DNA of 64,000 nucleotides from the IMG/VR virus record IMGVR_UViG_3300028384_000991, positions 62,001 through 126,000 of that record, one strand, 5' to 3'. Position numbers and translations under genes: made by a program. The stretch is from a virus. Under the pieces are notes generated by a model, which saw only the letters and a list, made by a program, of their open reading frames with translations, made no database searches and was not told the origin of the DNA. This document shows positions 1 to 64,000 of the stretch, one piece after another; within the stretch, counting starts at the first letter, position 1, and each line of letters starts with the position of its first letter.

Positions 1-1
1 G

Positions 2-268
2 TATATTAGTGCAAACGGCAACGTAAGTCCTTGCTGTTGGTTAGACTTAGAATGGTTACCACAGCACAGTTACAGTAGATTAGATTACATGGTTAAAATT
101 AAAAAATATCCTAATTTGCATAAGAATACTATGCAAGAAATATTTGATTCAAACTTTTTCCGTGACATTGAAAAGACATGGACTACTTGTGGTATGCTTG
201 AATGTTCTAAGCAATGCGGAAGTTTTGACAAACTAAACAAACAGTTTGAAAGGATAGAGCATGAGTAA
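2..268 (+). CDS. Radical SAM/SPASM protein, C-terminal part (5' cut by window edge)
   Basis: Only the last 88 codons are present, with the reading frame open from base 2. The fragment reads like the end of a SPASM domain: a Gly-Asn-Val-x-Pro-Cys-Cys-Trp segment, then an Ile-Phe-Asp-Ser helix motif, then a final Cys-x4-Cys-x3-Cys-Gly. SPASM domains bind auxiliary Fe-S clusters in radical SAM enzymes that modify peptides, proteins or sugars. The stop codon overlaps the start of the next radical SAM gene by 8 nt, so the two are probably co-translated. The catalytic core lies outside the window, so the assignment rests on the tail and on context. Confidence 0.6.
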   Translation, partial: YISANGNVSPCCWLDLEWLPQHSYSRLDYMVKIKKYPNLHKNTMQEIFDSNFFRDIEKTWTTCGMLECSKQCGSFDKLNKQFERIEHE

Positions 269-1562
269 AACGTTTTGTCCTTTGCCTTGGATACACTTAG
301 CAACCAGACCAAACGGTGACGTTCGTGTTTGCTGTACAGCAAATGCTTCTGGTGCAGGCAAAGAAGATGACAAAACAGCAGGACTTGTAAAGCAAGATGG
401 TGTTGCTATGAACTTGCGTGATCATACTATTGAACAAGTATGGAACAGTGAACATATGCGTAGAACAAGACTACAAATGCTTAATGATGAAATACCAGAA
501 AGTTGTCGTAAATGTTTTTACGAAGAATCAAAAGGTATTGTTAGTAAGCGTCAATGGGAAACAGAAGTATGGAAACAAAGATTAGACATTGACAGCATTG
601 TAGCAAAAACCGATGAGCAAGGAAACTTGCCTGTTGATATTCCATACTTTGATTTACGTTTAGGCAATATGTGTAATCTAAAATGTACAATGTGTTCGCC
701 GCATGATAGTTCAAGTTGGATTAAAGAATGGAAGTTACTGTATCCTAAATATACAAATGAAGATCTAAAACGTGATCAAAGTTGGGACGAAAACTTTGAT
801 TATACTTGGTATAAAAAAGGAACGTTCTTAGACAGTATGAAAGATCAAGCAAAGTATATTAAAGAATTGTATTTTGCAGGCGGCGAACCTTTGATGATTC
901 CTGAACACTATAACATTTTACAGTTTATGGTTGATGAAGGTTATGCAAAAGATTGCTGTATAAGATACAACTCAAATGGAACTGTGTTAGAAGATAAACT
1001 GTTTGTACTATGGTCGCATTTTAAAGAAGTCACTTTTAATTTTAGCATTGATGCATATGGTGACAAGAATGATTATATCCGTTATCCAAGTCAATGGAAA
1101 GAAATAGAAAATAATTTAAGAATATTAGACGATAGTGGTACTAACACAAGAATTAATATTGCCTCAGCAGTACAATTATTAAATGCACCGTACCTTGGAG
1201 AATTAGCCGAATGGAAAGCAAGTCAGAAATTTCACAAAGTAAACAATATGCCTTTTGGTGGCGGACTTATTAGTACACATCTTGTTTATTTTCCAAGTTA
1301 TCTAAATGTAAGAGTATTGCCAAAAGAATTAAAAGAATTTACAAAATCACAAATAGAAATGTTTGTTGAAAGACAAAAGTTTAATACTGATTGGAATAGA
1401 AGTCCAATGGGTAAAACAAGATGGTTAGGATTAATTGATTACATGATGGCAGAAGATTGGACAAACAAACTACCACAACTAAAAGACTATTTAGAAACGC
1501 TTGACAAATCAAGAGGTACAGACTTTAGAAAAACTTTTCCTGAGTTAGGAGAATATATCTAA
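261..1562 (+). CDS. Radical SAM protein with N-terminal twitch/SPASM-like domain
   Basis: This is a 433-residue radical SAM enzyme. The [4Fe-4S]-binding CX3CX2C motif is at Cys138, Cys142 and Cys145, and the GGEP motif that contacts SAM is near residue 207. A SPASM-like half domain precedes the core (Cys6-Pro-x-Pro-Trp, Asn-Gly-Asp with Cys24-Cys25, then Cys82-x2-Cys85), which reverses the usual core-then-SPASM order. N-terminal-twitch radical SAM proteins occur in marine T4-like phages; I know of no defined substrate. The stop codon shares one base with the next ATG (TAATG), so it is probably in one operon with the aminotransferase downstream. Confidence 0.85.
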   Translation: MSKTFCPLPWIHLATRPNGDVRVCCTANASGAGKEDDKTAGLVKQDGVAMNLRDHTIEQVWNSEHMRRTRLQMLNDEIPESCRKCFYEESKGIVSKRQWETEVWKQRLDIDSIVAKTDEQGNLPVDIPYFDLRLGNMCNLKCTMCSPHDSSSWIKEWKLLYPKYTNEDLKRDQSWDENFDYTWYKKGTFLDSMKDQAKYIKELYFAGGEPLMIPEHYNILQFMVDEGYAKDCCIRYNSNGTVLEDKLFVLWSHFKEVTFNFSIDAYGDKNDYIRYPSQWKEIENNLRILDDSGTNTRINIASAVQLLNAPYLGELAEWKASQKFHKVNNMPFGGGLISTHLVYFPSYLNVRVLPKELKEFTKSQIEMFVERQKFNTDWNRSPMGKTRWLGLIDYMMAEDWTNKLPQLKDYLETLDKSRGTDFRKTFPELGEYI

Positions 1563-2674
1563 TGTACAAAGGTTTAATATTAGGCAGACAACAAGACGTT
1601 AATGTTGATACTGAACATTGGAAATTTGGTATCGTTAGGAACAATAAAAAGATTGTTGATACGATGTTACATTATACAGCATTTCCGTTAGCATATAATG
1701 ATCACGGTATTATAGATGCTGTATGTGAAAATCTCAAAAAGTATAAACCAGAAACAGGTGATAATGCATTTAAAGCATTTGAACCAACACTTAATAGTCC
1801 GCATATAGAACTATCAAATAAACTTTATGAAATGAGTAACGGTTATAGATCTGTATATACATTATCGGGTAGTGATGGTATTGAAGTTGCTATAAAACTT
1901 GCGTTTGCTTATCATGAAAAAAAGCAAAACAATAAAAAGAAAATTGTAAGTTTTACAGATGCATATCATGGTGCAACACTATTATCTCTTTCTTGTGGAG
2001 ATGTAGGATTAGAAAGAGCCTATCATGGAATGAATCCTTATCAAGATGTTATTAAAATATCTCCTGATATGCATGAAGAAGTAGACTGGAACGAAGTTGC
2101 GTGTATTGTTGTAGAAACTTGTCCTCATTACGAAACTGTAGAACCGTACGGTTATAATGTATGGGAAAAAATAAATCAAATTCAAAAAGATTATGATGTA
2201 TTAGTAATTATAGATGATATTTTTATGGGCGGTGGCAAAACAGGAAACTTCTTTGGCTTTAGTAAATTGCCTGTAGTTCCAGATATTTTTGTAATGGGCA
2301 AATCAATTACCGGAGGATTTTTTCCTTTGAGTGTTACTTTGTATAATGAAAAAGTAAATGAACAGTTACATGATAGTTTATGGTTGCATGGACACACTTA
2401 TAGTTTTTGTTTGTCGGGTGTGTTAAGTATGCTTGAGTATATCAAAGTGCTTGAAGAAAACAAATATATGGATAATGTTTATACAATAGTGTCAACAGCA
2501 AAAGAATATTTTACAGATGCTGGTTTTGAAATAGTTGGCAATTACGGTTTAGTATTTTTACTGGCAAAGAATACATATAAATTTAGATTTGTATTACCTT
2601 TAAACGCAGACGAAGAATATTTTAAAGCAGTGCCTGAAACACTAAAACAGTTGGATGAACGATGGAGCCAATAA
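1562..2674 (+). CDS. Class III PLP-dependent aminotransferase / aminomutase-like
   Basis: This 370-residue fold-type I PLP enzyme resembles the class III group that includes glutamate-1-semialdehyde aminomutase. It shows the Gly-Ser-Asp-Gly phosphate loop near 103-106, Tyr135-His-Gly that stacks on the cofactor, Asp218/Asp219 in the IIDDIFMGGGKTG block that binds the pyridine nitrogen, and the Schiff-base Lys247 in VMGKSITGG. It is somewhat shorter than the usual 420-450 residues. It starts on the stop codon of the upstream radical SAM gene and overlaps the PP-loop gene by 13 nt. In this cluster it would add or move an amino group on a sugar or small-molecule intermediate (inference). Confidence 0.88.
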   Translation: MYKGLILGRQQDVNVDTEHWKFGIVRNNKKIVDTMLHYTAFPLAYNDHGIIDAVCENLKKYKPETGDNAFKAFEPTLNSPHIELSNKLYEMSNGYRSVYTLSGSDGIEVAIKLAFAYHEKKQNNKKKIVSFTDAYHGATLLSLSCGDVGLERAYHGMNPYQDVIKISPDMHEEVDWNEVACIVVETCPHYETVEPYGYNVWEKINQIQKDYDVLVIIDDIFMGGGKTGNFFGFSKLPVVPDIFVMGKSITGGFFPLSVTLYNEKVNEQLHDSLWLHGHTYSFCLSGVLSMLEYIKVLEENKYMDNVYTIVSTAKEYFTDAGFEIVGNYGLVFLLAKNTYKFRFVLPLNADEEYFKAVPETLKQLDERWSQ

Positions 2675-3372
2675 AACGTATACAACTTTTAGAGCCACAC
2701 GGAGTAGTTAGTCCGTACAACGATGTATGGTTTAACATATATCCAGGACCCCTTGGTTTGATGTGTAGTGGAGGTGCTGACAGTACGTTAATGTTATACT
2801 TTACACTTTTACACAGTGACGATCCTATTCATGTTTTTACACTTGCAAACAATCCATTAGAATTAAAAAACATTACAGCGGCCACTGCTGTTGTAAACAA
2901 ATGTGTTCAACTTACAAACAAGCACAATGTAGTTCATCATGTTGTACACATGGAAGGCAATAAGCCTGATGGTCCTGAAGTTTTTGCAAAGATGGTGGAA
3001 CAAGTTGGTATAGATATAGCAGTGGCTCAAATTGGTGTTACAAAAAATCCACCAAGAGACATTTTAGATAAAATGAATCAAAGCACTTCTCCAAGAGACA
3101 AAAGTAGAGATAATCCAGAGCCTACAAATGAGTTTACTGATGGGCGATTAAGGGGATATCCATATCATATATATTGTCCATGGACTATACACAATAAGCA
3201 GACTTTAGCAAACATATATAAAAAACATAATTTATTAAACACATTATTCCCTGTAACTTACAGTTGTGAATATTATCCATCAGATAATGATCTGCCTGAT
3301 CCAGGTATGGATCACTGCGGTCAGTGTTGGTGGTGCGAGGAAAGACAATGGGCATTTGGCCGAATGAAATAG
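2662..3372 (+). CDS. QueC-like PP-loop ATPase with C-terminal zinc knuckle
   Basis: The protein (236 residues) has the PP-loop SGGADS at 36-41, which adenylates substrates, and a C-terminal cysteine cluster: Cys202, then Cys219-x2-Cys222-x2-Cys225 followed by a basic/aromatic segment. This matches the zinc knuckle of QueC, the enzyme that converts 7-carboxy-7-deazaguanine to preQ0. The spacer between the first and second Cys is 16 residues instead of about 8. It is embedded in a radical SAM/aminotransferase operon, 22 kb from folE/queE and on the other strand. It may therefore be the missing QueC step or an amide/nitrile-forming relative serving the local cluster. The PP-loop family is sure; the substrate is not. 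Confidence 0.7.
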   Translation: MEPIKRIQLLEPHGVVSPYNDVWFNIYPGPLGLMCSGGADSTLMLYFTLLHSDDPIHVFTLANNPLELKNITAATAVVNKCVQLTNKHNVVHHVVHMEGNKPDGPEVFAKMVEQVGIDIAVAQIGVTKNPPRDILDKMNQSTSPRDKSRDNPEPTNEFTDGRLRGYPYHIYCPWTIHNKQTLANIYKKHNLLNTLFPVTYSCEYYPSDNDLPDPGMDHCGQCWWCEERQWAFGRMK

Positions 3373-3884
3373 TGAATAGTTTTGTTGAACGTTTTGACGA
3401 TGTTGAAAAAACATATAATCAACTTGTGAATAAAAGCAAACACTATCCAGACGGAAAAATATACAACGGCGATTGGCTACAAATAGGATTAAAAGCAACC
3501 TATGAACAAGACGGAAAAGTACATAGACAGTTAGGATTTGATACACCTATAAACGATTTACTTAATCAAGATATAGTTGTAAGTGCAATTTTTTCTATAC
3601 TTAAACCGGGTGTAGAAATTACGCCACACAAGGGGCATAGAGGATTTGCAGAAAAAATTTACAAAGCACATATTTGTGTTCACGAAGCAAAAGACAGTGC
3701 ATTAATTGTAGGTGATAAAAAATACGAATGGAAAAGAGGACAAGGATTTTTATTTGACGACACTATTGAGCATACAGCATACAATAGAGGAACAGATACA
3801 CGGGTAGTCTTGCTAATGGACATTGCAAGAGATCCAAATGATATTCCTGTGTTTAGTAAAAACATGGTAGAAGCATACTTATGA
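3348..3884 (+). CDS. Aspartyl/asparaginyl beta-hydroxylase-like 2OG oxygenase
   Basis: I place the start at the ATG at 3348, preceded by GAGGAAA at good spacing, which gives 178 residues; an in-frame ATG at 3324 is the alternative. The core has the beta-hydroxylase layout: ILKPGVEITPHKGH with His94-x-Gly96, distal His132 in TIEHTAYN, and Arg142. In this family the acidic iron ligand is normally replaced by Gly (two-His site), as seen here. It overlaps the PP-loop gene by 25 nt and the next radical SAM gene by 4 nt (ATGA), so it belongs to the same operon. The substrate is unknown. Confidence 0.75.
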   Translation: MGIWPNEIVNSFVERFDDVEKTYNQLVNKSKHYPDGKIYNGDWLQIGLKATYEQDGKVHRQLGFDTPINDLLNQDIVVSAIFSILKPGVEITPHKGHRGFAEKIYKAHICVHEAKDSALIVGDKKYEWKRGQGFLFDDTIEHTAYNRGTDTRVVLLMDIARDPNDIPVFSKNMVEAYL

Positions 3885-4780
3885 AATTAGATTATAAAAA
3901 TAAACATATGAACGATTGGTTTCTTGTAAGTTGGACATTGTCTAATAAATGCAATTATCGCTGTGAGTATTGTCCTGACATATTACATAACGGAAGCACA
4001 GGTCAACCTCGTTGGGAAACTGTAAAACATTTTGTTGAAAACTTCAAAGTAAACAAAACTATTTGTTATAGACTAAGCGGTGGCGAACCTACGTATTGGA
4101 AACATTTTTTAGATCTTGCAAAACTTGTTAAAAAGCAAGGACACTATTTTAGTTTTGTAACTAATGGAAGCCAACGTGTAAAATACTATAAAGAAATTAG
4201 CAATTACACAGACGGATTTATAATCTCATATCATCCGCAGTATGCGAATATAGATCACTTTATAGAAATTGCAAACAGTGTTAGTTGTCCTGTAGCAGTT
4301 AATTTAATGCTTGTACCAGATAAATTTGACGATATGTGTACAGTAGCAAGGCAATTATACCACGGTAGTGTGAACTTAACTGTTGAACCTAAAATTGTTG
4401 TAGATAAAACAAGCACAGATTTTGTAACAAACGAAGTATCAACATATACCCAAGAACAAAAAGAAATTATTGCTAATTGGAAATATCAACGTAAATTAAA
4501 CTTTGATAATCTCCATAGAGGGGATATGATAATGGATAATGTAGAATATGAAGGCCATGAAATTATACTACAAGGCAAAAACAAGTTTTCAGGTTGGCGT
4601 TGTTGGGCAGGCCTTGATGGTGTAAATATTGATATGTGGGGTAACCTATATAGAGCAGATTGTCAGTATGGCGGAGCATTAGGCAATTTGGAGAGATATA
4701 AATTACCAAGCACAGAAATTGTGTGTGGTAAAACAGTATGTAGTTGCTTGAGCGACATATACATAAGGAAAGAACAATGA
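3881..4780 (+). CDS. Radical SAM protein with C-terminal SPASM-like cysteines
   Basis: This 299-residue protein has the SAM cluster motif CX3CX2C at Cys24, Cys28 and Cys31 and SGGEP at 66-70. The order is conventional: the core comes first and a cysteine-rich tail (Trp-Arg-Cys-Trp, Met-Trp-Gly-Asn, then Asp-Cys and three more Cys) follows, as expected for a short SPASM/twitch domain. It overlaps the upstream beta-hydroxylase and the downstream SDR by ATGA junctions. The chemistry is unassigned; its immediate neighbours (oxygenase, SDR, aminotransferase) suggest successive modification of one substrate. Confidence 0.82.
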   Translation: MKLDYKNKHMNDWFLVSWTLSNKCNYRCEYCPDILHNGSTGQPRWETVKHFVENFKVNKTICYRLSGGEPTYWKHFLDLAKLVKKQGHYFSFVTNGSQRVKYYKEISNYTDGFIISYHPQYANIDHFIEIANSVSCPVAVNLMLVPDKFDDMCTVARQLYHGSVNLTVEPKIVVDKTSTDFVTNEVSTYTQEQKEIIANWKYQRKLNFDNLHRGDMIMDNVEYEGHEIILQGKNKFSGWRCWAGLDGVNIDMWGNLYRADCQYGGALGNLERYKLPSTEIVCGKTVCSCLSDIYIRKEQ

Positions 4781-5394
4781 AAATAGTAGTAACAGGAAAC
4801 CCTAATTATGAAGGACTGTGCAAAGGAATCTATAAAACATTTGGTCCTGATGTTGAATTTATCGGTAGATGGAATGGTTGGGACGTAACAGATTTAGATG
4901 CTGTTGCAGATTATGTAAAAGATTTTGACGTATTTGTTAACAGTCAATATGGACCCAACGGAGAGCAAATACAGTTATTAGAAAAAGTATATCCTATTTT
5001 CAAAGGTGATCATATTGTTAATATTAGTAGCACAACATCTTGGTGGGATAAGGTTTGGGATACTACAAAGCCTGTGGATTTAATTGAAGGATTTCCGGAA
5101 GACAATCAAGCAAGGTATTTTCAAAATAAAATGAATTTAGATATCATGGCAAGAAAACTATCTAAGAATGTTTGTTGGGGAACTAATAAAATAAGAATCT
5201 CAAATATTGCATTTGGCCAACTTGCTTCTAAATATAAAGTTCAAAAAAATAATGTAAACAAAATAAGTCTTACACAAGCCGCTTCAATTGTCAAGTGGGT
5301 TATAGATAGTCCTACAAATATGAACGTGCATTATATTGCTGTTGATCCTATTCAAAGAGAGGATACAATTCAGGACAATACTCAAGAACATTAG
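4777..5394 (+). CDS. Short-chain dehydrogenase/reductase-like protein
   Basis: The start at 4777 follows AAGGAAAG and forms an ATGA overlap with the upstream stop, giving 205 residues; an upstream in-frame ATG at 4744 lacks a ribosome site. An N-terminal Rossmann strand (KIVVTGNP) is followed by the SDR catalytic residues Ser84/Ser85 in VNISSTTS and Tyr114-x3-Lys118. The glycine-rich loop is atypical, with Asn-Pro-Asn in place of the usual glycines. It would oxidise or reduce, or epimerise, a small molecule. Its 3' end overlaps the convergent radical SAM gene by 47 bp, where both strands are coding. Confidence 0.7.
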   Translation: MKIVVTGNPNYEGLCKGIYKTFGPDVEFIGRWNGWDVTDLDAVADYVKDFDVFVNSQYGPNGEQIQLLEKVYPIFKGDHIVNISSTTSWWDKVWDTTKPVDLIEGFPEDNQARYFQNKMNLDIMARKLSKNVCWGTNKIRISNIAFGQLASKYKVQKNNVNKISLTQAASIVKWVIDSPTNMNVHYIAVDPIQREDTIQDNTQEH

Positions 5395-6472
5395 TATCTC
5401 TAATACGATCTAAGTCTTTGGTAAAGTTAATAAACTTATCAACGTGTTTACCTAAAAATTCATCTTGTGTGTAATTAACATTAGGTAGTTTATATTCAAT
5501 ATTCTGTAATATATTATTAGGAAGTATTCTCGGATTCAAGTAAGGCGGTTGTGCTACAACGTTATTAAAGTAAATGCTCCAATGGTCTTGTTTGACACTG
5601 TCATACCAAGTTTGTATTTTACCTAAGTGTGCAATATTGTATGCCATCACTGTTACAGCAATAATTACCCTGTCGAAGTTATAGTGTTTTAAATTTTCAT
5701 TTAGTTGTGCAAATGTAAAGTTCTTACCGCCTCTAATATATTCGTACAATCCATCTGTACCTTCTACACTCACAGTCCACTTAGTATGGCTGTATTGTTT
5801 TGCAAGTTCGTGAACTTCTTCATCAACAATAGTGCCATTGGTAGTCCAATCAAGTGTTACGTTCTTAGCAATACCTAAGTCAATAAACTTTTTAAGGATA
5901 GTTTTATTTGCAGGTTCCATGTAAGGTTCTCCACCTTTGATACTTAGGTAACGCAAATTCATAAAAGGCGTAGGATCTTCAAACAATCTTTCTATAATTT
6001 GTTCGCTTTTGTTAGTGTAACCAAATTCTGGATCGCTGGTTCTACGAAAATATGGATTGCCGTTTTCTGCAAGTTTAAGATCATCTTTTACCCAAGCACT
6101 TGAATTTATACCATCACACATACGGCATTTCAAATTACATATATTGCTCATATTAAATTCCAAAAACATAATATCGTGGAAGTTTTTGGTATAGTCGTAA
6201 TTGGTTCCTTCAAGCATTGGATTCAAAATATCACGGAAGAATAATCTTCTACTATGACCTACTGCGGCTTCTTTTAAAGCACATTGTTTACACTCTGGTG
6301 GCAACTGACCCTTACGTATAGAATCCTTTGTGTATGACGCTGTAATGCTGTTTAAGACGGTGTTTAAAGACGATTTAAGCACGTTACCATAGCGGTTTGT
6401 ATACACTCCGTCGGGTACAATATCCCCATTAAAGCGTACCAAAATACTATGCCAAGGTGCGTAACATTTCAT
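5348..6472 (-). CDS. Radical SAM protein, N-terminal twitch type (degenerate twitch cysteines)
   Basis: This 374-residue paralogue of the genes at 261-1562 and 7431-8474 has CX3CX2C at Cys112, Cys116 and Cys119 and an IKGGEP motif. The N-terminal half domain keeps Cys3 (C-Y-A-P-W) and Cys61-x2-Cys64. However, the paired cysteines that follow Asn-Gly-Asp in the two paralogues are replaced by Ile-Val-Pro-Asp-Gly, so the auxiliary cluster is probably altered or lost. It ends a minus-strand operon and its stop lies inside the convergent SDR gene. Confidence 0.83.
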   Translation of the reverse strand: MKCYAPWHSILVRFNGDIVPDGVYTNRYGNVLKSSLNTVLNSITASYTKDSIRKGQLPPECKQCALKEAAVGHSRRLFFRDILNPMLEGTNYDYTKNFHDIMFLEFNMSNICNLKCRMCDGINSSAWVKDDLKLAENGNPYFRRTSDPEFGYTNKSEQIIERLFEDPTPFMNLRYLSIKGGEPYMEPANKTILKKFIDLGIAKNVTLDWTTNGTIVDEEVHELAKQYSHTKWTVSVEGTDGLYEYIRGGKNFTFAQLNENLKHYNFDRVIIAVTVMAYNIAHLGKIQTWYDSVKQDHWSIYFNNVVAQPPYLNPRILPNNILQNIEYKLPNVNYTQDEFLGKHVDKFINFTKDLDRIRDTNVLEYCPELYPLFE

Positions 6473-7005
6473 TACAAATTCTCAACTATTTTGGAAAATG
6501 GTTCTGTAAATCCACCAATTTGAAAATGCAGTCTTTGATACAGATTTTCTTCAGCACCGTGTTTAGTATTGGTATCAATTAGTGTAGGACCTTCATACAA
6601 ATAACTGTCCAAAATATTATCATTTTCGTCATACCAAACTACAGGTGTGTCTACACCTCTAAGCGGGATAGTGAATGCCGCAGTTCGTTTATCTATGTGC
6701 GGTGATAAAGAACCTTCAATAATAAAATATTGTGCATATTCATAAACATCATTTATATCTCGTTTAAGAATTCTTGATAAGTCCCAAAAGATTTGCAGGT
6801 GTTTAAAATCTTCTGGCAAGTCTTTAAAGTATAAACTTCTTACACTATAACTATTTGCACCTAAGCGTTCTGCAACACTTTTATATGTTACATAGTTTCC
6901 GTTATGATCTGTAAATCCGTCTTTGGCAAGATCCATATATTTGTCAGCAATCTCTATTAACTGCTTCTTGTTATATTCTAAATCAATTTTGTGATAGTAC
7001 TTCAT
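6472..7005 (-). CDS. 2OG-Fe(II) oxygenase / beta-hydroxylase-like protein
   Basis: I choose the ATG at 7005, preceded by GGAAAGAGA, for a 177-residue product; an ATG-less extension to 7038 also reads open. A His-x-Asp motif (SPHIDKRTAAFTIPL) and a distal His region (KHGAE...RLHFQIGG) match the double-stranded beta-helix of beta-hydroxylase-like oxygenases. The stop codon overlaps the following radical SAM gene by one base, and the 5' end overlaps the kinase-like gene by 23 nt. It probably hydroxylates the same substrate that the flanking radical SAM enzymes act on (inference). Confidence 0.6.
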   Translation of the reverse strand: MKYYHKIDLEYNKKQLIEIADKYMDLAKDGFTDHNGNYVTYKSVAERLGANSYSVRSLYFKDLPEDFKHLQIFWDLSRILKRDINDVYEYAQYFIIEGSLSPHIDKRTAAFTIPLRGVDTPVVWYDENDNILDSYLYEGPTLIDTNTKHGAEENLYQRLHFQIGGFTEPFSKIVENL

Positions 7006-7444
7006 CAAATCTCTTTCCGAAGGCTGATCGCAAGTCACTGTGTAATTTATCGATTACAACAGTAGGTTGGTAAACTCCTACATTATCCCAGTCTACCATT
7101 TCCATGTTATCGCCGTCTATAATAATATTACTTAAAACCCAATCTCCATGTGCGTAAGGTTGCGTTTCTTCGATGTTTTCTAAACAAAAATTATAAATCT
7201 TTGTTATAAATTCGTCAGTGTGTTCAAATGTGTTTGCTGGTACTCCAGGAACTTCTTTTACATCAACAAACATTTTGCCATCAGAACAACCACTGTTTAA
7301 TATATACCCTGGACGTATCTCTTCCATTATATCAATGTGTTCATCGTAATAGTCTTTGTTTTCAAAAGACCATTCTTTCCTATAAAAGCCATTGCCTTTA
7401 TATACACGTCTTTGTTTTTCTTTGTTTGTTTTAATTAATTCCAT
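6983..7444 (-). CDS. Small aminoglycoside-phosphotransferase-like kinase
   Basis: The protein (153 residues) carries the catalytic signature of the APH/choline kinase fold: His99-Gly-Asp101 with Asn106 (catalytic loop), then Asp118-Trp-Asp120 (metal site). It is about half the usual family length. The N-lobe is nearly absent, with only a short strand-rich start (VYKGNGFYRKEW) and no recognisable glycine loop. It may phosphorylate a sugar or amino alcohol. The gene lies between a radical SAM gene and a 2OG oxygenase with overlaps on both sides. It could be a reduced but active kinase or an inactive relic; the catalytic residues argue for activity. Confidence 0.65.
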   Translation of the reverse strand: MELIKTNKEKQRRVYKGNGFYRKEWSFENKDYYDEHIDIMEEIRPGYILNSGCSDGKMFVDVKEVPGVPANTFEHTDEFITKIYNFCLENIEETQPYAHGDWVLSNIIIDGDNMEMVDWDNVGVYQPTVVIDKLHSDLRSAFGKRFDEVLSQN

Positions 7445-8474
7445 ATGCTTCTGCTACTTCTGGTATGTAGTCTTGTATTCTACATCCACGTAATTTATCA
7501 AAGGTTTCTATCCATTTTAAAAATGCATTGTATTGTACTTCGTCTCGTTCTTGCTCAACCCAGTATTTAAATTTTTCAGGTGCAAACTTTTTAATACTAT
7601 CAGGAGCATTTTTACTATCGAAGTATGTAGGGTGAAACAGTAAATTATCAAATACACGGAAGTCGTTTGTTTTTGCCCAACCTACAATATTATCATAATC
7701 ATGTAAGTTCATAATCTGTATTGTAGGACCTAAACTTTTGTATTTTACAAATTCTGCCCAACGTAACATATTTGTTTCTACAGTTTTCCAATCGCTACCC
7801 CAACGAATATAATCATTCACTTTGCCTATACCGTCAACACTAAAACACATATTGACTGTATCAAAACGTTTTAGTTCTTCGTACACATTAGGGTTAATAA
7901 TTGTAGCATTGGTATTGAATCTTATTTCAACGCTATTATCTAATTTCTTAAGAAACTTATGTAAGCCTCTTACCATCATAGGTTCGCCACCTGTTAAATA
8001 AACTTCTCTTAGTTCGGGCAAACTTGCAAGGTAATCGCCACGTTCTTCTGTATACCAATCATAGTTAGGAAACTGTTCGTTGCCCCAAGGTGATTCTAAA
8101 CCTTTCGCAAGTAATTCTTTATGATCTTGATTTACACCGCTTGATGTTGCAGGGTAGCACATAGTACATTTGAGATTACAATTACTACCAAAGCGTAAAT
8201 CCAGATGACTTACGCCAGGACCATACTGTCGTGGCTTAGTACGTTGACTGCCTTGTCCGGATGCTTCTTGTATTTCACATTTTTTACAAGCATCAGGAAA
8301 TTCGTTGTTATCAAATTTTTGTACTGCATCTTTGAATATTTTACTATTGCGCCATTCTTCTATCGTGTGCGTTTGAATATTTTCTTTATTTGTTGGTTCT
8401 CTGCTAATACAACACAAGCGAAACTCGCCAGATGTTCTAATACAAACTTGATGATCTAAATACTTACACTTCAC
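7431..8474 (-). CDS. Radical SAM protein with N-terminal twitch domain
   Basis: This 347-residue protein has CX3CX2C at Cys99, Cys103 and Cys106, then an LTGGEP motif. It starts directly with twitch cysteines (Cys3, then Gly-Glu-Phe-Arg-Leu-Cys21-Cys22, then Cys63-x2-Cys66), so the auxiliary domain precedes the core. The body and end resemble the gene at 261-1562, including a closing FDKLRGCRIQDYIPEV segment comparable to LDKSRGTDFRKTFPEL there. This indicates a duplicated family within the island. It overlaps its upstream neighbour by 11 nt and the kinase-like gene by 14 nt. Confidence 0.85.
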   Translation of the reverse strand: MKCKYLDHQVCIRTSGEFRLCCISREPTNKENIQTHTIEEWRNSKIFKDAVQKFDNNEFPDACKKCEIQEASGQGSQRTKPRQYGPGVSHLDLRFGSNCNLKCTMCYPATSSGVNQDHKELLAKGLESPWGNEQFPNYDWYTEERGDYLASLPELREVYLTGGEPMMVRGLHKFLKKLDNSVEIRFNTNATIINPNVYEELKRFDTVNMCFSVDGIGKVNDYIRWGSDWKTVETNMLRWAEFVKYKSLGPTIQIMNLHDYDNIVGWAKTNDFRVFDNLLFHPTYFDSKNAPDSIKKFAPEKFKYWVEQERDEVQYNAFLKWIETFDKLRGCRIQDYIPEVAEAYGIN

Positions 8475-9447
8475 CGCAAGTTACCTCACAAATTTTAAAT
8501 CTATTTTCTTTAGGTTGTGTTAACATATCACTTTCAACTATTTCTTGTATACTCAGGTCATTTACATTAGGCCACGTAATACTATTACATTCTTTTGCAT
8601 AAGGACTATCAGGATTTTTCGCATAGCGATCGCTTAACAAATAGCAACAAGGAAATACTTCTCCAGTATGACTAATTTGTATTTTTTGTTTGCGTTGCCA
8701 TTTGCAATTTATACAACCTTTTTCTAATCCCACTTCTAATACTTTTTCTAAACGTTCTACATTGTCTAAATGTTTCTTGTCATATTTTACAGTACGTTCT
8801 TGTTCTTTTTTTGTTGCTTTAAATTTTTCTACTGCTTCTGATACAATACTATCCATAGCAGTAAATGTGTAACCGCCATTAATATCAAAAACAACAAACC
8901 CCATGTCTTTAGAAAGTTGTTCGCACTGTTCTATTTGATGTTTGTTGTGATCAAATACAAGCATACGCCATCTTGCTAATCCACCAGAATCAATAAATGC
9001 TTTGGCATTGTCCATTACATTTTTCCAAACAACATGACGTCTATATAAATGATTAGTATCTTCTAACCCGTCAATACTAAATGTAATTACGCCTTGTGGA
9101 AAGTTTCGTAATTCCTGTGCAATTAGTCTGTATAGATTTGGTTTACCAATGCCTCCGTTGGTGTGTATCATTATTTTACATTTTAGTTTTCTTGCATATT
9201 GTAATGCAAATGGTAAATTTGGATTCATTAAAGGATCGCCGTAAGCACCATTAAAAATAATTTCTTCTACACCTCTTGCATTGTCAACAATATTCTTAAA
9301 AGTATCCATGTCCATATGACCTAAAGGCATATGTGGATTAACAGTAGTGCCGTCAATATTGCGTGAACAATTACCACACATAGCATTACAATGACTTGTA
9401 AAGTCAACTACTATTGTTTTAAGATTATTTTTAGACAAAAATTGCAT
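8464..9447 (-). CDS. Radical SAM protein with C-terminal SPASM domain
   Basis: I start at the ATG at 9447 (327 residues); 25 further codons upstream are open but run into the divergent promoter region. Motifs are CX3CX2C at Cys20, Cys24 and Cys27, then a FNGAYGDPLMNP block in the GGEP position. The C-terminal SPASM-like part is Cys-Ile-Asn-Cys, Gly-Glu-Val-Phe-Pro-Cys-Cys, and a final Cys-x3-Cys-Gly-Glu. It is first in the minus-strand operon and only 58 bp from the divergent hydroxylase gene. A TTAAATA box lies exactly 5 nt before the ATG. Confidence 0.83.
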   Translation of the reverse strand: MQFLSKNNLKTIVVDFTSHCNAMCGNCSRNIDGTTVNPHMPLGHMDMDTFKNIVDNARGVEEIIFNGAYGDPLMNPNLPFALQYARKLKCKIMIHTNGGIGKPNLYRLIAQELRNFPQGVITFSIDGLEDTNHLYRRHVVWKNVMDNAKAFIDSGGLARWRMLVFDHNKHQIEQCEQLSKDMGFVVFDINGGYTFTAMDSIVSEAVEKFKATKKEQERTVKYDKKHLDNVERLEKVLEVGLEKGCINCKWQRKQKIQISHTGEVFPCCYLLSDRYAKNPDSPYAKECNSITWPNVNDLSIQEIVESDMLTQPKENRFKICEVTCGEV

Positions 9448-9452
9448 ACTTG

Positions 9453-9460
9453 TATTTAAC
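9453..9460 (-). promoter_or_regulatory. Putative late-type promoter, leaderless
   Basis: GTTAAATA on the minus strand, followed by five bases and the ATG of the radical SAM gene at 9447. It resembles the T4 late -10 element (TATAAATA) seen better conserved elsewhere in the window. No sigma70 -35 is visible at the right distance. The expected start site would fall on the ATG itself. Confidence 0.4.
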
Positions 9461-9492
9461 ATCATTATCAGAGTACATAATGGTACCTGGCA

Positions 9493-9500
9493 CATAAATA
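9493..9500 (+). promoter_or_regulatory. Putative late-type promoter, leaderless, divergent
   Basis: CATAAATA, one mismatch from the T4 late consensus TATAAATA, followed by five bases and the ATG at 9506. There is no Shine-Dalgarno in the gap. It is paired with the minus-strand box at 9453-9460, so the two halves of the island would be switched on together. Confidence 0.5.
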
Positions 9501-9505
9501 CTGCT

Positions 9506-10225
9506 ATGCAAGAGTTAGACAATTTCCATAATCAATATGGTAAAGTTATTAATGAAAAATACCCAGATACATTTGATCCTAAGTGGTTAGTAATGGAAAG
9601 CGGTTGGGGTTATTTTCATATTAGTGCTTTAGATAATCAACCTTGGAAAGAAATGCACAAAGAAGCAGAAGCACTTGCTGATAAGTTTCATTCACACAGA
9701 GAAGATAGTTACGGTAAAGGTTGGAAAAGTCTAACACTACACGGACTTAATGAAGATACACAAAGTCTTGGCCAATACGGCGAACGTGACGAAGTTTTAA
9801 AACAATTAGATTGGACTTGGGTAGCAGAGCAATGTCCTATAACTAAAAAGTTTTTAACTGATGTTTGGCCAGCAGAATTTTTAAATCGTGTAAGATTTAT
9901 GCTACTTGAACCGGGCGGATATATTCTTCCACATCAAGACAGACCAGATGAAGAAAAACGTTTAAGTGTGTGCAACATTAGTTTAAACAATCCTGAAGAT
10001 TGTACATTTGTATTCAAAGAAAAAGGTATTGTTCCTTTCAAGGACGAAGGCAGTGCGTTTTTAATGGATATCAGTAATCCACACAGTGTTTGGAATAAAA
10101 GCAATAAGCCAAGAATACACATGATTATACATTTCGAATTAGGTAGACGTACCAGAGATATGTTTTATACACTAAGGCAAAGTTTTTATACAAACAGGAG
10201 TAGGCTAAATGAAGGATTGGAATAG
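9506..10225 (+). CDS. Aspartyl/asparaginyl beta-hydroxylase-family 2OG oxygenase
   Basis: This 239-residue protein has a clear hydroxylase core: LLEPGGYILPHQD with iron ligands His143 and Asp145, distal His193 in SNPHSVWN, and Arg203 in PRIHMIIH for 2-oxoglutarate. Unlike classical AspH, which has His-x-Gly, it keeps the acidic ligand. It is the first gene of a plus-strand operon of five overlapping genes (9506-13583), two more of which are also 2OG-type oxygenases. The target is unknown. Confidence 0.78.
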   Translation: MQELDNFHNQYGKVINEKYPDTFDPKWLVMESGWGYFHISALDNQPWKEMHKEAEALADKFHSHREDSYGKGWKSLTLHGLNEDTQSLGQYGERDEVLKQLDWTWVAEQCPITKKFLTDVWPAEFLNRVRFMLLEPGGYILPHQDRPDEEKRLSVCNISLNNPEDCTFVFKEKGIVPFKDEGSAFLMDISNPHSVWNKSNKPRIHMIIHFELGRRTRDMFYTLRQSFYTNRSRLNEGLE

Positions 10226-11684
10226 TCTATCTGTTGATCGTTATTACGAAGATTTAAATGCAAACGCAGATGTTGCTATAGGTATTCTTGATATTTCCAG
10301 AGACATTGATAACGAGTTTGTTGCAAAGCGGACATTTGACAAAACATATTTTTATGTAAATCGTATGCTAAAAATGAATCTTGCAAGTTATGTAGGATTT
10401 GAAAAAAGCGTAAAAACTCTATTACAAAAGTCAATTGAACAAAACAAAAAATATTGTATGATTGCTTGCCAAGGATTACTTCTTTATCGCGGTCCAAGTT
10501 TAGTGCAGAAAAGTGTAGAATATGCAAAAAACAATCCGCAGTTTTTTGTAGTAGGACACATCATGGATAAGAAAAGTCAGCATCATTATCTTACACAAGG
10601 TGCATACCCAGGACTTCATAGACAATATCTATTTGTAAATCTTTCTAAGTGGCAAGAACTTGGAGAGCCTGAGTTTGATGAGTTAGGCATTTTTACAGAC
10701 CGACCAAGAGAATATCGCAACGTAGAATTTAGTGCAGACACTATTCACAGCGAATACACACCAGCCTGGGTCAAAGGTGCTGAAGGATATAGCAAACATA
10801 CTATTACTGCTGACGGCAGTAACTGGATCCATCTTGCGGCAGAAAAAGGTATTACTATAGATAATCTTGATAACGATATGCGTGAGTGTAAGGTATTTCT
10901 TTATCCTTATAATAAACCACATATACTTGAAAAAGTATGGTTAGATAAACGCAATGACAAACTTGTTGATCAACTTAATTATAGTCAGAAGGCTTGGATA
11001 CGCAAACTTGGTTATCAAGAAGAAATTGAAAAAGATAGAGTGTATGCATTCAATACAGAAAGATTATCAGGAGAAGGAGTAAGAACAGATGGCAAAAATA
11101 TTGATCATCTTTTTTCAGCGGCCGCCGGCTTTAAGCCTCTTGCCATATTAAACGCAAATGGATTTCATAGGGGAACTACAGTACACTATTTTGATTGGTG
11201 CGAAGCAAGTCTAAAATATAAAAAGCATTTACTTGAAACTTGGAATGGTTATGATTTAGATGAATGGTTACTTGAACACGATTTAGAATATAATTTTAGT
11301 TCAACATTTAGAGGAAATTACAAACAGTTCTGGAAACAAGAACTTAAAGAGTTTGGAGGCAGTCTTGCATTTCAAAGACTATGGGATAGATACAAACAAT
11401 TAAAACATGAATTTCATGTAATAGATATTGTAAATGATAGTGATAAACTTTTTAATATAATTAATGATCTACATGGAACAAAAGTTTTATGGACTACAAA
11501 CATTTGGTCCAGTGAAATGTTGCATTGGAATATGCAACCAGAAGACTTAGAAACATTATACATAAAATTTAAGTCACAGATTCAAGATGACTTAGTAGTA
11601 TATGGACACGATTATTGTGCAATAGATTTAAATGACAGTGTAAAAGGAAATTACACTCATGTGAGGTATAACAATGGTAACTAA
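10209..11684 (+). CDS. Large protein of unknown function (possible glycosyltransferase-like N-terminus)
   Basis: This 491-residue protein starts after AGGAG. I do not recognise a family with certainty. The N-terminal 180 residues have alternating strand/helix character (VAIGILDISR, YCMIACQGLLLYRG, FFVVGHIMDKK, YPGLHRQYLFVNLSKWQEL), reminiscent of a nucleotide-sugar transferase fold. The C-terminal half is rich in Trp, Tyr and charged residues, with another possible alpha/beta segment (FHVIDIVNDSDKLF). There is no signal peptide or membrane segment. Its place between two oxygenase genes suggests it builds or carries the substrate (inference). Confidence 0.6.
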   Translation: MKDWNSLSVDRYYEDLNANADVAIGILDISRDIDNEFVAKRTFDKTYFYVNRMLKMNLASYVGFEKSVKTLLQKSIEQNKKYCMIACQGLLLYRGPSLVQKSVEYAKNNPQFFVVGHIMDKKSQHHYLTQGAYPGLHRQYLFVNLSKWQELGEPEFDELGIFTDRPREYRNVEFSADTIHSEYTPAWVKGAEGYSKHTITADGSNWIHLAAEKGITIDNLDNDMRECKVFLYPYNKPHILEKVWLDKRNDKLVDQLNYSQKAWIRKLGYQEEIEKDRVYAFNTERLSGEGVRTDGKNIDHLFSAAAGFKPLAILNANGFHRGTTVHYFDWCEASLKYKKHLLETWNGYDLDEWLLEHDLEYNFSSTFRGNYKQFWKQELKEFGGSLAFQRLWDRYKQLKHEFHVIDIVNDSDKLFNIINDLHGTKVLWTTNIWSSEMLHWNMQPEDLETLYIKFKSQIQDDLVVYGHDYCAIDLNDSVKGNYTHVRYNNGN

Positions 11685-12510
11685 ATTTTTAAATAACTGG
11701 GCAGTAGAAATTGATGATTTTGATTTAAGAACTGCAACAGCACACGAAGCAAAAGAAATAGGAAAATATATTCTTAGTAATATGGTTGTAGTGTTAAGAG
11801 GACAAGATCTCACACCAGAAGATGAAGTTGCCTTTTGTAGTAAAATAGGTAAATGTCAATTTATTATTGATCCTACAAAACCTAAAGAAGGTCAACGCAC
11901 AGAACATCTTGCAGTAGGTCATCATATTTTACGTGTTACAGGAGAAAAGAATGAAAAGGGTGAAGAAGGTTTGTTTGGACATACTTCTGCACTTGACTGG
12001 CACGCCAACCAAGCAAGTAACTATGAGCGTGATCCTTTAATTTGGTTATATGGTGTAAAAGGAACACAAGGTAGTAAGACAAGTTGGATTAATAATATTG
12101 AAAGTTATAAAGCATTGCCAGAAGATCTCAAAGAAGAAATCAAGGACATTCAGATTACACTTGGATATAAGTCGGGTAGTTACAGTCCAAGTAAGTTCTT
12201 TATCGAACATCACAGCGAGGATAAACCCTTTAACTTAGTGCATACAAATGATGCAGGATATACAGGCTTGTATTTTCCTTTCTTACAAATCTTTGGTATG
12301 AAAGGTATTGAGCAAGAGCGTTATGAATCACTTATGGAAAGACTCAAAGAAGTAGTATTACGCCCTGAGTTTTGTTATGATCATCATTGGCAAGATGGTG
12401 ATGTTGTTATTAGTGAACAGTGGTTAAGTATTCATAAACGTTGGGCATTTGATAAAATGAATGAACGTGTACTTCATAGGATAGCATTCAATTATGAAAA
12501 CTTATTATAA
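11674..12510 (+). CDS. TauD/TfdA-like dioxygenase with altered iron motif
   Basis: This 278-residue protein follows the TauD/TfdA layout: an N-terminal VVVLRGQDLTPED segment, the metal motif region LDWHANQAS, a mid-region LYGVKGTQGSKTSW, then WQDGDVVISEQW, distal His254 and Arg269 in ERVLHRIAF. The usual His-x-Asp pair reads His110-Ala-Asn112, so the carboxylate iron ligand is replaced by an amide. That could weaken or change the chemistry, or leave a binding-only protein. It overlaps both neighbours (11 and 17 nt). Fold confidence is high; activity is uncertain. Confidence 0.75.
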   Translation: MVTKFLNNWAVEIDDFDLRTATAHEAKEIGKYILSNMVVVLRGQDLTPEDEVAFCSKIGKCQFIIDPTKPKEGQRTEHLAVGHHILRVTGEKNEKGEEGLFGHTSALDWHANQASNYERDPLIWLYGVKGTQGSKTSWINNIESYKALPEDLKEEIKDIQITLGYKSGSYSPSKFFIEHHSEDKPFNLVHTNDAGYTGLYFPFLQIFGMKGIEQERYESLMERLKEVVLRPEFCYDHHWQDGDVVISEQWLSIHKRWAFDKMNERVLHRIAFNYENLL

Positions 12511-13063
12511 ACTTTTAGAATACAGTCCAGACATGGACTTGACAGAGTTTTACAAAGAAGCCGCTGAACAAGGTTATGTAAACAATTCAAATCAAAAAAT
12601 TATGATTGATGCGTTTAACAATGAGGAACGTGCCCAGGTATGGATACTATTCAAAGAAGATAAAGCCATGGGTGCAGTTGCCGCACATACATTTCCCGAG
12701 ATGGGAGAAAACAGTTATCGCATATTAACAAGAACCTGTGCTGTAGGAGGCATGATGCATTCTGCAGGATCGATGGGTAAGATGAAACGTAATGAAGATG
12801 TTACATCACGTTTTTATGTACCTAAGATGATCGAATGGTGCGGTAAAGATAGTAATATGTATTGTACCACTAATGATTTAGAAGGCGGTTCACAACGAGC
12901 AGTACACAGAGTTTGGTTACCAATTATGTCTAAACAAGGACTGTTTACTAAAATTAAAGAAATAGATTATAGAGGTGTAAGGCAAACAGTATGGCAACTA
13001 AATCCAGATAACTTTTTACAACACCTTAAAGATAATCCTTGGGACGATCATGTTTTACTTTAA
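12494..13063 (+). CDS. Conserved phage protein, possibly GNAT-like
   Basis: This 189-residue protein has no firm family match. A central pair of strands with a glycine-rich turn (QVWILFKEDKAMGAVAAHTF) and a later helix/strand (VPKMIEWCGKDSNMYCTTND) recall an acyltransferase (GNAT) fold, but the acetyl-CoA loop is not clear. It sits between two oxygenase-like genes in an overlapping operon, so a role in the same modification pathway is plausible. Confidence 0.55.
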   Translation: MKTYYKLLEYSPDMDLTEFYKEAAEQGYVNNSNQKIMIDAFNNEERAQVWILFKEDKAMGAVAAHTFPEMGENSYRILTRTCAVGGMMHSAGSMGKMKRNEDVTSRFYVPKMIEWCGKDSNMYCTTNDLEGGSQRAVHRVWLPIMSKQGLFTKIKEIDYRGVRQTVWQLNPDNFLQHLKDNPWDDHVLL

Positions 13064-13583
13064 GCAATTTGACATTGACGAACGTATTAGCAATGAAATA
13101 AAAGATTGGGGTGTAAACAATCTACAATCAAGTAATGTTCCTTTTGTTAAATTAGATGTCAACGATTTTAAAAAGCAATGTCCTTTGTTTATGCAATGGG
13201 CAGATCAAAAACAATTAAAAATAATTCTTGCAGTTGGAATTAAAGTTACTGCTGATTATAAACAGCCTGAAGTAGCAATACCACACGTTGATCTAATGGA
13301 CGATAGTAGAAGTATTGCATTAAACTTTCCTATATCAGGTTGTGAAGGTACTTGCACTAAAATGTATAATCTAATAAAGGGTGAGCAAATTAATATTGAT
13401 TTACCAGATGGAACAACCTACTCTAAGTTTAGTGACGACAGTGAGTTTGAAGAAGTAGCAAAGTTTTATCTAACAAAGCCAACGTTCTTTAACACAAGTG
13501 TACCTCATCAACTTTTCGGAGTTGAAAAGCAAGATCGTTTAGCGTTAAGTCTTAGATTTGAAAGTAATCCAGTTTTGGATTAA
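13050..13583 (+). CDS. 2OG-Fe(II) oxygenase-like protein
   Basis: This 177-residue protein has a beta-helix oxygenase pattern: EVAIPHVDLMDD with His79 and Asp81, TFFNTSVPHQLFGVE with His153, and Arg163 before LALSLRF. It lacks the extended N-terminus of the 9506 hydroxylase and is a compact relative of the same fold. It is the last gene of the plus-strand accessory operon and overlaps by 4 bp the stop of the convergent tail-fibre gene, marking the boundary between the accessory island and the phage backbone. Confidence 0.68.
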   Translation: MFYFKQFDIDERISNEIKDWGVNNLQSSNVPFVKLDVNDFKKQCPLFMQWADQKQLKIILAVGIKVTADYKQPEVAIPHVDLMDDSRSIALNFPISGCEGTCTKMYNLIKGEQINIDLPDGTTYSKFSDDSEFEEVAKFYLTKPTFFNTSVPHQLFGVEKQDRLALSLRFESNPVLD

Positions 13584-14884
13584 ACCATAGATTCCCAAGC
13601 ACTACCGTTGTAGAATACTGGGTAAGGTGTTGAACCTGCTGAACTTGCAGGATCCCAATCTGTTTTATTAGCAACAGCAATCATACCAATTACTGGAGTA
13701 CTTGGGGCCGCCGCTTGTGGCTCAAGGATCATTACACCTTCAATATCAACAGTTGCTCTTGCACTTGTTCTATTGACTGCAAGTTGACCTGCACTATCAA
13801 AGACCATACCTTTTAGGTCTGGTGAAGTATTTGTGCCTGCGTTTGTAAAGAATTCAATTTGTCCTGGTGCTTGATCGTTTGCAATAGTACCGTTTGGATC
13901 TAATCTAAAAGCAATACCTGATGATACAACTTTTGTACCACCACCAAAGTCTGGATCAAATGCAGTTGCAATTAATTCTGCAACATAAGAACCTGCTGTA
14001 CCCTTAACCTCATTGCCACCAAGTGACCCATCAAGGTTTGGTAGTCCGCCGTAGTAACCGTTGAATGCAATACCTGAAACTTGTCCAGAACCACTGCCAT
14101 TTAAACTTTGAATTCTAATTGCACTGTTGTTATCTTGGTTCCATACGTTCAGTACTGTGTTTGTTGGCTCAGTAGGATTACTAATGTTAACCAACGCAGT
14201 TGTTGAAGTTACAGTGTCGTCTGTAATTGTAATTACACCGTTGTGTAGGTATACTCTTGAATCAAGTCCATTAACAAGCATAGTTGAGTCTTCACCAAAC
14301 ACAGAACCAGTAACATCAGCACTGATACTGTTTAGTGCGCCACTTGATAAGTTAATGTCACCTGGTTTCCAATAACCAGCCGCATCGTCCCATAATAGAT
14401 ATTGTCCGTCTACCGGTGCGTTAATTCCTGCTGTTGCAACATCGCCAAAAATGTTAATGCTTTTTCCGCCAGCAGTAGCATCAAAGTCAAATGATGAAAA
14501 ACTTTCATCTGCTATTACCCAACCACCTTGACTACCGTCTGGATTGTTTAGAGTAGAGTCATATTTTAAAATTTTACCTGTAGCAACGCCTGTTGCGTCT
14601 ACGTTGTTTAGATCTTGAATATCTTGCACAACTTCTAATGTTTGTGCGTCCCATTGAGTACCTGTCCAAGTTAGCAATTGATTTGTTGCAGGAGCAATAG
14701 AAGTGTTTACATCAGTTAAATTACCAATGCTTAAATCCGGATTAATTATTCTGCCTGTTGCAGTTGTACCATCACCGATATACAGTTTACCTGTATCTGT
14801 TACATATATTGGTTCACCAGTTGCAGATACACCTGTTAGTGCTTGTAATTCTGCGTCGGTTCCTCTTCTAATCCTAAGTGCCAT
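13580..14884 (-). CDS. Tail fibre-like protein with Mtd-type N-terminal domain
   Basis: This 434-residue protein opens with RIRRGTDAELQAL...GEPIYVTDTGKLYIGDGTT, the pattern of the short beta-structured repeat found at the N-terminus of phage tropism determinants and tail fibres. The rest is low-complexity, rich in Gly, Thr, Ser, Asn and Asp, with a repeated Q-L/Y-L-x-W-D/T-G motif (NQLLTWTGTQWD and GQYLLWDDAAGYW). It is probably a host-contact or accessory fibre protein. A late promoter lies 34 bp upstream of the start, consistent with virion expression. Confidence 0.72.
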   Translation of the reverse strand: MALRIRRGTDAELQALTGVSATGEPIYVTDTGKLYIGDGTTATGRIINPDLSIGNLTDVNTSIAPATNQLLTWTGTQWDAQTLEVVQDIQDLNNVDATGVATGKILKYDSTLNNPDGSQGGWVIADESFSSFDFDATAGGKSINIFGDVATAGINAPVDGQYLLWDDAAGYWKPGDINLSSGALNSISADVTGSVFGEDSTMLVNGLDSRVYLHNGVITITDDTVTSTTALVNISNPTEPTNTVLNVWNQDNNSAIRIQSLNGSGSGQVSGIAFNGYYGGLPNLDGSLGGNEVKGTAGSYVAELIATAFDPDFGGGTKVVSSGIAFRLDPNGTIANDQAPGQIEFFTNAGTNTSPDLKGMVFDSAGQLAVNRTSARATVDIEGVMILEPQAAAPSTPVIGMIAVANKTDWDPASSAGSTPYPVFYNGSAWESMV

Positions 14885-14918
14885 ACTTGTTAACTCCCGA
14901 AGTCTTTATTGCTATATG

Positions 14919-14926
14919 TATTTATT
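14919..14926 (-). promoter_or_regulatory. T4-like late promoter
   Basis: AATAAATA (followed by C) on the minus strand, 34 bp before the fibre gene start. One base differs from the T4 late consensus TATAAATA. The expected start is about 6 nt downstream, giving a short leader. Confidence 0.7.
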
Positions 14927-14953
14927 CTTTTTGACTTCTTTTAATAATATACA

Positions 14954-15271
14954 TTATTTACGTATTTTGGCGTTTTTGAACACCTTTTGCGTACCCTTCT
15001 GTATATCTTCTTTTAGTTTACGTGTATCAATTGCAAAGTCAACACCACGTATATCCGGGCCGTATTGCTCGAATAAATCCCTAATTTCCTTCTCAAATTT
15101 CTTCTGAGAGAGAACAGGATTACATTCAATAATCCATTTTTTCCTGTTCTTAAAGACGACTTCAATGTGCTGAAGGTATTCAAGAGGTATAGTTTTTACT
15201 TCTATATTCTTGAATACTTCAGGCCAATGTCTGATTACGTCTTCAGGGAGTTTGAGCCTCTTGCCCCCCAT
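14954..15271 (-). CDS. Conserved phage protein, unknown function
   Basis: This 105-residue basic protein is predicted largely helical at its C-terminus (a KKFEKEIRDLFEQYG segment). The arrangement LKLPEDVIRHWPEVFKNIEVKTIPLEYL suggests a compact alpha/beta protein. There is no signal, membrane segment or known catalytic motif. It ends 69 bp before the fibre gene start and follows the 201-residue gene with a 6-nt gap, so it is probably part of that late operon. Confidence 0.65.
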   Translation of the reverse strand: MGGKRLKLPEDVIRHWPEVFKNIEVKTIPLEYLQHIEVVFKNRKKWIIECNPVLSQKKFEKEIRDLFEQYGPDIRGVDFAIDTRKLKEDIQKGTQKVFKNAKIRK

Positions 15272-15277
15272 TCTAAG

Positions 15278-15883
15278 TTAAGCCTTGGCTTTTTTCTTAG
15301 TGGGTACAAGTTCCTCTGCTTGACGTCTTAACTGCGCCGCTTCTTTGCTTAATCTATCTGCTTGTGAACGATAAGATTTAGCAAGATCTTCATCTGAAAG
15401 AACGTCTTCCTGTGCAGGAGCCGCTACTGGTTCATTTGAAGGTGCAGTTACAGTGTCAGTTGCAGGAACTGTTTCAGCAGTTGCTACTGGCTGTGTGTCT
15501 TCCTTAATTGCAAGATCTTCAATTGCCACACCTTTTTGATCAGCGATGATTTTGTTTAATTCATCTAACTGAATAGTTGTGTTAGTATCAGGCGTCATAA
15601 TAACATCTGACGTAGGTACTTTTTGCAATTTACCTTGTGCATGAAAACGTGCCAACATAACACTACCGTCTGAAAGACGTGTACGTGCCATTGCTTCTGC
15701 TAACTCATACGCATTCTGTCCAGAGTTTGAATCTACTAATTGCATTAAGATATCATGATCTGAATCAGTTAAGTTTTCAGTTGATACTACTAATGCACTA
15801 TTAGCATCACCTGGAAGAGTTCTGTATGCAACAGCAACTTTTCTTTTGTTGGTCTTCATTCTACCAATGTGTTTAATAGCCAT
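15278..15883 (-). CDS. Conserved T4-like marine phage protein, unknown function
   Basis: This 201-residue protein has an N-terminal folded part of about 110 residues (RKVAVAYRTLPGDANSALVV...AYELAEAMARTRLSDG). A Pro/Ala/Thr/Val-rich linker follows, then a helical, lysine-rich tail (DRLSKEAAQLRRQAEEL). I recall similar proteins in marine T4-like phages but no assigned role. The start codon overlaps the stop of the upstream 108-residue gene by one base, suggesting translational coupling. Confidence 0.68.
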   Translation of the reverse strand: MAIKHIGRMKTNKRKVAVAYRTLPGDANSALVVSTENLTDSDHDILMQLVDSNSGQNAYELAEAMARTRLSDGSVMLARFHAQGKLQKVPTSDVIMTPDTNTTIQLDELNKIIADQKGVAIEDLAIKEDTQPVATAETVPATDTVTAPSNEPVAAPAQEDVLSDEDLAKSYRSQADRLSKEAAQLRRQAEELVPTKKKAKA

Positions 15884-16209
15884 TATTTTGTCTCCGGTGC
15901 AGGCTCACCTGATAATGCCGCAGACGCATCTGCTCCACTTACCGGTGCCGCTGTTGGTGCCGCTGGTGCTTCACCTTCTTTTGCTTTTGCGGCGTCAGCC
16001 TGTTGTTTTTGAACCTGCTGTAAGAATGTATCTAACTTATTATAAGTTGTACCTACAGCCGCCAATTCGTTTGCTTTAAATGCGCCACGTTGTGTAGCAA
16101 CATCAATTACAGTTCTTAGTGTGTTAAGATCCTGAACTGTCAATTCAACATTTCCGCCTTGTGCAGGTGCTTGACCTGGAGCCGGTTGTTGTGTATTTGT
16201 ATCAGACAT
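15883..16209 (-). CDS. Small conserved phage protein, Ala/Pro/Gln-rich
   Basis: This 108-residue protein has Pro/Gln/Ala-rich termini flanking a central helical segment (ELTVQDLNTLRTVIDVATQR...LAAVGTTYNKLDTFLQQV). No enzyme motif is visible. The central region could mediate oligomerisation. A strong AAGGAGAAT ribosome site precedes the start, and it is translationally coupled to the next gene. Confidence 0.62.
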   Translation of the reverse strand: MSDTNTQQPAPGQAPAQGGNVELTVQDLNTLRTVIDVATQRGAFKANELAAVGTTYNKLDTFLQQVQKQQADAAKAKEGEAPAAPTAAPVSGADASAALSGEPAPETK

Positions 16210-16252
16210 ATGTCATTCTCCTTGTTTATTAGTAATATGCATACTTAATTAC

Positions 16253-16528
16253 TTATTTGTATTTTAAAAGTGGACACGCCAAAGCGAAATATGAAAGTTC
16301 TTTTGGGTTCTCAAAACCTATCTTTACCTTGGTTTGCAGACTATTATTGTTATCAAACCCAACTGATCGTCCAATATAATATCTACTTTTACAGTTGTTT
16401 TCGATCCAAGTAATGATTGCTTTGTCCAAATTATAGCCTTGAGACAATTCCATATACTCTAAATGAGGTCCTGGATAATCTAATTTTCGTATGCTAAAAA
16501 AGTTAAGCGGATTTGGTTTCATTTTCAT
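16253..16528 (-). CDS. Small conserved phage protein
   Basis: This protein is 91 residues from the ATG at 16528; ATGs at 16546 and 16522 are alternatives, all inside the 3' end of the metallopeptidase gene. The sequence has aromatic and charged residues (FSIRKLDYPGPHLEYMEL; RYYIGRSVGF) and no known motif. Overlap with the upstream gene suggests coupled translation. Confidence 0.55.
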   Translation of the reverse strand: MKMKPNPLNFFSIRKLDYPGPHLEYMELSQGYNLDKAIITWIENNCKSRYYIGRSVGFDNNNSLQTKVKIGFENPKELSYFALACPLLKYK

Positions 16529-17777
16529 AGTGTGTTGTAATTCCAAATGGTGCTTCTAATTCTTTGTTATGGTGACTGTGAATTACAAAGATTGTATCAC
16601 AGTAATCAGCATCACCCCAACTATCCCAAGTATAGCCATCTGTAAACATAATGAATTTCTTAGGAACAATATCATTGTCCTTCATGTATCTCCAATTAGC
16701 GTCAAAGTCAGTACCACCACCACCTTGTACTTCATAAGATAGTAGATCATCATTTGCCGCATCAAAATCTTGCTCGTTATAAACTTCTGTATCAAAACAC
16801 CAAATTTTAATTTGATAATCTTGATATTGATCCATAATGCTTTTAACTTCACTTAAGAATACTTGTGCCTGTTCGTTACTGATCGAACCACTCATATCAA
16901 TTGCAATACATAGATCAATTGTGTCTTGAAAGTTTAGTCCTGGAAGAATAGCACCAGTGTGCCAACCTTTACGTGAAGGACGACTAAAAGTAAAATCATT
17001 TTTAATAGTTGATTGAATCTGTTGCTGAAGAAGTTCTCTCCAGTTCATTTTAGGTTCAGTCAACTCTTTAATCATACGTTGAATTTCTTTAGGAAGATTG
17101 CCAGCACCTGTTGATTGTGCAGATGATATCATAGATTCTTTAATTTCGTCACGAATTTTACGCAACTCTTCTTTGCTATATGAAGGCTTGTCACCTTGTT
17201 TCTTTTGTTTTTTGCCACCACCATTGCTTTGGTCGTCACCATCTTTATCCCAATCAATATGTTCGTCAAGAAGTTGACCAAGTTGTTTCAATTCTTCTTC
17301 GTCATATTTGCTGAAGATTTCATCATATACTTCTTCTGAAGTCCAGCCATCATATTTAAAGTCTTGAAAGATTGGAATGTCTTTAGGCTTGTCGCCAATT
17401 TTATCACGTACAAGAATATTATTTACAATGTAGTCAGCGGCAATGTTATGAATCTGCGGATCACGTTTTTCTCTACGTGTCATATGATCATATACGCAGT
17501 GTAGAATTTCATGTGCAATAACAAACTCAACTTCTTTGTTTGTCATATTAGCAAAGAAAGGAACACTATAGAACAAGTGTCTGCCGTCAGTAGCGGCTGT
17601 TGGACACCAATCACTTGCTTCAACAACTTTAAGACGTGTAGCCATGTTGCCAAAGAAAGGGTGACGCATAAGCAGACCAACACGAGCAACGATAATTTTA
17701 TCTAAAACTTCTTTACGAAGTTCATCAGTTACTTCAATATCTGGTGTTTCTACTGCTTCTGTTGTTGCTACTGTCAT
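16503..17777 (-). CDS. Zinc metallopeptidase-like / VWA-domain protein
   Basis: This 424-residue protein combines an N-terminal zinc-protease-like HEILH motif at 89-93 with a C-terminal VWA domain whose MIDAS starts DMSGSIS and continues to GGGGTDF. This is the DUF2201 architecture, in which VWA proteins pair with MoxR AAA+ ATPases to remodel or mature protein complexes. A MoxR ATPase gene lies directly upstream. The protein has a charged, Gln/Lys-rich linker in the middle. It has its own early-type promoter (17810-17838) and AGGAGA ribosome site. The target is unknown; both catalytic and binding motifs look intact. Confidence 0.8.
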   Translation of the reverse strand: MTVATTEAVETPDIEVTDELRKEVLDKIIVARVGLLMRHPFFGNMATRLKVVEASDWCPTAATDGRHLFYSVPFFANMTNKEVEFVIAHEILHCVYDHMTRREKRDPQIHNIAADYIVNNILVRDKIGDKPKDIPIFQDFKYDGWTSEEVYDEIFSKYDEEELKQLGQLLDEHIDWDKDGDDQSNGGGKKQKKQGDKPSYSKEELRKIRDEIKESMISSAQSTGAGNLPKEIQRMIKELTEPKMNWRELLQQQIQSTIKNDFTFSRPSRKGWHTGAILPGLNFQDTIDLCIAIDMSGSISNEQAQVFLSEVKSIMDQYQDYQIKIWCFDTEVYNEQDFDAANDDLLSYEVQGGGGTDFDANWRYMKDNDIVPKKFIMFTDGYTWDSWGDADYCDTIFVIHSHHNKELEAPFGITTHYENETKSA

Positions 17778-17809
17778 GCCATGTTCTCCTTGTGCCTTAT
17801 TATTTTACT

Positions 17810-17838
17810 ATTATAGTATATTTAACGGTAAATGTCAA
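17810..17838 (-). promoter_or_regulatory. Sigma70-type early promoter for the VWA gene
   Basis: On the minus strand, TTGACA (17833-17838), a 17-nt spacer and TATAAT (17810-17815), both consensus. The transcript would start near 17803 and leave a 26-nt leader with a Shine-Dalgarno before the ATG at 17777. Confidence 0.88.
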
Positions 17839-17840
17839 CC

Positions 17841-17876
17841 AAAAAAGAATGGGTAGGACACCAAAATGCCCTACCC
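17841..17876 (-). terminator. Rho-independent terminator after the MoxR gene
   Basis: A 7-bp GC-rich stem (GGGTAGG, 17851-17857, with CCTACCC, 17870-17876) with a 12-nt loop lies just after the MoxR stop codon. In the minus-strand reading it is followed within 3 nt by six T residues (17841-17846). It separates the MoxR transcript from the next promoter. Confidence 0.75.
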
Positions 17877-17882
17877 AAAATG

Positions 17883-18968
17883 TTATGATGCCTGTGCGGC
17901 AGTAACATATTTCCCATAACGTTCATGGAATTCATCAAAACACTCAACTTCATCTGGATCGATTGGAAGTTCGTATTGTGTAAGAGCAAGTTTAATACCC
18001 ATTACAACCAACTCAGTGTCAAAATTATCCATTGCAAAACGTAGGAAGTTATTAACTTTATCGTCGAACTTCTTATCGTTTTTGTCACAGGATTCTTTAA
18101 GTTCATAGCAGAGTGAGACAGTCAAGGAATACATGGCACTGATTTCTTTTGTCTTCAACTCTTTAACCTTACCATCCAAGATTTCCGAAGGGTTCGGAAG
18201 TTGGGATGCCATCTTACGATGGGCCATGAACTTAACAGCAAGGCCTTCGCCTACTGCACCACTAACCAAATCAGTAGTGGTATTCTCGTCATCATCGTCT
18301 TCTAACAGTTCGGACACAAATGACCAAGAACGCGGTGTTGCAAATGAACGACTTGGACTTTTAGGATCAAAGTCATACAAGTCTTTCTTTGCAAATGTCA
18401 AGTAACCCACAACATCTGTATGGATCTTGTTTTCAGTTGCCCAAGAAAACCAATCGTCAAAATCTACTTTAAGTTCTAAGTGAACAAAACGATTAGCCAA
18501 TGGAGCAGGCATTCTGTATGTAACACCTTTGTCAGCGTCACGGTTACCAGCGGCAACAATCAAAACGTTGTCTGGCAATACATATTGACCAACCTTACGG
18601 TTAAGGATCAACTGATATGCCGCGGCTTGTACAGCCGGCGCCGCAGAATTCATTTCATCAAGAAACAGAATAATCTTCTTATGTTTCTTTGCCATTTCGG
18701 CAGTTGGTAGTTCTGCTGGTGGTGCCCATTTCATGCAGTTATCGTTAGCCGCATAATATGGAATACCTTTAATGTCTGTGGGTTCCCACAGTGACAAACG
18801 AACGTCAATTACAAGTGCGTCCAATTGTTCACCAATTTGATGAATAATATCAGACTTACCAATACCTGGTGCTCCCCAAATAAAGATAGGACGTTGTTTG
18901 TTAAATGCACGAAGAATGCTTTTCTTCGCGTTGTTTGGACTAATAGTCCGAGTTGCAATGTTTTCCAT
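17883..18968 (-). CDS. MoxR-like AAA+ ATPase
   Basis: This 361-residue single-AAA+ protein has Walker A GAPGIGKS at 32-39, Walker B IILFLDEMNSA, a sensor-1 region VLIVAAGNRD and an arginine-rich LANRFVHL segment typical of MoxR proteins. MoxR ATPases act as chaperones with VWA proteins, and the VWA partner is encoded next. An acidic DDDDENTT insert lies in the C-terminal half. The gene has its own consensus promoter and ends in an intrinsic terminator, so partner dosage can be set independently. Confidence 0.85.
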   Translation of the reverse strand: MENIATRTISPNNAKKSILRAFNKQRPIFIWGAPGIGKSDIIHQIGEQLDALVIDVRLSLWEPTDIKGIPYYAANDNCMKWAPPAELPTAEMAKKHKKIILFLDEMNSAAPAVQAAAYQLILNRKVGQYVLPDNVLIVAAGNRDADKGVTYRMPAPLANRFVHLELKVDFDDWFSWATENKIHTDVVGYLTFAKKDLYDFDPKSPSRSFATPRSWSFVSELLEDDDDENTTTDLVSGAVGEGLAVKFMAHRKMASQLPNPSEILDGKVKELKTKEISAMYSLTVSLCYELKESCDKNDKKFDDKVNNFLRFAMDNFDTELVVMGIKLALTQYELPIDPDEVECFDEFHERYGKYVTAAQAS

Positions 18969-19018
18969 TTTGTACTCCTTGTGTTTCAGTGCCTTACTTA
19001 ATTTCTAAGTATGTATAT

Positions 19019-19047
19019 ATAATACACTCACAGTACCAAAAGGTCAA
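19019..19047 (-). promoter_or_regulatory. Sigma70-type early promoter for the MoxR gene
   Basis: TTGACC (19042-19047), a 17-nt spacer and TATTAT (19019-19024) on the minus strand. The start is expected near 19012, giving a leader of about 44 nt. The remaining upstream intergenic DNA (19048-19099) has runs of T and A but no clear hairpin. Confidence 0.75.
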
Positions 19048-19099
19048 GTGTTTTTTTAATTTTTTTTTGGATTTTGGTTAAACTAAAATGTCAATAAAA

Positions 19100-19495
19100 T
19101 CAAGGGGTTAGTTCTTCGTCGGCTCTTTTTAGTGCTTTAGTTAGGCCATATTTTTTGACATCACCACTAAAAAGATGCAGTTCGAGTGCTTTCTTTTCGT
19201 CAAGAACTATGATCATTTTGTTTGTCAGATAGTACGGGCAAGTAATAAATCTATCTAACCAAATTACAGTATTTGTTGTAAGTTCAAAGTCTGGGGGAAA
19301 TGGTACTTCGTAGTATTGTAAATCTAATTTTTCTGTAACGAATGTAAAGCCAGCATCAGTTAAACGCAATCCTCCAGTATCCTTTGCTCTTGTGTTTTGC
19401 CACCATGTTGGCATATACTGTTTAATGGTTGCTTCTGTTATACTGATGTCTGCTTGTTTAAGAAATACTTTAGTGTAAGTTTCTTTCCAGTTCAC
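19100..19495 (-). CDS. Conserved phage protein, unknown function
   Basis: This 131-residue protein has the pattern TGGLRLTDAGFTFVTEKLDLQYYEVPFP, suggesting a winged-helix-like or small beta/alpha fold, but I do not recognise the family. It overlaps by 4 nt the nuclease gene upstream and is the last gene before the MoxR promoter. There is no signal peptide or membrane segment. Confidence 0.62.
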   Translation of the reverse strand: MNWKETYTKVFLKQADISITEATIKQYMPTWWQNTRAKDTGGLRLTDAGFTFVTEKLDLQYYEVPFPPDFELTTNTVIWLDRFITCPYYLTNKMIIVLDEKKALELHLFSGDVKKYGLTKALKRADEELTP

Positions 19496-19920
19496 TTTAC
19501 CTTGCCTTCACGTAGAAGTTTTTCTCTGTTAGCCATATGCTTCATTTGTATTTCTTCTTTGCTACCACCAAAGTATGCAACAGCATGACCTTCTGAAACC
19601 ATGATGTCTGTAAGTCTATCTTCATCAATTAAAAAGTCTCCTAAGATACGTCCGAACTTGCCTTTCTTATCTTCTCCACTTTTATCAATTTCTGTTTTAA
19701 GTACTTGCATACTTCCTACTGGCATTTTTTCTTTTACAAAAGCCTTTGCCGCTAATCCAAATTTCTTTTCTACTTTATCTCGCGTTCTTGATTCAGGGGT
19801 ATCAATCCCCATCATTCTAACTCTTTCTTTCTTAAGCCATACTCCGAAACCTAAATCAATATCAACGTCTACTGTATCGCCATCGACTACACGTAAAATT
19901 TTACACTTGTATTCGTACAT
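19492..19920 (-). CDS. Thermonuclease (SNase)-like nuclease
   Basis: This 142-residue OB-fold nuclease resembles staphylococcal nuclease. It shows ILRVVDGDTVDVDIDLG (metal-binding Asp), VRMMGIDTPESR (Arg plus Asp), GKFGRILGDF (catalytic Arg) and VSEGHAVAY. No export signal is present, so it should act in the cytoplasm, perhaps on host DNA or RNA. The length matches the bare catalytic domain. It is in an operon with the 131-residue gene (ATGA overlap). Confidence 0.85.
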   Translation of the reverse strand: MYEYKCKILRVVDGDTVDVDIDLGFGVWLKKERVRMMGIDTPESRTRDKVEKKFGLAAKAFVKEKMPVGSMQVLKTEIDKSGEDKKGKFGRILGDFLIDEDRLTDIMVSEGHAVAYFGGSKEEIQMKHMANREKLLREGKVK

Positions 19921-19924
19921 CTGC

Positions 19925-20215
19925 TTATCCCTCTGTTACTATTTCGCCCTTGTCTAACTTAACAACATTAAATTCTTCTGTGTTGAATAATGTGTTTAAT
20001 TTTTTAGCAAGATTGTGTGCGTGTCCTGGATTTGAAAAAGATACTTTTTTGTACTTAGGTCCAGGGAAACTTGATAGAGAATTTTGAGTTTTCAAGTTAA
20101 ATGGCTTGCCTTGATAAAATACTGCCCATATTGCTTCAGCCGCAAGGATCTGATCAGACTTGTAAGTCTTTTTGTCAACATACTCTAACAGTATTTTCGG
20201 TTTAGGTCTACTCAT
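19925..20215 (-). CDS. Conserved phage protein, unknown function
   Basis: This 96-residue lysine-rich protein has segments such as SFPGPKYKKVSFSNPGHAHNLAKKLN. The length and charge suggest a small nucleic-acid-associated or virion protein, but no motif decides. A late-type promoter lies 34 bp upstream, exactly as for the fibre gene. Confidence 0.6.
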   Translation of the reverse strand: MSRPKPKILLEYVDKKTYKSDQILAAEAIWAVFYQGKPFNLKTQNSLSSFPGPKYKKVSFSNPGHAHNLAKKLNTLFNTEEFNVVKLDKGEIVTEG

Positions 20216-20248
20216 TATATACGTGTCCTCAATAATAAACTACGTATA

Positions 20249-20256
20249 TATTTATC
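20249..20256 (-). promoter_or_regulatory. T4-like late promoter
   Basis: GATAAATA on the minus strand, directly after the stop codon of the upstream oxygenase gene and 34 bp before the ATG at 20215. Confidence 0.68.
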
Positions 20257-20874
20257 TTATTTTTCAGTAATTGTTATATTAAAAGCAGTAGTTATTCTTG
20301 GAACTACGCTCTTTTGTATAGGAATACTATGGTTTAGATAAGGGGGAAAGAATATAATATCGCCTTCTTGTGCGTCAGCAATTATAACTTCTTTAGGGTG
20401 TTTTGCAGGCAATTTATGTGTTATAGGGGTAGGTTGTGTGCTTCTAATACCGTCTTGTGCAGGGTTATAGAATACTGTGGGTTCATGCTCTTGCGGATCG
20501 TATTTTACGTAGTGTACGGCGCATATTTGTATAGTACGAGGACTGGATAAATGATTGTGTATTTCTCCCCAACCACCTTTGCCTGTAACATTATACCAAG
20601 CATCAATACCAACGTTCCAGTCTTCGTGTTCGGTATCAAACCCATAAAACTGCATAAACTCGTTTATAGGAGTTTCGTATTTAGGTAGTAGTTCTTGCCA
20701 GTCTACTTGTTTTGCACCTGGAAAGAAATCGCTATACACATTACAAAAATCACAATTAGGACCGTTATTTAAAAAGTCTTGTTGTACATTGTAAGTTAGA
20801 AAACTTTTTATATCTTCTTGTGCAGGAACTTTTGTTTTATAGATATCTGTTTGGAATAGTGTTTGGATTTGCAT
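20257..20874 (-). CDS. 2OG-Fe(II) oxygenase (phage type)
   Basis: This 205-residue protein has the phage oxygenase pattern: WYNVTGKGGWGEIHNHLSSP (iron-binding His region), a strand run ICAVHYVKYD, and GDIIFFPPYLNHSIPI with the distal His, followed by PRITTAFNITI with the 2-oxoglutarate Arg. Such genes are common in marine T4-like phages; substrates are unknown. The start overlaps by one base the stop of the upstream 83-residue gene. Confidence 0.75.
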   Translation of the reverse strand: MQIQTLFQTDIYKTKVPAQEDIKSFLTYNVQQDFLNNGPNCDFCNVYSDFFPGAKQVDWQELLPKYETPINEFMQFYGFDTEHEDWNVGIDAWYNVTGKGGWGEIHNHLSSPRTIQICAVHYVKYDPQEHEPTVFYNPAQDGIRSTQPTPITHKLPAKHPKEVIIADAQEGDIIFFPPYLNHSIPIQKSVVPRITTAFNITITEK

Positions 20875-21125
20875 TATTCTTTGAAGCCGCCGCCATCCAT
20901 CTCGACGTTAATTACTTCTTGTTCTGCCTTGACAGCATTTTCTTTTACAAATTTTTCTAAGTCGCCGTGTAGTCTTGCACTTACTTGTCCTAAAGTCAAT
21001 GCAAGATTCTTGGCTTGTTGAATTGGCAATCTAATTTCTTTTACATTAGATGTATCAGCAGATTTTACCTGTTGAATAAAAGTTTCAATAGGTGATGTAT
21101 TAATCGGCTCTTTTGTCATCTGCAT
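20874..21125 (-). CDS. Small conserved phage protein
   Basis: This 83-residue protein is mainly helical (IETFIQQVKSADTSN; QQAKNLALTLGQVSARLH) with an acidic C-terminus. The start at 21125 follows AAAGGCAA; an ATG at 21119 is possible. It overlaps the 162-residue gene by 26 nt. The function is not recognised. Confidence 0.6.
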   Translation of the reverse strand: MQMTKEPINTSPIETFIQQVKSADTSNVKEIRLPIQQAKNLALTLGQVSARLHGDLEKFVKENAVKAEQEVINVEMDGGGFKE

Positions 21126-21588
21126 TTGCCTTTGATAGTTCTGAACGCATTGTCAACTCGTCCTTGAAAGGACCTTTAGATGTATAGCCTTCAATAGTAA
21201 CAAGTTTAGGACAGAAACTGCGTACCCAACCTTTTTCAAATCTAATAATGTAGTAACCTGCACAATACAGGCTTTTAGACTTTTTGCTTTTTGTAAACAA
21301 AGGAAGTTTACGTTTTACATCATACATTGAATTGTGCGGTACACAAGATGTTCTAAAACCATGAACTTCTTTATCAGTAGTAGTTTCAGTTTTTGCATCT
21401 TTGATACCCCACTCGATATCAACGTCTTTTGTTAATTGTTTTTCGCTTTCGTAAAATTTTGTGTGTGTATTGCAACAATACATATATGACTTATCTTCTT
21501 GTTTAGACAAAGTTCCTATACGTTCGCCGTCCTCTTCTACAATCCAAAATTTTCCTGCTACGATTGGGTTTGCTTTAATTTTCGTCAT
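21100..21588 (-). CDS. Conserved phage protein, unknown function
   Basis: This 162-residue protein has a basic, cysteine-containing beta-rich sequence: KFWIVEEDGERIGTLSK, YMYCCNTHTKFY, SLYCAGYYIIRFEKGWVRSFCPKL. The paired Cys/His residues could bind a metal, though no classical finger is present. It overlaps both neighbours (14 and 26 nt), indicating one tightly packed operon from 22311 down to 20257. Confidence 0.6.
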   Translation of the reverse strand: MTKIKANPIVAGKFWIVEEDGERIGTLSKQEDKSYMYCCNTHTKFYESEKQLTKDVDIEWGIKDAKTETTTDKEVHGFRTSCVPHNSMYDVKRKLPLFTKSKKSKSLYCAGYYIIRFEKGWVRSFCPKLVTIEGYTSKGPFKDELTMRSELSKANADDKRAD

Positions 21589-22126
21589 TCAGTCCTCCAA
21601 AAGTTTCAGTATTCACAACTCTAACATCTAAACTTTTATTAGATGCTATTGCCGCATACAATCTTGTTCTGCCATCAATTACGTATCTTCCACTGTCTAA
21701 TTCCATTACCAACGGTGGTCGACAAGTTCCGTTTTCAATTGCTTCAAGAATTGGCTCTAAAGGAAATTCTCTTTCTCTGTAATCACGTTTATCACGTAAT
21801 TGCATTTCCTTAATATATGCTTCTTTATAACCGTCTTTTCCTCTAATGTCTTTTAATCGCATAAACATATAAGGATCTTCCGGCATATTTGCTAAGTTAT
21901 TTAAGCCAATAATTTCGTCAACTGACATATTTTGGACAACTACTTTTGCAAGTATTTTGCCCATTCTTTTTGCTACATCTTCACGTAGATAATCTTCTGT
22001 TGGTACGTATCTTTGTTTATTGCCTAAATTAACAGGCAAACTGTGTACAAAGTCCCTTACATCAGGCTCTGGACAACCGATCAATTCGTATGCATCTAAA
22101 AAGTTTTCGTCTTGTAATTCGCTCAT
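21575..22126 (-). CDS. ParB/sulfiredoxin-like domain protein
   Basis: The start at 22126 gives an ATGA overlap with the upstream stop (183 residues). The C-terminal half has the ParB N-domain core: PPLVMELDSGRYVIDGRTRLYAA, where the Gly-Arg-Thr-Arg corresponds to the nucleotide-handling G-x-x-R patch, followed by VRVVNTETF. The N-terminal half is helical and acidic. In phages such domains act as nucleases, DNA-binding proteins or CTPase-type switches; which applies here is unclear. Confidence 0.65.
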   Translation of the reverse strand: MSELQDENFLDAYELIGCPEPDVRDFVHSLPVNLGNKQRYVPTEDYLREDVAKRMGKILAKVVVQNMSVDEIIGLNNLANMPEDPYMFMRLKDIRGKDGYKEAYIKEMQLRDKRDYREREFPLEPILEAIENGTCRPPLVMELDSGRYVIDGRTRLYAAIASNKSLDVRVVNTETFGGLNDEN

Positions 22127-22311
22127 GCTGATAATGATCCTACTGGTTTGCACACATATTTTACAGTATCCCAGTCACCATCAATAGGAAGTTCTGTGTA
22201 GACAGGTAGCATACTTTCACATTCTGCTTGAGAGTCAAAACGTTGCACATCTTGTTCTATACAAGTTGATCCTAAACAAACTGTAAGTAAGATATGCCAA
22301 ATAATTTCCAT
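22123..22311 (-). CDS. Small cysteine-containing protein with hydrophobic N-terminus
   Basis: The 62-residue product has a hydrophobic start (IIWHILLTVCLGSTC) that could be a signal peptide or anchor. It is followed by evenly spaced cysteines (C-I-E-Q-D..., AECESMLP, YVCKP), suggesting disulfides and an extracytoplasmic location. It is coupled by overlaps to the RNase H gene before it and the ParB-like gene after it. Confidence 0.55.
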   Translation of the reverse strand: MEIIWHILLTVCLGSTCIEQDVQRFDSQAECESMLPVYTELPIDGDWDTVKYVCKPVGSLSA

Positions 22312-23291
22312 TATGCATACCTTGCATTTAGAGGTTCGCTATAACTCTGCACTTGTTCTGAAATTCTATTAAGTTCGTGTTTAGCACAGAACTTCATAAG
22401 TTTCACACCAACTTGAGCAACTTCTTTAGGCTTACTATTATCTGCAATAACCTGTGCTAAGATTTGTTTAATTTCATCTGGCTGTGCGGATAAATCACAA
22501 AGTGTTACATTGCGTTGATAGTCTTCAAGCACACGATGTTCTACACCTTCATGATCAATCCAACGTTGTAGCATCATATTATTCCAGTTATAACCTTTGC
22601 TATCTTTGTCAGCAAATGCTTCTTTTAAGCCTACTTTGTTTTTAGTGCCTTTTACTCTAACACCAGGATATGCTGAGAACACATTATCACTTGTGTCACC
22701 ACGCATACACTTTTCAAATAGTAACCATTGCGGATCGGGTGCCGCCTTAGGCTCGTTAGTTTTCTTGTCTACCACAGGTTTACCTTTATCATCAAAGTAA
22801 CCTTCGTGTGTAACTGTTACGTTTTGTACACCATTGTACTGCTTTACATTGGGAGCAATTAATTGTGCAAAATCTCCGTCAGTTGAAATAATAACATGAT
22901 TGTCATTAGGATGTGATTGTATCCAACCTGCAATTAAATCATCTGCTTCGAGTTGCGGATGTTGTAAAACAGTACAATTAGTTTTGTTTGTAACAAAGTC
23001 TTTAAACTCGTCAAACATTTCCCAGAATACTTCTTCTTCCTCTTGCTGACTTGCAGTTAGTGCCGCACGAGCATCACTTCTATTTCTTTTGTAAGGCTCG
23101 TAATAATCTTTACGCCAACTGCGTCCTTCAAGACAAAATATAACATGACTGCCGTCAAAGTCTTGCCATGCTTTCCTAATACCGTTTAAAGTAATATGAA
23201 AAGCCATGCCAACTTTATCTGTAAGGTTACCTCGTACTACGTGTCTTGCACGAAAGAAAGTGTTAGCAGTATCTACAAGAATATAGTTCAT
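22311..23291 (-). CDS. rnh: RNase H / 5'-3' exonuclease (T4 Rnh type)
   Basis: This 326-residue FEN-family nuclease has an acidic start MNYILVDTANTFFRARH, the R-x-x-x-Y helical gateway (SWRKDYYEPYKRNR), the metal-binding EADDLIAGW and STDGDFAQLI, and KCMRGDTSDNVFSAYPGVRVKG (helix-hairpin-helix with Asp ligands). In T4 the enzyme removes RNA primers from Okazaki fragments. The length is close to T4 Rnh (305). The 4-nt overlap with the small gene upstream makes them co-translated. Confidence 0.88.
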   Translation of the reverse strand: MNYILVDTANTFFRARHVVRGNLTDKVGMAFHITLNGIRKAWQDFDGSHVIFCLEGRSWRKDYYEPYKRNRSDARAALTASQQEEEEVFWEMFDEFKDFVTNKTNCTVLQHPQLEADDLIAGWIQSHPNDNHVIISTDGDFAQLIAPNVKQYNGVQNVTVTHEGYFDDKGKPVVDKKTNEPKAAPDPQWLLFEKCMRGDTSDNVFSAYPGVRVKGTKNKVGLKEAFADKDSKGYNWNNMMLQRWIDHEGVEHRVLEDYQRNVTLCDLSAQPDEIKQILAQVIADNSKPKEVAQVGVKLMKFCAKHELNRISEQVQSYSEPLNARYA

Positions 23292-23500
23292 TTTTTACCC
23301 TTAAAATATTTTTCACTGTACCATTTATAAAATGCAGGATCAGTAAAAAACTCTGCAACATGACTTGCTGGAACTTGATCGCTTCTAATACATTCGGCAA
23401 GAGATTCATATTCATACGTATCTACTTTACGTTTCATAGGTTTATCTTTAAAATTCTCTGCCAATGTCTTAACCATTCTATAGTTCTTTTCCGAATCCAT
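23288..23500 (-). CDS. Small conserved phage protein, leaderless start
   Basis: This is 70 residues from the ATG at 23500. The ATG at 23506 is embedded next to the -10 box and cannot be on that promoter's transcript; an internal ATG at 23476 with GGAAAAG upstream is the other candidate. The product is basic and helical (YRMVKTLAENFKDKPMKR; ASHVAEFFTDPAFYKWYSEKYF). It is translated with RNase H (ATGA overlap) and heads that operon. Confidence 0.62.
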   Translation of the reverse strand: MDSEKNYRMVKTLAENFKDKPMKRKVDTYEYESLAECIRSDQVPASHVAEFFTDPAFYKWYSEKYFKGKK

Positions 23501-23506
23501 AGTCAT

Positions 23507-23535
23507 ATTATACTATTTTTTAGGTGTGTTGTCAA
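23507..23535 (-). promoter_or_regulatory. Sigma70-type early promoter, start at ATG
   Basis: Minus strand TTGACA (23530-23535), a 17-nt spacer and TATAAT (23507-23512). The expected +1 at 23500 is the A of ATG, so the mRNA would be leaderless. Confidence 0.85.
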
Positions 23536-24223
23536 CCTGTTGTTTTGCTTTTTCTTGAATTTCTTTTAGAACTTCTTGGTTCATAAAAGGAATAGCATTC
23601 ATTTCTTTGTGATCAAAACTGTTGGTTAATCTTAGATCAAATGCAACACTAATACGAATATCATCTCTTGTATGTGGTTCTACATAGTGAGGTGTACAAC
23701 TTGGAAACATAACACATCCACCTTTTTTATTAGGTAGTGCAATTTTTGATTCCGGGTCAAAGTTTGAATGATATACAGTGTTTGTATGATAATCGCCAAA
23801 GTGCATATTACCACTTAGATAAGAATCAGGCTGTGCACCATGTGCGTGTGAATCCATACCTTCGTCTTTGCGTAAGATATTTGCCCAACAAACAATCTGT
23901 AAGTCTTTTAATTCTAATTGCTGTTTCTGTACATATTCAAGATATGAATATCTTAAAAAGGTTAACAGTTCTTTGAAAGCAGGTTCGTCTTGTTCTAACA
24001 AATTATATCTACCAAAACGTGTAGTAATATGATTTTCGTTTAAACCTGTGCCGCCCGTATTAGTATATTCATAATCAAGAATAGTCTTTTCGTTCTTTTC
24101 AATCCACTCGTGAATTTTATCCACGTGTTCAAGATCAGTCCAGTTTGTAAGCCAAAGTGGAATGTTCCAACTTGGAGCAAACTCTGTTTGTGGGTGATAA
24201 CTTTTAATTCTAATTAGCGACAT
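23513..24223 (-). CDS. 2OG-Fe(II) oxygenase (phage type)
   Basis: This 236-residue protein has an iron site GMDSHAHGAQPDSYLSGNMHFGD and the closing half KKGGCVMFPSCTPHYVEPHTRDDIRISVAFDLRL (distal His, then Arg for 2-oxoglutarate). This is the common 2OG-FeII_Oxy_5 style in marine phages. The stop lies 12 bp before the TTGACA/TATAAT promoter of the next operon overlaps it. The start overlaps by one base the upstream 122-residue gene. Confidence 0.78.
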   Translation of the reverse strand: MSLIRIKSYHPQTEFAPSWNIPLWLTNWTDLEHVDKIHEWIEKNEKTILDYEYTNTGGTGLNENHITTRFGRYNLLEQDEPAFKELLTFLRYSYLEYVQKQQLELKDLQIVCWANILRKDEGMDSHAHGAQPDSYLSGNMHFGDYHTNTVYHSNFDPESKIALPNKKGGCVMFPSCTPHYVEPHTRDDIRISVAFDLRLTNSFDHKEMNAIPFMNQEVLKEIQEKAKQQVDNTPKK

Positions 24224-24591
24224 TACTTAACCTCCGATTTACCATCACCTAAGTTTTTGGTATTAATGAATCCTGCACCTCGATTAGGATCGTGTCCTTC
24301 GTCAGCAAGAACATTCCTTGCAAGATCTTTAAACCACATATCAACAATTTCTTCATTTGATTCACCTGAATAACCTGCATCAAGTAACTGTTCAATAAAT
24401 TCATTGTTCCAATCAAGTTCAAAGAAACCATTGCGAATGTTATCTTTGTTAACCTGTGTATCAAGTACACCAACCCAAGGTTTTTTAGCCTTAGTTGCGG
24501 CTTCTTTTTCTTTCATCATCAAGTCACGATGTGAAAGTTCTTTTTCATTCGTGCTTGGCTTTTTAAACATATTTTTAAGTTTGTCCATCAT
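24223..24591 (-). CDS. Conserved phage protein, unknown function
   Basis: This protein has 122 residues (or 121 from the second ATG). The lysine-rich helical N-terminus (KLKNMFKKPSTNEKELSHRDLMMKEKEA) is followed by an acidic domain (FFELDWNNEFIEQLLDAGYSG...EIVDMWFKDLARNVL). No motif is known to me. It lies 42 bp after QueE in the same transcription direction. Confidence 0.62.
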   Translation of the reverse strand: MMDKLKNMFKKPSTNEKELSHRDLMMKEKEAATKAKKPWVGVLDTQVNKDNIRNGFFELDWNNEFIEQLLDAGYSGESNEEIVDMWFKDLARNVLADEGHDPNRGAGFINTKNLGDGKSEVK

Positions 24592-24633
24592 AATCCGGCC
24601 TTCCTTGCTTTTACGTCAGGCGCTTCTTCCTCC

Positions 24634-25530
24634 TTAAGTTCCCCAGGCGTTTCCGAAGATGTCGACGTGTAGTCTGGGTGTATAGCGCCAACCTCGCTCC
24701 ATTGCCAATGTTGCGACTCCTCTGGTGTTGAGTTTGTATTCTTCCGATCTGCCACCCAAGGGCATAACGTATACAGGGCAATCAATCCCTTCTTTGCGGA
24801 ATGCATCAACTGCTTTAGATACTTCGTCCACATCATATTCATCAGCGACCACAAACTTGAAATACATATCACTATTAGGAATGTTGTAGTAACTACGAGC
24901 AATGTCAGGCTTGATAGCAGTATCCCAAGGCTCTCCGCTAACGGAAAGTTTTGGACTGCACGACCAAGTGACTTTGAATCTGTTTTGAGTTTCGAGATAT
25001 TCTCGGAAATCATCTCTGAGAGTTTGTGTTGTATTTGTTTCAAACGTAACATTTTTTAGATCCTCCATACGAGGGTGTTCGAATAGTTCGGCGTAAAATC
25101 TTTGCCACCCCAACAAAGGTTCACCACCTGTTAAAATAAAATGAACATCCTGTCCATTATCCATTGTCCACTTACCTTGCGGAGTAAGACTTAAAATATG
25201 CTCAACAACTTCATCAACTGTTCTATCGTTCATATATTTTTTAAATTCAGGATAGATACTTGCATAAGTATCACAGCCTGTATGTACAATAGGCAATTCT
25301 TCAAATGTTTTAATTTTGTCAGTAACACCGTCATCAAGCAATGCTTTAACTTCACTGTTGTGTTTAACACCGTTAGCAAGTTTTTCATCACGCATAGGTT
25401 CACCTCTTGCTAAACCAAAGTTCATGCAACGGAAGTTACAACCAAATGTTCTTAAGAATACAGAAGGAACACCAACAAAGCGTCCTTCTCCTTGCACACT
25501 GTAAAATGCTTCACTATATCTTAGTTTCAT
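24634..25530 (-). CDS. queE: 7-carboxy-7-deazaguanine synthase (QueE) with cluster-motif insertion
   Basis: This 298-residue radical SAM enzyme makes 7-carboxy-7-deazaguanine from 6-carboxytetrahydropterin. The family signatures are SVQGEGRFVGVPSVFLRTFGC, LTGGEPLLGW, a CSPKLS segment and the C-terminal LHVDIFGNAWGT. The cluster cysteines are Cys31, Cys35 and, after a roughly 50-residue insertion, Cys86 in HTGCDTYAS. Normal QueE has CX3CX2C, so this is a CX3CX50C variant, also longer than bacterial QueE (about 220). It starts on an ATGA overlap with the small gene that follows FolE, so FolE and QueE are in one operon. Confidence 0.85.
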   Translation of the reverse strand: MKLRYSEAFYSVQGEGRFVGVPSVFLRTFGCNFRCMNFGLARGEPMRDEKLANGVKHNSEVKALLDDGVTDKIKTFEELPIVHTGCDTYASIYPEFKKYMNDRTVDEVVEHILSLTPQGKWTMDNGQDVHFILTGGEPLLGWQRFYAELFEHPRMEDLKNVTFETNTTQTLRDDFREYLETQNRFKVTWSCSPKLSVSGEPWDTAIKPDIARSYYNIPNSDMYFKFVVADEYDVDEVSKAVDAFRKEGIDCPVYVMPLGGRSEEYKLNTRGVATLAMERGWRYTPRLHVDIFGNAWGT

Positions 25531-25697
25531 TCTTTCACCTGTACCAATGGCTCATTGTAATATGAGTCGTGATAGTCGCCATCCTTTTGATATTGACGTA
25601 CAGACGTATCTTTTACAAGACGTCCGTCTTTGACAGTATAGGTAGTGTAAATCTCTTTGATTACACCTTCCTTAGATCTTTCCATATGCGATTTCAT
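25527..25697 (-). CDS. Small protein between FolE and QueE
   Basis: The start at 25697 is set by AAGGAAGG six bases upstream, giving 56 residues. The sequence is charged and tyrosine-rich (EIYTTYTVKDGRLVKDTSVRQY), probably a small beta-sheet protein. Its position in the folE-queE operon with close spacing suggests a linked role, but no family is recognised. Confidence 0.6.
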   Translation of the reverse strand: MKSHMERSKEGVIKEIYTTYTVKDGRLVKDTSVRQYQKDGDYHDSYYNEPLVQVKE

Positions 25698-25707
25698 TGG
25701 GCCTTCC

Positions 25708-26394
25708 TTAGTCACGTGCAAACTCCTGTTGTAATTTAATGTTATCCATAAATTCTTTTTTAGTACCTGGATCATTAGCAAACGCACCTTTAAGCACAGT
25801 TGTCTGTGTTAAACTACTCTTTGCCATAATACCTCTGTTCTCACAACAACCATGTGTTGCTTGAACATATACACCTACGTTTTCAGAACCTGTTGCTTTC
25901 ATAATCTCACGAGCAATGTCATTGTTTAGTTCTTCTTGCAGTGTACCACGTCTTGCACACCATTGTGCAATTCTTGTGTATTTCGATAAACCAATAAGTG
26001 TATCAGCGGCAATAATACCAATATATGCCACACCGCCTACTGGCTGATGATGATGTGAACAAACACTTTTAAGTTCGCTTCGTACAACAAGCATACCTTT
26101 GTAACCATCATCTATATGATTAGGAAATGCAGTTGCATTAGGCATAGGATTATACCTACCACTCATTAGTTCATTGTAATACATTTTTGCAAGACGTCTT
26201 GCAGTATCTTGTGAATTTGGATCGTTGTGACGATCAATAATTAACCTATCAAGAACAGATTCAAAAGCCTCTGTTGCTTCATCTATCAAAATATCTTTTT
26301 CACCTTTAAAAATATATTCTGATATATTATCGCCTGCCCAATAACGTTTGTTATTGTCTGTAATACGTTTTGTTACTTCTTCATATTTTTTCAA
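25708..26394 (-). CDS. folE: GTP cyclohydrolase I (FolE)
   Basis: This 228-residue enzyme performs the first step from GTP toward 7-deazaguanines. The zinc-site residues are Cys112 with His115/His116 in VCSHHHQPVGG and Cys183/Cys184 in HGCCENRG. GLSKYTRIAQWCARRGTLQEEL carries the substrate-binding core, and the length suits the family. The start codon is TTG at 26394 with GGAG upstream; no in-frame ATG lies nearby. A consensus early promoter and a small hairpin precede it. Confidence 0.9.
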   Translation of the reverse strand: MKKYEEVTKRITDNNKRYWAGDNISEYIFKGEKDILIDEATEAFESVLDRLIIDRHNDPNSQDTARRLAKMYYNELMSGRYNPMPNATAFPNHIDDGYKGMLVVRSELKSVCSHHHQPVGGVAYIGIIAADTLIGLSKYTRIAQWCARRGTLQEELNNDIAREIMKATGSENVGVYVQATHGCCENRGIMAKSSLTQTTVLKGAFANDPGTKKEFMDNIKLQQEFARD

Positions 26395-26410
26395 TTTACT
26401 TCTCCGAGTT

Positions 26411-26428
26411 ATAGACGTGGATGTCTAT
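26411..26428 (-). promoter_or_regulatory. Hairpin in the folE leader
   Basis: A 6-bp inverted repeat (ATAGAC with GTCTAT) around a 6-nt loop sits in the 38-nt leader, six bases upstream of the ribosome site. It is too small for a riboswitch but could bind a protein or influence initiation. Confidence 0.35.
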
Positions 26429-26438
26429 TATTGTTTAC

Positions 26439-26467
26439 ATTATATACTTTATTTAGGTTTTTGTCAA
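26439..26467 (-). promoter_or_regulatory. Sigma70-type early promoter for folE
   Basis: Minus strand TTGACA (26462-26467), a 17-nt spacer and TATAAT (26439-26444). The start is expected near 26432. Confidence 0.88.
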
Positions 26468-26480
26468 GTATATTATACAC

Positions 26481-26687
26481 TTAAAAATACTTTTTGAGCA
26501 TTTCGATTTGATCATCATATTCTGCTACAATGTTCAATTCTTTTTCAATTGCTTCAAGAATATCAGGATGTTCTCCAACACCTGCCGCATTATGGAAATA
26601 TACTTCAATATTTGCTTTGTGTTTTGCAATATGTCCTTCTGCGTGTTTGATCATTGCTTCTTTCATTAGTTCTCTATCGTAGGCCAT
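26481..26687 (-). CDS. Small conserved helical phage protein
   Basis: This 68-residue protein is mostly helical with regularly spaced His and Lys (MIKHAEGHIAKHKANIEVYF; ILEAIEKELNIVAEYDDQIEMLKKYF). The start is preceded by AAAGGAATAAC. It lies 2 bp after the SGNH-like gene and just before the folE promoter. The function is unknown. Confidence 0.6.
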   Translation of the reverse strand: MAYDRELMKEAMIKHAEGHIAKHKANIEVYFHNAAGVGEHPDILEAIEKELNIVAEYDDQIEMLKKYF

Positions 26688-26689
26688 TG

Positions 26690-27499
26690 TTATTCCTTTC
26701 CTATGTTTGGGACAAATTCATTTGCAATTAATTGGTGAGCCTCTACATTGTAGTGTTCGTCATCAATTGTGAATGAATCTGTATTGCTTTTACTTTCCAA
26801 AAACTCTCTAATGTTTTGGTTAGCAACTTTACCATATGAACAGTCACCAAGCATATTTAGATCTTTAGGTAACCATGTGTTCTCATTAATGGCAAAGATT
26901 TTTAATTCTGCATTGTTTTCTTTGCAGAGTGTATTCCAAAGATATACTTCTTTGAAAAAACTTCTTTGTGCTACAACAGTCATTAGTTCATACCATGCCT
27001 TCAGTCTTTGATATCCTTCTTGTTGTAGATTGGGGTCTTGAATGTCAAATGGTTCAAACGTAAAACCAATTGACGGATTAACTGCATAATCTCCTGCAAC
27101 TGTTATTCTTCCTGTATCAAAACTTTTATTTTCATCGTCCCACATATTGATATTGTAACAGTCTATACGTCCTTTAGTTTCTTCTAAGTTCATATGACGT
27201 TCAAGTGGAACTATGTTTTCGTAGTGGCAAGGATTTTGAAAACCAAATCTAAACCTATTCCAGTAAGTTTGTTGTATTACAACTTCATCTATGTCATTGT
27301 ATTTCTTAAATAGAAATGCAAGACGTTCACTGTAGTCATACCAACCTCTTCCAGGACAAGCAAAAATTACACCGTCTTTGTTTTGATTGTTTATATAAAA
27401 CTCTGCCCAGTTGTTATCATTCCAACGATCACGTTGACCTTGTTGCTGACTATAACTATAGCCTGCACTATGACTACAACCTATGACAGCAGTTCTCAT
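26690..27499 (-). CDS. SGNH/GDSL-like hydrolase family protein
   Basis: The start at 27499 uses an ATG overlapping the upstream stop (TAATG), giving 269 residues. The N-terminal block VIGCSHSAGYSYS places a Ser where GDSL/SGNH enzymes have their nucleophile, and the C-terminal TIDDEHYNVEAHQLIANEF supplies an Asp-x2-His dyad. The middle is rich in Trp/Tyr/Asn. It could be an esterase acting on glycan acetyl groups. A glycosyltransferase lies 3 kb upstream in the same direction, which fits glycan work (inference). Confidence 0.6.
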   Translation of the reverse strand: MRTAVIGCSHSAGYSYSQQQGQRDRWNDNNWAEFYINNQNKDGVIFACPGRGWYDYSERLAFLFKKYNDIDEVVIQQTYWNRFRFGFQNPCHYENIVPLERHMNLEETKGRIDCYNINMWDDENKSFDTGRITVAGDYAVNPSIGFTFEPFDIQDPNLQQEGYQRLKAWYELMTVVAQRSFFKEVYLWNTLCKENNAELKIFAINENTWLPKDLNMLGDCSYGKVANQNIREFLESKSNTDSFTIDDEHYNVEAHQLIANEFVPNIGKE

Positions 27500-27909
27500 T
27501 ATACGCAATCACCTTCAACAAATAAACTTGGTTGTCTTGGATCAGGAACAGTATACTTTTGCATATGTGGAATAACACCACGTACACCGCCCTTAGGATC
27601 TGCCATATCGCCTTTGCGTCTTGGAATTAAATGTACGTGTGGCCACATAACAGTTTGTCCGGCTTCTTTGCCAACATTCTGTCCTAAGTTGTAACTATCA
27701 CAGTAGCCTTTTTGTACCCAATCGTATCCCCAAGCATAAGCGGCCTTGTAACACTTTTCTAATTTCTCCCAAGTTTCTTCTTTAGGAACAAAAAGAATAT
27801 GTCCTTCTGTAACCGGAAAGCCATCTCTAAATACTGTAAAATCTTTTGTATCAACAAGCACGTCTTTCCAAGGTACTTCGCTAAATGAATTAATGTTTTG
27901 CTGGCTCAT
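27499..27909 (-). CDS. HIT-family nucleotide hydrolase/transferase-like protein
   Basis: The start at 27909 follows GAGGAAAC (136 residues). It has a GFPVTEGHILFVPKEE strand-helix and the histidine-triad-like WPHVHLIPRRKGD with its two histidines, preceded by NLGQNVGKEAGQTV, the usual HIT arrangement. HIT proteins cleave nucleoside phosphoramidates or dinucleotides, or transfer nucleotides. The third triad His is replaced by Ile-Pro, so activity is uncertain. It overlaps both neighbours (20 nt and 1 nt). Confidence 0.72.
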   Translation of the reverse strand: MSQQNINSFSEVPWKDVLVDTKDFTVFRDGFPVTEGHILFVPKEETWEKLEKCYKAAYAWGYDWVQKGYCDSYNLGQNVGKEAGQTVMWPHVHLIPRRKGDMADPKGGVRGVIPHMQKYTVPDPRQPSLFVEGDCV

Positions 27910-28609
27910 ATGTTTCCTCATAAAAATGACAACTATACCCTTTGCCGTTAGTATCGCCGCCTTGGTTATCAACTTCAATTTCTTTTTCACCGTATGTAAC
28001 TTTTTCAATTACACATTCACCGTTTGGTAATTCCATTTCGTGTACCACAAGTTTTTTAACATCAAACTGTTCGCCTTTAAGATGTAAAATACCATCAAAG
28101 AATGTTCCTTTTTCATGGCTGATCATTTGTGCATACCAACCTTTAGGTAGTACTGCATACTCGTCATTAATTGTAGAATCAATCTCATGCTCGTCATACA
28201 GTTCTTCATAATTTACATTTTCGCAAATAGTATTCAATATCTTAGAATTATATTCTGCACTGTCAACTTCTTCTATAGTAATATTTGCATTGCCAGTTAC
28301 AACTCCAAAAGTGTGCAGTTCTTCATTTGGTGATTCATACCATTGAGCGTGTTGTTCGTATTCCGAATCCCATAGGAAGTCTGCTTCTTGTGGAATGTCA
28401 TGTGTTTTGCGAAATTCTTCTGCATCTGCCATATATTCGTCTGCACTAATATCATCGTCCTTTGTTTCGTTCCACCATTCTGCACATTTCTCACTGATAG
28501 GACACCATGCCATTTCAGCACCATAACCCCAGGCAGTAATTCTAATAAATGTTTCTGGCTTGCGAATATTTTCTAACAGTTCAAGATTTTCTTCAGTAGT
28601 AAAAGACAT
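27890..28609 (-). CDS. Conserved phage protein, unknown function
   Basis: This is 239 residues from the ATG at 28609, which overlaps the stop of the PRTase gene (TAATG). It is acidic, with N-terminal RKPETFIRITAWGYGAEMAW and C-terminal KKLVVHEMELPNGECVIEKVTYGEKEIEV. The latter looks like a small beta domain. No catalytic motif is clear. Confidence 0.6.
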   Translation of the reverse strand: MSFTTEENLELLENIRKPETFIRITAWGYGAEMAWCPISEKCAEWWNETKDDDISADEYMADAEEFRKTHDIPQEADFLWDSEYEQHAQWYESPNEELHTFGVVTGNANITIEEVDSAEYNSKILNTICENVNYEELYDEHEIDSTINDEYAVLPKGWYAQMISHEKGTFFDGILHLKGEQFDVKKLVVHEMELPNGECVIEKVTYGEKEIEVDNQGGDTNGKGYSCHFYEETYEPAKH

Positions 28610-29136
28610 TAATAAACTCCTACGTTTTCCCAAGGATAAACAAGCCATACATCCTCTTCTGCTTTGTTTACTTCATCGCAAGAGTATGATACACCGTCAA
28701 ACTCACTGCTTAAATTTTCTGTTAATGTTGCAAAGCGAACATTGTCTCCCCAAACGTTTGCCCAGTGTTCATGATGAGGCAAACAACTTGATTGCCAATC
28801 TTCCATAATCCACTTAAACGTAGCACCTGTGTCATTAATGTCATCTACAATAAGAATATTCTTTTTGTTTTCACCACCATCGCTGTCAGGATTGCCAAAT
28901 GCATCTTCGCTCATCCAAGCATTAGTTTCTAAATGGCTTGCACTATCTCGTAGTGCAACCTTAAGTGCTTCGCAACGAATGCCAGTCATATTTGAAATAA
29001 TAGTAGCAGGAACATTGCCGCCGCGTGTAATACCTACAATATAATCAGGACGCCAGTTGTCTTTGTACATTTGATTTACAATACTGACGCACATATTTTC
29101 TACGTCTTGCCAACTATAGTAGTGTTTCTTAATCAT
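28609..29136 (-). CDS. Phosphoribosyltransferase-like protein
   Basis: This 175-residue type I PRTase fold carries the PRPP-binding loop ILIVDDINDTGATFKW, preceded by YIVGITRGGNVPA (the flexible-loop Gly-Gly strand). It could salvage a nucleobase or act as a regulatory relative. Phages often carry such genes to adjust purine pools or to make modified bases; an acceptor cannot be assigned. It overlaps the oxygenase gene upstream by 8 nt. Confidence 0.78.
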   Translation of the reverse strand: MIKKHYYSWQDVENMCVSIVNQMYKDNWRPDYIVGITRGGNVPATIISNMTGIRCEALKVALRDSASHLETNAWMSEDAFGNPDSDGGENKKNILIVDDINDTGATFKWIMEDWQSSCLPHHEHWANVWGDNVRFATLTENLSSEFDGVSYSCDEVNKAEEDVWLVYPWENVGVY

Positions 29137-29767
29137 GACCCCTCCTAATTTCTAATAAGTCTTGATTTCCTTTTTCTACAATAATACCAGTTCCGTTTCC
29201 GAAACCTGCATTAACAAATTTAAGTGCAGGAACAAATCTTGCACTTGATCTAAAACCAGTAGCACTGTGGTTGATACTGCTTTTAAAAAAACAAAAGCGT
29301 CCAGGAATAGGCGCAACACTAACTACAAGTGGATTAGTATTTCCTTGAACATCTTTAAGTTCATAACCTTCTAAGTCTTCAGTTGTAATAAAAAACTTAG
29401 TTTCTCCTTTTTCGTCAGGTTGCCATTTGCTATTACAGTAATATAAAAGTGTCCAATCACAATCATCTTTGTGATAGTATGCATCTTCTCCTGTAGCAAA
29501 AAAGTTTAAATTGCTTCTACGATATTCTAAACCTTCAAGGTCTTCTAATTTTTCTTGCACAACATTCCAAAGAGTTGACCATGTATGTGTATGTTCAAAT
29601 TCAAAACATTGTAAACCTGTAGGAGGTTGATCTGGGTTATCTCTGGTACCCCATTTAAAACTTAAATTTTGTATTTCGTTTTCAAGGATTTGTATAACTT
29701 TAGGACTGAAGACATTGTCATATGTTTTGATCAAACCACCAAAATAATTTGTGCGTTTAATCTCCAT
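29129..29767 (-). CDS. 2OG-Fe(II) oxygenase-like protein
   Basis: This is 212 residues from the ATG at 29767 (or 216 from 29779). It has EDAYYHKDDCDWTLLYYCNSKW with the His-x-Asp ligands, GETKFF, VVSVAPIPGRFCFFKSSINHSATGF with the distal His, and a following Arg. This resembles prolyl-hydroxylase-like phage oxygenases. It overlaps the cupin-like gene upstream by 11 nt and the PRTase gene downstream by 8 nt. Confidence 0.72.
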   Translation of the reverse strand: MEIKRTNYFGGLIKTYDNVFSPKVIQILENEIQNLSFKWGTRDNPDQPPTGLQCFEFEHTHTWSTLWNVVQEKLEDLEGLEYRRSNLNFFATGEDAYYHKDDCDWTLLYYCNSKWQPDEKGETKFFITTEDLEGYELKDVQGNTNPLVVSVAPIPGRFCFFKSSINHSATGFRSSARFVPALKFVNAGFGNGTGIIVEKGNQDLLEIRRGHD

Positions 29768-30269
29768 GCTTTGCTCCAATACCTAAATACTTCTCATTGT
29801 GTATCCACTTGTAACCGCGATCTTCAATTGTGTCACCACCATGCCAAGGAAGAAATCCCCATTCTTTTTGTTTACGACCCATGTAAAATAAACTTGTGCA
29901 AGGAATGTCGTTTCCGTCTTTGTCCTTGGCAAGTTCTAACCAATGCAGGTCATCTGCTTTTCTATAACGAAAATGTCCAGGACCTCTCCATACTCTTGTG
30001 CTACCAACAACTCCGCCTGTTGTAGAATTGCGTAATGGAATATGTTCCCAGTATCCACCCTTGAGAATAAGAGTAGCATAGTTCCAAGGATGATCATGTA
30101 ATGTAGGTTCATCTCCTACAAGGATTTTATGTAGTGTAATGTTGAAAGGAAATTTCTTTCTATCTTTTAGAAAAATATAATATCTAATAAGATACGGAAC
30201 CTTTCCATCTCTATCATAGATAGTTCTTTTACGTCCTAATAGTTCCATTAATTTAGAAAGGAATTTCAT
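29757..30269 (-). CDS. Cupin-like phage protein
   Basis: This is 170 residues from the third ATG of an ATG-ATG-ATG run. A cupin-type barrel is suggested by LHKILVGDEPTLHDHPWNYATLILKGGYWEH (His-x-His pair and Glu) and RVWRGPGHFRYRKADDLHWLEL. Cupins include isomerases, dioxygenases and binding proteins; the exact role is not visible. It overlaps both neighbours in the operon. Confidence 0.6.
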   Translation of the reverse strand: MKFLSKLMELLGRKRTIYDRDGKVPYLIRYYIFLKDRKKFPFNITLHKILVGDEPTLHDHPWNYATLILKGGYWEHIPLRNSTTGGVVGSTRVWRGPGHFRYRKADDLHWLELAKDKDGNDIPCTSLFYMGRKQKEWGFLPWHGGDTIEDRGYKWIHNEKYLGIGAKHGD

Positions 30270-30588
30270 CATCACCTCTATTTTTATAGTCGTCCTTGAC
30301 TAAGTTGTATACTTCAATAAACTTTTGGTATTGAATCTTTAATGCGGGATAAACTTTAACCATTTCTCCAATTTCATATTCAGTAGGCCATGCACCTAAA
30401 CTACTTGGCATATAATCGCCAGTAATTGTAAAACTTGGAGTTACGTGGGGGTGTGCATCATACTCATCATTGTTTAAAGAAACAGTATATGTTCCATCAG
30501 TTTCCCATGTATCATCTGTTGCTATAGTAATACCGTCTACCATACCTTGACTATCATACGAAACTTTGTAATTGTTATCATCACCCAT
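30253..30588 (-). CDS. Small conserved phage protein
   Basis: This 111-residue acidic, beta-rich protein (NDEYDAHPHVTPSFTITGDYMPS) has a helical C-terminus (YQKFIEVYNLVKDDYKNR). No family is recognised. It overlaps the glycosyltransferase gene by 8 nt. Confidence 0.55.
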   Translation of the reverse strand: MGDDNNYKVSYDSQGMVDGITIATDDTWETDGTYTVSLNNDEYDAHPHVTPSFTITGDYMPSSLGAWPTEYEIGEMVKVYPALKIQYQKFIEVYNLVKDDYKNRGDDEIPF

Positions 30589-31627
30589 TACTAATTGCCT
30601 TATATAATGCTTTACCTGAAAAGAACTCTGATTGTAATTTCTGTACTTGTTGTTGTACCGGAATAATATAATCTTTGTAATTTTCCATATAATTTGTAAT
30701 TTTAGCCATTAACTGACCCCTATTCAATTTATATGACTCAAAGTCTTTAGTCCATTCACTTGGATATTTGAATTCTTTTAGTGCCATTTCTGAATAACTT
30801 AATCTATCTGGAACCATAGGAATAGTACCTACAAGTGCGCCTTCGTACCAACTAATGCCGAGTGTTTCTTGTAGGTTAGCACTGAACACAAGTTTTGCAC
30901 GACCTAATAAATTATGATATTCATTTTTACTAAGTTCACGTTCTTGACACACAATAAATTCATATTGTGGTAATTGTTCTTTTAAATCTCTAAAAATTTC
31001 AACTTGCTTTTCTGGAGCAATACGATGCGGAAATAGTATTAAGTTTTCCTTAGGCATATTTTGATACATACTAAAACTATTTTTTAAGTACTCCATAGGC
31101 CAACCAACACGTTTAGTTTTACTTGGGTCCATCTTAAAACTTTTTGCAAACAAATCTATATGAAAGTCTGTAGCATAAAAGTTGTCATCAAACACTTCAT
31201 ACATACTTTGTTCTGCATGACGAACCCAAGGTTTATCACCTATAAGCCTGCCAAGGAAATCATGAGGATCATAACTACCAGCGTGCCAAAGGCCACCGAT
31301 TCTAATGTTACACCCCAGTAACTCAGCCATGTATTTAAGTTGGATAACAGTCGGGTTCCAAGCGTCCGTATATAGGAAATAATCTCCGTCATTTATTTCT
31401 CCTTTACAAAACATCTCTCCAATAGTTTCAAGTTGTTTTGATTTGTAAACATTTGTTCCACCGAAGTTAAGAAACGCCCCAGGTGTTGTAGCCTGAGGCG
31501 TCTCTCCTCCACTAATGACTTTGACGTCCATATTTGTAGCACGTTGAAGTTGCTTTGGAAGATGCTCTTTCCACTGCTTGGTGTAGCGTGTATCTACTGC
31601 TTCAATATCTACAATATAAACTGTCAT
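30581..31627 (-). CDS. Glycosyltransferase family 4-like protein
   Basis: This 348-residue protein has the two-domain look of a GT-B enzyme. The C-terminal half carries NLILFPHRIAPEKQVEIFRDL and LVFSANLQETLGISWYEGALVGTIPMVPDRLSY, which match the donor-binding region and E-x7-E-like motif of GT4 enzymes. The N-terminal half binds the acceptor and is divergent. It may glycosylate phage DNA, virion proteins or a host glycan; none is proven here. It overlaps by one base the small gene at 31627. Confidence 0.72.
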   Translation of the reverse strand: MTVYIVDIEAVDTRYTKQWKEHLPKQLQRATNMDVKVISGGETPQATTPGAFLNFGGTNVYKSKQLETIGEMFCKGEINDGDYFLYTDAWNPTVIQLKYMAELLGCNIRIGGLWHAGSYDPHDFLGRLIGDKPWVRHAEQSMYEVFDDNFYATDFHIDLFAKSFKMDPSKTKRVGWPMEYLKNSFSMYQNMPKENLILFPHRIAPEKQVEIFRDLKEQLPQYEFIVCQERELSKNEYHNLLGRAKLVFSANLQETLGISWYEGALVGTIPMVPDRLSYSEMALKEFKYPSEWTKDFESYKLNRGQLMAKITNYMENYKDYIIPVQQQVQKLQSEFFSGKALYKAISNG

Positions 31628-31854
31628 TAATGTCTCCTGTTGAACTTCTTTTTAAAGTTAGGACGTGGACGCTTGCCTTTCTTAAAATTGCAAAAGTTAC
31701 GCCACGCTTCACTTTTATTATTATACAAGTCGCGTTCGTCGAACTTGTATGCACGATGGTATCCTAACACCCAAGAACTCGCACAAAACTCTTTGAATGC
31801 TTCAAGATCGTTAAAGATCTTGTTATACGTTTCACGATCATACTTAATCGCCAT
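31627..31854 (-). CDS. Small basic phage protein
   Basis: The start at 31854 is preceded by GAGGAG, giving 75 residues, with a second ATG two codons out of frame. The N-terminus is helical (RETYNKIFNDLEAFKEF) and the C-terminus strongly basic (KKGKRPRPNFKKKFNRR), which suggests nucleic-acid binding. It is located between the QueD-like gene and the glycosyltransferase. Confidence 0.6.
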   Translation of the reverse strand: MAIKYDRETYNKIFNDLEAFKEFCASSWVLGYHRAYKFDERDLYNNKSEAWRNFCNFKKGKRPRPNFKKKFNRRH

Positions 31855-31867
31855 TTCATAATACTCC

Positions 31868-32311
31868 TCAGTATTTTGCGTACTCGATATGGGCACCATT
31901 CTCGCCATCTTCACTGATGTCGATATGTACTTCTCTGCCCGGGAATTTTTCAGCGATCTTTTCATAAAGATCATCTGACATCATTTCACATGATTTGTAA
32001 TCTAAATTTAATGTACCTTCGCTATACAGTTTCTCCATCCATCGTTTAAATTGAATAAACTCAATATCTCTGTCGTTGTGTGTAACAGTGATACCTACTT
32101 TGAAATGAAAAATGTGTCTGTGTGGATAACCTAAAAATGACACATCATCCCATTCACCTGTTGCTAACTTAGGATCATCTAAGGCCGCAGGATACTTATG
32201 GATACCTTCCTTGCGGAATGTTACCCAAATCATTCTCTTTGCTGTTCGCATGATCTTTTCGTGTGTTTCTTGTTTCATTGCTTCTTTCATCATTGTATCA
32301 GTTATACTCAT
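31868..32311 (-). CDS. QueD-like (6-pyruvoyl-tetrahydropterin synthase fold) protein, divergent
   Basis: This 147-residue protein is short for the fold but keeps a likely zinc triad: His38 in IHKYPAAL and His64/His66 in GYPHRHIFHFKV, matching the spaced His and His-x-His of QueD/PTPS. DIEFIQFKRW, a SCEMMSDD segment and the C-terminal IDISEDGENGAHIEY fit the substrate-binding Glu region. It would convert FolE product to 6-carboxytetrahydropterin. The call rests on this pattern and on neighbouring deazaguanine genes. Its first ATG abuts the promoter's -10 box, so promoter transcripts must initiate further in (ATGs at 32293/32290). Confidence 0.55.
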   Translation of the reverse strand: MSITDTMMKEAMKQETHEKIMRTAKRMIWVTFRKEGIHKYPAALDDPKLATGEWDDVSFLGYPHRHIFHFKVGITVTHNDRDIEFIQFKRWMEKLYSEGTLNLDYKSCEMMSDDLYEKIAEKFPGREVHIDISEDGENGAHIEYAKY

Positions 32312-32340
32312 ACTATACTACCTTTCGTCCTGTTTGTCAA
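32312..32340 (-). promoter_or_regulatory. Sigma70-type early promoter before the QueD-like gene
   Basis: Minus strand TTGACA (32335-32340), a 17-nt spacer and TATAGT (32312-32317). It lies inside the 3' end of the upstream gene. The +1 near 32305 would remove the first ATG. Confidence 0.78.
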
Positions 32341-32866
32341 CCGGATTATCGTTTTCGTATTTGGACCAATCTGTAAACTTTGAACGATCCTGAAGTTCAT
32401 GGACCTGATGAATCCATACACCTAAATTGGTTGCTTTAAAGTCTTTGTCGTCAATCTTAATACAAGCATTATAATTAAGTTGATCAATATAAGGAAGTTT
32501 TACACTGATTTGACTAATGAAACGTGTCTTTTCGTTATATCCAGATTCAAGTACCCATTCGTGATACTTTACGTCATAGTCAAGTGTGACATGATATCCT
32601 TCTTCAAGCAAACCATAAATTAGTGTATCCCATGCTTTGTTTGTTTCATCATCACCGTGTGGTAATTTAACTTCGAAACTTTGATTAGCACCTAAGTAAA
32701 TATGATCTACATGAGTTTCTTTTGCTTTAGCAAGTACTTCATCCAACGGACGACAACCTACTATAAACAGTGTATCCATATCGTATGCTGGTGTTTTCTC
32801 TACTTCATAACCAGTAAAGTAAACAACATCATCTTTTACAACGCCTTCTGAATAATCACGTTTCAC
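32318..32866 (-). CDS. Conserved phage protein, unknown function
   Basis: This 182-residue protein contains VYFTGYEVEKTPAYDMDTLFIVGCRPLDEVLAKA and a later strand region LNYNACIKIDDKDFKATNLGVW. It resembles conserved marine T4-like phage proteins and has no assigned function I can name. It overlaps the small DUF465-like gene by 4 nt and is followed at once by the QueD-like gene, so it may belong to the modification operon. Confidence 0.62.
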   Translation of the reverse strand: MKRDYSEGVVKDDVVYFTGYEVEKTPAYDMDTLFIVGCRPLDEVLAKAKETHVDHIYLGANQSFEVKLPHGDDETNKAWDTLIYGLLEEGYHVTLDYDVKYHEWVLESGYNEKTRFISQISVKLPYIDQLNYNACIKIDDKDFKATNLGVWIHQVHELQDRSKFTDWSKYENDNPVDKQDER

Positions 32867-33057
32867 TTTTGAAATTCCTTCATTAAGTTTTCAATTTGAT
32901 CTTTAATTGCCAGTTTAGTTTTTTTTAACTTTAGTAAAAGACTTTTGTGTACAAAAGATCTATCATAGTTTCTTTCGTCCTCAAGTTCTTTTACTTTTGC
33001 ATCATACCATGCATGATGTTCTTTTAGTTTTTCGATTTTCTTACTTGCTTTTGCCAT
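32863..33057 (-). CDS. Small DUF465/YdcH-like coiled-coil protein
   Basis: The start at 33057 follows AGGAGTTATAAA (64 residues). The sequence is an almost continuous helix of Lys/Glu heptads (HHAWYDAKVKELEDERNY; LLKLKKTKLAIKDQIENL), matching DUF465. It may dimerise and is probably regulatory or structural; the role is unknown. It lies immediately after DpdA. Confidence 0.62.
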   Translation of the reverse strand: MAKASKKIEKLKEHHAWYDAKVKELEDERNYDRSFVHKSLLLKLKKTKLAIKDQIENLMKEFQK

Positions 33058-33058
33058 T

Positions 33059-34516
33059 TTATAACTCCTCAAAGAGGTTACCAAATTGCGTTTGGGCATT
33101 AACCGTCTTCTTTCCTGTAGCGCCTCGGGTGCCAATGATTGACATCCAAAACTTGTTAAATTCCTCAATTACAGCATTAGCCTCATCTCTGTTGTCAGTT
33201 GCAAAAATTGCTTCAACAACATCTCGGAAGAACAATCTGTCAAAACGTTCTTCTACAAGCATCGCTGGAATTGTACCTTGATCATACTGTCTGTTTGCTT
33301 CTTGTACTGCATTAATGTGACTCCAAACATTATGACCCATTTGAATAGCATAACTAAAACTATCCCAACTTGTTTTGCCTTCTTTGCCTATTTTGTTTAA
33401 ATCGCCTGGTGCGTAAATACAAACATCTTTTGCTTGTAAATTCTGTGTGATAGGACTGTTTAAGAAACTTCCGTGTTTTCCTTCTCTAACAAACGCATCT
33501 CCGAATGGTGTTGTATCTGTTGCAAGTGATTTGTCATCGATACTTGGAACCATTCTATAAACCCATTTCTTTCTGTCCTGAGTTTCAAGTTCACAGTAGA
33601 TCTGTCCATTAGCGGTTGCGAGGAAAGGCGAAGCACAATCAAATGTGATAGTAAAGTTTTCATTATGATATTTTCTTACTGCTCTTTGTATATCTGTAAG
33701 TAGTGTTGCCCACTCTAATTTACTTGTACCTAAGAAGTGCATAAAGTCGTGTTTGCCTTTTTCAAGCAAACCATCAAAACGTAGTGCAACCATTCTTTTA
33801 AGTACAAGGTGAACATCACACATATTCTGACCACCCATTGACCAACCATTAAAATGTGTGTCAGGATATTTTTTAGGATCACAGTAATCTTTCATTTGCT
33901 GATACCAATCTTCTGCATCAGCATGATTTTCTCCTTGCAATACATTTAAGAACTTGCAATTACCATTACGATTAGCCATAAAGTAATCGTTATTGATACG
34001 TGTAGCATTTACGGCATCTTGATAGTTATCAATACCTGTTGCTTTAGCACCAGCAGGTGAACGTGATACCCAAGCCGGGATATCAAGTATCATACCATAG
34101 TCCATATATGCGTCCATCCAAGTTAACACTTGTTCACGTTTCTTTTTTGCTTTAGGACAATTAGGATCCTTCCAATCACCTTCCCATACACCTTTACCAA
34201 TCTGGAAACCACCTGAGTCACCAAGTAACCACGAGTTATTTCTATCTCTGTTTCGAATCATATCTTCTTTAGGTGCGTCCTTGTTTACATCAAGTTCTGC
34301 GTGTCCTGCGGAATATAAACTCCAGTGATAATTGAACAATCCGTGTTGCGTGTTGAACCAGTTAAGGCCTTCCATTTCGTTGTTAGGAAAAGGAATACGA
34401 CTTTTGTCTACGTATTCTTCTTTGCGTTGCTTACCAATAAATGTAGCATAAAAGCCACTAATGGCAGGCAAAAAGATTGCGTAGTCTTTCTGTTCTTTTG
34501 TTAAGTTAGTATTCAA
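33059..34516 (-). CDS. dpdA: DpdA-like tRNA-guanine transglycosylase-family DNA transglycosylase
   Basis: The protein (485 residues) has the TGT-fold signature GDSGGFQI near 99-106 and a second acidic block YGMILDIPAWVSRSP where TGT enzymes keep an essential Asp. A His/Cys-rich stretch (MCDVHLVLKRMVAL) follows. DpdA exchanges guanine in DNA for a 7-deazaguanine, protecting phage DNA from host restriction. The start is TTG at 34516, six bases after GGAG; no nearby ATG is in frame. The zinc site of tRNA TGTs is not evident, as expected for DNA enzymes. Support comes from folE, queE and a QueD-like gene nearby. Confidence 0.8.
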   Translation of the reverse strand: MNTNLTKEQKDYAIFLPAISGFYATFIGKQRKEEYVDKSRIPFPNNEMEGLNWFNTQHGLFNYHWSLYSAGHAELDVNKDAPKEDMIRNRDRNNSWLLGDSGGFQIGKGVWEGDWKDPNCPKAKKKREQVLTWMDAYMDYGMILDIPAWVSRSPAGAKATGIDNYQDAVNATRINNDYFMANRNGNCKFLNVLQGENHADAEDWYQQMKDYCDPKKYPDTHFNGWSMGGQNMCDVHLVLKRMVALRFDGLLEKGKHDFMHFLGTSKLEWATLLTDIQRAVRKYHNENFTITFDCASPFLATANGQIYCELETQDRKKWVYRMVPSIDDKSLATDTTPFGDAFVREGKHGSFLNSPITQNLQAKDVCIYAPGDLNKIGKEGKTSWDSFSYAIQMGHNVWSHINAVQEANRQYDQGTIPAMLVEERFDRLFFRDVVEAIFATDNRDEANAVIEEFNKFWMSIIGTRGATGKKTVNAQTQFGNLFEEL

Positions 34517-34517
34517 A

Positions 34518-34709
34518 CTATTCTCCAAATGCCTTTATTGCTAACAATGGTACAAGCCATGGGTAAACTAAATGTTCTACTATTTCGTATAAAACTAAAA
34601 TAGTTAACACTACTGCCCATACTTTGCTTGTTTTTGCTTTCATGCTTACATACGTAAAGATTTTTCTGTGCCATTGTCCTATCTTTTCTATTATGCCTGG
34701 TTTCTGCAT
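34518..34709 (-). CDS. Small membrane protein
   Basis: The start at 34709 is preceded by AAGGAG (63 residues). A basic N-terminus is followed by a long hydrophobic segment of about 27 residues (VWAVVLTILVLYEIVEHLVY and onward), probably one or two membrane spans. It lies between the clamp and DpdA. No known holin or transporter match. Confidence 0.62.
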   Translation of the reverse strand: MQKPGIIEKIGQWHRKIFTYVSMKAKTSKVWAVVLTILVLYEIVEHLVYPWLVPLLAIKAFGE

Positions 34710-34716
34710 AAACTCC

Positions 34717-35445
34717 TTACTTGGTTTGAGCAGGTAGAATATAATTGTATTCTGCCAAACCACTGTCGACTGTAAGTTGCATAGCACCTTGATCTGAAAT
34801 GCTCATTGTAACTTTACCGTCGAGGTTTAAGATTGCCTGCACTTGGGCAACAGGCCACGCCCATGCGTGTTTCAAACTACCTTGCACATCTGGATGGAAT
34901 ACAAATGAACCTGCGTGTTGTGATGCATCACCAAAACTAAACACAAGGTTGTTGTTTTCTGTTTTAACTGTAAACACAGTTTCCTCAGAGTGTGCTAAAC
35001 TTTGAAACTTCATACGTTGAATAGCCGCCACACTTGGCTCAACTACTACGTCCCAACTTGCACCTTTAAACTTAACAGTTTTAAGTTTCTCTTCAATGAT
35101 TTGCTTGTTCATAAAGCGATAATCATTTTCAAAGTCACCTGCTTCGTTTTCAAAGTGAATGTGTGTTGGAACAGTTTCGCCATTTCGATCTGCTTGTTCA
35201 ACAGTAATTTTTGCATTCTTTTGATACTCAGGACATTTTAAGTGTAATGCTAACTTGTCTAAGTTAGGCATACCAAATGTACCTGCAAATTCGTTTACTG
35301 CATTCTTAGTCTTAGAACTAAGAATAACTGATCTATCTTCTGCCATTGATTCAATGGTAGTATCAGTTTCATTTGTTACCTTTACAATGTTAAGAAATCC
35401 TAACGAATGTGTATGGGCAACGATGTCTTGTAAAATGTCTTTCAT
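34717..35445 (-). CDS. 45: DNA polymerase sliding clamp (gp45)
   Basis: This 242-residue protein is of T4 gp45 size (228) and composition, with the domain-repeat pattern of strand-rich segments (KLALHLKCPEY; VTMSISDQGAMQLTVDSG). The trimeric clamp tethers gp43 and also activates late transcription in T4. The start follows AGGAGACC. It has its own consensus early promoter lying inside the upstream epimerase gene. Confidence 0.82.
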   Translation of the reverse strand: MKDILQDIVAHTHSLGFLNIVKVTNETDTTIESMAEDRSVILSSKTKNAVNEFAGTFGMPNLDKLALHLKCPEYQKNAKITVEQADRNGETVPTHIHFENEAGDFENDYRFMNKQIIEEKLKTVKFKGASWDVVVEPSVAAIQRMKFQSLAHSEETVFTVKTENNNLVFSFGDASQHAGSFVFHPDVQGSLKHAWAWPVAQVQAILNLDGKVTMSISDQGAMQLTVDSGLAEYNYILPAQTK

Positions 35446-36206
35446 GGTTGGTCTCCTATTGTTACATTATATTTAGAAAATGCTTCTTTGTCAAGTGTTT
35501 TTTCTTGGCTAACGAAGTCAATTACATCAATTCTCGCTTTGAATCCAATACTGTTTAATTGAGTTGTATCAGCAGTATTGTCCTTGCGTTCTTGTTTTCC
35601 TCCTTCACGCATTGGAACTTTAATCCCTTTTGCTTGAATAAGTTTTGATAAATGATAAGACTTGCCTGTGCCTATATCAATTATACCTTTTAGATTACTA
35701 TGCATTATCATAGTAACTGCTCTACACACATCAGCAATGTGTATAAAATCTCTTGAATGATTGTTAATATATTCAACATCATTTCTCATAAGTTTTGGAA
35801 TAAACATATTAGGTCTTGCATCTGATCCATAAATGGTTGTGAATCTTAAACCAACTGCATTGTCGGGTGCTTCTTTTTCCATAATATGTTTTGTATATGC
35901 ATATGGATTTCTTTCAGGTTCTTTAGCAGTGCTTGAACTTGCATAGTAGATAGGAACACTGTAAAAGTCAAATAATCTTTTAGTTGCTTCTACATTGTTT
36001 TTCCAATACTCCATAGGTGAATCAAAACTTTCTCTTACTCCGCTCTTACCAGCCAAATGCACAACAGCATCTACTTCTGGTAAGTCACAGGTATTTAGGT
36101 CTGTACCTAATTTAAGATCAATAAATGTCATATCGTAAATACCACGCCAAAACATTTTTAATGTTGATCCAAGCATTCCTTCGCTACCTGTGAGTAAAAT
36201 TTTCAT
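35442..36206 (-). CDS. NAD-dependent epimerase/dehydratase
   Basis: This 254-residue extended SDR has the Rossmann Gly pattern LLTGSEGMLG, DAVVHLAGKSG, a Ser-Ser-Thr active-site strand (YYASSSTAKEPE) and Tyr-x3-Lys in PYAYTKHIMEKE. It would act on a nucleotide sugar. Its last bases overlap the clamp start (4 nt), and the clamp promoter lies within it. It could supply sugar for the glycosyltransferase at 30581 (inference). Confidence 0.85.
   Translation of the reverse strand: MKILLTGSEGMLGSTLKMFWRGIYDMTFIDLKLGTDLNTCDLPEVDAVVHLAGKSGVRESFDSPMEYWKNNVEATKRLFDFYSVPIYYASSSTAKEPERNPYAYTKHIMEKEAPDNAVGLRFTTIYGSDARPNMFIPKLMRNDVEYINNHSRDFIHIADVCRAVTMIMHSNLKGIIDIGTGKSYHLSKLIQAKGIKVPMREGGKQERKDNTADTTQLNSIGFKARIDVIDFVSQEKTLDKEAFSKYNVTIGDQP
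35466..35494 (-). promoter_or_regulatory. Sigma70-type early promoter for the clamp gene
   Basis: Minus strand TTGACA (35489-35494), a 17-nt spacer and TATAAT (35466-35471), inside the epimerase coding sequence. The leader is short and carries AGGAG. Confidence 0.85.
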
Positions 36207-36595
36207 GCGGCTAATTCTTCCTGAATATATCTTTTTAATTCTTTGTCTTGTACGTCTGTAGGTATTTCATTTTTATAAAAAATTCTATAACTGTCAGAAC
36301 CGTACTTACCAATGCCATATAGTTGTGTAGCATCTTCACCATCCCAATCACCAAACTGTTCACTCATTCGATATAATCTTTCTGCTCGAACACGTTGCAT
36401 ACCTAATGGTTGTAGTACATCTTCAATTTCTTTTTTAGTAGCATATAGCAAACTACTATGTGTAGGCCAACGTCTAAAAAACTCTGTAAGCACAGGTTTA
36501 GTTTGACGTCTGTTTACTTGATTAAGACAAATAACACCAACCATATGTTGCCATACATTGTCTACTTGTTGTTGAACCATTAGATCATCACGCAT
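36203..36595 (-). CDS. HhH-GPD (endonuclease III-like) protein
   Basis: The start at 36595 is preceded by AAGAGA (130 residues). It matches the helical core of endonuclease III/MBD4-type glycosylases: MVGVICLNQVNRRQTKPVLTEFFRRWP, LQPLGMQRVRAERLYRMS, and the hairpin LYGIGKYGSDSYRIFY with the catalytic Asp position occupied by Asp in the GIGKYGSD loop. No Fe-S cysteines are present. It may excise or recognise damaged or modified bases, of interest next to a DNA-modifying phage. It overlaps the cupin gene by 8 nt. Confidence 0.75.
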   Translation of the reverse strand: MRDDLMVQQQVDNVWQHMVGVICLNQVNRRQTKPVLTEFFRRWPTHSSLLYATKKEIEDVLQPLGMQRVRAERLYRMSEQFGDWDGEDATQLYGIGKYGSDSYRIFYKNEIPTDVQDKELKRYIQEELAA

Positions 36596-36920
36596 CGTAT
36601 CTCTTTCCATCAAACACACAAACAAATTCTAACCAATAGTCGCCGGTGTTATGAACTTTGTGAAATACATTATCTTCAATTAAAACAATGTCACCTTCTT
36701 TAACGTCAAATATTTTATGATCAAGTTCCATTTTACCTGTACCTTTTGTAAACATATAAACTTCTTCTTGACCTGCGTGTCTATGTCCATTTGTACTTTG
36801 ACCCGCTCGTAACTTTGTTTTACTGAGCATCAAGTTCTTTAATGTCTTATTATCAAACAATTGATACTGTGCATTATCTTTAATTAACTCACCGCCTACA
36901 TCAAAGTTTTCATATTTCAT
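36588..36920 (-). CDS. Small cupin-domain protein
   Basis: This 110-residue single cupin has NGHRHAGQEEVYMFTKGTGKMEL (His-x-His, Glu) and GDIVLIEDNVFHKVHN (His), so the metal-binding set is complete. It could be a sugar-phosphate isomerase/epimerase relative or a binding protein. It lies in an overlapping chain from DNA polymerase to clamp. Confidence 0.75.
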   Translation of the reverse strand: MKYENFDVGGELIKDNAQYQLFDNKTLKNLMLSKTKLRAGQSTNGHRHAGQEEVYMFTKGTGKMELDHKIFDVKEGDIVLIEDNVFHKVHNTGDYWLEFVCVFDGKRYDA

Positions 36921-37459
36921 TTCTTTACTCCAAAATGTTTATAGGATTGCTGTACACACTTTGCTTGATAGTAACAGTCTGCAAGTGCATTGTGTAAACT
37001 TTCTTGTATTGCTTTACGTGGATCACTTGGCATCATAGCAAACAATGTTCTACTATCTCTAATTTGCCAATAGTTCCAAGGCACAGGTTTTTGTGCTTCT
37101 TTATATAAACTTTGTAATATAACAAAATCAAAAGTAGGACCTTGACACCAAATGTAATCTAAGCCAACTGCCCATTTGTTAAGTTGTTTAAGCATTTCTT
37201 GTACACCTACTCTATCTGTGTGTTCACCAAATGCTTCATCTTGTATTGCTTGATCTTGTTTACTCCACCAAGCAAGAGTATTATCATCAATTGAACGATT
37301 AAACTTTTCTGTTTGTTCTTCTACATCACCACGCAGGTATAATCCACTATGTGGCTCCGTATCTGAGAACGGATCAAACTTAATTGCACCAAGTGTCATA
37401 ACAACACTGTCAGGCTCAACGCCAAGTGTCTCTAAGTCTATCATACCGTGAGTAGCCAT
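36917..37459 (-). CDS. DexA-like 3'-5' exonuclease
   Basis: This 180-residue DEDD exonuclease shows MIDLETLGVEPDSVVMTLGAIKFDP (first acidic pair), CQGPTFDFVILQSL (second Asp) and ESLHNALADCYYQAKCV (His and final Asp). This is the short family of T4 DexA relatives. It would degrade host DNA or trim ends. The gene stops before the cupin gene and abuts DNA polymerase (start at 37459, one base from its stop). Confidence 0.82.
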   Translation of the reverse strand: MATHGMIDLETLGVEPDSVVMTLGAIKFDPFSDTEPHSGLYLRGDVEEQTEKFNRSIDDNTLAWWSKQDQAIQDEAFGEHTDRVGVQEMLKQLNKWAVGLDYIWCQGPTFDFVILQSLYKEAQKPVPWNYWQIRDSRTLFAMMPSDPRKAIQESLHNALADCYYQAKCVQQSYKHFGVKK

Positions 37460-40129
37460 TTATTCTCCAAAGTCAAATAAGTTGTTAAATGTATTCTTGG
37501 TCTTTGTGCTTTCTAAATCATACTTCAGCACTCCGATCAAGTTGTCAAGTTTGTTATCAATGATTGTGCCTTCCATAGCATCACCATCAAAAGGAAGTTC
37601 CTTAAACCAGTCTGGCAAATGCATTTCGTCTACTGGATATGCAACACTTGTATACCCCATTGGATTTTGTTTTAGTTTACAAACAATAACTTTCATACCA
37701 TCTACAATCTCTTGCGAATATTTGTCACTGTTCATTTTCTTAAGAGTATTCCAATTGATACTTGCTCTTACGTGTCCAGGCATATTTGCCTTGCCTTGTT
37801 TTTCTTCAAGACGCTGATAGTGTCCAATTTTGTTTGCACGTTTAGGTGAACCTTTTTCATGTCCAGGTCGTGATTTAAATTCAGTTCTAAATTCAGTAAT
37901 ACGATCTAAAATACTATCTTCACTTTCAAACTGCAACACTTTAAGTAATAGTTCACTCAAGAAGTCCTGCATAAACACCGGAGTATCTGAACGTTTAAGA
38001 TCAAGACCCATTGCTTTTACTTTGCCTGGCTTGCCATCAACATCTACACGTTCACCTTCGTTATCATAAATCAATGCCGCATATCTTTTCTTTGTAATAT
38101 ACAGTCCGCTTTCTGCAACAATCTCTCTACCTGCCGCAATTACTTCTGAACGTGTCTTAGGACAATGGAACGCATCAAGCATAAACTTAGGAAATGATTT
38201 GTTTGCTTCTGTACAAACTTGATCATAAAGTTTAATTACATTGTCTTTACCCCAAGGAATATTACCTGCATCAATATCTTGTTTAAGCACAGGATATGCA
38301 CTAAAATAACAAGAGTCAGTATCACCATAGATAATTGCTTTACCTACGTGATTGTATTCGCCTGTAATCACCTTGTTTACTTCTGCGGACATATGTTTTA
38401 CAATTTGTCTGCCTGTGAGTGTAGTAGATTGACCAATACGTCCGTCAAAGAATCTACAACCAGGATTAAGAATAGCACCATACAAACTGTTTAGATTAAT
38501 TTTCTTAACAAGTTGTCGTTTGTCCCAAAACTCTATTTCTGCTTTGTTACCTGCGTCAATGGCTTTCTTTTTCATTGCCTGCATTTCTTTACGTTCTGCA
38601 TACCAACGTTTTAGCAGTCCTGGAATAACACCTTCGAACTCATATGTAAAGATTGTACCATTAGCACTCAGCATCCACGGATTGTTACTATCATATATGA
38701 CTTTATAAATCTGTGCACCACTCATTACATCTGATTGGCCATTTTCCCAATCAACAGTAATACTAACATCTCTACGTTGTTCCATTACTGCATCGTATTC
38801 CATAGTGCCGAAACGTCCTTCCCAAGCCGCCGCAAATGATTTCTTTTTCAAGTTCATTTGCTCACCAACATATTTGTTAGTAAGTTCTGGACGTAGTTGT
38901 CCTACAACAGTTTCGGGAGCCATATTCAATGCACGAATCACTGAAGGATACAGTGAATTCAAGTCCATTGATCCAATCCATTTGTGAACCCCTACTTTCG
39001 GAAATGCAACATAAGCACCAGCCGCCGGATCACTACCAGGCTCACGTTTTACTCTATTAGGTACTTGCATACCTCTGTGATGTGCTTCGTTGATAATTGC
39101 TTGTTCTGTAACAGCAACAGCACCCATAGTTGTTTGTAGTAGCACAGTGTTTGCATGAGCAAGTTCGTTACTAAGATCAATAAATCTTAGTTTTTTATCT
39201 AACTTATCCAACAGTGCAACGTCTTGTCTGTTATATTCAATAAACGTTCTAAAATCGTTGTTGTATAGTTGATCAAGTGTGCCTTCGTAAACAGTCTTAC
39301 GTTCACCGACTTCCATCTCACCAATGGCATCTAATCGATATGTATGACGTTCTTCATATGTATACTTCCGATATAATTCTAAACTATCTAAATGTACACG
39401 ACCTACAAGATCATAAGTTTCTTGTTGTCTGCCAAACTTTTCATATTCACGCTTTTTAGGAAACTGATCAAACAAACAAAAACGTCTTGTATCATCTTTA
39501 CTCAATACTTTTGCAACACGATTAACAGTGTACGGAATATCATAACCTTCACTGTTCCAACCAGTAATGATATCACTATCTTGAATCAAATCAAGAAATG
39601 TTTTTAACATATCTGCTTCGTCTGCAAATAAATGTGTGTTAGGAAATTCTTTTACTTGTTCTTCTGCTTGTTCCATTGTAAGTGTCTTAGGCGGAACAGC
39701 AAGTGTTACAAGTGTATCAAGCCATTGCAAGTGAACAGTAATAGCAGTAATTGGCATAAACGGATCACTTGGATCAGCAAAGCCTCTGTCAGGATCAAAG
39801 TCTGTCTCAATATCAAAAAATGCAACATTTAGTTTAGGGGCATCGTGATTGAGATAGTTTTCACTTAGACATTGAAAGATAGGATTTACATCACTTTCAT
39901 ACAGATCTTTGTTTTTATTAATTGCTAATTCTTTGCGGAAATCTTTTGTGTTTTTACAAACAATTCTGTTTAGTGGTTCACCGTGAATACTTTTATACTT
40001 TCCACGTTGGTCACCATAATAAAAAGTGTACTTGACAGGATATTCAGTAAACGATCGTTTACCTTCTTTACGTTCTACAACACGAATAATATCTGCGTTG
40101 CGATCAAAAAATGCATCTACATAACTCAT
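37460..40129 (-). CDS. 43: Family B DNA polymerase (gp43)
   Basis: This 889-residue replicative polymerase has a complete N-terminal exonuclease (Exo I AFFDIETDFDP, Exo II ITGWNSEGYDIPY, Exo III YNRQDVALLDKL) and polymerase motifs A (MDLNSLYPSVIRA), B (KINLNSLYGAILNPG) and C (IYGDTDSCYFS). The length matches T4 gp43 (898). It is followed by overlapping repair/exonuclease genes and the clamp. A stem-loop just upstream of its ribosome site may be the autogenous operator. Confidence 0.97.
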   Translation of the reverse strand: MSYVDAFFDRNADIIRVVERKEGKRSFTEYPVKYTFYYGDQRGKYKSIHGEPLNRIVCKNTKDFRKELAINKNKDLYESDVNPIFQCLSENYLNHDAPKLNVAFFDIETDFDPDRGFADPSDPFMPITAITVHLQWLDTLVTLAVPPKTLTMEQAEEQVKEFPNTHLFADEADMLKTFLDLIQDSDIITGWNSEGYDIPYTVNRVAKVLSKDDTRRFCLFDQFPKKREYEKFGRQQETYDLVGRVHLDSLELYRKYTYEERHTYRLDAIGEMEVGERKTVYEGTLDQLYNNDFRTFIEYNRQDVALLDKLDKKLRFIDLSNELAHANTVLLQTTMGAVAVTEQAIINEAHHRGMQVPNRVKREPGSDPAAGAYVAFPKVGVHKWIGSMDLNSLYPSVIRALNMAPETVVGQLRPELTNKYVGEQMNLKKKSFAAAWEGRFGTMEYDAVMEQRRDVSITVDWENGQSDVMSGAQIYKVIYDSNNPWMLSANGTIFTYEFEGVIPGLLKRWYAERKEMQAMKKKAIDAGNKAEIEFWDKRQLVKKINLNSLYGAILNPGCRFFDGRIGQSTTLTGRQIVKHMSAEVNKVITGEYNHVGKAIIYGDTDSCYFSAYPVLKQDIDAGNIPWGKDNVIKLYDQVCTEANKSFPKFMLDAFHCPKTRSEVIAAGREIVAESGLYITKKRYAALIYDNEGERVDVDGKPGKVKAMGLDLKRSDTPVFMQDFLSELLLKVLQFESEDSILDRITEFRTEFKSRPGHEKGSPKRANKIGHYQRLEEKQGKANMPGHVRASINWNTLKKMNSDKYSQEIVDGMKVIVCKLKQNPMGYTSVAYPVDEMHLPDWFKELPFDGDAMEGTIIDNKLDNLIGVLKYDLESTKTKNTFNNLFDFGE

Positions 40130-40134
40130 TGTCT

Positions 40135-40158
40135 CTCCTATGCCACTTTAGGCTGGCA
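40135..40158 (-). promoter_or_regulatory. Putative translational operator of gene 43 (hairpin plus Shine-Dalgarno)
   Basis: Reading 5' to 3' on the minus strand: TGCCA, an 8-nt loop, TGGCA (40158-40141), one base, then AGGAG (40139-40135) and the ATG at 40129. T4 and RB69 gp43 repress their own translation by binding a hairpin of 5 bp and 8 nt placed beside the ribosome site, the same architecture. The loop bases differ from T4. Confidence 0.6.
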
Positions 40159-40176
40159 AATACCAAGTGTCGATTT

Positions 40177-40449
40177 TTAGCCGACGAAACTATATAAGTG
40201 CTTAACAATGCCATAAGCATATATTATTGTAAGCGTTCCGTTTAAAACAATCAATGACTTTTCTTTCCAAAGTACTCCTACGGCTGTCCAAAGTGTAGAA
40301 GCAATACCAAATCCGTATGTTGCATACATTTGATCTGGAAATGCCGAAAGTAAACCTGCTGATGTCAATAACACCGCAGTTGATAACCATGCTAATGGTT
40401 GATACGGCTTAGCCTGTGTTTTTAATTGTCTTAAAGTATTCTTTGTCAT
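40177..40449 (-). CDS. Small membrane protein
   Basis: This 90-residue protein has three hydrophobic segments (WLSTAVLLTSAGLLSAF; YGFGIASTLWTAVGVLW; LIVLNGTLTIIYAYGIV), consistent with a small inner-membrane protein. There is no family match. It overlaps the HAD gene by 41 nt. It may be related to the other small membrane protein at 41152. Confidence 0.6.
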   Translation of the reverse strand: MTKNTLRQLKTQAKPYQPLAWLSTAVLLTSAGLLSAFPDQMYATYGFGIASTLWTAVGVLWKEKSLIVLNGTLTIIYAYGIVKHLYSFVG

Positions 40450-40720
40450 TTTGTGCCTTGTCGTCTATCCAAATATCGTAGTGTGGTTTGCCAAAGCGTA
40501 CACTTGTGTATTTGACTCCCCATACTTGTAATTGCCTAATTGTAAATTCTTCCCAGTCTCTGCCAGAGTTTGCGCCTCTTGCTGTCCAGTAATGAATTTC
40601 ATTGCCTTCATCAAAAAGTTTGTTAAAGTGTTCGATACGTTCATTATTTGGTTCACTGTTTTCATATTTACTATCAATAGTATAACAGATTGTACCATCA
40701 ATGTCAACCATATATTTCAC
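40409..40720 (-). CDS. HAD-superfamily phosphatase-like protein
   Basis: This 103-residue protein begins with the HAD nucleophile motif MVDIDGTICY, includes IHYWTARGANSGRDW (motif II Thr) and ends with a motif IV-like IWIDDKAQND. It is a minimal HAD of the polynucleotide-kinase/phosphatase type. The substrate is unknown. It overlaps genes on both sides. Confidence 0.75.
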   Translation of the reverse strand: MKYMVDIDGTICYTIDSKYENSEPNNERIEHFNKLFDEGNEIHYWTARGANSGRDWEEFTIRQLQVWGVKYTSVRFGKPHYDIWIDDKAQNDKEYFKTIKNTG

Positions 40721-41150
40721 TTTTTTGTCCTCTAATCTTCCTAAATTGTTTGTTTTCGGGATACTGCTTATAGTATCCTTTTTCTAACAATTTGTCACTT
40801 GCTTCTTTTGTTTCATCTAATTTTTGGATTACAAATAATCTAATTGTGGGATCGTTTAGATCATTTTCATAATCCATATATTTGTACTCAATAAAAAGTA
40901 AATTTCTATCCAAAAAGTATTGTGTTCGACATAATCCGAATAGTTCTTTTCCTTCATCTGGAAATTCTACATCATGTAGAACAACTAATACTGCGTGTTT
41001 GTCTTTTGGAAACTCAAACATTGTTTTCATTATGTCTAAGTATTGATCGGTGTGTATCCTTGGAACATCGCTATTGGCCCAAGGACAGCGTCCTTTTGCT
41101 AATTCTTCTAAATGCTTATCTAACCATTTATCTATTTTAGCAATGTTCAT
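40704..41150 (-). CDS. Conserved phage protein, unknown function
   Basis: This 148-residue protein has KIDKWLDKHLEELAKGRCPW, a strand pair (HAVLVVLHDVEFPD; NLLFIEYKYMDYENDL) and a basic C-terminus. No motif is recognised. It overlaps the HAD gene by 17 nt. Confidence 0.58.
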   Translation of the reverse strand: MNIAKIDKWLDKHLEELAKGRCPWANSDVPRIHTDQYLDIMKTMFEFPKDKHAVLVVLHDVEFPDEGKELFGLCRTQYFLDRNLLFIEYKYMDYENDLNDPTIRLFVIQKLDETKEASDKLLEKGYYKQYPENKQFRKIRGQKSEIYG

Positions 41151-41151
41151 A

Positions 41152-41433
41152 TTACCACCAACCTATTGCTACTCCATATCCAAATACATTAACAAAACTA
41201 AAATAGATTGTTAATAGCATTACCCAAGCCGCTCCACGTCTATATGCGGCATATGCTTGTGTTGTACTTCCAATAAAAAATCCTGGATATACATATAGCA
41301 TATTTGGATCTCTGGCTGTTATTGCTAAAGTAAGACTTGCACCCACAGTAAAAATAAAACTGATAAGTTCAAAATAAAATGCTATCCTATCAGAATGATA
41401 ACTGTTAAGCCAAAAGTCTTTTACTTTTTGCAA
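41152..41433 (-). CDS. Small membrane protein
   Basis: This 93-residue protein has three predicted hydrophobic segments (FYFELISFIFTVGASLTLAI; YVYPGFFIGSTTQAYAAY; AWVMLLTIYFSFVNVFGYGV). The N-terminus is hydrophilic. It may be a transporter-like or lysis-timing protein; no family is assigned. Confidence 0.6.
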   Translation of the reverse strand: MQKVKDFWLNSYHSDRIAFYFELISFIFTVGASLTLAITARDPNMLYVYPGFFIGSTTQAYAAYRRGAAWVMLLTIYFSFVNVFGYGVAIGWW

Positions 41434-41434
41434 A

Positions 41435-41695
41435 CTATTTGTCCTTACCGACTGTAACTACAAGTGTTTCAAGATCGTCAAACTCATCTGCAACTTTATG
41501 CCAGTCGCCTTTGTGTGCAATCTTAATTGCCTTATTGATAAGACTTGCTTTGATATCAAGTTCTTGCGATACTGCTTTTACAGTTTCTTTTAAACCTTCT
41601 TGCAAATCTTCTACTTCTCTCATTACGTTAGCGCCTTCGTTAACCAATCTTTCAAGTTTGGCTTTTTCGTCAGCACCGTATGTTCTGCTTGACAT
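41435..41695 (-). CDS. dsbA: DsbA-like double-stranded DNA-binding protein
   Basis: This 86-residue helical, charged protein resembles T4 DsbA in size and in the block LDIKASLINKAIKIAHKGDWHKVADEFDDLETLV, where T4 has the equivalent GVDGKMFNRLLALYHKDN region. T4 DsbA binds DNA at late promoters and modulates late transcription. It is consistent with the many late promoters in this window. The gene has its own early promoter and AGGAG site. Confidence 0.68.
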   Translation of the reverse strand: MSSRTYGADEKAKLERLVNEGANVMREVEDLQEGLKETVKAVSQELDIKASLINKAIKIAHKGDWHKVADEFDDLETLVVTVGKDK

Positions 41696-41723
41696 TAATA
41701 TACTCCTATTGTTAATGTTTATA

Positions 41724-41752
41724 ATTATATATTCGTTGTTTTAAGATGTCAA
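41724..41752 (-). promoter_or_regulatory. Sigma70-type early promoter for dsbA
   Basis: Minus strand TTGACA (41747-41752), a 17-nt spacer and TATAAT (41724-41729). The 22-nt leader contains AGGAG. The -35 lies inside the end of the upstream gene. Confidence 0.85.
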
Positions 41753-42295
41753 TCTTTTTGTGACATCGCTTACAAGATTTTCTAATGACTGGTTTGACCA
41801 AATGTTATGATCTTTTGGTTCGTAAGCATAAATTGGTTGTATGTTTAATAACTCTGGAATGAATTCTTTTGTAATCAAATTACCAATATATAAACTTGAG
41901 CCAATCTCTGTTCCTTGTTTTACTGTAATATCGAACAAGGTAGGACCGTTAAACATCAACTGTTCAAACTCAACTGTATCTTCTGCTTCTATTTTGATTG
42001 GAAAAGGTCTTTGGATAAGTTCTTGTCCATTCCAAGTATACATCGGATGATCAATGGGTTGGTCAAATGTTACTTTACCTTTCTTACCATTGATAATTGC
42101 TGGATAGTCTACCAAACATTTTTCTAATGTAACTGTACCTTCAATAACTTCGATACGTACATTGTAACTATCATGTAGGGTAGTGTCTGTTTCAAATTCG
42201 TAAATTAAATTTGCAGTGCAGGATTCTTCTAATTTGTTGTTTATAAAAACTCTGTATACAGCATCATCAGTGCCGTAAACTTTTAACTTTCGCAT
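41741..42295 (-). CDS. Conserved phage protein, unknown function
   Basis: This 184-residue beta-rich protein (YRVFINNKLEESCTANLIYEFE; SYNVRIEVIEGTVTLEKC) ends in a Trp/Asn/Ser-containing helical tail. It could be a virion or binding protein. There is no signal. It ends 45 bp before dsbA and holds that promoter's -35. Confidence 0.58.
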   Translation of the reverse strand: MRKLKVYGTDDAVYRVFINNKLEESCTANLIYEFETDTTLHDSYNVRIEVIEGTVTLEKCLVDYPAIINGKKGKVTFDQPIDHPMYTWNGQELIQRPFPIKIEAEDTVEFEQLMFNGPTLFDITVKQGTEIGSSLYIGNLITKEFIPELLNIQPIYAYEPKDHNIWSNQSLENLVSDVTKRLTS

Positions 42296-42330
42296 AGCGT
42301 ACCTTTCAGTGTGTAAAAATACTTATGCGT

Positions 42331-42981
42331 TTACGTATCGAGGGTCTCGTCTTTTGACTTGTATGCCCATTCGTCTGTGTGGCCTACACTCCACTTAGGT
42401 GTGTTTTCAACTGTGTAGTTTTGTGTGCATACTTTAAAATCAGGAGTAAGTTTATCCGGAGTAACAAGACTTTGATCTGTAAATATTACTCGGTTGTTTG
42501 GTTGTGCGGCAAATTGTCCATTATCTAATTTAATAAAATTAAATGATTTGTGTTCCGGATCGTGTTCAGAGAAGTTTGTGTCTAATACACTGTTATCTCT
42601 ATGACAAGTATCAAGTGTAAACATATATTCGCCTTTGTGCATTTTACGATCTTTGCCAAAGAATTCGCAATCACACAGCATAGGCTTTTTAATTAGTGTA
42701 ATATCGTAATCAAAACAATCCCATATCTGTAAATGATCTAACGGAAGTTGGTTTTCCTTGTCGTAATCTTCTTTCCACACAAATGCTGAAATAGGTAGTT
42801 TATCATATAATGCACCATATTCTGTTAGCAGTGTTTCTATGTATAGTGCTTTAGATTGTATGCTTCTAATTGAAATCCAAATTCCAGGAGTCAGTTCACC
42901 ATGTCCTTTTTGATGATCGTATAGGTATTCTTTTTTTACATATACTTCTTGTGGTGGTAGATTGTGAACTAAGAAGGACAT
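42331..42981 (-). CDS. Conserved phage protein, unknown function
   Basis: This 216-residue protein has GIWISIRSIQSKALYIETLLTEYGALYDKLPISAFVWKED, a central Cys-Asp-Cys pair (LCDCEFFG) and many Asp/Lys residues. I do not recognise the family beyond its occurrence in marine T4-like genomes. It may be preceded by a weak late promoter (CTAAATAC at 43000-43007). Confidence 0.58.
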   Translation of the reverse strand: MSFLVHNLPPQEVYVKKEYLYDHQKGHGELTPGIWISIRSIQSKALYIETLLTEYGALYDKLPISAFVWKEDYDKENQLPLDHLQIWDCFDYDITLIKKPMLCDCEFFGKDRKMHKGEYMFTLDTCHRDNSVLDTNFSEHDPEHKSFNFIKLDNGQFAAQPNNRVIFTDQSLVTPDKLTPDFKVCTQNYTVENTPKWSVGHTDEWAYKSKDETLDT

Positions 42982-42999
42982 ATTTCCCTTTCCTTTAAG

Positions 43000-43007
43000 G
43001 TATTTAG
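43000..43007 (-). promoter_or_regulatory. Weak late-type promoter box
   Basis: CTAAATAC on the minus strand, 18 bp before the ATG at 42981. It fits the looser late motif seen in marine T4-like phages, but it overlaps the stop codon of the small upstream gene, so chance is possible. Confidence 0.35.
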
Positions 43008-43144
43008 TTCTTTTTCTTTTTACGTCCGGCGCAATGTGCCTTCTGTGAGAACCCTTTAGGATTTGAACAGTTTATAGAGCGTTTGTACTTGGTGCTCCAT
43101 TTTTCGTAGATTTTAGATTTATCGAGAAGTTCGATGCGTTTCAT
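43004..43144 (-). CDS. 46-residue basic Cys-containing protein
   Basis: A short gene that starts on the upstream stop (TAATG) and encodes a Lys/Arg-rich peptide with CSNPKGFSQKAHCAGRKKKK at the end. The Cys-Asn/Ser-Pro...Phe-Ser/Arg...His-Cys pattern recurs in the tails of neighbouring proteins (214- and 594-residue). Coupling to the 198-residue gene and conservation of the tail argue for a real gene. Confidence 0.6.
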   Translation of the reverse strand: MKRIELLDKSKIYEKWSTKYKRSINCSNPKGFSQKAHCAGRKKKKN

Positions 43145-43740
43145 TACATCTTAACGCAGTTGTCTACAGTCTTTCCACCTTTTTTCTTAGTGCCCATACG
43201 CTTGTAGCCTTTCCAGCATACTTTGCCGTCAACGCCTTTTTGCTTTTCTTCTGGGAGTGTAGTGTAACTTGGGTTACCGCAATCAGGGCAAAGACCTAAT
43301 GCGTCTTCTAACATAGATGCTAAAGAAGATTTATAAGATTCGTTTTTCTTTTTCTTGCTTCTTTCATGCACATATTTTTCATCTGTTTGCTTAGACTTTT
43401 TATCTTTAACAGCCTTTTTCATTGGCTCTTTTTTGTCGCCATCGCCGTCAATATCAATGTAGTCTGGTTTTGCTTTTTTTGCTTCTTGTACTTCGTCAAA
43501 TTTTTGTTCGTAGTCCATATGGTGATATACTGAACCCATATAGTCAGCGGCTTTGGTAATTTTGCTTTGAACCCAACCTTCAAGACCTTCACGTTCTTCA
43601 ACACCTTTTAGCATTTCGTGCATCTTAATTGCATACTTGGCAATCTTGTACAGTTCTGCACGTGCCATTTGTACTTCGTGATCTGATTCAGCCTTGTATG
43701 CTAAATCTGCTAAACCTTCTTTCAAGTGTTTCTCTCTCAT
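43144..43740 (-). CDS. Conserved marine T4-like protein, basic Cys-rich tail
   Basis: This 198-residue protein has a helical N-terminal half (MARAELYKIAKYAIKMHEMLKG), a central acidic repeat-like YIDIDGDGDKKEPMKKAVKDKK, then a tail with Cys-Pro-Asp-Cys and CWKGYKRMGTKKKGGKTVDNC. The calcium-loop-like DIDGDGD occurs in other marine phage proteins. It is probably virion-associated (inference). It is coupled to the 46-residue gene by an overlapping stop/start. Confidence 0.62.
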   Translation of the reverse strand: MREKHLKEGLADLAYKAESDHEVQMARAELYKIAKYAIKMHEMLKGVEEREGLEGWVQSKITKAADYMGSVYHHMDYEQKFDEVQEAKKAKPDYIDIDGDGDKKEPMKKAVKDKKSKQTDEKYVHERSKKKKNESYKSSLASMLEDALGLCPDCGNPSYTTLPEEKQKGVDGKVCWKGYKRMGTKKKGGKTVDNCVKM

Positions 43741-43741
43741 G

Positions 43742-44566
43742 TTAGTTCCTCTTTACGGTTTTACCGCCCATTAAATTATTTCCCATATCTAAAGCATTTA
43801 CTGCTGTACCATCTGCTTTTTTCTTTTGTGGTGCTTTAGGTAAACCTTTTTCATCTTTTGGTCTGTGTCCATATGCTTGTAGTGGATTTGCCACTGAAGC
43901 AATGTTACCCGCTGATGTTGCACCCGCTGTTGCTACTTCTTTGATACCTGCAAGTGCTTTCATTTCGTTAGCAAAGTCTGATGTTTGTTCTTGCTGTGTG
44001 CTTGATGCATCTGATACTAATTTTGCTAACTGCATAATATGATCTGCTTCGTCTACCGGCTTGTCTTTGTCAAGTGCCGCTTTACGTTTTGTTAATTCTT
44101 TTTTAAGTTCTGGATCCTTTGCTGTGTTTGGATCCGCTTGTAAATCTTGAATTGCTTTTTTCTTAGCATCGTAATCATCTTTGTCTTTGGTAGGTGTATA
44201 GTTAGATGATTCCGGAGCCGCCGCTTGTTTTGCCGCACCCTTTTCTGCTTGTTTAACCAGCATCATAAACTTCTGACGCATTGCTTGATCACCAAGAATA
44301 GTTGTTAACTGCTTTGCAAATGGAGCAATCTGTTTAGCAAGGTTACCTTGTAATGCACCGCCTGATGCAAGTTTATCTAAACCCTTTGCCATCATAGCAC
44401 CTGAGCCACCTTTAGCACCCATAGCCGCTCCTGCCATCTTTGCACCTTGTGCTGTTTTTTGTTGTTGCTGTGGATTAGCATCTTTTACAGCATTAGCCGC
44501 TTGTGTTGCAGGTTGTTCACCGCCTGGTACTGGCGCTTCTTTTAATGTTAGTTCTCTCAGTTTCAT
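43742..44566 (-). CDS. Ala/Gln/Gly/Lys-rich phage protein, unknown function
   Basis: This 274-residue protein has low-complexity Ala-Gln-Gly-Met segments (KMAGAAMGAKGGSGAMMAKG), a helical centre (APFAKQLTTILGDQAMRQKFMMLVKQAEKG) and a charged region. It starts with MKLRELTLKEAP, similar to the MQLRELFVEQSG opening of the nucleotidyltransferase at 46570, suggesting a shared N-terminal targeting or assembly tag. It is possibly packaged. Confidence 0.58.
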   Translation of the reverse strand: MKLRELTLKEAPVPGGEQPATQAANAVKDANPQQQQKTAQGAKMAGAAMGAKGGSGAMMAKGLDKLASGGALQGNLAKQIAPFAKQLTTILGDQAMRQKFMMLVKQAEKGAAKQAAAPESSNYTPTKDKDDYDAKKKAIQDLQADPNTAKDPELKKELTKRKAALDKDKPVDEADHIMQLAKLVSDASSTQQEQTSDFANEMKALAGIKEVATAGATSAGNIASVANPLQAYGHRPKDEKGLPKAPQKKKADGTAVNALDMGNNLMGGKTVKRN

Positions 44567-44570
44567 AATA

Positions 44571-46355
44571 CTATTTACCTTTTTTGCCGCCCTTCATGTT
44601 AGCACACCAATGGTACATTTTACCCTTTTCTCCACCATATTTACGAGCCTTAGCACGTAAACTACTTACACTGCCTTTGCAACTTGCACCTGCTTTTTTG
44701 ACTCTGCCTGGGCGTGATTTACCCTTTTTCTTACCGTCTGCAAAGTTTTCTGTTATGTTTTGTACATAATCATCTAACATAACCACACGAGCCATTTCAG
44801 CACCTTGTGTTGCAAGTGCATCGTATCTGTGATGACCGTTTACAATTCTACCTCTACGATCAACTACAATAGGTTCATATGTATCTTCACGTACTTTTTT
44901 GTATTGTTTTATAAGTTTTTTGAAATCTCTATCTTTTTGCACAGGCTTAATATTAGCAAGTTTCATAACACCTTGCTTGCCATCTACATCTGAACCTTTA
45001 ATTTGCGGAGGTGCTTCACCACCTGTAGGTTCAGGATCGTAATTATGATCTTGGTATCCACTTACATCACCAACTTTATAACCTAAACGTTTTAGGTTTT
45101 TAATCATATGCTTTGCTTCTTTTTCTCCGCCAAAGAAGTTAAGATAAATGTCTTGGTCACCCATGTTAGCATCACTTGGATCTGTTTTTGCTATGTTTGC
45201 CATGTTACGACCTATTCTCATAAAGTCGTAATCAGTTGCATCTGAGTCTACTGCATAACTATTCTTTGGAAATGGTATTTCTGTACCTTCGTCTTTTTTA
45301 TTAAACTTGTGTGTGAATGCATCTTTATCTCCACGTGCCGCCGCGGCTCTTCTTGCTTTTAATTTATCTGCTACACTTGGCTCTTCTGGAGCACGTTTTT
45401 TCTTAATAGTTGCACGTTTTGGACTACGAGCAATTTGAAAACCCATAATCTCGTTTGTATCTTCTTCTGCTGGTTTGTTAAAATAATCTTTTAAACTTGA
45501 AGCAGTTCTTTCAAACTTGTGATCTTTGTGTTTAAATCCTACACCGCCTGATGCTTCCCACTTGCTTACATTTTGACCAAAGTCGTCAATTAATATGTTA
45601 GGTGTGCCGTCTGGATTTTTTGCATATGCTTGTTTGTCTGTGGTAATAATAACTTTCTTAGGTGGAAATGCTGTAAGATTTTTCTTAACCCATTCACGCT
45701 TATGAGGTTCTGCTCTATCATCATTTGCTAACGGAGCAGATAGAATATTGTATTCACCTTTAATATCTTTTATAATACTTAAAAGTTTATCTGCATTTGC
45801 AGTAGGTTTTAGTTTTAACCAAAAGTCGTCTGTATCTCTAATCTTTTGCAGTGCTTGGTCAATATTTTTAATCTGTTTCCAATCACTAACACCCATCATT
45901 TTGGTCCATTCGCCAAAGAAATCTACAAGCACACCGTCCATATCTACATAAATTTCTGAATCACTTGATAGTTCCTTACCTTTGAGTTCGTCAAGTTTAG
46001 ATTCTTTTGCCATCTTAGTTGCTGTTGCATACATAACTGCTTCAGCATCTTTACCGTAACGATCTTTAAAGTCGCTTTTGTTCTTTTTCATGCCCTTGAC
46101 GTATTTTTCTTTTTTCTTTTCTTCGCCTTTGGTTAATGAACGTTCTTCAACGCTTTCAGCCATTCCTAAGTTAAACAGTACGTTTGTGCTTGAACCTTTT
46201 ACTTTTTTGCTTAGTGTAGGCGGACGTCCATCTTTATCTACTTTGTTACCGAACTTGGCCGCTTGTTTTTTAATAGCGTCAACACCAACGTCGGGTGTAG
46301 TGTTAACACCTTTTACAACTCTACCACCATTTTCTGTTAGATCTTTGAATCTCAT
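44571..46355 (-). CDS. Multidomain protein: HAD nucleotidase, ParB-like domain and basic Cys tail
   Basis: This is a 594-residue chimera. The N-terminus contains KGEEKKKEKYVKGMKKNKSDF, a lysine-rich block seen in marine phage proteins. At about 137 a HAD domain of the 5'(3')-deoxyribonucleotidase type begins (IYVDMDGVLVDFFGEW, later NILIDDFGQNVSKWEASGG). A charged linker follows, then around 490-530 a ParB-like core (PIVVDRRGRIVNGHHRYDALA). The tail is ASCKGSVSSLRAKARKYGG with a final His-Trp-Cys. One protein could combine nucleotide and DNA functions or be a packaged multi-tool. It follows the 72-residue gene by an overlap. Confidence 0.7.
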   Translation of the reverse strand: MRFKDLTENGGRVVKGVNTTPDVGVDAIKKQAAKFGNKVDKDGRPPTLSKKVKGSSTNVLFNLGMAESVEERSLTKGEEKKKEKYVKGMKKNKSDFKDRYGKDAEAVMYATATKMAKESKLDELKGKELSSDSEIYVDMDGVLVDFFGEWTKMMGVSDWKQIKNIDQALQKIRDTDDFWLKLKPTANADKLLSIIKDIKGEYNILSAPLANDDRAEPHKREWVKKNLTAFPPKKVIITTDKQAYAKNPDGTPNILIDDFGQNVSKWEASGGVGFKHKDHKFERTASSLKDYFNKPAEEDTNEIMGFQIARSPKRATIKKKRAPEEPSVADKLKARRAAAARGDKDAFTHKFNKKDEGTEIPFPKNSYAVDSDATDYDFMRIGRNMANIAKTDPSDANMGDQDIYLNFFGGEKEAKHMIKNLKRLGYKVGDVSGYQDHNYDPEPTGGEAPPQIKGSDVDGKQGVMKLANIKPVQKDRDFKKLIKQYKKVREDTYEPIVVDRRGRIVNGHHRYDALATQGAEMARVVMLDDYVQNITENFADGKKKGKSRPGRVKKAGASCKGSVSSLRAKARKYGGEKGKMYHWCANMKGGKKGK

Positions 46356-46570
46356 TTTTTACGTCCTCTAAATTGAGGCATACCGCCAGTCATGTGTGGT
46401 AAACTAAACCATAGTTTGAACCAGTCTGGATCACCAGGTTTAATTCCTTTTTCTCTTTCAATGCGTCTTTTTTCAGTGCCTGTAATAGATAAGTTTTCGT
46501 CAACGGCAGTTAAACCTTTAAAACTATACTTGCCTACACCTGCTAATTGTTTAAGAGTTTCTAAATCCAT
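46352..46570 (-). CDS. Small conserved phage protein
   Basis: This 72-residue protein contains ITGTEKRRIEREKGIKPGDP followed by a Trp-Phe-Lys-Leu-Trp-Phe-Ser-Leu-Pro segment and a basic end. It is strongly patterned and probably conserved. The role is unknown. It is translationally coupled to both neighbours (1- and 4-nt overlaps). Confidence 0.62.
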   Translation of the reverse strand: MDLETLKQLAGVGKYSFKGLTAVDENLSITGTEKRRIEREKGIKPGDPDWFKLWFSLPHMTGGMPQFRGRKK

Positions 46571-47139
46571 TATGCCTCACCAAGTATTGTTGCTAAGTTA
46601 TCAAACATCTTTTTAGCATAAGGTTGTGCAGACTTAGTAACGCCTTTACTAAATGCTTCAAAGTTATTATCCATAACTGCTTGACGCATTTTACTTGCAC
46701 TCATTCCCGTTGCATCATCTGCATCTGGATTACGTGATAATCTTTCAAACTTAATTTCTTCAAAGTTAAAAAATCCGTGTGCAGACTTTTGACCGTTGTA
46801 TTTTTCTAATAGTTTACCTAACTTATCTTCACCTTCAAAGAAAGTTACTTTGGAATAACCTCTTGCATACAAATCACTTGCGGCAAACATAATATTTTTT
46901 GCAAGTTCGATCTTTACATCTGGGAAACTTTTTCTTGCCCAATCTAATTTTTCATTTGGATTTAGTGGATCTGTTGGAAGTTTTGCGGCTCTGTCTGTTA
47001 AGAAAAGAATTGCGTCACCTGGACCTTGTTTAAGTGCTTCAACAAGTAAGCCGTGTCCTGTTGTAGCCGGATTAAGTCTTCCTAAAGCAAAACTAACTTC
47101 TTTGCCCGACTGTTCAACAAACAATTCTCTTAACTGCAT
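46570..47139 (-). CDS. Cytidylyltransferase-like nucleotidyltransferase
   Basis: This 189-residue protein has the T-x-G-H signature of the HIGH-type nucleotidyltransferase superfamily (GRLNPATTGHGLLVEAL) and a C-terminal GMSASKMRQAVMDNNFEAF matching the I-S-S-T-x-x-R block. Similar genes occur in marine T4-like phages and might adenylylate or cytidylylate a substrate, for example in NAD or sugar activation. It is coupled to the gene before and after by single-base overlaps. Confidence 0.76.
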   Translation of the reverse strand: MQLRELFVEQSGKEVSFALGRLNPATTGHGLLVEALKQGPGDAILFLTDRAAKLPTDPLNPNEKLDWARKSFPDVKIELAKNIMFAASDLYARGYSKVTFFEGEDKLGKLLEKYNGQKSAHGFFNFEEIKFERLSRNPDADDATGMSASKMRQAVMDNNFEAFSKGVTKSAQPYAKKMFDNLATILGEA

Positions 47140-47468
47140 TAGTACTCGCCTTCTTTAAATGCTTCTACTTCCTCTTCGTAAATCATTTCTGCAAGTGATT
47201 TACGTTCATCCATTGTGATTAATTTGTTTGGATCTTGTGCGATATCATATTTTTTTACATAATGATCAACACCTTTGTTAATCATAGGTAAAATAAATTC
47301 AATTGGCTTATCAGAGTCACCTTTGTTGTAACACTCTTGACATTTAGCCATTGTTGGATAATATAATTGTCTATAAAATGTAGCATCATCTCTCATATGA
47401 CAAAGCAAATCACTTGGAACATCATATGAAGGATTATCTTCTCTATCTAAAATATCATCAAATTTCAT
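47139..47468 (-). CDS. Conserved phage protein, unknown function
   Basis: This 109-residue acidic protein contains Cys-x2-Cys (KCQECY), a helix-rich C-terminus (DERKSLAEMIYEEEVEAF) and no catalytic motif. It starts 1 bp before the 214-residue gene ends. Confidence 0.58.
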   Translation of the reverse strand: MKFDDILDREDNPSYDVPSDLLCHMRDDATFYRQLYYPTMAKCQECYNKGDSDKPIEFILPMINKGVDHYVKKYDIAQDPNKLITMDERKSLAEMIYEEEVEAFKEGEY

Positions 47469-47469
47469 A

Positions 47470-48114
47470 TTACCACTTCCTGCAAGACCAATATCTTGCC
47501 TTATGTCTCGGACCTGGATTGTCGCAGTTGTGTCTTGCTCTAAATGAGCGTCTACGTGCAGGATTAGACTTTTTAATCTTCATATTAGGATCACCAAAAT
47601 TAACCTTAACTACGTTGCCTTTTGGATTCTTAACATATACTTTAAACTTCTTAACATCGCCTTGCATAGGCTTACCAAGTTTGACTTTACGTCCTTGATA
47701 TTCTGCTTCGTCTACTATATCGTCCTCGTTAAACCATAGTTCGCCGTATGCATTATAAAAGTCGTCACCGTCATATGTTTCTTCATCAATGTCAGCAAGT
47801 TCTTTGATTCTTGCTAATTCATCTGATTCGCCATATGGATCTTCTGCTACAGTGCCACAATTCACGCACTTATCACCATAATGCATTCCACTTTCTTCAC
47901 CTTGGTCCAACAACAAATTATCTAATGCGCCTTCGCCTGTTTCACCATCTGCTACTAAATCTTGATTGTCTGCTTCCCAGTCGTCAATGTATTCTTGTTT
48001 TTCTTGGGGAGTCATTTTAAATTCATTTTCACCGCCACACTTTTTGCAGTTCCAAGTGTATCCATAATCGTCATCTGTATCTTCAGCGAGATAATCTCTA
48101 AATTTTTTAGTCAT
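47470..48114 (-). CDS. Zinc-ribbon protein with basic Cys tail
   Basis: This 214-residue protein has N-terminal Cys-x2-Cys (CKKCGGENEF) and Cys-x2-Cys (DKCVNCG) pairs that form a likely zinc ribbon, an acidic middle, and a C-terminal RRRSFRARHNCDNPGPRHKA then YWSCRKW. The tail pattern recurs in this neighbourhood. It is headed by a late promoter with a 22-bp palindrome in its leader. It is probably virion-associated or assembly-related (inference). Confidence 0.65.
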   Translation of the reverse strand: MTKKFRDYLAEDTDDDYGYTWNCKKCGGENEFKMTPQEKQEYIDDWEADNQDLVADGETGEGALDNLLLDQGEESGMHYGDKCVNCGTVAEDPYGESDELARIKELADIDEETYDGDDFYNAYGELWFNEDDIVDEAEYQGRKVKLGKPMQGDVKKFKVYVKNPKGNVVKVNFGDPNMKIKKSNPARRRSFRARHNCDNPGPRHKARYWSCRKW

Positions 48115-48125
48115 ATGATCGCACC

Positions 48126-48147
48126 CTTTATAATACGTATTATAAAG
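48126..48147. repeat. 22-bp perfect palindrome in a late-gene leader
   Basis: A perfect inverted repeat with central dyad TACGTA, 11 bp per arm with no loop, spanning the expected late start site just 3' of the late promoter. It could be an operator for a dimeric DNA-binding protein; as RNA it would only partly fold. Confidence 0.7.
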
Positions 48148-48155
48148 TATTTATC
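48148..48155 (-). promoter_or_regulatory. T4-like late promoter
   Basis: GATAAATA (then C) on the minus strand, 33 bp before the ATG at 48114, immediately next to the palindrome. Confidence 0.72.
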
Positions 48156-48164
48156 ACAGTTTGT

Positions 48165-48434
48165 CTATACAGAGATTTCGATATCGAACTTAGAAAACCC
48201 TAAATCAAACAGTCTATTTGCTATTCTTTCAGCAACAGCATTAGATTCTGCTTCATCTAACTGCTTGTGGGTATCAATAGTAAGCACTGTTTCGCCTTTA
48301 TCGGACTCATATACTTCATATAGTGCTTCTGATTCTGTTAGTGCTTCGTCTGTGCAGTTTAACACTTGTTCAGCAACAATAGCATCAACATCTTCTTGTT
48401 TGCCTTGCCATACAATATTAATAAAATTACTCAT
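48165..48434 (-). CDS. Small conserved phage protein
   Basis: This 89-residue acidic protein is beta/alpha (INIVWQGKQEDVDAIVAEQVLNC; GETVLTIDTHKQLDEAES). No motif is recognised. AGGAGTTATT precedes the start. It lies between two late-promoter regions. Confidence 0.58.
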   Translation of the reverse strand: MSNFINIVWQGKQEDVDAIVAEQVLNCTDEALTESEALYEVYESDKGETVLTIDTHKQLDEAESNAVAERIANRLFDLGFSKFDIEISV

Positions 48435-48442
48435 AATAACTC

Positions 48443-48784
48443 CTAATGGTTTAACAAGATGCTGTTAATAGTACCATCTGTGTAAACTACTTTTGCTCTA
48501 ACCCATACAAAGTTACCAGTGAAATTAGCATATTTGCTGTCAGTTTCTTGTGCGGCTGTGTATGAATGCACTTCAAACCAGTCATCAGCATTAGGTGTAG
48601 TAGCAAGTGACGCTTCTATACTAATTGTTCCTGTTAATCCGGAATAACTGTATTGTACAGTATGAACACCGTCTGCTCTGCTGTAATATCCGTCACCCTT
48701 GTACTTGTCTCCGGTAATAGTTTCAACTGAACTATCGCCTGGATGAGTATTTGCTGATAAAATTATTTCACTGTTACTTGGCAT
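48443..48784 (-). CDS. Putative small virion protein (beta-sandwich)
   Basis: This 113-residue Thr/Ser/Tyr-rich beta-protein (DGVHTVQYSYSGLTGTISIE; NADDWFEVHSYTAAQETD; NFVWVRAKVVYTDG) resembles small marine phage structural proteins. It is transcribed from a late-type box placed exactly 5 nt before its ATG, implying a leaderless mRNA. There is no signal peptide. Confidence 0.6.
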   Translation of the reverse strand: MPSNSEIILSANTHPGDSSVETITGDKYKGDGYYSRADGVHTVQYSYSGLTGTISIEASLATTPNADDWFEVHSYTAAQETDSKYANFTGNFVWVRAKVVYTDGTINSILLNH

Positions 48785-48789
48785 ACAAC

Positions 48790-48797
48790 TATTTATC
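48790..48797 (-). promoter_or_regulatory. T4-like late promoter, leaderless
   Basis: GATAAATA on the minus strand with a 5-nt gap to the ATG at 48784. The expected +1 is at or within one base of the A of the start codon. No Shine-Dalgarno fits in between. Confidence 0.62.
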
Positions 48798-48802
48798 TAA
48801 AT

Positions 48803-51055
48803 CTACGCTGTAACAGTTTCTGCTTGTTTGGTTGCAATAAGTTTGATCTTATTATCTTCAGTAGCAATATGTAAATGACCGCCGTTTTTAAGTTCACCAA
48901 ACAACAATATCTTACTTAGATCACGTTTGATTTCTTTGTCAATTGTACGCTGTAAAGGTCTTGCACCCATCTTTTTGTCAAAGCCAACATCTACAAGATA
49001 GTCAATAGTTTCATCTGTAATATCAACTGTAACATTCTTTTCCGTAAGCATATCACGTAACTCTACAAGGAACTTACCAACAATCTTAATCATTGTGTTC
49101 TTTTCAAGTTTGCCAAATGCAATTACACCGTCAAGTCTATTACGGAATTCTGGTGCAAAGAATTTTTTAAGTTCAGTATCTTCATACTCTACTTCAAGAT
49201 CTTCATTGAAGCCGATGGCGTTTTTCTCTGCTTGTTCTGCACCTAAGTTTGTTGTTAGGATTAGTACAGCATTCTTCGCATCGGCTTCTTTCCCGTTGCT
49301 TCCGGTAACTTTTCCGTTATCCATTAATTGTAAAAGGATCTGCGATACGTCTGGATGTGCTTTTTCAACCTCATCAAGTAGTAATACACAGTTCGGATGC
49401 TCTTGCAATTTTGTAATCAATAAGCCTGCATTGTCCTCAAAGCCTACATAGCCTGGAGGTGAACCGATAAGTTTAGCAACTGAATGCTTCTCTTGATATT
49501 CACTCATATCAAAACGCACAAGTTCTACACTTAGTTCATTTGCTAACTGTTTTGCTGTTTCTGTTTTACCAACGCCTGTTGGACCCATAAACACAAAACT
49601 ACCTACAGGTTTGTTATCAGGCTTTAATCCTGCTTGTGCAACAAGAATTTTCTCTACAATTTCGTCAATTGCTTTATCTTGTCCATACACTTGCTTCTTA
49701 AGGTTGTCTTCAAGGTGTGCAAGGTTACTTGATTCTTTTTGTGATACCTGTTCTGGTGGAAGTTTAATTGCTTTTGCAAGTTCAAATTCAATTTCTTCTT
49801 TGCCTACAACTTTGTCACCTTCAACTGTTTTTAGATTAAATCTTGAACAAGCAAGATCAATTAAGTCGATCGCTTTATCAGGTAGTTTTTTATCAGCCAT
49901 ATACTTAACACTGAGTTTAATAGCAGTATCAATACCTTCTTCTGTAATCGTTGTAGTATGATAATCTTCGTAGTATTTTTTAATACCTTGTAGAATAGAC
50001 TTTGTCGTTGCTTTATCTGGTTCGCTTACACTAATACGTTGGAAACGTCTCATTAACGCACGATCTTTTTCAAAGTACTTGCGATATTCTTCCCAAGTAG
50101 TTGAAGCAACAACTTTGATATCACCTTTACCAAGAGCAGGCTTTAGCATATTAGCAAGATCATTTGCTCCACCACTGCCTCCTGCGGCACCTGCACCGTT
50201 CATCATATGTGCTTCGTCGATGAATACAATAGTTTTGCCTTGCTTTTTAATAGCATTCATTACAAGTTTAAAACGTTCTTCAAAGTCACCTCTGTACTTT
50301 GATCCTGCCAACATTGCACTAATGTCAAGATTGTAAACTTTATATTCCTGTAAGAATTCAGGGACTGCTTTATTAACAATATTATATGCAAGTCCTTCTG
50401 CAATAGCAGTTTTACCTACACCAGGATCGCCAACAAGCAATACATTGTTCTTTGCTCTACGTCCTAAAGAAAGTGCAATACTTTCAAGTTCTTCTGTGCG
50501 ACCAATTACTGGATCAATTTTACTTTTTTCTACTTCTTTGTTTAGATCTTTTGAAAATTCACGTAGTGCTTTCTGTTCTACAGTACGCATTTCTTCATCT
50601 TCGTAAACTGCTTCTAACTCGTTGTTTAGATAATCAGCAAACTGTTCTTTTGTTAATCCGGACTTTTGAATATGATAATATGACCAAGACTTTTTCTCAT
50701 TCATAATACTTAAAAACACATCTGTGATTTCAATATGGTGTCTACCACTAAACAGTACTTGTGTAAATGCTCTATTTAAAACACGTTCAACTGTTGCAGT
50801 CTTTTTAGGTTTAAATTTCTTAGTGTTCTCTGCAGGAAGTGTAATATCTTCTAAATCTTTTTTAAGATAGTTTTCGATATTCTTTTTGATAAACTCTGGA
50901 TCAGCACCAGCACCTTCAACAATTTTAGAAAACTTTTCACTGCACAGCATAGCAAATAGTAAATGCTCAAGGGTCACGTACTCGTGATTCAGTTTCTTTG
51001 CATCACTTACTGACTTGTCAAATACTGCTTGTAAATCGTCGCTTGGTTCAACCAT
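48803..51055 (-). CDS. clpA: ClpA-like AAA+ unfoldase with ClpP-docking loop
   Basis: This 750-residue double-AAA+ unfoldase has an N-terminal substrate domain, D1 Walker A GDPGVGKTAIAEGL with Walker B IVFIDEAHMM, and D2 Walker A GPTGVGKTETAKQL with Walker B VLLLDEVEKAH. Full length matches bacterial ClpA (758). The Ile-Gly-Phe at 614-616 is where ClpA/ClpX keep the loop that docks to ClpP, so it may use host ClpP to degrade targets. It overlaps the deformylase by 8 nt in a DnaJ-PDF-ClpA operon. Confidence 0.9.
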   Translation of the reverse strand: MVEPSDDLQAVFDKSVSDAKKLNHEYVTLEHLLFAMLCSEKFSKIVEGAGADPEFIKKNIENYLKKDLEDITLPAENTKKFKPKKTATVERVLNRAFTQVLFSGRHHIEITDVFLSIMNEKKSWSYYHIQKSGLTKEQFADYLNNELEAVYEDEEMRTVEQKALREFSKDLNKEVEKSKIDPVIGRTEELESIALSLGRRAKNNVLLVGDPGVGKTAIAEGLAYNIVNKAVPEFLQEYKVYNLDISAMLAGSKYRGDFEERFKLVMNAIKKQGKTIVFIDEAHMMNGAGAAGGSGGANDLANMLKPALGKGDIKVVASTTWEEYRKYFEKDRALMRRFQRISVSEPDKATTKSILQGIKKYYEDYHTTTITEEGIDTAIKLSVKYMADKKLPDKAIDLIDLACSRFNLKTVEGDKVVGKEEIEFELAKAIKLPPEQVSQKESSNLAHLEDNLKKQVYGQDKAIDEIVEKILVAQAGLKPDNKPVGSFVFMGPTGVGKTETAKQLANELSVELVRFDMSEYQEKHSVAKLIGSPPGYVGFEDNAGLLITKLQEHPNCVLLLDEVEKAHPDVSQILLQLMDNGKVTGSNGKEADAKNAVLILTTNLGAEQAEKNAIGFNEDLEVEYEDTELKKFFAPEFRNRLDGVIAFGKLEKNTMIKIVGKFLVELRDMLTEKNVTVDITDETIDYLVDVGFDKKMGARPLQRTIDKEIKRDLSKILLFGELKNGGHLHIATEDNKIKLIATKQAETVTA

Positions 51056-51575
51056 ATGTAATCATTCCTTTAATTTTTTTAAAATACTTTTGTTGTTTTT
51101 TCTTAGCCATATCTAATTTCATTTTACTTACACGATCAATATAATTGATTCCGTACAAGTGATCAAATTCGTGTTGGAATATTCTTGCATTCCATCCTTT
51201 AAACTCTATTTTACACTCTTTTCCGCTACTGTCAAGAAACTTTGCTACCAAAGCCTCTGCACGTTTTACCTTAAAGAACAATCCTGGAAAACTTAAACAA
51301 CCTTCTTCGCCTAAGACTGTTTGTTCTGATACTGCTTCTATTCTTGGATTGATAACAGCAAATGATTGTCCGTCTTTATAACCTTCCAAATCCTTTGGTT
51401 CCATTACAAAGATTTGTGCATCTAAGTCAACCTGATTGGCACTAAGACCTACACCATGTTCTTTGTTCATGATTTCGATCATTTGTTTTTCAATGTCTTT
51501 TGCGTCTAACTTATTAAAGTCAAATTCTTGCACTTGCTTTAATAAAGATGGATGCGGATGATAAACTAATTTCAT
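51048..51575 (-). CDS. def: Peptide deformylase
   Basis: This 175-residue enzyme has all three motifs: GVGLSANQ (41-48), EGCLSFPG with Cys93, and QHEFDH with His135, Glu136 and His139. The metal site is intact. It deformylates new polypeptides; marine phages often carry it, perhaps to speed maturation of phage proteins during takeover. The length equals bacterial homologues. It is coupled to DnaJ and ClpA by overlaps. Confidence 0.93.
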   Translation of the reverse strand: MKLVYHPHPSLLKQVQEFDFNKLDAKDIEKQMIEIMNKEHGVGLSANQVDLDAQIFVMEPKDLEGYKDGQSFAVINPRIEAVSEQTVLGEEGCLSFPGLFFKVKRAEALVAKFLDSSGKECKIEFKGWNARIFQHEFDHLYGINYIDRVSKMKLDMAKKKQQKYFKKIKGMITYG

Positions 51576-52417
51576 TCCTTAATCTTTCTTATTAAATCGT
51601 ATTGTTCTTCGGTTAAATTTTTTGGAATAACGCCGTTTACTTTTAGGTAAACATTTCCGGAAGCGCCTGAGTTGTAGTCTGGTAAGCCTTGACCGTGTAT
51701 GCTTAGAACTGTGCCTGGTTGTGTGCCTCTTGGTACATTAATACTTATAGTCTTACCTGACGGTAAAGTAAGATTTGTGGTAGTACCAAGTATCATTTCA
51801 AAAATATCTATTTTGGTAACAGCGTGTAAATTAACTCCGTCTACATCAAAGTCTGGATGCCTTAGTATTCTTACTTTTACATTTAGGTTTCCTCTTGGAA
51901 CTCCTGGTATACTATCGTCACCTAAGCCGCCATAACGTATTGTATCTCCGTGTTTTGCTCCTTTTGGTATATCAATATTAACAGTTTGTTCTTGACCACT
52001 GTTTGTTCTAAAAGTAGCAATAACACCTTTGCCTGTATACACTTCACCTACTGTAATATCACAAGCAATAGTAATGTCTCTGTTCTGTTGTGGACGTCTT
52101 TGCTGTTGAAAGCCTCGACCAAAAAATGTACCAAACAAATCATTCATGTCACCGTTGAATTCAAATCCTCCAGGACCAAAACCGCCAAAGCCTTGTTGCT
52201 GATAGCCTGCTTGTTGTGGATCAGCAGTGCCATATTGATCGTACATTGCTTTCTTTTGTGGATCTGTTAGTGTTTGATATGCTTCATTAAGTTGGGTAAA
52301 CTTCTTATGGTCACCACCCTTGTCAGGATGATGCTTTGCCGCCAATTTGCGGAATGCAGTCTTAATATCTTTTTCGGAAGCGTTACGAGAAACGCCTAAC
52401 AAATCGTAATAATCCAT
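51572..52417 (-). CDS. DnaJ-type (class II) co-chaperone
   Basis: The protein (281 residues) starts with the J-domain (YYDLLGVSRNASEKDIKTAF) and the HPD tripeptide at 30-32, then a Gly/Phe-rich linker (QQQGFGGFGPGGF), then C-terminal beta domains (VTVGEVYTGKGVI-like strand; GTQPGTVLSIHGQGLP). No zinc cysteine repeats are present, so it is CbpA-like. It would stimulate host DnaK. The mRNA should begin at the ATG, and the operon continues into peptide deformylase and ClpA. Confidence 0.92.
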   Translation of the reverse strand: MDYYDLLGVSRNASEKDIKTAFRKLAAKHHPDKGGDHKKFTQLNEAYQTLTDPQKKAMYDQYGTADPQQAGYQQQGFGGFGPGGFEFNGDMNDLFGTFFGRGFQQQRRPQQNRDITIACDITVGEVYTGKGVIATFRTNSGQEQTVNIDIPKGAKHGDTIRYGGLGDDSIPGVPRGNLNVKVRILRHPDFDVDGVNLHAVTKIDIFEMILGTTTNLTLPSGKTISINVPRGTQPGTVLSIHGQGLPDYNSGASGNVYLKVNGVIPKNLTEEQYDLIRKIKE

Positions 52418-52423
52418 AGCAGT

Positions 52424-52452
52424 ATTATATACTTATGTTAGGCGTTTGTCAA
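52424..52452 (-). promoter_or_regulatory. Sigma70-type early promoter, start at ATG of dnaJ
   Basis: Minus strand TTGACA (52447-52452), a 17-nt spacer and TATAAT (52424-52429). The A of the ATG at 52417 lies 7 nt from the last base of the -10. Confidence 0.88.
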
Positions 52453-52455
52453 TGA

Positions 52456-52752
52456 TTATTTGTCTGACTTCTTAGATGTACCTGTGTACAAACCAAACCA
52501 TGCCGCACCAGCACCAACTACAATACTAACCAAACCTGATTGTTCCATTGTAGGATTTGGAAGAGCCATATACCAAATTACTACTTTATAAAGTAAAAAG
52601 ATATATGTTGAAATAAAAATTCTTGGAAAAATTCTCCAACTGTCTACTGCTTTAGCCAAATGGATTAACCACTGATATTTGTTTTGTGAACTGTCAGTAG
52701 TTGAAGTATCAACTTCTAAATCAATTTGAACTGTCTTCTTTACGTCTGCCAT
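52456..52752 (-). CDS. Two-span membrane protein, holin candidate
   Basis: This 98-residue protein has an acidic, Ser/Thr-rich N-terminus, a first span (FPRIFISTYIFLLYKVVIWY) and a second (SGLVSIVVGAGAAWFGLYTG), then a short charged tail. Together with the neighbouring spanin and endolysin genes this fits a class II holin. No holin has been demonstrated. It is coupled to the 93-residue gene by a single-base overlap. Confidence 0.6.
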   Translation of the reverse strand: MADVKKTVQIDLEVDTSTTDSSQNKYQWLIHLAKAVDSWRIFPRIFISTYIFLLYKVVIWYMALPNPTMEQSGLVSIVVGAGAAWFGLYTGTSKKSDK

Positions 52753-53033
52753 TATTTTTTACCCTCTAATTTCTTAATTCGAGATTCTAACTCGTCTATC
52801 TTTTGGGTTACATGAGGATATTTTGTACGCCAAGCATTTGGATCATTTTGAAACCAAGTCCAGCCCCAACGTATTGCAAGATATTCAAGAAAAGCATCAA
52901 ACTTTCTTACTGCCCACATTGCTATTTTTGTATCTTTAAACCAAAACAAAAATGCGGCACCAAATAAAGCACCGGCAATACCTGTGTAAATCCACAGTCT
53001 ATCAGTTGCCATTCTTTCAATCATTTCCCACAT
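52752..53033 (-). CDS. Membrane protein in the lysis cassette
   Basis: This 93-residue protein has one clear span (IYTGIAGALFGAAFLFWF) followed by an amphipathic region and a charged helical tail (YPHVTQKIDELESRIKKLEG). It could be a holin, antiholin or accessory lysis protein. Its own late promoter lies 26 bp upstream. The start follows a strong GAGGGAAG site. Confidence 0.62.
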   Translation of the reverse strand: MWEMIERMATDRLWIYTGIAGALFGAAFLFWFKDTKIAMWAVRKFDAFLEYLAIRWGWTWFQNDPNAWRTKYPHVTQKIDELESRIKKLEGKK

Positions 53034-53058
53034 ATAAACTTCCCTCTCTTTATATGTG

Positions 53059-53066
53059 TATTTATT
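53059..53066 (-). promoter_or_regulatory. T4-like late promoter in the lysis cassette
   Basis: AATAAATA (then C) on the minus strand, 26 bp before the ATG at 53033. It overlaps the stop codon of the small lipoprotein gene. Confidence 0.65.
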
Positions 53067-53250
53067 AAAAAGAACAGGCTACTTCGCCTTTGGTAACTAC
53101 ATTATCGCGTTCTATTTTAAGGTCTTTGGGGAGATTTTTGACTTCTACTGAAGGTTTAACAGAACAATTTTTAGTTGCAGGTGTACAACTACTTATTGTC
53201 AGTGTTAGTAGTATCAGTATCGCCTTCGTAGTATTCTTTATAAGCATCAA
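53065..53250 (-). CDS. Small lipoprotein, outer-membrane spanin (Rz1-like) candidate
   Basis: This 61-residue protein has a hydrophobic leader ending in a lipobox, LTISSC, and a short mature part rich in Lys/Val/Pro with two more cysteines. It lies nested out of frame over the 3' end of the larger lipoprotein gene (62-bp overlap), as Rz1 genes lie inside Rz genes. It may be anchored in the outer membrane and pair with the coiled-coil inner protein. Confidence 0.65.
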   Translation of the reverse strand: MMLIKNTTKAILILLTLTISSCTPATKNCSVKPSVEVKNLPKDLKIERDNVVTKGEVACSF

Positions 53251-53569
53251 TCACCTTTTGTTGCTTGATCATATAAGCACGTATTTGGGCGAAATTCTTT
53301 GATAGTAGTTCGTAGTCTTCGTCGCTTAAACCAAACAACACAGGATCTTTGCCTTGCTCTTTCATTTTAGCAAAAACTTCTTCTGCATTTTCACTGTTAA
53401 TAATTACCCATTTAATTTTTTCCATCTTAGCCGCTTCAGTCTGTGGTAAATTTAAGGGTGCTCTTTCTACTTCTGTTTTAAAGATATCAAGTTTGCTCAC
53501 AGTTGAACAACCTGATAAAACTACTGCTAACAGTGATACTAAAAAAATATTTTTAATTGTATGGTACAT
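53189..53569 (-). CDS. Lipoprotein of the lysis cassette
   Basis: This 126-residue protein has a signal sequence with lipobox VLSGC (LLAVVLSGCSTVSKLD). The mature part is helical, acidic and basic mixed (AAKMEKIKWVIINSENAEEVFAKMKE; MIKQQKVIDAYKEYYEG). It lies between the Rz-like gene (17-nt overlap) and the small lipoprotein. It may be the outer-membrane half of the spanin or a second one. Confidence 0.6.
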   Translation of the reverse strand: MYHTIKNIFLVSLLAVVLSGCSTVSKLDIFKTEVERAPLNLPQTEAAKMEKIKWVIINSENAEEVFAKMKEQGKDPVLFGLSDEDYELLSKNFAQIRAYMIKQQKVIDAYKEYYEGDTDTTNTDNK

Positions 53570-54041
53570 AATTCGGATTCGCTATACTTGGACATTCAGA
53601 ATTGATTTCTGATTTCTTAGTAGCGTTCTTTTCCTTTTCTGTTAATGGCGCACCCATAGCAATTTCTGCACAACGCATTGCTTTATTAGATGCATTATTA
53701 ATAACACGTTCTACTGCACGATCTTTTTCAATAGCAAGTTTGCCGATATCTCTAACTTCGCCTTTGCCATTGATTTTGTTAAAACGTTCGTCAAGTGCCG
53801 CAAATTCTTTACGTAGTGTTTTGTTTGTTTCTTCGAGTTCTTTGTTTAGTTCAAGAATAGCAGTAAAGTCTTTTCGCTGTTGTTCAATAACTGCTTGTTG
53901 CTCTGATACGCTGTCTAACAGTTTTGCATTGTTTGCTTCACTAACAGCAAGGTCGCTTTTAAGTGTTTTCACATACATGAAACCACCGCCGGCACCTGCC
54001 ATCATAATTAACACCATTGCTATTTTGATTGATCCAAACAT
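53553..54041 (-). CDS. Inner-membrane coiled-coil protein, i-spanin (Rz-like) candidate
   Basis: This 162-residue protein has an N-terminal span (IKIAMVLIMMAGAGGGFMYV) and then a long coiled coil (VSEQQAVIEQQRKDFTAILE; LEETNKTLRKEFAALDERFN) and a Cys-containing tail. This is the Rz layout. With the lipoproteins downstream it would bridge the envelope after endolysin action. It starts 1 bp after a small upstream ORF ends. Confidence 0.68.
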   Translation of the reverse strand: MFGSIKIAMVLIMMAGAGGGFMYVKTLKSDLAVSEANNAKLLDSVSEQQAVIEQQRKDFTAILELNKELEETNKTLRKEFAALDERFNKINGKGEVRDIGKLAIEKDRAVERVINNASNKAMRCAEIAMGAPLTEKEKNATKKSEINSECPSIANPNYVPYN

Positions 54042-54203
54042 TTATCTTCCTTGTTTGCAGACTTCAATGGTTACAGTCTTGCCATCTCCGTCTTGCATAT
54101 CTTTGAAAAGAGGTCCTTCGTGATATTCGTGTCCGCAGTTTTTACAACTTACTCTGCCATTGCTATGGCGCTGTCTTTCACTGCATTTACTCTGTTTGTC
54201 CAT
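54042..54203 (-). CDS. Possible small zinc-knuckle protein overlapping the endolysin gene
   Basis: A 53-codon open frame begins at ATG 54203 inside the 3' end of the endolysin gene (a different frame) and ends 1 bp before the Rz-like gene. Its second half (GRVSCKNCGHEYHEG, then VTIEVCKQG) has a Cys-x2-Cys-Gly-His-x2-His set and fills the only gap in the cassette. The first 17 codons over the endolysin look arbitrary, so the true start is uncertain. Confidence 0.45.
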   Translation of the reverse strand: MDKQSKCSERQRHSNGRVSCKNCGHEYHEGPLFKDMQDGDGKTVTIEVCKQGR

Positions 54204-54676
54204 CCTGTTCCAAACGTTTTAAATGTTTTAAGTGACTCATAAAACTCTTGACGTTTTGCACTGTAGTCGTTAATTGCTTGATTAATTCCTACTGCTTCTA
54301 CATAACCATTTACTTTTGCAATAGTGTTTGGTCCAATCCAACCGTCAATTTTTGTACCAACCATAATCTGTAAGATCTTTGTTGCTCTATGACGTCCGCT
54401 ATTTACGCACATATCAAATACTGCTAAATCTAAACCTGCTGGCAAGTCATCTCCTAAGATGCCATTCCAATAATTTTTCTTATAGATTGGAGTTACATCT
54501 TTTTCTGTAAGACTTTGAATTACTTCTTTAGTTACTACTTTACCCATCCAATCTTCGTATGTTTGTCTTGTGATGCCCATGTTAGTAGCACCACCTGGAT
54601 CGCTTGGATGATCAACGTATCCACCTTCGTGCTCAAGCACAATCGCTAAACAATTTCTAAAATTATCTGTTGCCAT
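54149..54676 (-). CDS. Endolysin, GH108 family
   Basis: This 175-residue lysozyme has an N-terminal catalytic helix VLEHEGGYVDHPSDPGGATNMG with catalytic Glu17, and a C-terminal peptidoglycan-binding-type region (DMCVNSGRHRATKILQIMVG; IDGWIGPNTI). It has no signal peptide, so it needs the holin. The gene order endolysin, small zinc-like, Rz-like, lipoproteins, membrane proteins forms a full lysis cassette. Confidence 0.9.
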   Translation of the reverse strand: MATDNFRNCLAIVLEHEGGYVDHPSDPGGATNMGITRQTYEDWMGKVVTKEVIQSLTEKDVTPIYKKNYWNGILGDDLPAGLDLAVFDMCVNSGRHRATKILQIMVGTKIDGWIGPNTIAKVNGYVEAVGINQAINDYSAKRQEFYESLKTFKTFGTGWTNRVNAVKDSAIAMAE

Positions 54677-54678
54677 TT

Positions 54679-55389
54679 TTAACCTCTTTTCAATATTAAA
54701 CTGTAACCATTATTTTCAAGCACAAGTTTCTTACCATATTTTGTAATATTGTAATCACCTAAATATTTGCTCAAATAAATGACCTCAGCGAAACCATTAA
54801 TATCTAATGCTTCGTTGATATTTACCTCATCTGTTCGAACAAAATCAACAACTTTGAATGTAATTGGATCCATGAACGTGTTCTTTATTCTTAAAGTGTG
54901 TTCATTTAGCATATCTACTTCTTCAGCATAACTCTTGTTAAAGAAGTTTTTATAGTTATCCATGTTATTTTCATTTACTCGAATGTCGTATGCTTCCTTA
55001 TCAGTAGGAACTATTTCTGCCAAATTTGTTTCATTGCAATCATGACTTCTAAAACTCTTGTAGTATCTAAACTTCATACCGTCTAAGCCTGCAATTTTAG
55101 TAATGCCATCAACCATTTCATGTATTTGTGCAGGTGCATCTTTTGATCTTTCGATTTCAACAAACACTTTGTACATACCATCGCTTTGTTCGCCCGATGT
55201 TGCATCAGCATCTAACACAAATGGATAACCTTTTTCTAAAAAGTTTTCAAGGTCTTTTGCACTTCCTTCGTTTTTAGTTGAAAAACTAAGCACGACTATG
55301 TCGCTATCACTACCCATCTTAGATTTAAAAGAATCAATTTCGTAAATATGATCAACTAAGTCTTTAAGGTCGTCTTTTCTTAAACCCAT
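54679..55389 (-). CDS. Conserved phage protein, unknown function
   Basis: This 236-residue protein contains LSFSTKNEGSAKDLENFLEKGYPFVLDADA, a strand VFVEIERSKDAPAQ and the C-terminal YGKKLVLENNGYSLILK. No known domain is recognised. It sits between the lysis cassette and the 181-residue gene with a 1-bp overlap upstream; the late promoter upstream of that gene probably serves both. Confidence 0.6.
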   Translation of the reverse strand: MGLRKDDLKDLVDHIYEIDSFKSKMGSDSDIVVLSFSTKNEGSAKDLENFLEKGYPFVLDADATSGEQSDGMYKVFVEIERSKDAPAQIHEMVDGITKIAGLDGMKFRYYKSFRSHDCNETNLAEIVPTDKEAYDIRVNENNMDNYKNFFNKSYAEEVDMLNEHTLRIKNTFMDPITFKVVDFVRTDEVNINEALDINGFAEVIYLSKYLGDYNITKYGKKLVLENNGYSLILKRG

Positions 55390-55934
55390 TATACTGCTCC
55401 TTCTGGTGCTGGTGCTTCTGCTCCTGCTCCTACTCCTGCTTCAACACCTGCTTCTGCTGGTTGTGCTTCTGGAGTAGCATTTGGTTCAACACCTGCTTCA
55501 GTAGTAAGGTCTAACATTTCATTATAGCCACTGTAAATATCGACAATTAATTTTTTTGGCATCATAATTTCAACCACCCAAATTTCTTTACGATCTAATT
55601 TACCTTTTTTAGTACCTGGTCTAATATCGTCGGGTGATTTAATTTTTCTTGGAACTAAGATATGGTCTTTTTTGTATGTAACTTTACAGTCATAATCAAG
55701 TAGTCTTTTACCGCCCATTGGATCAGGCATTTTGTCTCTTGGCCACATAAATGAACAAATTACCCAGTGCCTTTTAATATTAGGTCCTGAAACAATTTCG
55801 CCATCTTCCCAATTATCGTACACATATAAATCCAGTTCATCAAGCACTCTTTCAAAGTCTTTTAGAACCGTAAATGCGGTATCGCTTTCGTATATACCTT
55901 GTACGTTTTTAATTACTTCTGCTACGTCTTTCAT
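55389..55934 (-). CDS. Conserved phage protein with Ala/Pro/Glu-rich tail
   Basis: I choose the ATG at 55934, 24 bp after the late promoter (181 residues); the ATG at 55946 would leave only 12 bp of leader. The N-terminal part is folded (DTAFTVLKDFERVLDELDLYVYDNWED; HILVPRKIKSPDDIRPGTKKG), and the last 40 residues are an Ala/Gly/Glu/Pro tail. No known function; it may interact with the virion or an enzyme. Confidence 0.6.
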   Translation of the reverse strand: MKDVAEVIKNVQGIYESDTAFTVLKDFERVLDELDLYVYDNWEDGEIVSGPNIKRHWVICSFMWPRDKMPDPMGGKRLLDYDCKVTYKKDHILVPRKIKSPDDIRPGTKKGKLDRKEIWVVEIMMPKKLIVDIYSGYNEMLDLTTEAGVEPNATPEAQPAEAGVEAGVGAGAEAPAPEGAV

Positions 55935-55957
55935 ATGAATATCCAATCTTATACACT

Positions 55958-55965
55958 TATTTATC
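55958..55965 (-). promoter_or_regulatory. T4-like late promoter
   Basis: GATAAATA (then A) on the minus strand, upstream of the 181-residue gene. The remaining DNA up to 56032 includes a plus-strand CTAAATAT (56011-56018) that may be a weak late box for PhoH. Confidence 0.68.
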
Positions 55966-56032
55966 CGGTTAGCATTTATAACAGTGTAGTTTTATCACGA
56001 GCAAACTTCACTAAATATTTGTGTAGGAGGCA

Positions 56033-56054
56033 CGTATAGTGTCAAAACTATACG
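56033..56054 (+). promoter_or_regulatory. Hairpin in the phoH upstream region
   Basis: An 8-bp perfect stem (CGTATAGT with ACTATACG) and a 6-nt loop lie 38 bp before the phoH ATG. A perfect AGGAGG at 56025-56030 precedes it, with a GTG at 56039 inside the stem opening an 11-codon frame (56039-56074). It might be a regulatory leader. Confidence 0.45.
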
Positions 56055-56092
56055 ATGCAGACTACTTGTTATAATCCATAAAGGAGGACTGC

Positions 56093-56821
56093 ATGGGTGC
56101 AAAAAGAAGTGCTCGTAAGAGCAAAAACTACAATAGCAATATTGTAGAATTCAACAACTTTCTTCCTCAGAAGAAAAAAGAAGTCAAAATTATTCCACGA
56201 AACATTAATCAAGAAACTTATATGCTTCAACTGTTAGACTCAAAGAAAGACATAGTCTTTGGCATTGGGCCGGCAGGAACAGGTAAAACTCTGTTGGCAG
56301 TACAAGTTGCGATTAAGCAGTTTAAGGAGGGAAAAGTCGACAAAATAATTGTTACAAGACCTGCTGTAAGTGCAGACGAAGATTTAGGTTTTTTACCTGG
56401 TACATTAGAACAAAAAATGGCACCATGGACGAGACCTATTTTTGATGTGCTTCAGGAGTACTTTTCAGCAAATGAAATCGAAGGCATGATTGCAGAGGGT
56501 GTAGTAGAGATTGCACCACTTGCATATATGCGTGGACGAACGTTTAAGCGTTCATATATCATTGCTGATGAAATGCAAAACGCAACTCAGAATCAAATGA
56601 AGATGTTATTAACAAGATTAGGTGAAGGATCAAAGATGGCTGTTACAGGCGATCTTGCTCAAGCGGATAGACTTAGAGATAACGGACTTATTGACTTCTG
56701 TAGACACTTAGATCAAAAAGGATCAGCAGAAAAGATTGACGTCGTTGAATTTGCAAAGGGAGATATTGAACGACACGATGCAGTCAAAGAAGTATTAGAA
56801 ATTTATGGAGATGTTGTTTAA
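56093..56821 (+). CDS. phoH: PhoH-like ATPase
   Basis: This 242-residue P-loop protein has Walker A GPAGTGKT (59-66), IIADEMQNATQNQMKMLLTR as Walker B and arginine region, and VTGDLAQAD. PhoH proteins are frequent in marine phages and occur in phosphate-starvation regulons; their enzymatic role is unclear. It is the only plus-strand gene between 14 kb and the right edge. GGAGG precedes the ATG. Its 3' end overlaps the convergent gene by 4 bp. Confidence 0.9.
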   Translation: MGAKRSARKSKNYNSNIVEFNNFLPQKKKEVKIIPRNINQETYMLQLLDSKKDIVFGIGPAGTGKTLLAVQVAIKQFKEGKVDKIIVTRPAVSADEDLGFLPGTLEQKMAPWTRPIFDVLQEYFSANEIEGMIAEGVVEIAPLAYMRGRTFKRSYIIADEMQNATQNQMKMLLTRLGEGSKMAVTGDLAQADRLRDNGLIDFCRHLDQKGSAEKIDVVEFAKGDIERHDAVKEVLEIYGDVV

Positions 56822-57582
56822 CCAGGTAGATCAGTATCCTGGGCATCAACTACATATAATTTTTTAGTCTTTACCCATTTAATCCAGCCTGCATAAGTCA
56901 TTTTGTGTAGGCTGGATATTGCCCACTGACGTTTCATTGCAGTTTCGTTCAGTTCCATAGTTCTTGCTACCTGTTTTTCACGTTTGAAAGGAATAACTTG
57001 AACTAAAGGTTCGCCCATCTTAATTGTTGTAGGCTTAATTTCTTTTAACATAATATTGATAGGACTTTGTGGAGCACCTAAATCGTGATCCATTACACCA
57101 GGAACTGCTTCCCAGTTCTTTCCTTCATGATAGTACATAGGTAGATACAGTGTACTCCAACCCTTTTTGTTCCATGTAAACCAAGGATTGTCTAATTTTA
57201 CTGCACCACGAACACTAAACTTTTGTTCCATAAATTTGCCTAACTGTTCTTCAGGGTGGTAAGCATCATTATACATTTCGTCACTGTATCTTGTAATAAT
57301 ATGTTTGCCATCTGGAGTAGGTTCTATGGTAATGTCGCACCAAGCAGGAATAACATAACCCATACTCATATAATCTGTAATACCAGGGCAGGCTCTTACA
57401 GTTTTGTGACTGTCAATGTTATGTTGTTCTTTTTTATAGTATGGTGACATTTCTTTAAACTTATCTGGAAAGAATTTGCCAGCAGGTTCAATCGGTGCAT
57501 ATTTACGTACACCCCAACTTTGACAAGCAAAGTTAATTACTGGTTCTTGTTTTTTGAATAAGTTTTTTATAAAATTAATCAT
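56818..57582 (-). CDS. Conserved phage protein, unknown function
   Basis: This 254-residue protein has patches FACQSWGVRKYAPIEPAGKFFPD, WSTLYLPMYYHEGKNWEAVPGVMDHD and GEPLVQVIPFKREKQVAR. It looks like a compact beta-rich enzyme-like protein, but I know no named function. It overlaps the dCMP deaminase gene by 4 nt, so it may be in the same transcript. Confidence 0.6.
   Translation of the reverse strand: MINFIKNLFKKQEPVINFACQSWGVRKYAPIEPAGKFFPDKFKEMSPYYKKEQHNIDSHKTVRACPGITDYMSMGYVIPAWCDITIEPTPDGKHIITRYSDEMYNDAYHPEEQLGKFMEQKFSVRGAVKLDNPWFTWNKKGWSTLYLPMYYHEGKNWEAVPGVMDHDLGAPQSPINIMLKEIKPTTIKMGEPLVQVIPFKREKQVARTMELNETAMKRQWAISSLHKMTYAGWIKWVKTKKLYVVDAQDTDLPG
56882..56917. repeat. 12-bp inverted repeat near the phoH 3' end
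   Basis: A 12-bp stem with one G-T pair around a 12-nt loop, located 61 bp past the phoH stop and inside the convergent gene. It has no T-run on the plus strand, so it is not a standard terminator, though it could stall or protect the phoH transcript. Confidence 0.5.
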
Positions 57583-57983
57583 ACTTTAGTTACTGTAACA
57601 TTTGACTTCTTTAAAAAATCAATTCCGTCGTTGCTACGATAGTTATCTTTGTAATACACTGTGCTAATGCCACTTTGATATATTAGTTTCGCACAATCAA
57701 TACAAGGACTGTGTGTGCAAAATAGTGTAGCATTATCTCCGCTTTCGTTTGATTTGGCTAATTTTGCAATAGCATTTGATTCAGCGTGTAGTACTTCTGG
57801 CTTTGATTTATTATTTTCATCTTCACAGTCATTATCCCAACCCGAAGGCATACCATTATAGCCAATAGAGATAATGCGATCATCCTTTACAACAATCGCA
57901 CCTACGTTCAAACGTTTTGCATAACTTAACTGTGCAAAACGTTCTGCAACATCCATATATGCATTAATGAACTTAGACTTCAC
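57579..57983 (-). CDS. cd: dCMP deaminase
   Basis: This 134-residue zinc enzyme has the catalytic His66-Ala-Glu68 and Cys94-x2-Cys97 in HSPCIDCAKL. It makes dUMP for thymidylate synthesis and is followed by ThyX in the same operon (11-nt overlap). The N-terminus has RLNVGAIVVKDDRIISIGYNG, typical of the family. Confidence 0.92.
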   Translation of the reverse strand: MKSKFINAYMDVAERFAQLSYAKRLNVGAIVVKDDRIISIGYNGMPSGWDNDCEDENNKSKPEVLHAESNAIAKLAKSNESGDNATLFCTHSPCIDCAKLIYQSGISTVYYKDNYRSNDGIDFLKKSNVTVTKV

Positions 57984-58638
57984 TAACCAGTTCCTCTGCT
58001 AACGGAAAGATTTCTGCGATTACTTTCGCACAGGCGTGAGCAATTTCCATATGCTCTTTTTGTGTACCATTAGCACCACGAAGTTCAATATAGTGTACCC
58101 AACTACGTAGTGTACCGTTCATGTACAATCGTGTTTTAGTAAGTCCTTCTGGCAATACCTTACGTGCTTGTTCTTTAGCAATGCCTTTATCTAACGCCCA
58201 CTTGTACACTTCTTCAGCCATCCATAAAACTCTACGTTGATGTCTGTCCCACTCGCGTGTTAATTCTATATCATCTGTTTCGATTGAATTTTGTCTGTTT
58301 TTTGTATCTTGTAATCGTGCTTCACTTAGTTCAAACATATCACCCATTTCTTCTGGGTTAGCATAACGCTGACTAAACTCTTGAAAACTAAAACTACGGT
58401 GGCGCACAATTTGATGTGCAATATCACGTGTAGTATTAATTTCTAAACAAGCACTAACCATTTCAAGTGGAGACCAATGAGCGTGTTTGATCAAATACTT
58501 GATTAGTTTTTCACTTGTTTCTGAATTCATTTGATTACTTGGATTACTAACTCTTGCACAATAGGCAATAAGTTCTTGACAGTTTTCAAGGTCTGTGCCC
58601 TCTGGTGCTGTTGAATATGAAATTAATTTAACGCTCAT
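57973..58638 (-). CDS. thyX: Flavin-dependent thymidylate synthase (ThyX)
   Basis: This 221-residue ThyX has the flavin/dUMP motif QIVRHRSFSFQEFSQRY (R79-H80-R81-x7-S). It would methylate dUMP using FAD and folate. The length is within the family. It is in an operon with dCMP deaminase, giving a two-step dTTP supply, and overlaps the oxygenase-like gene by 4 nt. Confidence 0.94.
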   Translation of the reverse strand: MSVKLISYSTAPEGTDLENCQELIAYCARVSNPSNQMNSETSEKLIKYLIKHAHWSPLEMVSACLEINTTRDIAHQIVRHRSFSFQEFSQRYANPEEMGDMFELSEARLQDTKNRQNSIETDDIELTREWDRHQRRVLWMAEEVYKWALDKGIAKEQARKVLPEGLTKTRLYMNGTLRSWVHYIELRGANGTQKEHMEIAHACAKVIAEIFPLAEELVSEV

Positions 58639-59204
58639 TCTGTTTCTCCTGGTTTTCTAACTGTAACACTGATGTTACCTGATATTGCAACTCTGTCGTG
58701 ATTGCAATTTTGTATTCCTACTTTATGACTTACATTTCCTGGAAAGATAACCATCAATCCACTAAAAGGTTTTACACTATAATCTGCTGAAGGAAATTCT
58801 AATGGTGCACAATCTTCGCAGGCATTTACATAATATACAAAACTAAATGTAGCGGGCCAATGTGCGTGTTCAATAGTATGATGTCCTTCGTTGTTTTTAT
58901 AAACCATTCCCCAACAATCAACTATATTAAAACGCATCATTTGTGCACCTCGTTGACTTAATCCTTCTACACTGCTTATACATTGCATAATAGCAAAATC
59001 GCAAATACGTTTAAAGTCGTTGTCTTGGTACATTGTAAAGTCGGTCATGTCTGCTTTGACATTACTCATGTGTTTAATTACATCACCGTAACTTCTAATC
59101 TTTTTTTCAAGAATAGGATTAAGCGTTTCACTGTTTGTATATTTCACCATAGTAATATCGCAAGGTTCTTTAGATGTTGCTTGATGTACCTTAAAATAAT
59201 CCAT
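58635..59204 (-). CDS. 2OG-Fe(II) oxygenase-like protein
   Basis: This 189-residue protein has TIEHAHWPATFSFVYYVNACEDCAP (iron-binding His region) and GLMVIFPGNVSHKVGIQNCNHDRVAISG (distal His, then Arg for 2-oxoglutarate). It is the ninth such protein in this window. It overlaps the ThyX gene and shares its start region with the parvulin gene (1 bp). Confidence 0.72.
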   Translation of the reverse strand: MDYFKVHQATSKEPCDITMVKYTNSETLNPILEKKIRSYGDVIKHMSNVKADMTDFTMYQDNDFKRICDFAIMQCISSVEGLSQRGAQMMRFNIVDCWGMVYKNNEGHHTIEHAHWPATFSFVYYVNACEDCAPLEFPSADYSVKPFSGLMVIFPGNVSHKVGIQNCNHDRVAISGNISVTVRKPGETE

Positions 59205-59539
59205 TACCCTGTCCTTAGTAAAACGTGATATCCGTATTCTGTTTTAATTGGAAATGTTAACATTTCATCTTTGTTTATTTGACTTATAGGCTTCGCAATC
59301 TCATATTCCATATCGCCTGGATAATCAAACCATCCTAAGTCCCCGCCGTTCTTTGCACTTATTCTACAAGCACTGTGTTCTTTTGCGGCCTGTTCAAATG
59401 TAAGTAGTCCTTCTATAATATCTTGAATAATAAATCCTGCTTCTTGTTCTGCCGCAGGTTCTGGACGATTACTTGTTTGTGCTGTTGCGCCTTGATGGCT
59501 AATTAAAATATGACTTGCTCTAAGTCTTTGAGGTTTCAT
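59204..59539 (-). CDS. Parvulin-type peptidyl-prolyl isomerase
   Basis: The start at 59539 is preceded by GGGAG (111 residues). It has the parvulin core: [12 protein letters not shown], a helix [23 protein letters not shown], and [12 protein letters not shown] with the active-site aromatic/His pattern. It lacks a signal peptide, so it is cytoplasmic. It starts inside the ferredoxin gene (20-nt overlap). It may help fold virion or host proteins. Confidence 0.86.
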
Positions 59540-59882
59540 TTTTGCTCCCACCTGGTTTTTCAGAAAAGAATCTTTCAAACTTGTTAGGTTCAAGTGCGTA
59601 TTCTTCTGCATCGGAAGGAACATCTTCTGGACGTTTCTCAGTAATGTTTGGCCACTTCGCTGAGTATTCTTCGTTGATATACAACCATTTATCTGCACCT
59701 TCTACATTGTCTGGAATAATAGCATCTACAGGACATTCAGGTTCACAAACACCGCAGTCAATACATTCATTAGGATTGATTACAAGCATATTTTCACCTT
59801 CGTAGAAACAGTCTACTGGGCATACATCTACACAATCCATGTGCTTACATTTAATACAGTTGTCGTTTACAAGATATGTCAT
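59520..59882 (-). CDS. fdxA: 7Fe bacterial ferredoxin (FdxA-like)
   Basis: This 120-residue protein is close to alphaproteobacterial Fdx[21 protein letters not shown] at 5-24 and the second cluster [16 protein letters not shown] at 40-55. This gives one 3Fe-4S and one 4Fe-4S cluster. It provides low-potential electrons. A phage with many radical SAM and oxygenase genes may use it as their donor (inference). It lies between the clamp loader and parvulin genes. Confidence 0.9.
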
Positions 59883-59890
59883 ACAAATAA

Positions 59891-60808
59891 TTATCCGTCT
59901 GTTAGACGTGCTAAACGAATCATGGTTGCGGCTAAATTAATCTCTGGATCTGCAACAAGTGTGTGATCTACAAGACCTTGTTTAATAATAAGAATAGCAT
60001 CATCTTCTTTGTCACCAAACAATGTAATATTGTCATACAACCATTTGAAAATATCTTCTACTTCATCTGGACGTACTTGACTACATACAAGTTTTCTTGC
60101 TTGATTAATTTTGCCTGCTTTGAATAGTTCGACCATTTCAAGTTTGTAGTCTGCTTCGCCTGTGTCACCTTCTTGTGGCTTTTGCAGTGTGCCATCTACA
60201 CTATTCATTTGTACCATATTGATACACTTACGCAAGTCTGGATATGTTGCTTTTACATAAGTGTCAAGTGTATCTAAGTCAGGTTGTACACCTTCTGTAA
60301 TAAGGATCTCTGCAACACGGGCAGTAAACTCTGTTTGATCAATACGTTCAATATGAAACCCTTGACAACGTGAATGTAGTGCAGGAATAATTCTGTTTGG
60401 ATAGTTACAGGTTAAAATAAATCTACTTGTAGTATGATATTCTTCCATTACACCACGCAGTGCCGCCTGTGCGTTCGGCGATAGATAATCTGCCTCATCA
60501 AGCAATACAACTTTAAACTCTCCAAATGGAATCATTTGTACAAAGTTAATAATTTTATCTCTAACATCATCAACTGAGTTTGTACGACTTGCGTTAATTT
60601 CTAAAATATCTAAATCATTAATTTCAAGTTCATTAAATAAAATTTTAGCAAGTGTTGTTTTACCAATACCTGCGTTACCTGAAAATAACAAATGTGGAAT
60701 AGTGCCTTCTTTGATCCATTGTTGCACTTGTTTTCTTTGATGTTCATCTCTGAACACATAACCGTCTACTGTTTTAGGACGATACTTTTCTACCCATAGT
60801 TCCTTCAT
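59891..60808 (-). CDS. 44: Clamp-loader ATPase subunit (gp44)
   Basis: This 305-residue AAA+ protein has the RFC-type motifs: Walker A GNAGIGKT (44-51), Walker [24 protein letters not shown] and the Ser-Arg-Cys motif HSRCQGF. T4 gp44 is 319 residues. It would load the gp45 clamp. No gp62 partner is adjacent, unlike T4. It shares its first bases with the upstream cytidylyltransferase (ATGA overlap). Confidence 0.92.
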
Positions 60809-61218
60809 TTACCTGCCTCTACTATTCGTTGTCTCAAATTAGTACTACTAAATGAGTGTTGCCTTTTATTATAATATATTTCTATGCCTTTGTCAACACA
60901 AATCTGCTTACCTGTAAAGTCTTTTGATTTGTATTCTTCGCCAATAAAGCGTTTGTGGATAGTATATGTTAGTAATATATCTTCCAAATCTTTTTCAGTT
61001 GAATATGGAATGATTTCGTCAATATACTTACAACCTGCTAATTGAACATAACGTTCAAATACACTTTGTATAGGTTTGTTCTTATCTGGTCTATCTATCG
61101 TAGGATCAGTTTGTAGTCCTACAATTAAATGGTTGCACTGATCAGATGCTTCTTTGAGCATCGCAACGTGACCTGTATGAAATAGATCAAATGTACTGAA
61201 TGTAATACCGACTGTCAT
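60805..61218 (-). CDS. Cytidylyltransferase (TagD-like), leaderless
   Basis: This 137-residue nucleotidyltransferase has TFDLFHTGHVAML (H-x-G-H) and RQHSFSSTNLRQRIVE (signature for CTP-binding Arg). It might make a CDP-activated polyol or alcohol. The ATG at 61218 is chosen because the -10 box lies exactly six bases upstream. The downstream gene is gp44. Confidence 0.85.
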   Translation of the reverse strand: MTVGITFSTFDLFHTGHVAMLKEASDQCNHLIVGLQTDPTIDRPDKNKPIQSVFERYVQLAGCKYIDEIIPYSTEKDLEDILLTYTIHKRFIGEEYKSKDFTGKQICVDKGIEIYYNKRQHSFSSTNLRQRIVEAGK

Positions 61219-61224
61219 AGTGTT

Positions 61225-61252
61225 ATTATACACTAAATTGTAATAAAGTCAA
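61225..61252 (-). promoter_or_regulatory. Sigma70-type early promoter, start at ATG
   Basis: Minus strand TTGACT (61247-61252), a 16-nt spacer and TATAAT (61225-61230). The A of the ATG at 61218 lies 7 nt downstream, so the transcript would be leaderless. Confidence 0.78.
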
Positions 61253-61257
61253 GTATT

Positions 61258-61578
61258 TTATAGGTCGCCTTCTTTTCTATTTTCCGAAAAGTGTACGTCA
61301 AATTCGCCACCTGGATATCTTGCTTTAAGTTTATTAACGTTTTCTTCTACGACTTCATTAGGGTCAATGCCCAATGCTCGGCAACTATTAATCCAATACC
61401 ACATAATATCGCCAAGTTCTCGTTTAGCATGAAACTTAGTTAGTAGTAGTGCAATGTTAACACCACTTTCTTTTTCTAATTCAATCATAGTGTTGTTTAA
61501 CACCATAGTTGAGTTTGATTCTAAACTTGTTACTTCTTGTACAAAATCTTTGTACTTATTAAGATCTACGTTTGACAA
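61258..61578 (-). CDS. MazG-like nucleotide pyrophosphohydrolase
   Basis: This 106-residue protein has an all-helical MazG pattern: MIELEKESGVN...FHAKRELGDIMWYWINSC and KARYPGGEFDVHFSENRKEGD. MazG enzymes hydrolyse (d)NTPs or ppGpp-like alarmones. The Glu-rich first helix is shorter than in MazG. The start is TTG at 61578 with AGAGG upstream. Confidence 0.8.
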   Translation of the reverse strand: MSNVDLNKYKDFVQEVTSLESNSTMVLNNTMIELEKESGVNIALLLTKFHAKRELGDIMWYWINSCRALGIDPNEVVEENVNKLKARYPGGEFDVHFSENRKEGDL

Positions 61579-61590
61579 TTTTACCTCTTC

Positions 61591-61995
61591 TTAGTTTACA
61601 AAATCTTCTGGACGATGGCTTTCACCGCTTAGGTCAATAGCATCACCATAGTATGCAAGATCGCTTGGTGGTTCGTCTGCTACGCCTATTACACCTGAAG
61701 CGTCTACTGTTCGAAGAACCTTTTGCTCTCCATTTTCATCTTCAACTGTAAATCCTCTTGACCAACGACCGTGTTCAATTAGAATCCAATCTCCGACTTC
61801 ATAATCATCTGTGTTCTCATGTCCAATGGACACAATCTTTGCCCAACGAGGCTTAATGCCGTGCTGTTGTCCGTCATCACTTGGAAGAATAATTCCTCCC
61901 TTTGACATAACTTCACCGAACTCCATGTCCGACACCATTAATCTATCGTGTAAAGGTTTTACTGTACCTTTAATAGCATTTAGATTGATTGCCAT
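61591..61995 (-). CDS. GroES-like co-chaperonin (gp31-like)
   Basis: This 134-residue protein begins like GroES: KPLHDRLMVSDMEFGEVMSKGGIILPSDDGQQ and a strand RWAKIVSIGHEN, but is longer, with a C-terminal extension (VDASGVIGVADEPPSDLAYYG). T4 gp31 replaces GroES on GroEL for folding the capsid protein gp23. By position and length this is a gp31-type protein. It starts 1 bp after the 128-residue gene ends. Confidence 0.82.
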   Translation of the reverse strand: MAINLNAIKGTVKPLHDRLMVSDMEFGEVMSKGGIILPSDDGQQHGIKPRWAKIVSIGHENTDDYEVGDWILIEHGRWSRGFTVEDENGEQKVLRTVDASGVIGVADEPPSDLAYYGDAIDLSGESHRPEDFVN

Positions 61996-62382
61996 TTACT
62001 CACCTTTTTGTACAAAATTGCCGTCTTCGTCTTCAACCCAATCGTCTTCCGATACTTCTTTGATTTCTGCTTCTTGAACTTTTTGTTTTGCAGTTTTCTT
62101 CGGAGCCGGAGTTTCTTCAACTACTGCTGTTTCTGGTGCAGATTTTTTTGATGTAGGAAGTTCATCTTCAACTCTTTCAGGATTATCCCTGTAATAGTCT
62201 GCAAGAACATCTTCACGTTTACGAATAATTTTACCACCTGGGCCTAATTCATCGCCACGTGCATTTACACGAGCATTTCCAACCGCAGGAGTAAGTTCGT
62301 TCTTTTGGCGTAAAAGATCCATATCAACTGCTTTACCTTGCATTGTTTTATAAACTTTACGACCTGTTTGTTTTACTGCCAT
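61996..62382 (-). CDS. Conserved T4-like marine phage protein
   Basis: The start at 62382 is set by TAGGAGAAT and by a late promoter 23 bp upstream (128 residues). The N-terminus is strikingly conserved-looking: KQTGRKVYKTMQGKAVDMD; ELTPAVGNARVNARGDELGP. The C-terminal half is a Lys/Glu/Pro-rich tail. It is probably a virion component or assembly factor; no named function. Confidence 0.66.
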   Translation of the reverse strand: MAVKQTGRKVYKTMQGKAVDMDLLRQKNELTPAVGNARVNARGDELGPGGKIIRKREDVLADYYRDNPERVEDELPTSKKSAPETAVVEETPAPKKTAKQKVQEAEIKEVSEDDWVEDEDGNFVQKGE

Positions 62383-62404
62383 AGTTATTCTCCTATTATG
62401 TGAG

Positions 62405-62412
62405 TATTTATC
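62405..62412 (-). promoter_or_regulatory. T4-like late promoter
   Basis: GATAAATA (then C) on the minus strand, at the stop codon of the DnaE-like gene and 23 bp before the start of the 128-residue gene. Confidence 0.72.
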
Positions 62413-62929
62413 TAAGGAACTCACGCCAATCCAGGTCAAACTGAATTGGATTAATTCTGTGTACCCCAATCAAAAATAATACAAAACTTGATACACTTGA
62501 TCCTCTACCTACTCCCCAAAGTATGTTATTTTCACGCATATAGTCAACCAAGTAAACCATATAGCGTAACAAGTTCAACATATCTCTTTTTTCAAATTCA
62601 ATGTATTCTTCGTCTAATCTTTTTACTTGTTCTTCGTTAGTACATTTTGATTCTAAAAAACTATACACATCTAAGTTTTTATATGCTTCTGGCATAAACC
62701 ATTCGCTTTGACAAACATTATCAAATTGTGTTTTATCAACATCAATGGGGATATATTGTTTTAATGCTTGTGTACCAAATTCTTCTGCGTGTTTGTTGAA
62801 CTGTTTAATTTCATCATTCGGATCGCACAGAACTACATGACACTTATCAATATGTCCTGTATAGATCATATCAATCAGGTTCTTATTAGAAAAGATGGGT
62901 ATACCGTTAGAATCTGTTTTTAAAAGCAT
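62408..62929 (-). CDS. DNA polymerase III alpha (DnaE)-like fragment, leaderless
   Basis: This 173-residue protein has a C-terminal NNILWGVGRGSSVSSFVLFL (139-155) then HRINPIQFDLDWREFL, which match the DnaE palm segment (G-P-G-R-G-S... and I-D-P-x-x-Y-D-L-L-F-E-R-F-L). The polymerase, PHP and finger domains are absent, so it cannot be a polymerase on its own. It may be a DNA- or nucleotide-binding remnant with a new role. The A of its ATG lies 7 nt from a TAAAAT -10 box. Confidence 0.6.
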   Translation of the reverse strand: MLLKTDSNGIPIFSNKNLIDMIYTGHIDKCHVVLCDPNDEIKQFNKHAEEFGTQALKQYIPIDVDKTQFDNVCQSEWFMPEAYKNLDVYSFLESKCTNEEQVKRLDEEYIEFEKRDMLNLLRYMVYLVDYMRENNILWGVGRGSSVSSFVLFLIGVHRINPIQFDLDWREFLR

Positions 62930-62935
62930 AAGTGT

Positions 62936-62964
62936 ATTTTAACTTACGTTAATTAAATTGTCAA
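62936..62964 (-). promoter_or_regulatory. Sigma70-type early promoter, start at ATG
   Basis: Minus strand TTGACA (62959-62964), a 17-nt spacer and TAAAAT (62936-62941). The A of the ATG at 62929 is the expected +1. Confidence 0.68.
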
Positions 62965-63163
62965 GATCTTTATCTTGATTCTTTGCCATTTCTTTGGCAT
63001 ATCGGCTACGAAGTTCCAATCTGTACATTTCGATTAGTGTAGCCATTTGATGTTTGACTTCTGGATTGCGAGTCATATAAAACTTTTTGGAAAGATCGTT
63101 TAACTTCTCTTCAATCTGTGGTGTTGTATATTGTTCTAAATTATCTTCAAGTGGATGTAACAT
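62939..63163 (-). CDS. Small conserved helical phage protein
   Basis: This 74-residue protein is predicted to be almost wholly helical (TPQIEEKLNDLSKKFYMTRN; MATLIEMYRLELRSRYAKEM). It overlaps the end of the structural gene by one base. The end of this gene contains the -35 of the next promoter. Confidence 0.6.
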   Translation of the reverse strand: MLHPLEDNLEQYTTPQIEEKLNDLSKKFYMTRNPEVKHQMATLIEMYRLELRSRYAKEMAKNQDKDLDNLINVS

Positions 63164-63765
63164 TAGTAAAACTTGCCAATATAATCTACAAAGATGGACG
63201 AACCCTGATTGTAGGTCATAAAGTCAATAACTACTGGATTTGAATCACTGTCAATTGTTACGTTGTTTGTGAACACATAAGGATCACCTTCTGTACCTGC
63301 GCCAGTTTTGTTTGGCCAACGTGCATTGAACTTTAATGAACTACCTGCTTCTGTTCCGATAGTTAAAATTCTATCTTCACCATCGTTGATTAGAATTAAT
63401 CTAACTTTACCAACCTTACCTGATTCTGGCCAATCTGTAGTAGTTAGAGTAATATCACCTCCTACTGTGAATGTTTGTACAGGGCCAAGTGTAAAGTTAA
63501 CGTCTTGAGAAGAACTTAAAGTACCACCAGCATTTAATTCTTCAGAAACATTTACAATATTTGCATTTGTAATATTGTTTCCTAAGAAGTTATTTGCTTC
63601 ATTTTTCTTAGCAGTATTATCCTGTAAATCCTCAATTTCGCTCTTTGTTGCTACAAAGTTGTTTTTAATAATACCAAAATTATCTCTAAATCCTTGAGAA
63701 TCGTTATCCTGTCCTGCGATAGGATATTCCGAATTAATACTTACGTCATCAATGTTACTTGCCAT
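63163..63765 (-). CDS. Virion/fibre-type structural protein
   Basis: This 200-residue protein has the opening ISINSEYPIAGQDNDSQGFR-like pattern (DVSINSEYPIAGQDNDSQGF), common in marine T4-like fibre/baseplate-associated proteins, then a coiled stretch and a Thr/Asp/Gly-rich beta C-terminus (FTVGGDITLTTTDWPESGK). It is headed by a late promoter 19 bp upstream. Confidence 0.68.
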   Translation of the reverse strand: MASNIDDVSINSEYPIAGQDNDSQGFRDNFGIIKNNFVATKSEIEDLQDNTAKKNEANNFLGNNITNANIVNVSEELNAGGTLSSSQDVNFTLGPVQTFTVGGDITLTTTDWPESGKVGKVRLILINDGEDRILTIGTEAGSSLKFNARWPNKTGAGTEGDPYVFTNNVTIDSDSNPVVIDFMTYNQGSSIFVDYIGKFY

Positions 63766-63783
63766 TTTATGTCCTCTCTACTT

Positions 63784-63791
63784 TATTTATC
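63784..63791 (-). promoter_or_regulatory. T4-like late promoter
   Basis: GATAAATA on the minus strand, 19 bp before the ATG at 63765, with GAGAGGAC as the ribosome site in between. Confidence 0.72.
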
Positions 63792-63795
63792 TGCT

Positions 63796-63999
63796 TTATA
63801 TGTTGTACTCATAGTTTCCGAATAGAATATACTGTTCTTCACTTTTTCCGGTTGTACTATCAATTATGTATCTATCAATGTCAAAATCAATGGTGTTAAA
63901 ATCAAAATCTTGATTTTTAATGTTCAACAATATTTGATCAGCATTTCCTTCTTTGCAATACGCAATAGGTATTGCAGTAATATAGCCTAATTCTTGTAT
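63796..63999 (-). CDS. Phage protein, 3' end only (5' cut by window edge)
   Basis: Sixty-seven codons remain open to the right edge and end in TAA (63796-63798) directly before the late promoter of the structural gene. The fragment is acidic and beta-like (LNIKNQDFDFNTIDFDIDRYIIDSTTG; YILFGNYEYN), reminiscent of T4-like virion proteins. No family is assigned. Confidence 0.55.
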   Translation of the reverse strand: MQELGYITAIPIAYCKEGNADQILLNIKNQDFDFNTIDFDIDRYIIDSTTGKSEEQYILFGNYEYNI

Positions 64000-64000
64000 G

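Follow-up and report, generated by a model that had tools for sequence, protein, structure and literature searches.

Leaderless genes have already been described in bacteria and archaea and in a few phages; the phage transcripts of this kind include lambda cI, those of the Thermus phages P23-45 and phiYS40, and late transcripts of phiKZ. Phage transcripts have been described as "often leaderless", and TATG late promoters of phiKZ have been reported (PMC5312081). In Sinorhizobium meliloti, 171 leaderless mRNAs have been mapped (PMC3616915), and initiation at the terminal AUG of leaderless mRNAs, by 70S ribosomes or with the help of initiation factors, has been reviewed (PMC9031893). A literature search, thin in subscription papers, gave no report of systematic leaderless genes in T4-type phages or at T4-type late promoters, nor of one phage that is leaderless at both host-type and late promoters.

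The DNA analysed here, hereafter called the window, is a stretch of 64,000 nt comprising positions 62,001-126,000 of the 156,563-base IMG/VR record IMGVR_UViG_3300028384_000991. By its gene content the record is a T4-like phage, encoding a gp43 polymerase, a clamp loader, a gp46/47-type nuclease and a gp55 late sigma factor (record 14111-14944, minus strand; match to phrog_12791, E 1.7e-76). Its gp43 polymerase is nearest to those of jumbo phages of alphaproteobacteria, sharing about 50% identity with Phosso and 47% with Atu_ph07. An earlier note on the window had proposed leaderless translation at four sigma70 promoters. Our analysis indicates that a subset of the genes of this marine phage is very probably transcribed leaderless, and from two promoter classes, sigma70 and T4-type late. 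The promoter elements, the fixed spacing, the lack of Shine-Dalgarno sequences, the conservation and the switching between leaderless and leadered forms were read from the sequence, and the exact +1 positions are predictions.

Sigma70 promoters six nucleotides before the start codon

As the earlier note had pointed out, the sigma70 -10 elements at the four starts 52417, 61218, 23500 and 62929, all on the minus strand, end exactly 6 nt before the ATG (Table 1). To judge this spacing, the record was searched piece by piece for promoters that match 10 or more of the 12 consensus bases and have a spacing of 16-18 nt, and the distance of each to candidate start codons (ATG) was taken for ORFs no shorter than 60 aa. 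Sixteen strong sigma70 promoters have a candidate ATG no more than 60 nt away, five of them at exactly 6 nt; these five match 10-12 of the 12 sigma70 bases, with TTGACA/TATAAT spacers within 16-18 nt. Distances of 1-5 nt and of 7-17 nt do not occur; the remaining promoters are at 18 nt or more, mostly with a Shine-Dalgarno sequence, apart from two readings at 0 nt, of which one shares the -10 of the 23500 site and the other is a special case at window 32311. For five of the 16 to fall on one specified distance out of 61, the binomial probability is about 4e-6. The related phage DNA that was compared amounts to 1.59 Mb, and its loci are partly near copies (identical sites were counted once and related sites kept); in it, sigma70 sites number 38 at 6 nt, 8 at 7 nt and 0-2 at each distance of 9-17 nt. 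The repetition is thus not a matter of chance, in agreement with the earlier note, which had called chance unlikely. The pattern TATAATN6ATG, that is, the -10 plus the ATG alone, was not enriched over the control, which means that the sigma70 spacing signal requires the -35.

Table 1. Promoters and genes with predicted leaderless starts, and one leadered promoter for contrast (window positions unless stated).
Feature	Position	Strand	Details
dnaJ co-chaperone gene, predicted leaderless start	51572-52417	-	Pfam DnaJ residues 2-60, DnaJ_C
Sigma70 promoter, dnaJ	52418-52452	-	-35 TTGACA 52452-52447, 17-nt spacer, -10 TATAAT 52429-52424
Discriminator of dnaJ promoter	52423-52418	-	ACTGCT; predicted +1 = A of ATG 52417
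Cytidylyltransferase-like gene, predicted leaderless start	60805-61218	-	Pfam CTP_transf_like
Sigma70 promoter, cytidylyltransferase-like gene	61219-61252	-	TTGACT 61252-61247, 16 nt, TATAAT 61230-61225, AACACT
Small gene (70-aa protein), predicted leaderless start	23288-23500	-	
Sigma70 promoter, small gene before gp47-like nuclease	23501-23535	-	TTGACA 23535-23530, 17 nt, TATAAT 23512-23507, ATGACT
DnaE-like gene (DNA polymerase III alpha-like fragment), predicted leaderless start	62408-62929	-	Pfam DNA_pol3_alpha, phrog_11127
Sigma70 promoter, DnaE-like gene	62930-62964	-	TTGACA 62964-62959, 17 nt, TAAAAT 62941-62936, ACACTT
Fifth sigma70 site, outside window	record 145249		TTGACA-16-TAAACT-ATAGTG-ATG
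Leadered sigma70 promoter (contrast)	35446-35494	-	TTGACA-17-TATAAT, GTAACA then ATAGGAGACCAACC with Shine-Dalgarno, ATG 35445
Aspartyl/asparaginyl hydroxylase-like gene, predicted leaderless late promoter	9506-10225	+	Pfam Asp_Arg_Hydrox
Late box ATAAATA (9494-9500) + CTGCT	9494-9505	+	predicted +1 at ATG 9506
Radical SAM/SPASM protein gene, predicted leaderless late promoter	8464-9447	-	Pfam Radical_SAM, SPASM
Late box TTAAATA + CAAGT, divergent partner of 9506 promoter	9448-9459	-	same in L213
274-aa gene, no assigned function, predicted leaderless late promoter	43742-44566	-	
Late box GTAAATA + GTATT, before 43742-44566	44567-44578	-	
113-aa gene, no assigned function, predicted leaderless late promoter	48443-48784	-	
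Late box ATAAATA + GTTGT, before 48443-48784	48785-48796	-	

At the fifth 6-nt site the -10 is weak, the base at -1 is not T and the upstream stop codon is overlapped; therefore, coupling may serve this gene. In the special case, a TTGACA-17-TATAGT promoter at window 32312 abuts ATG 32311 directly, and a +1 lying 7 nt on would give a 12-nt leader without a Shine-Dalgarno sequence, followed by a double ATG; the case is either one of a different start codon or one of a short leader.

Late promoters five nucleotides before the start codon

An unbiased count of 7-mers by their distance from candidate ATGs gave a single signal, ATAAATA at 5 nt, which is the T4-type late box. The distances of late boxes in the record are two-peaked, at exactly 5 nt and then at 16-34 nt with a Shine-Dalgarno sequence. 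The core TAAATA stands 5 nt before 10 genes of the record against 0.12 expected (87-fold), and 4 nt before two more. In the 1.59 Mb of related DNA, TAAATA is most frequent at 5 nt (28 sites), the distance at which the variant ATAAGTA was also found (13 sites). In T4, about one helical turn separates a late box from the transcription start site downstream of it (PMC2988020), so that with a gap of 5 nt the ATG would coincide with +1 or adjoin it. The genes with putatively leaderless late boxes include those for the gp25 baseplate wedge, a baseplate connector, a radical SAM protein, an aspartyl hydroxylase and a superoxide dismutase; the superoxide dismutase-like gene (L007:17209-17757, record 141209-141757) has its late box 4 nt before the ATG. 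The start codon is ATG at every listed leaderless site, most scans having demanded ATG; for late boxes with one mismatch at 5 nt, GTG was seen in 4 of the 10 candidates, mostly with poor boxes. The box at 9494 and its 5-nt spacing are retained in relatives L213-L222, L234 and L267. Window positions 9447-9506 hold a divergent pair of such late promoters, the start codons being separated by 58 bases, and a similar pair, 18916(-)/18943(+), occurs in phage HTVC008M.

The earlier note had taken the leaderless arrangement as a trait perhaps favoured early in infection. This is too narrow, since T4-type late promoters in this phage also appear leaderless, at 5 nt.

Identical scripts were run on the record, HTVC008M, T4, Syn9, phiM12 and P-SSM2. 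Genome compaction alone might pack promoters against genes without any selection for leaderless starts; phage genomes are compact, and promoters do run into the 3' ends of upstream genes. Compaction, however, would lead to a spread of distances, whereas one exact distance per class was seen, followed by a near-empty range before the leadered promoters, and no such peak exists in T4, Syn9 and phiM12, where the same test detected no late boxes at 5 nt. We consider compaction as the sole cause extremely unlikely.

Conservation and switching at individual loci

The earlier note had named a spacing that relatives do not share as grounds for refutation; this check was made, and the proposal withstood it. 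The leaderless spacing is present in all 30 dnaJ sequences compared (the window and 29 relatives), of which 20 have a sigma70 promoter and 10 a late-type box. The dnaJ promoter of the window is retained in L009-L014, L016-L019, L023 and L024. On the tree the promoter class changes three times, at least two of the changes being forced by well-supported branches; judged from these sequences, the dnaJ promoter was replaced and the predicted leaderless spacing stayed. Downstream of dnaJ, and overlapping, are the genes for a peptide deformylase (51048-51575, phrog_2890) and a clpA-like protein (48803-51055, ClpA matches). Because the three genes overlap, the output of all of them may hang on one start. 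Within window 52424-52436, ATAAGTA, the late-box variant of the relatives, adjoins the dnaJ -10; it occurs at this place in nearly all of the relatives that retain the promoter, and could be an overlapping late promoter. Sinorhizobium phage Phosso has the same gene order, dnaJ - peptide deformylase - clpA-like, as window 48803-52417, and the dnaJ-clpA neighbourhood is also present in Agrobacterium phage Atu_ph07. These two phages were rejected as further leaderless dnaJ cases; their dnaJ is operon-internal, and their TAAATA counts are not clearly above the control.

Conservation of the spacing in relatives was also found for the DnaE-like gene and for a part of the cytidylyltransferase relatives. 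The cytidylyltransferase-like gene lies upstream of a clamp-loader gene (59891-60808, phrog_168), and the same promoter layout was seen in L038-L040, L055, L058-L061, L063-L065 and L070-L076. At the DnaE-like gene, the layout is common to 13 of 13 relatives (L118-L130), with a spacing of 6 or 7 nt; CTTGACAA is invariant in them, and the neighbouring codons vary synonymously. This promoter runs into the upstream ORF at its 3' end, with the -35 within the upstream gene, and the fact that part of the conservation falls in the coding sequence of that gene counts against the leaderless reading. So does an extra ATG 6 nt upstream of the small gene at 23500. In the alignment of the small protein with its L134 relative, the latter starts about 16 residues later, and each start is 6 nt from its own -10.

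The promoters at the gp47 locus of relatives L133-L212 are a mixture of leaderless and leadered ones. At the gp47 nuclease, the leaderless form occurs in 7 relatives and the leadered form in 34, and the tree shows 3-4 changes between them. The leaderless form reads AATACT-ATG and the leadered form ACTACT-ATAATAATTACAAAGGCAAACTA-ATG (ATA..AAAGGC..ATG). Compared in this way, gp47 orthologues have gained or lost a leader with the predicted +1 unchanged and the bases before it alike.

Initiation signals and relation to known systems

The claim that Shine-Dalgarno sequences are missing at the leaderless starts was borne out: the median duplex energy is -1.5 kcal/mol for 17 leaderless genes and -6.6 kcal/mol for 24 leadered genes (p = 5e-7). 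It had also been held that each of the sigma70 promoters heads an operon. The genes do stand in same-strand arrays, but they are operon heads only loosely, the promoters either occupying a gap of some 38 nt or running into the 3' end of the previous gene. Such arrays would allow longer read-through RNAs to be translated by coupling or 70S scanning, the adjacent promoter being minor or internal; most of the genes lie in them, no more than about 38 nt from the preceding gene, and at the 145249 site the stop codon of the gene upstream is overlapped. We find this quite improbable, because no Shine-Dalgarno sequence is available for re-initiation, the exact spacing of both promoter classes would be left unexplained, and the divergent late pair 9447/9506 has no upstream gene for coupling.

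A T precedes the ATG at 12 of the 12 late leaderless sites of the record and at 37 of the 46 sigma70 leaderless sites of the relatives; leadered sigma70 starts most often have A at this position. The usual initiator preference is for a pyrimidine preceding a purine start base, so the T at -1 points to the ATG as +1. In another reading, the promoters would serve mainly downstream genes or other RNAs; AT at +1 would simply be a preferred initiator that happens to form an ATG, and the protein would begin further on, at a ribosome-binding site of its own. AT is common at the predicted +1 of leadered promoters of this family, so that an ATG is only one base away from the initiator. This is nevertheless very unlikely. 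The ATG is the conserved first residue in DnaJ, the nucleotidyltransferase, the gp47 of the relatives and the baseplate connector; for dnaJ, a downstream restart is excluded because the J domain begins at residue 2 and would be truncated. Leaderless transcription, by contrast, is strongly supported by the fixed spacing, the lack of Shine-Dalgarno sequences, the T at -1, the conservation and the retention of the spacing across promoter replacement.

We propose that RNA polymerase would start on the A of the ATG, either at host-type sigma70 promoters whose -10 ends 6, sometimes 7, nt before it, or at T4-type late promoters where the gp55-like sigma of the phage would read a TAAATA box ending 5 nt before it. 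The predicted +1 may be off by 1-3 nt, the distance being 7 nt in some relatives and 4 nt at a few late sites. The ribosome would then initiate on the 5'-terminal AUG without a Shine-Dalgarno sequence, probably as 70S or IF-assisted, and later genes of the operon would be reached through coupling. Since these starts seem to offer no usable signal on read-through RNA, such RNA would be silent there, and translation would come mainly from RNAs begun at the gene's own promoter. It is possible, and we put it forward tentatively, that marine T4-like phages have a leaderless regulon that spans the temporal classes, makes translation conditional on initiation at the own promoter and may favour its genes when the state of the ribosome changes during infection.

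As to the cause, a search of the record for ribosomal protein S21 gave none, and phage-encoded bS21 was therefore rejected; the position of this protein is close to the anti-Shine-Dalgarno. The suggestion of a host that uses leaderless genes found no support in SAR11, a plausible host type: a pattern scan of four SAR11 genomes revealed no excess of -10 elements at the leaderless spacing, nor did a distance test on 400 kb of one of them reveal an excess there. SAR11 being no more than a plausible host type, this carries little weight for or against the suggestion.

Like the starts predicted here, the leaderless mRNAs of S. meliloti have +1 at the A of AUG, use AUG only and are without a Shine-Dalgarno sequence; they come, however, from chromosomal genes with mapped 5' ends, whereas the starts in the record belong to phage genes and are predicted. 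Lambda, P23-45, phiYS40 and phiKZ share with the record phage genes starting at AUG, late ones included, but these phages and their promoters are unrelated to it, and we know of none among them that combines a T4-type late promoter with sigma70 leaderless promoters. T4 has the same type of late box (TATAAATA, PMC2988020) and, like the record, a gp55 sigma; its boxes, unlike those of the record, never stand at 5 nt, and most precede the ATG by 23-29 nt. P-SSM2 was rejected as support: although four of its late boxes stand at 5 nt, the main peak is at 20-25 nt, and only one of the four has T at -1.

In a published survey, a method for cyanophages failed to predict late promoters in pelagimyophages (PMC7029224); leaderless late boxes would, in our view, give a concrete reason for this, and gene and promoter calling in this very abundant group of marine viruses would need correction. 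A close parallel is HTVC008M, an isolated SAR11/Pelagibacter phage in which TAAATA stands 5 nt before 10 genes and which, like the record, has a few sigma70 sites at 6-7 nt. The CDS starts annotated by its depositors match the predictions, including 6280, 7562, 11972, 16007, 18916, 18943 and 19456, and further 31132 (gp25), 49760 and 75830. Unlike the record, HTVC008M has a ribosomal protein S21 gene (L467:41228-41431, HTVC008M 91228-91431) and belongs to a separate lineage, its major head protein having no match in the record. As HTVC008M is an isolate with a cultured host, the leaderless arrangement is directly testable there.
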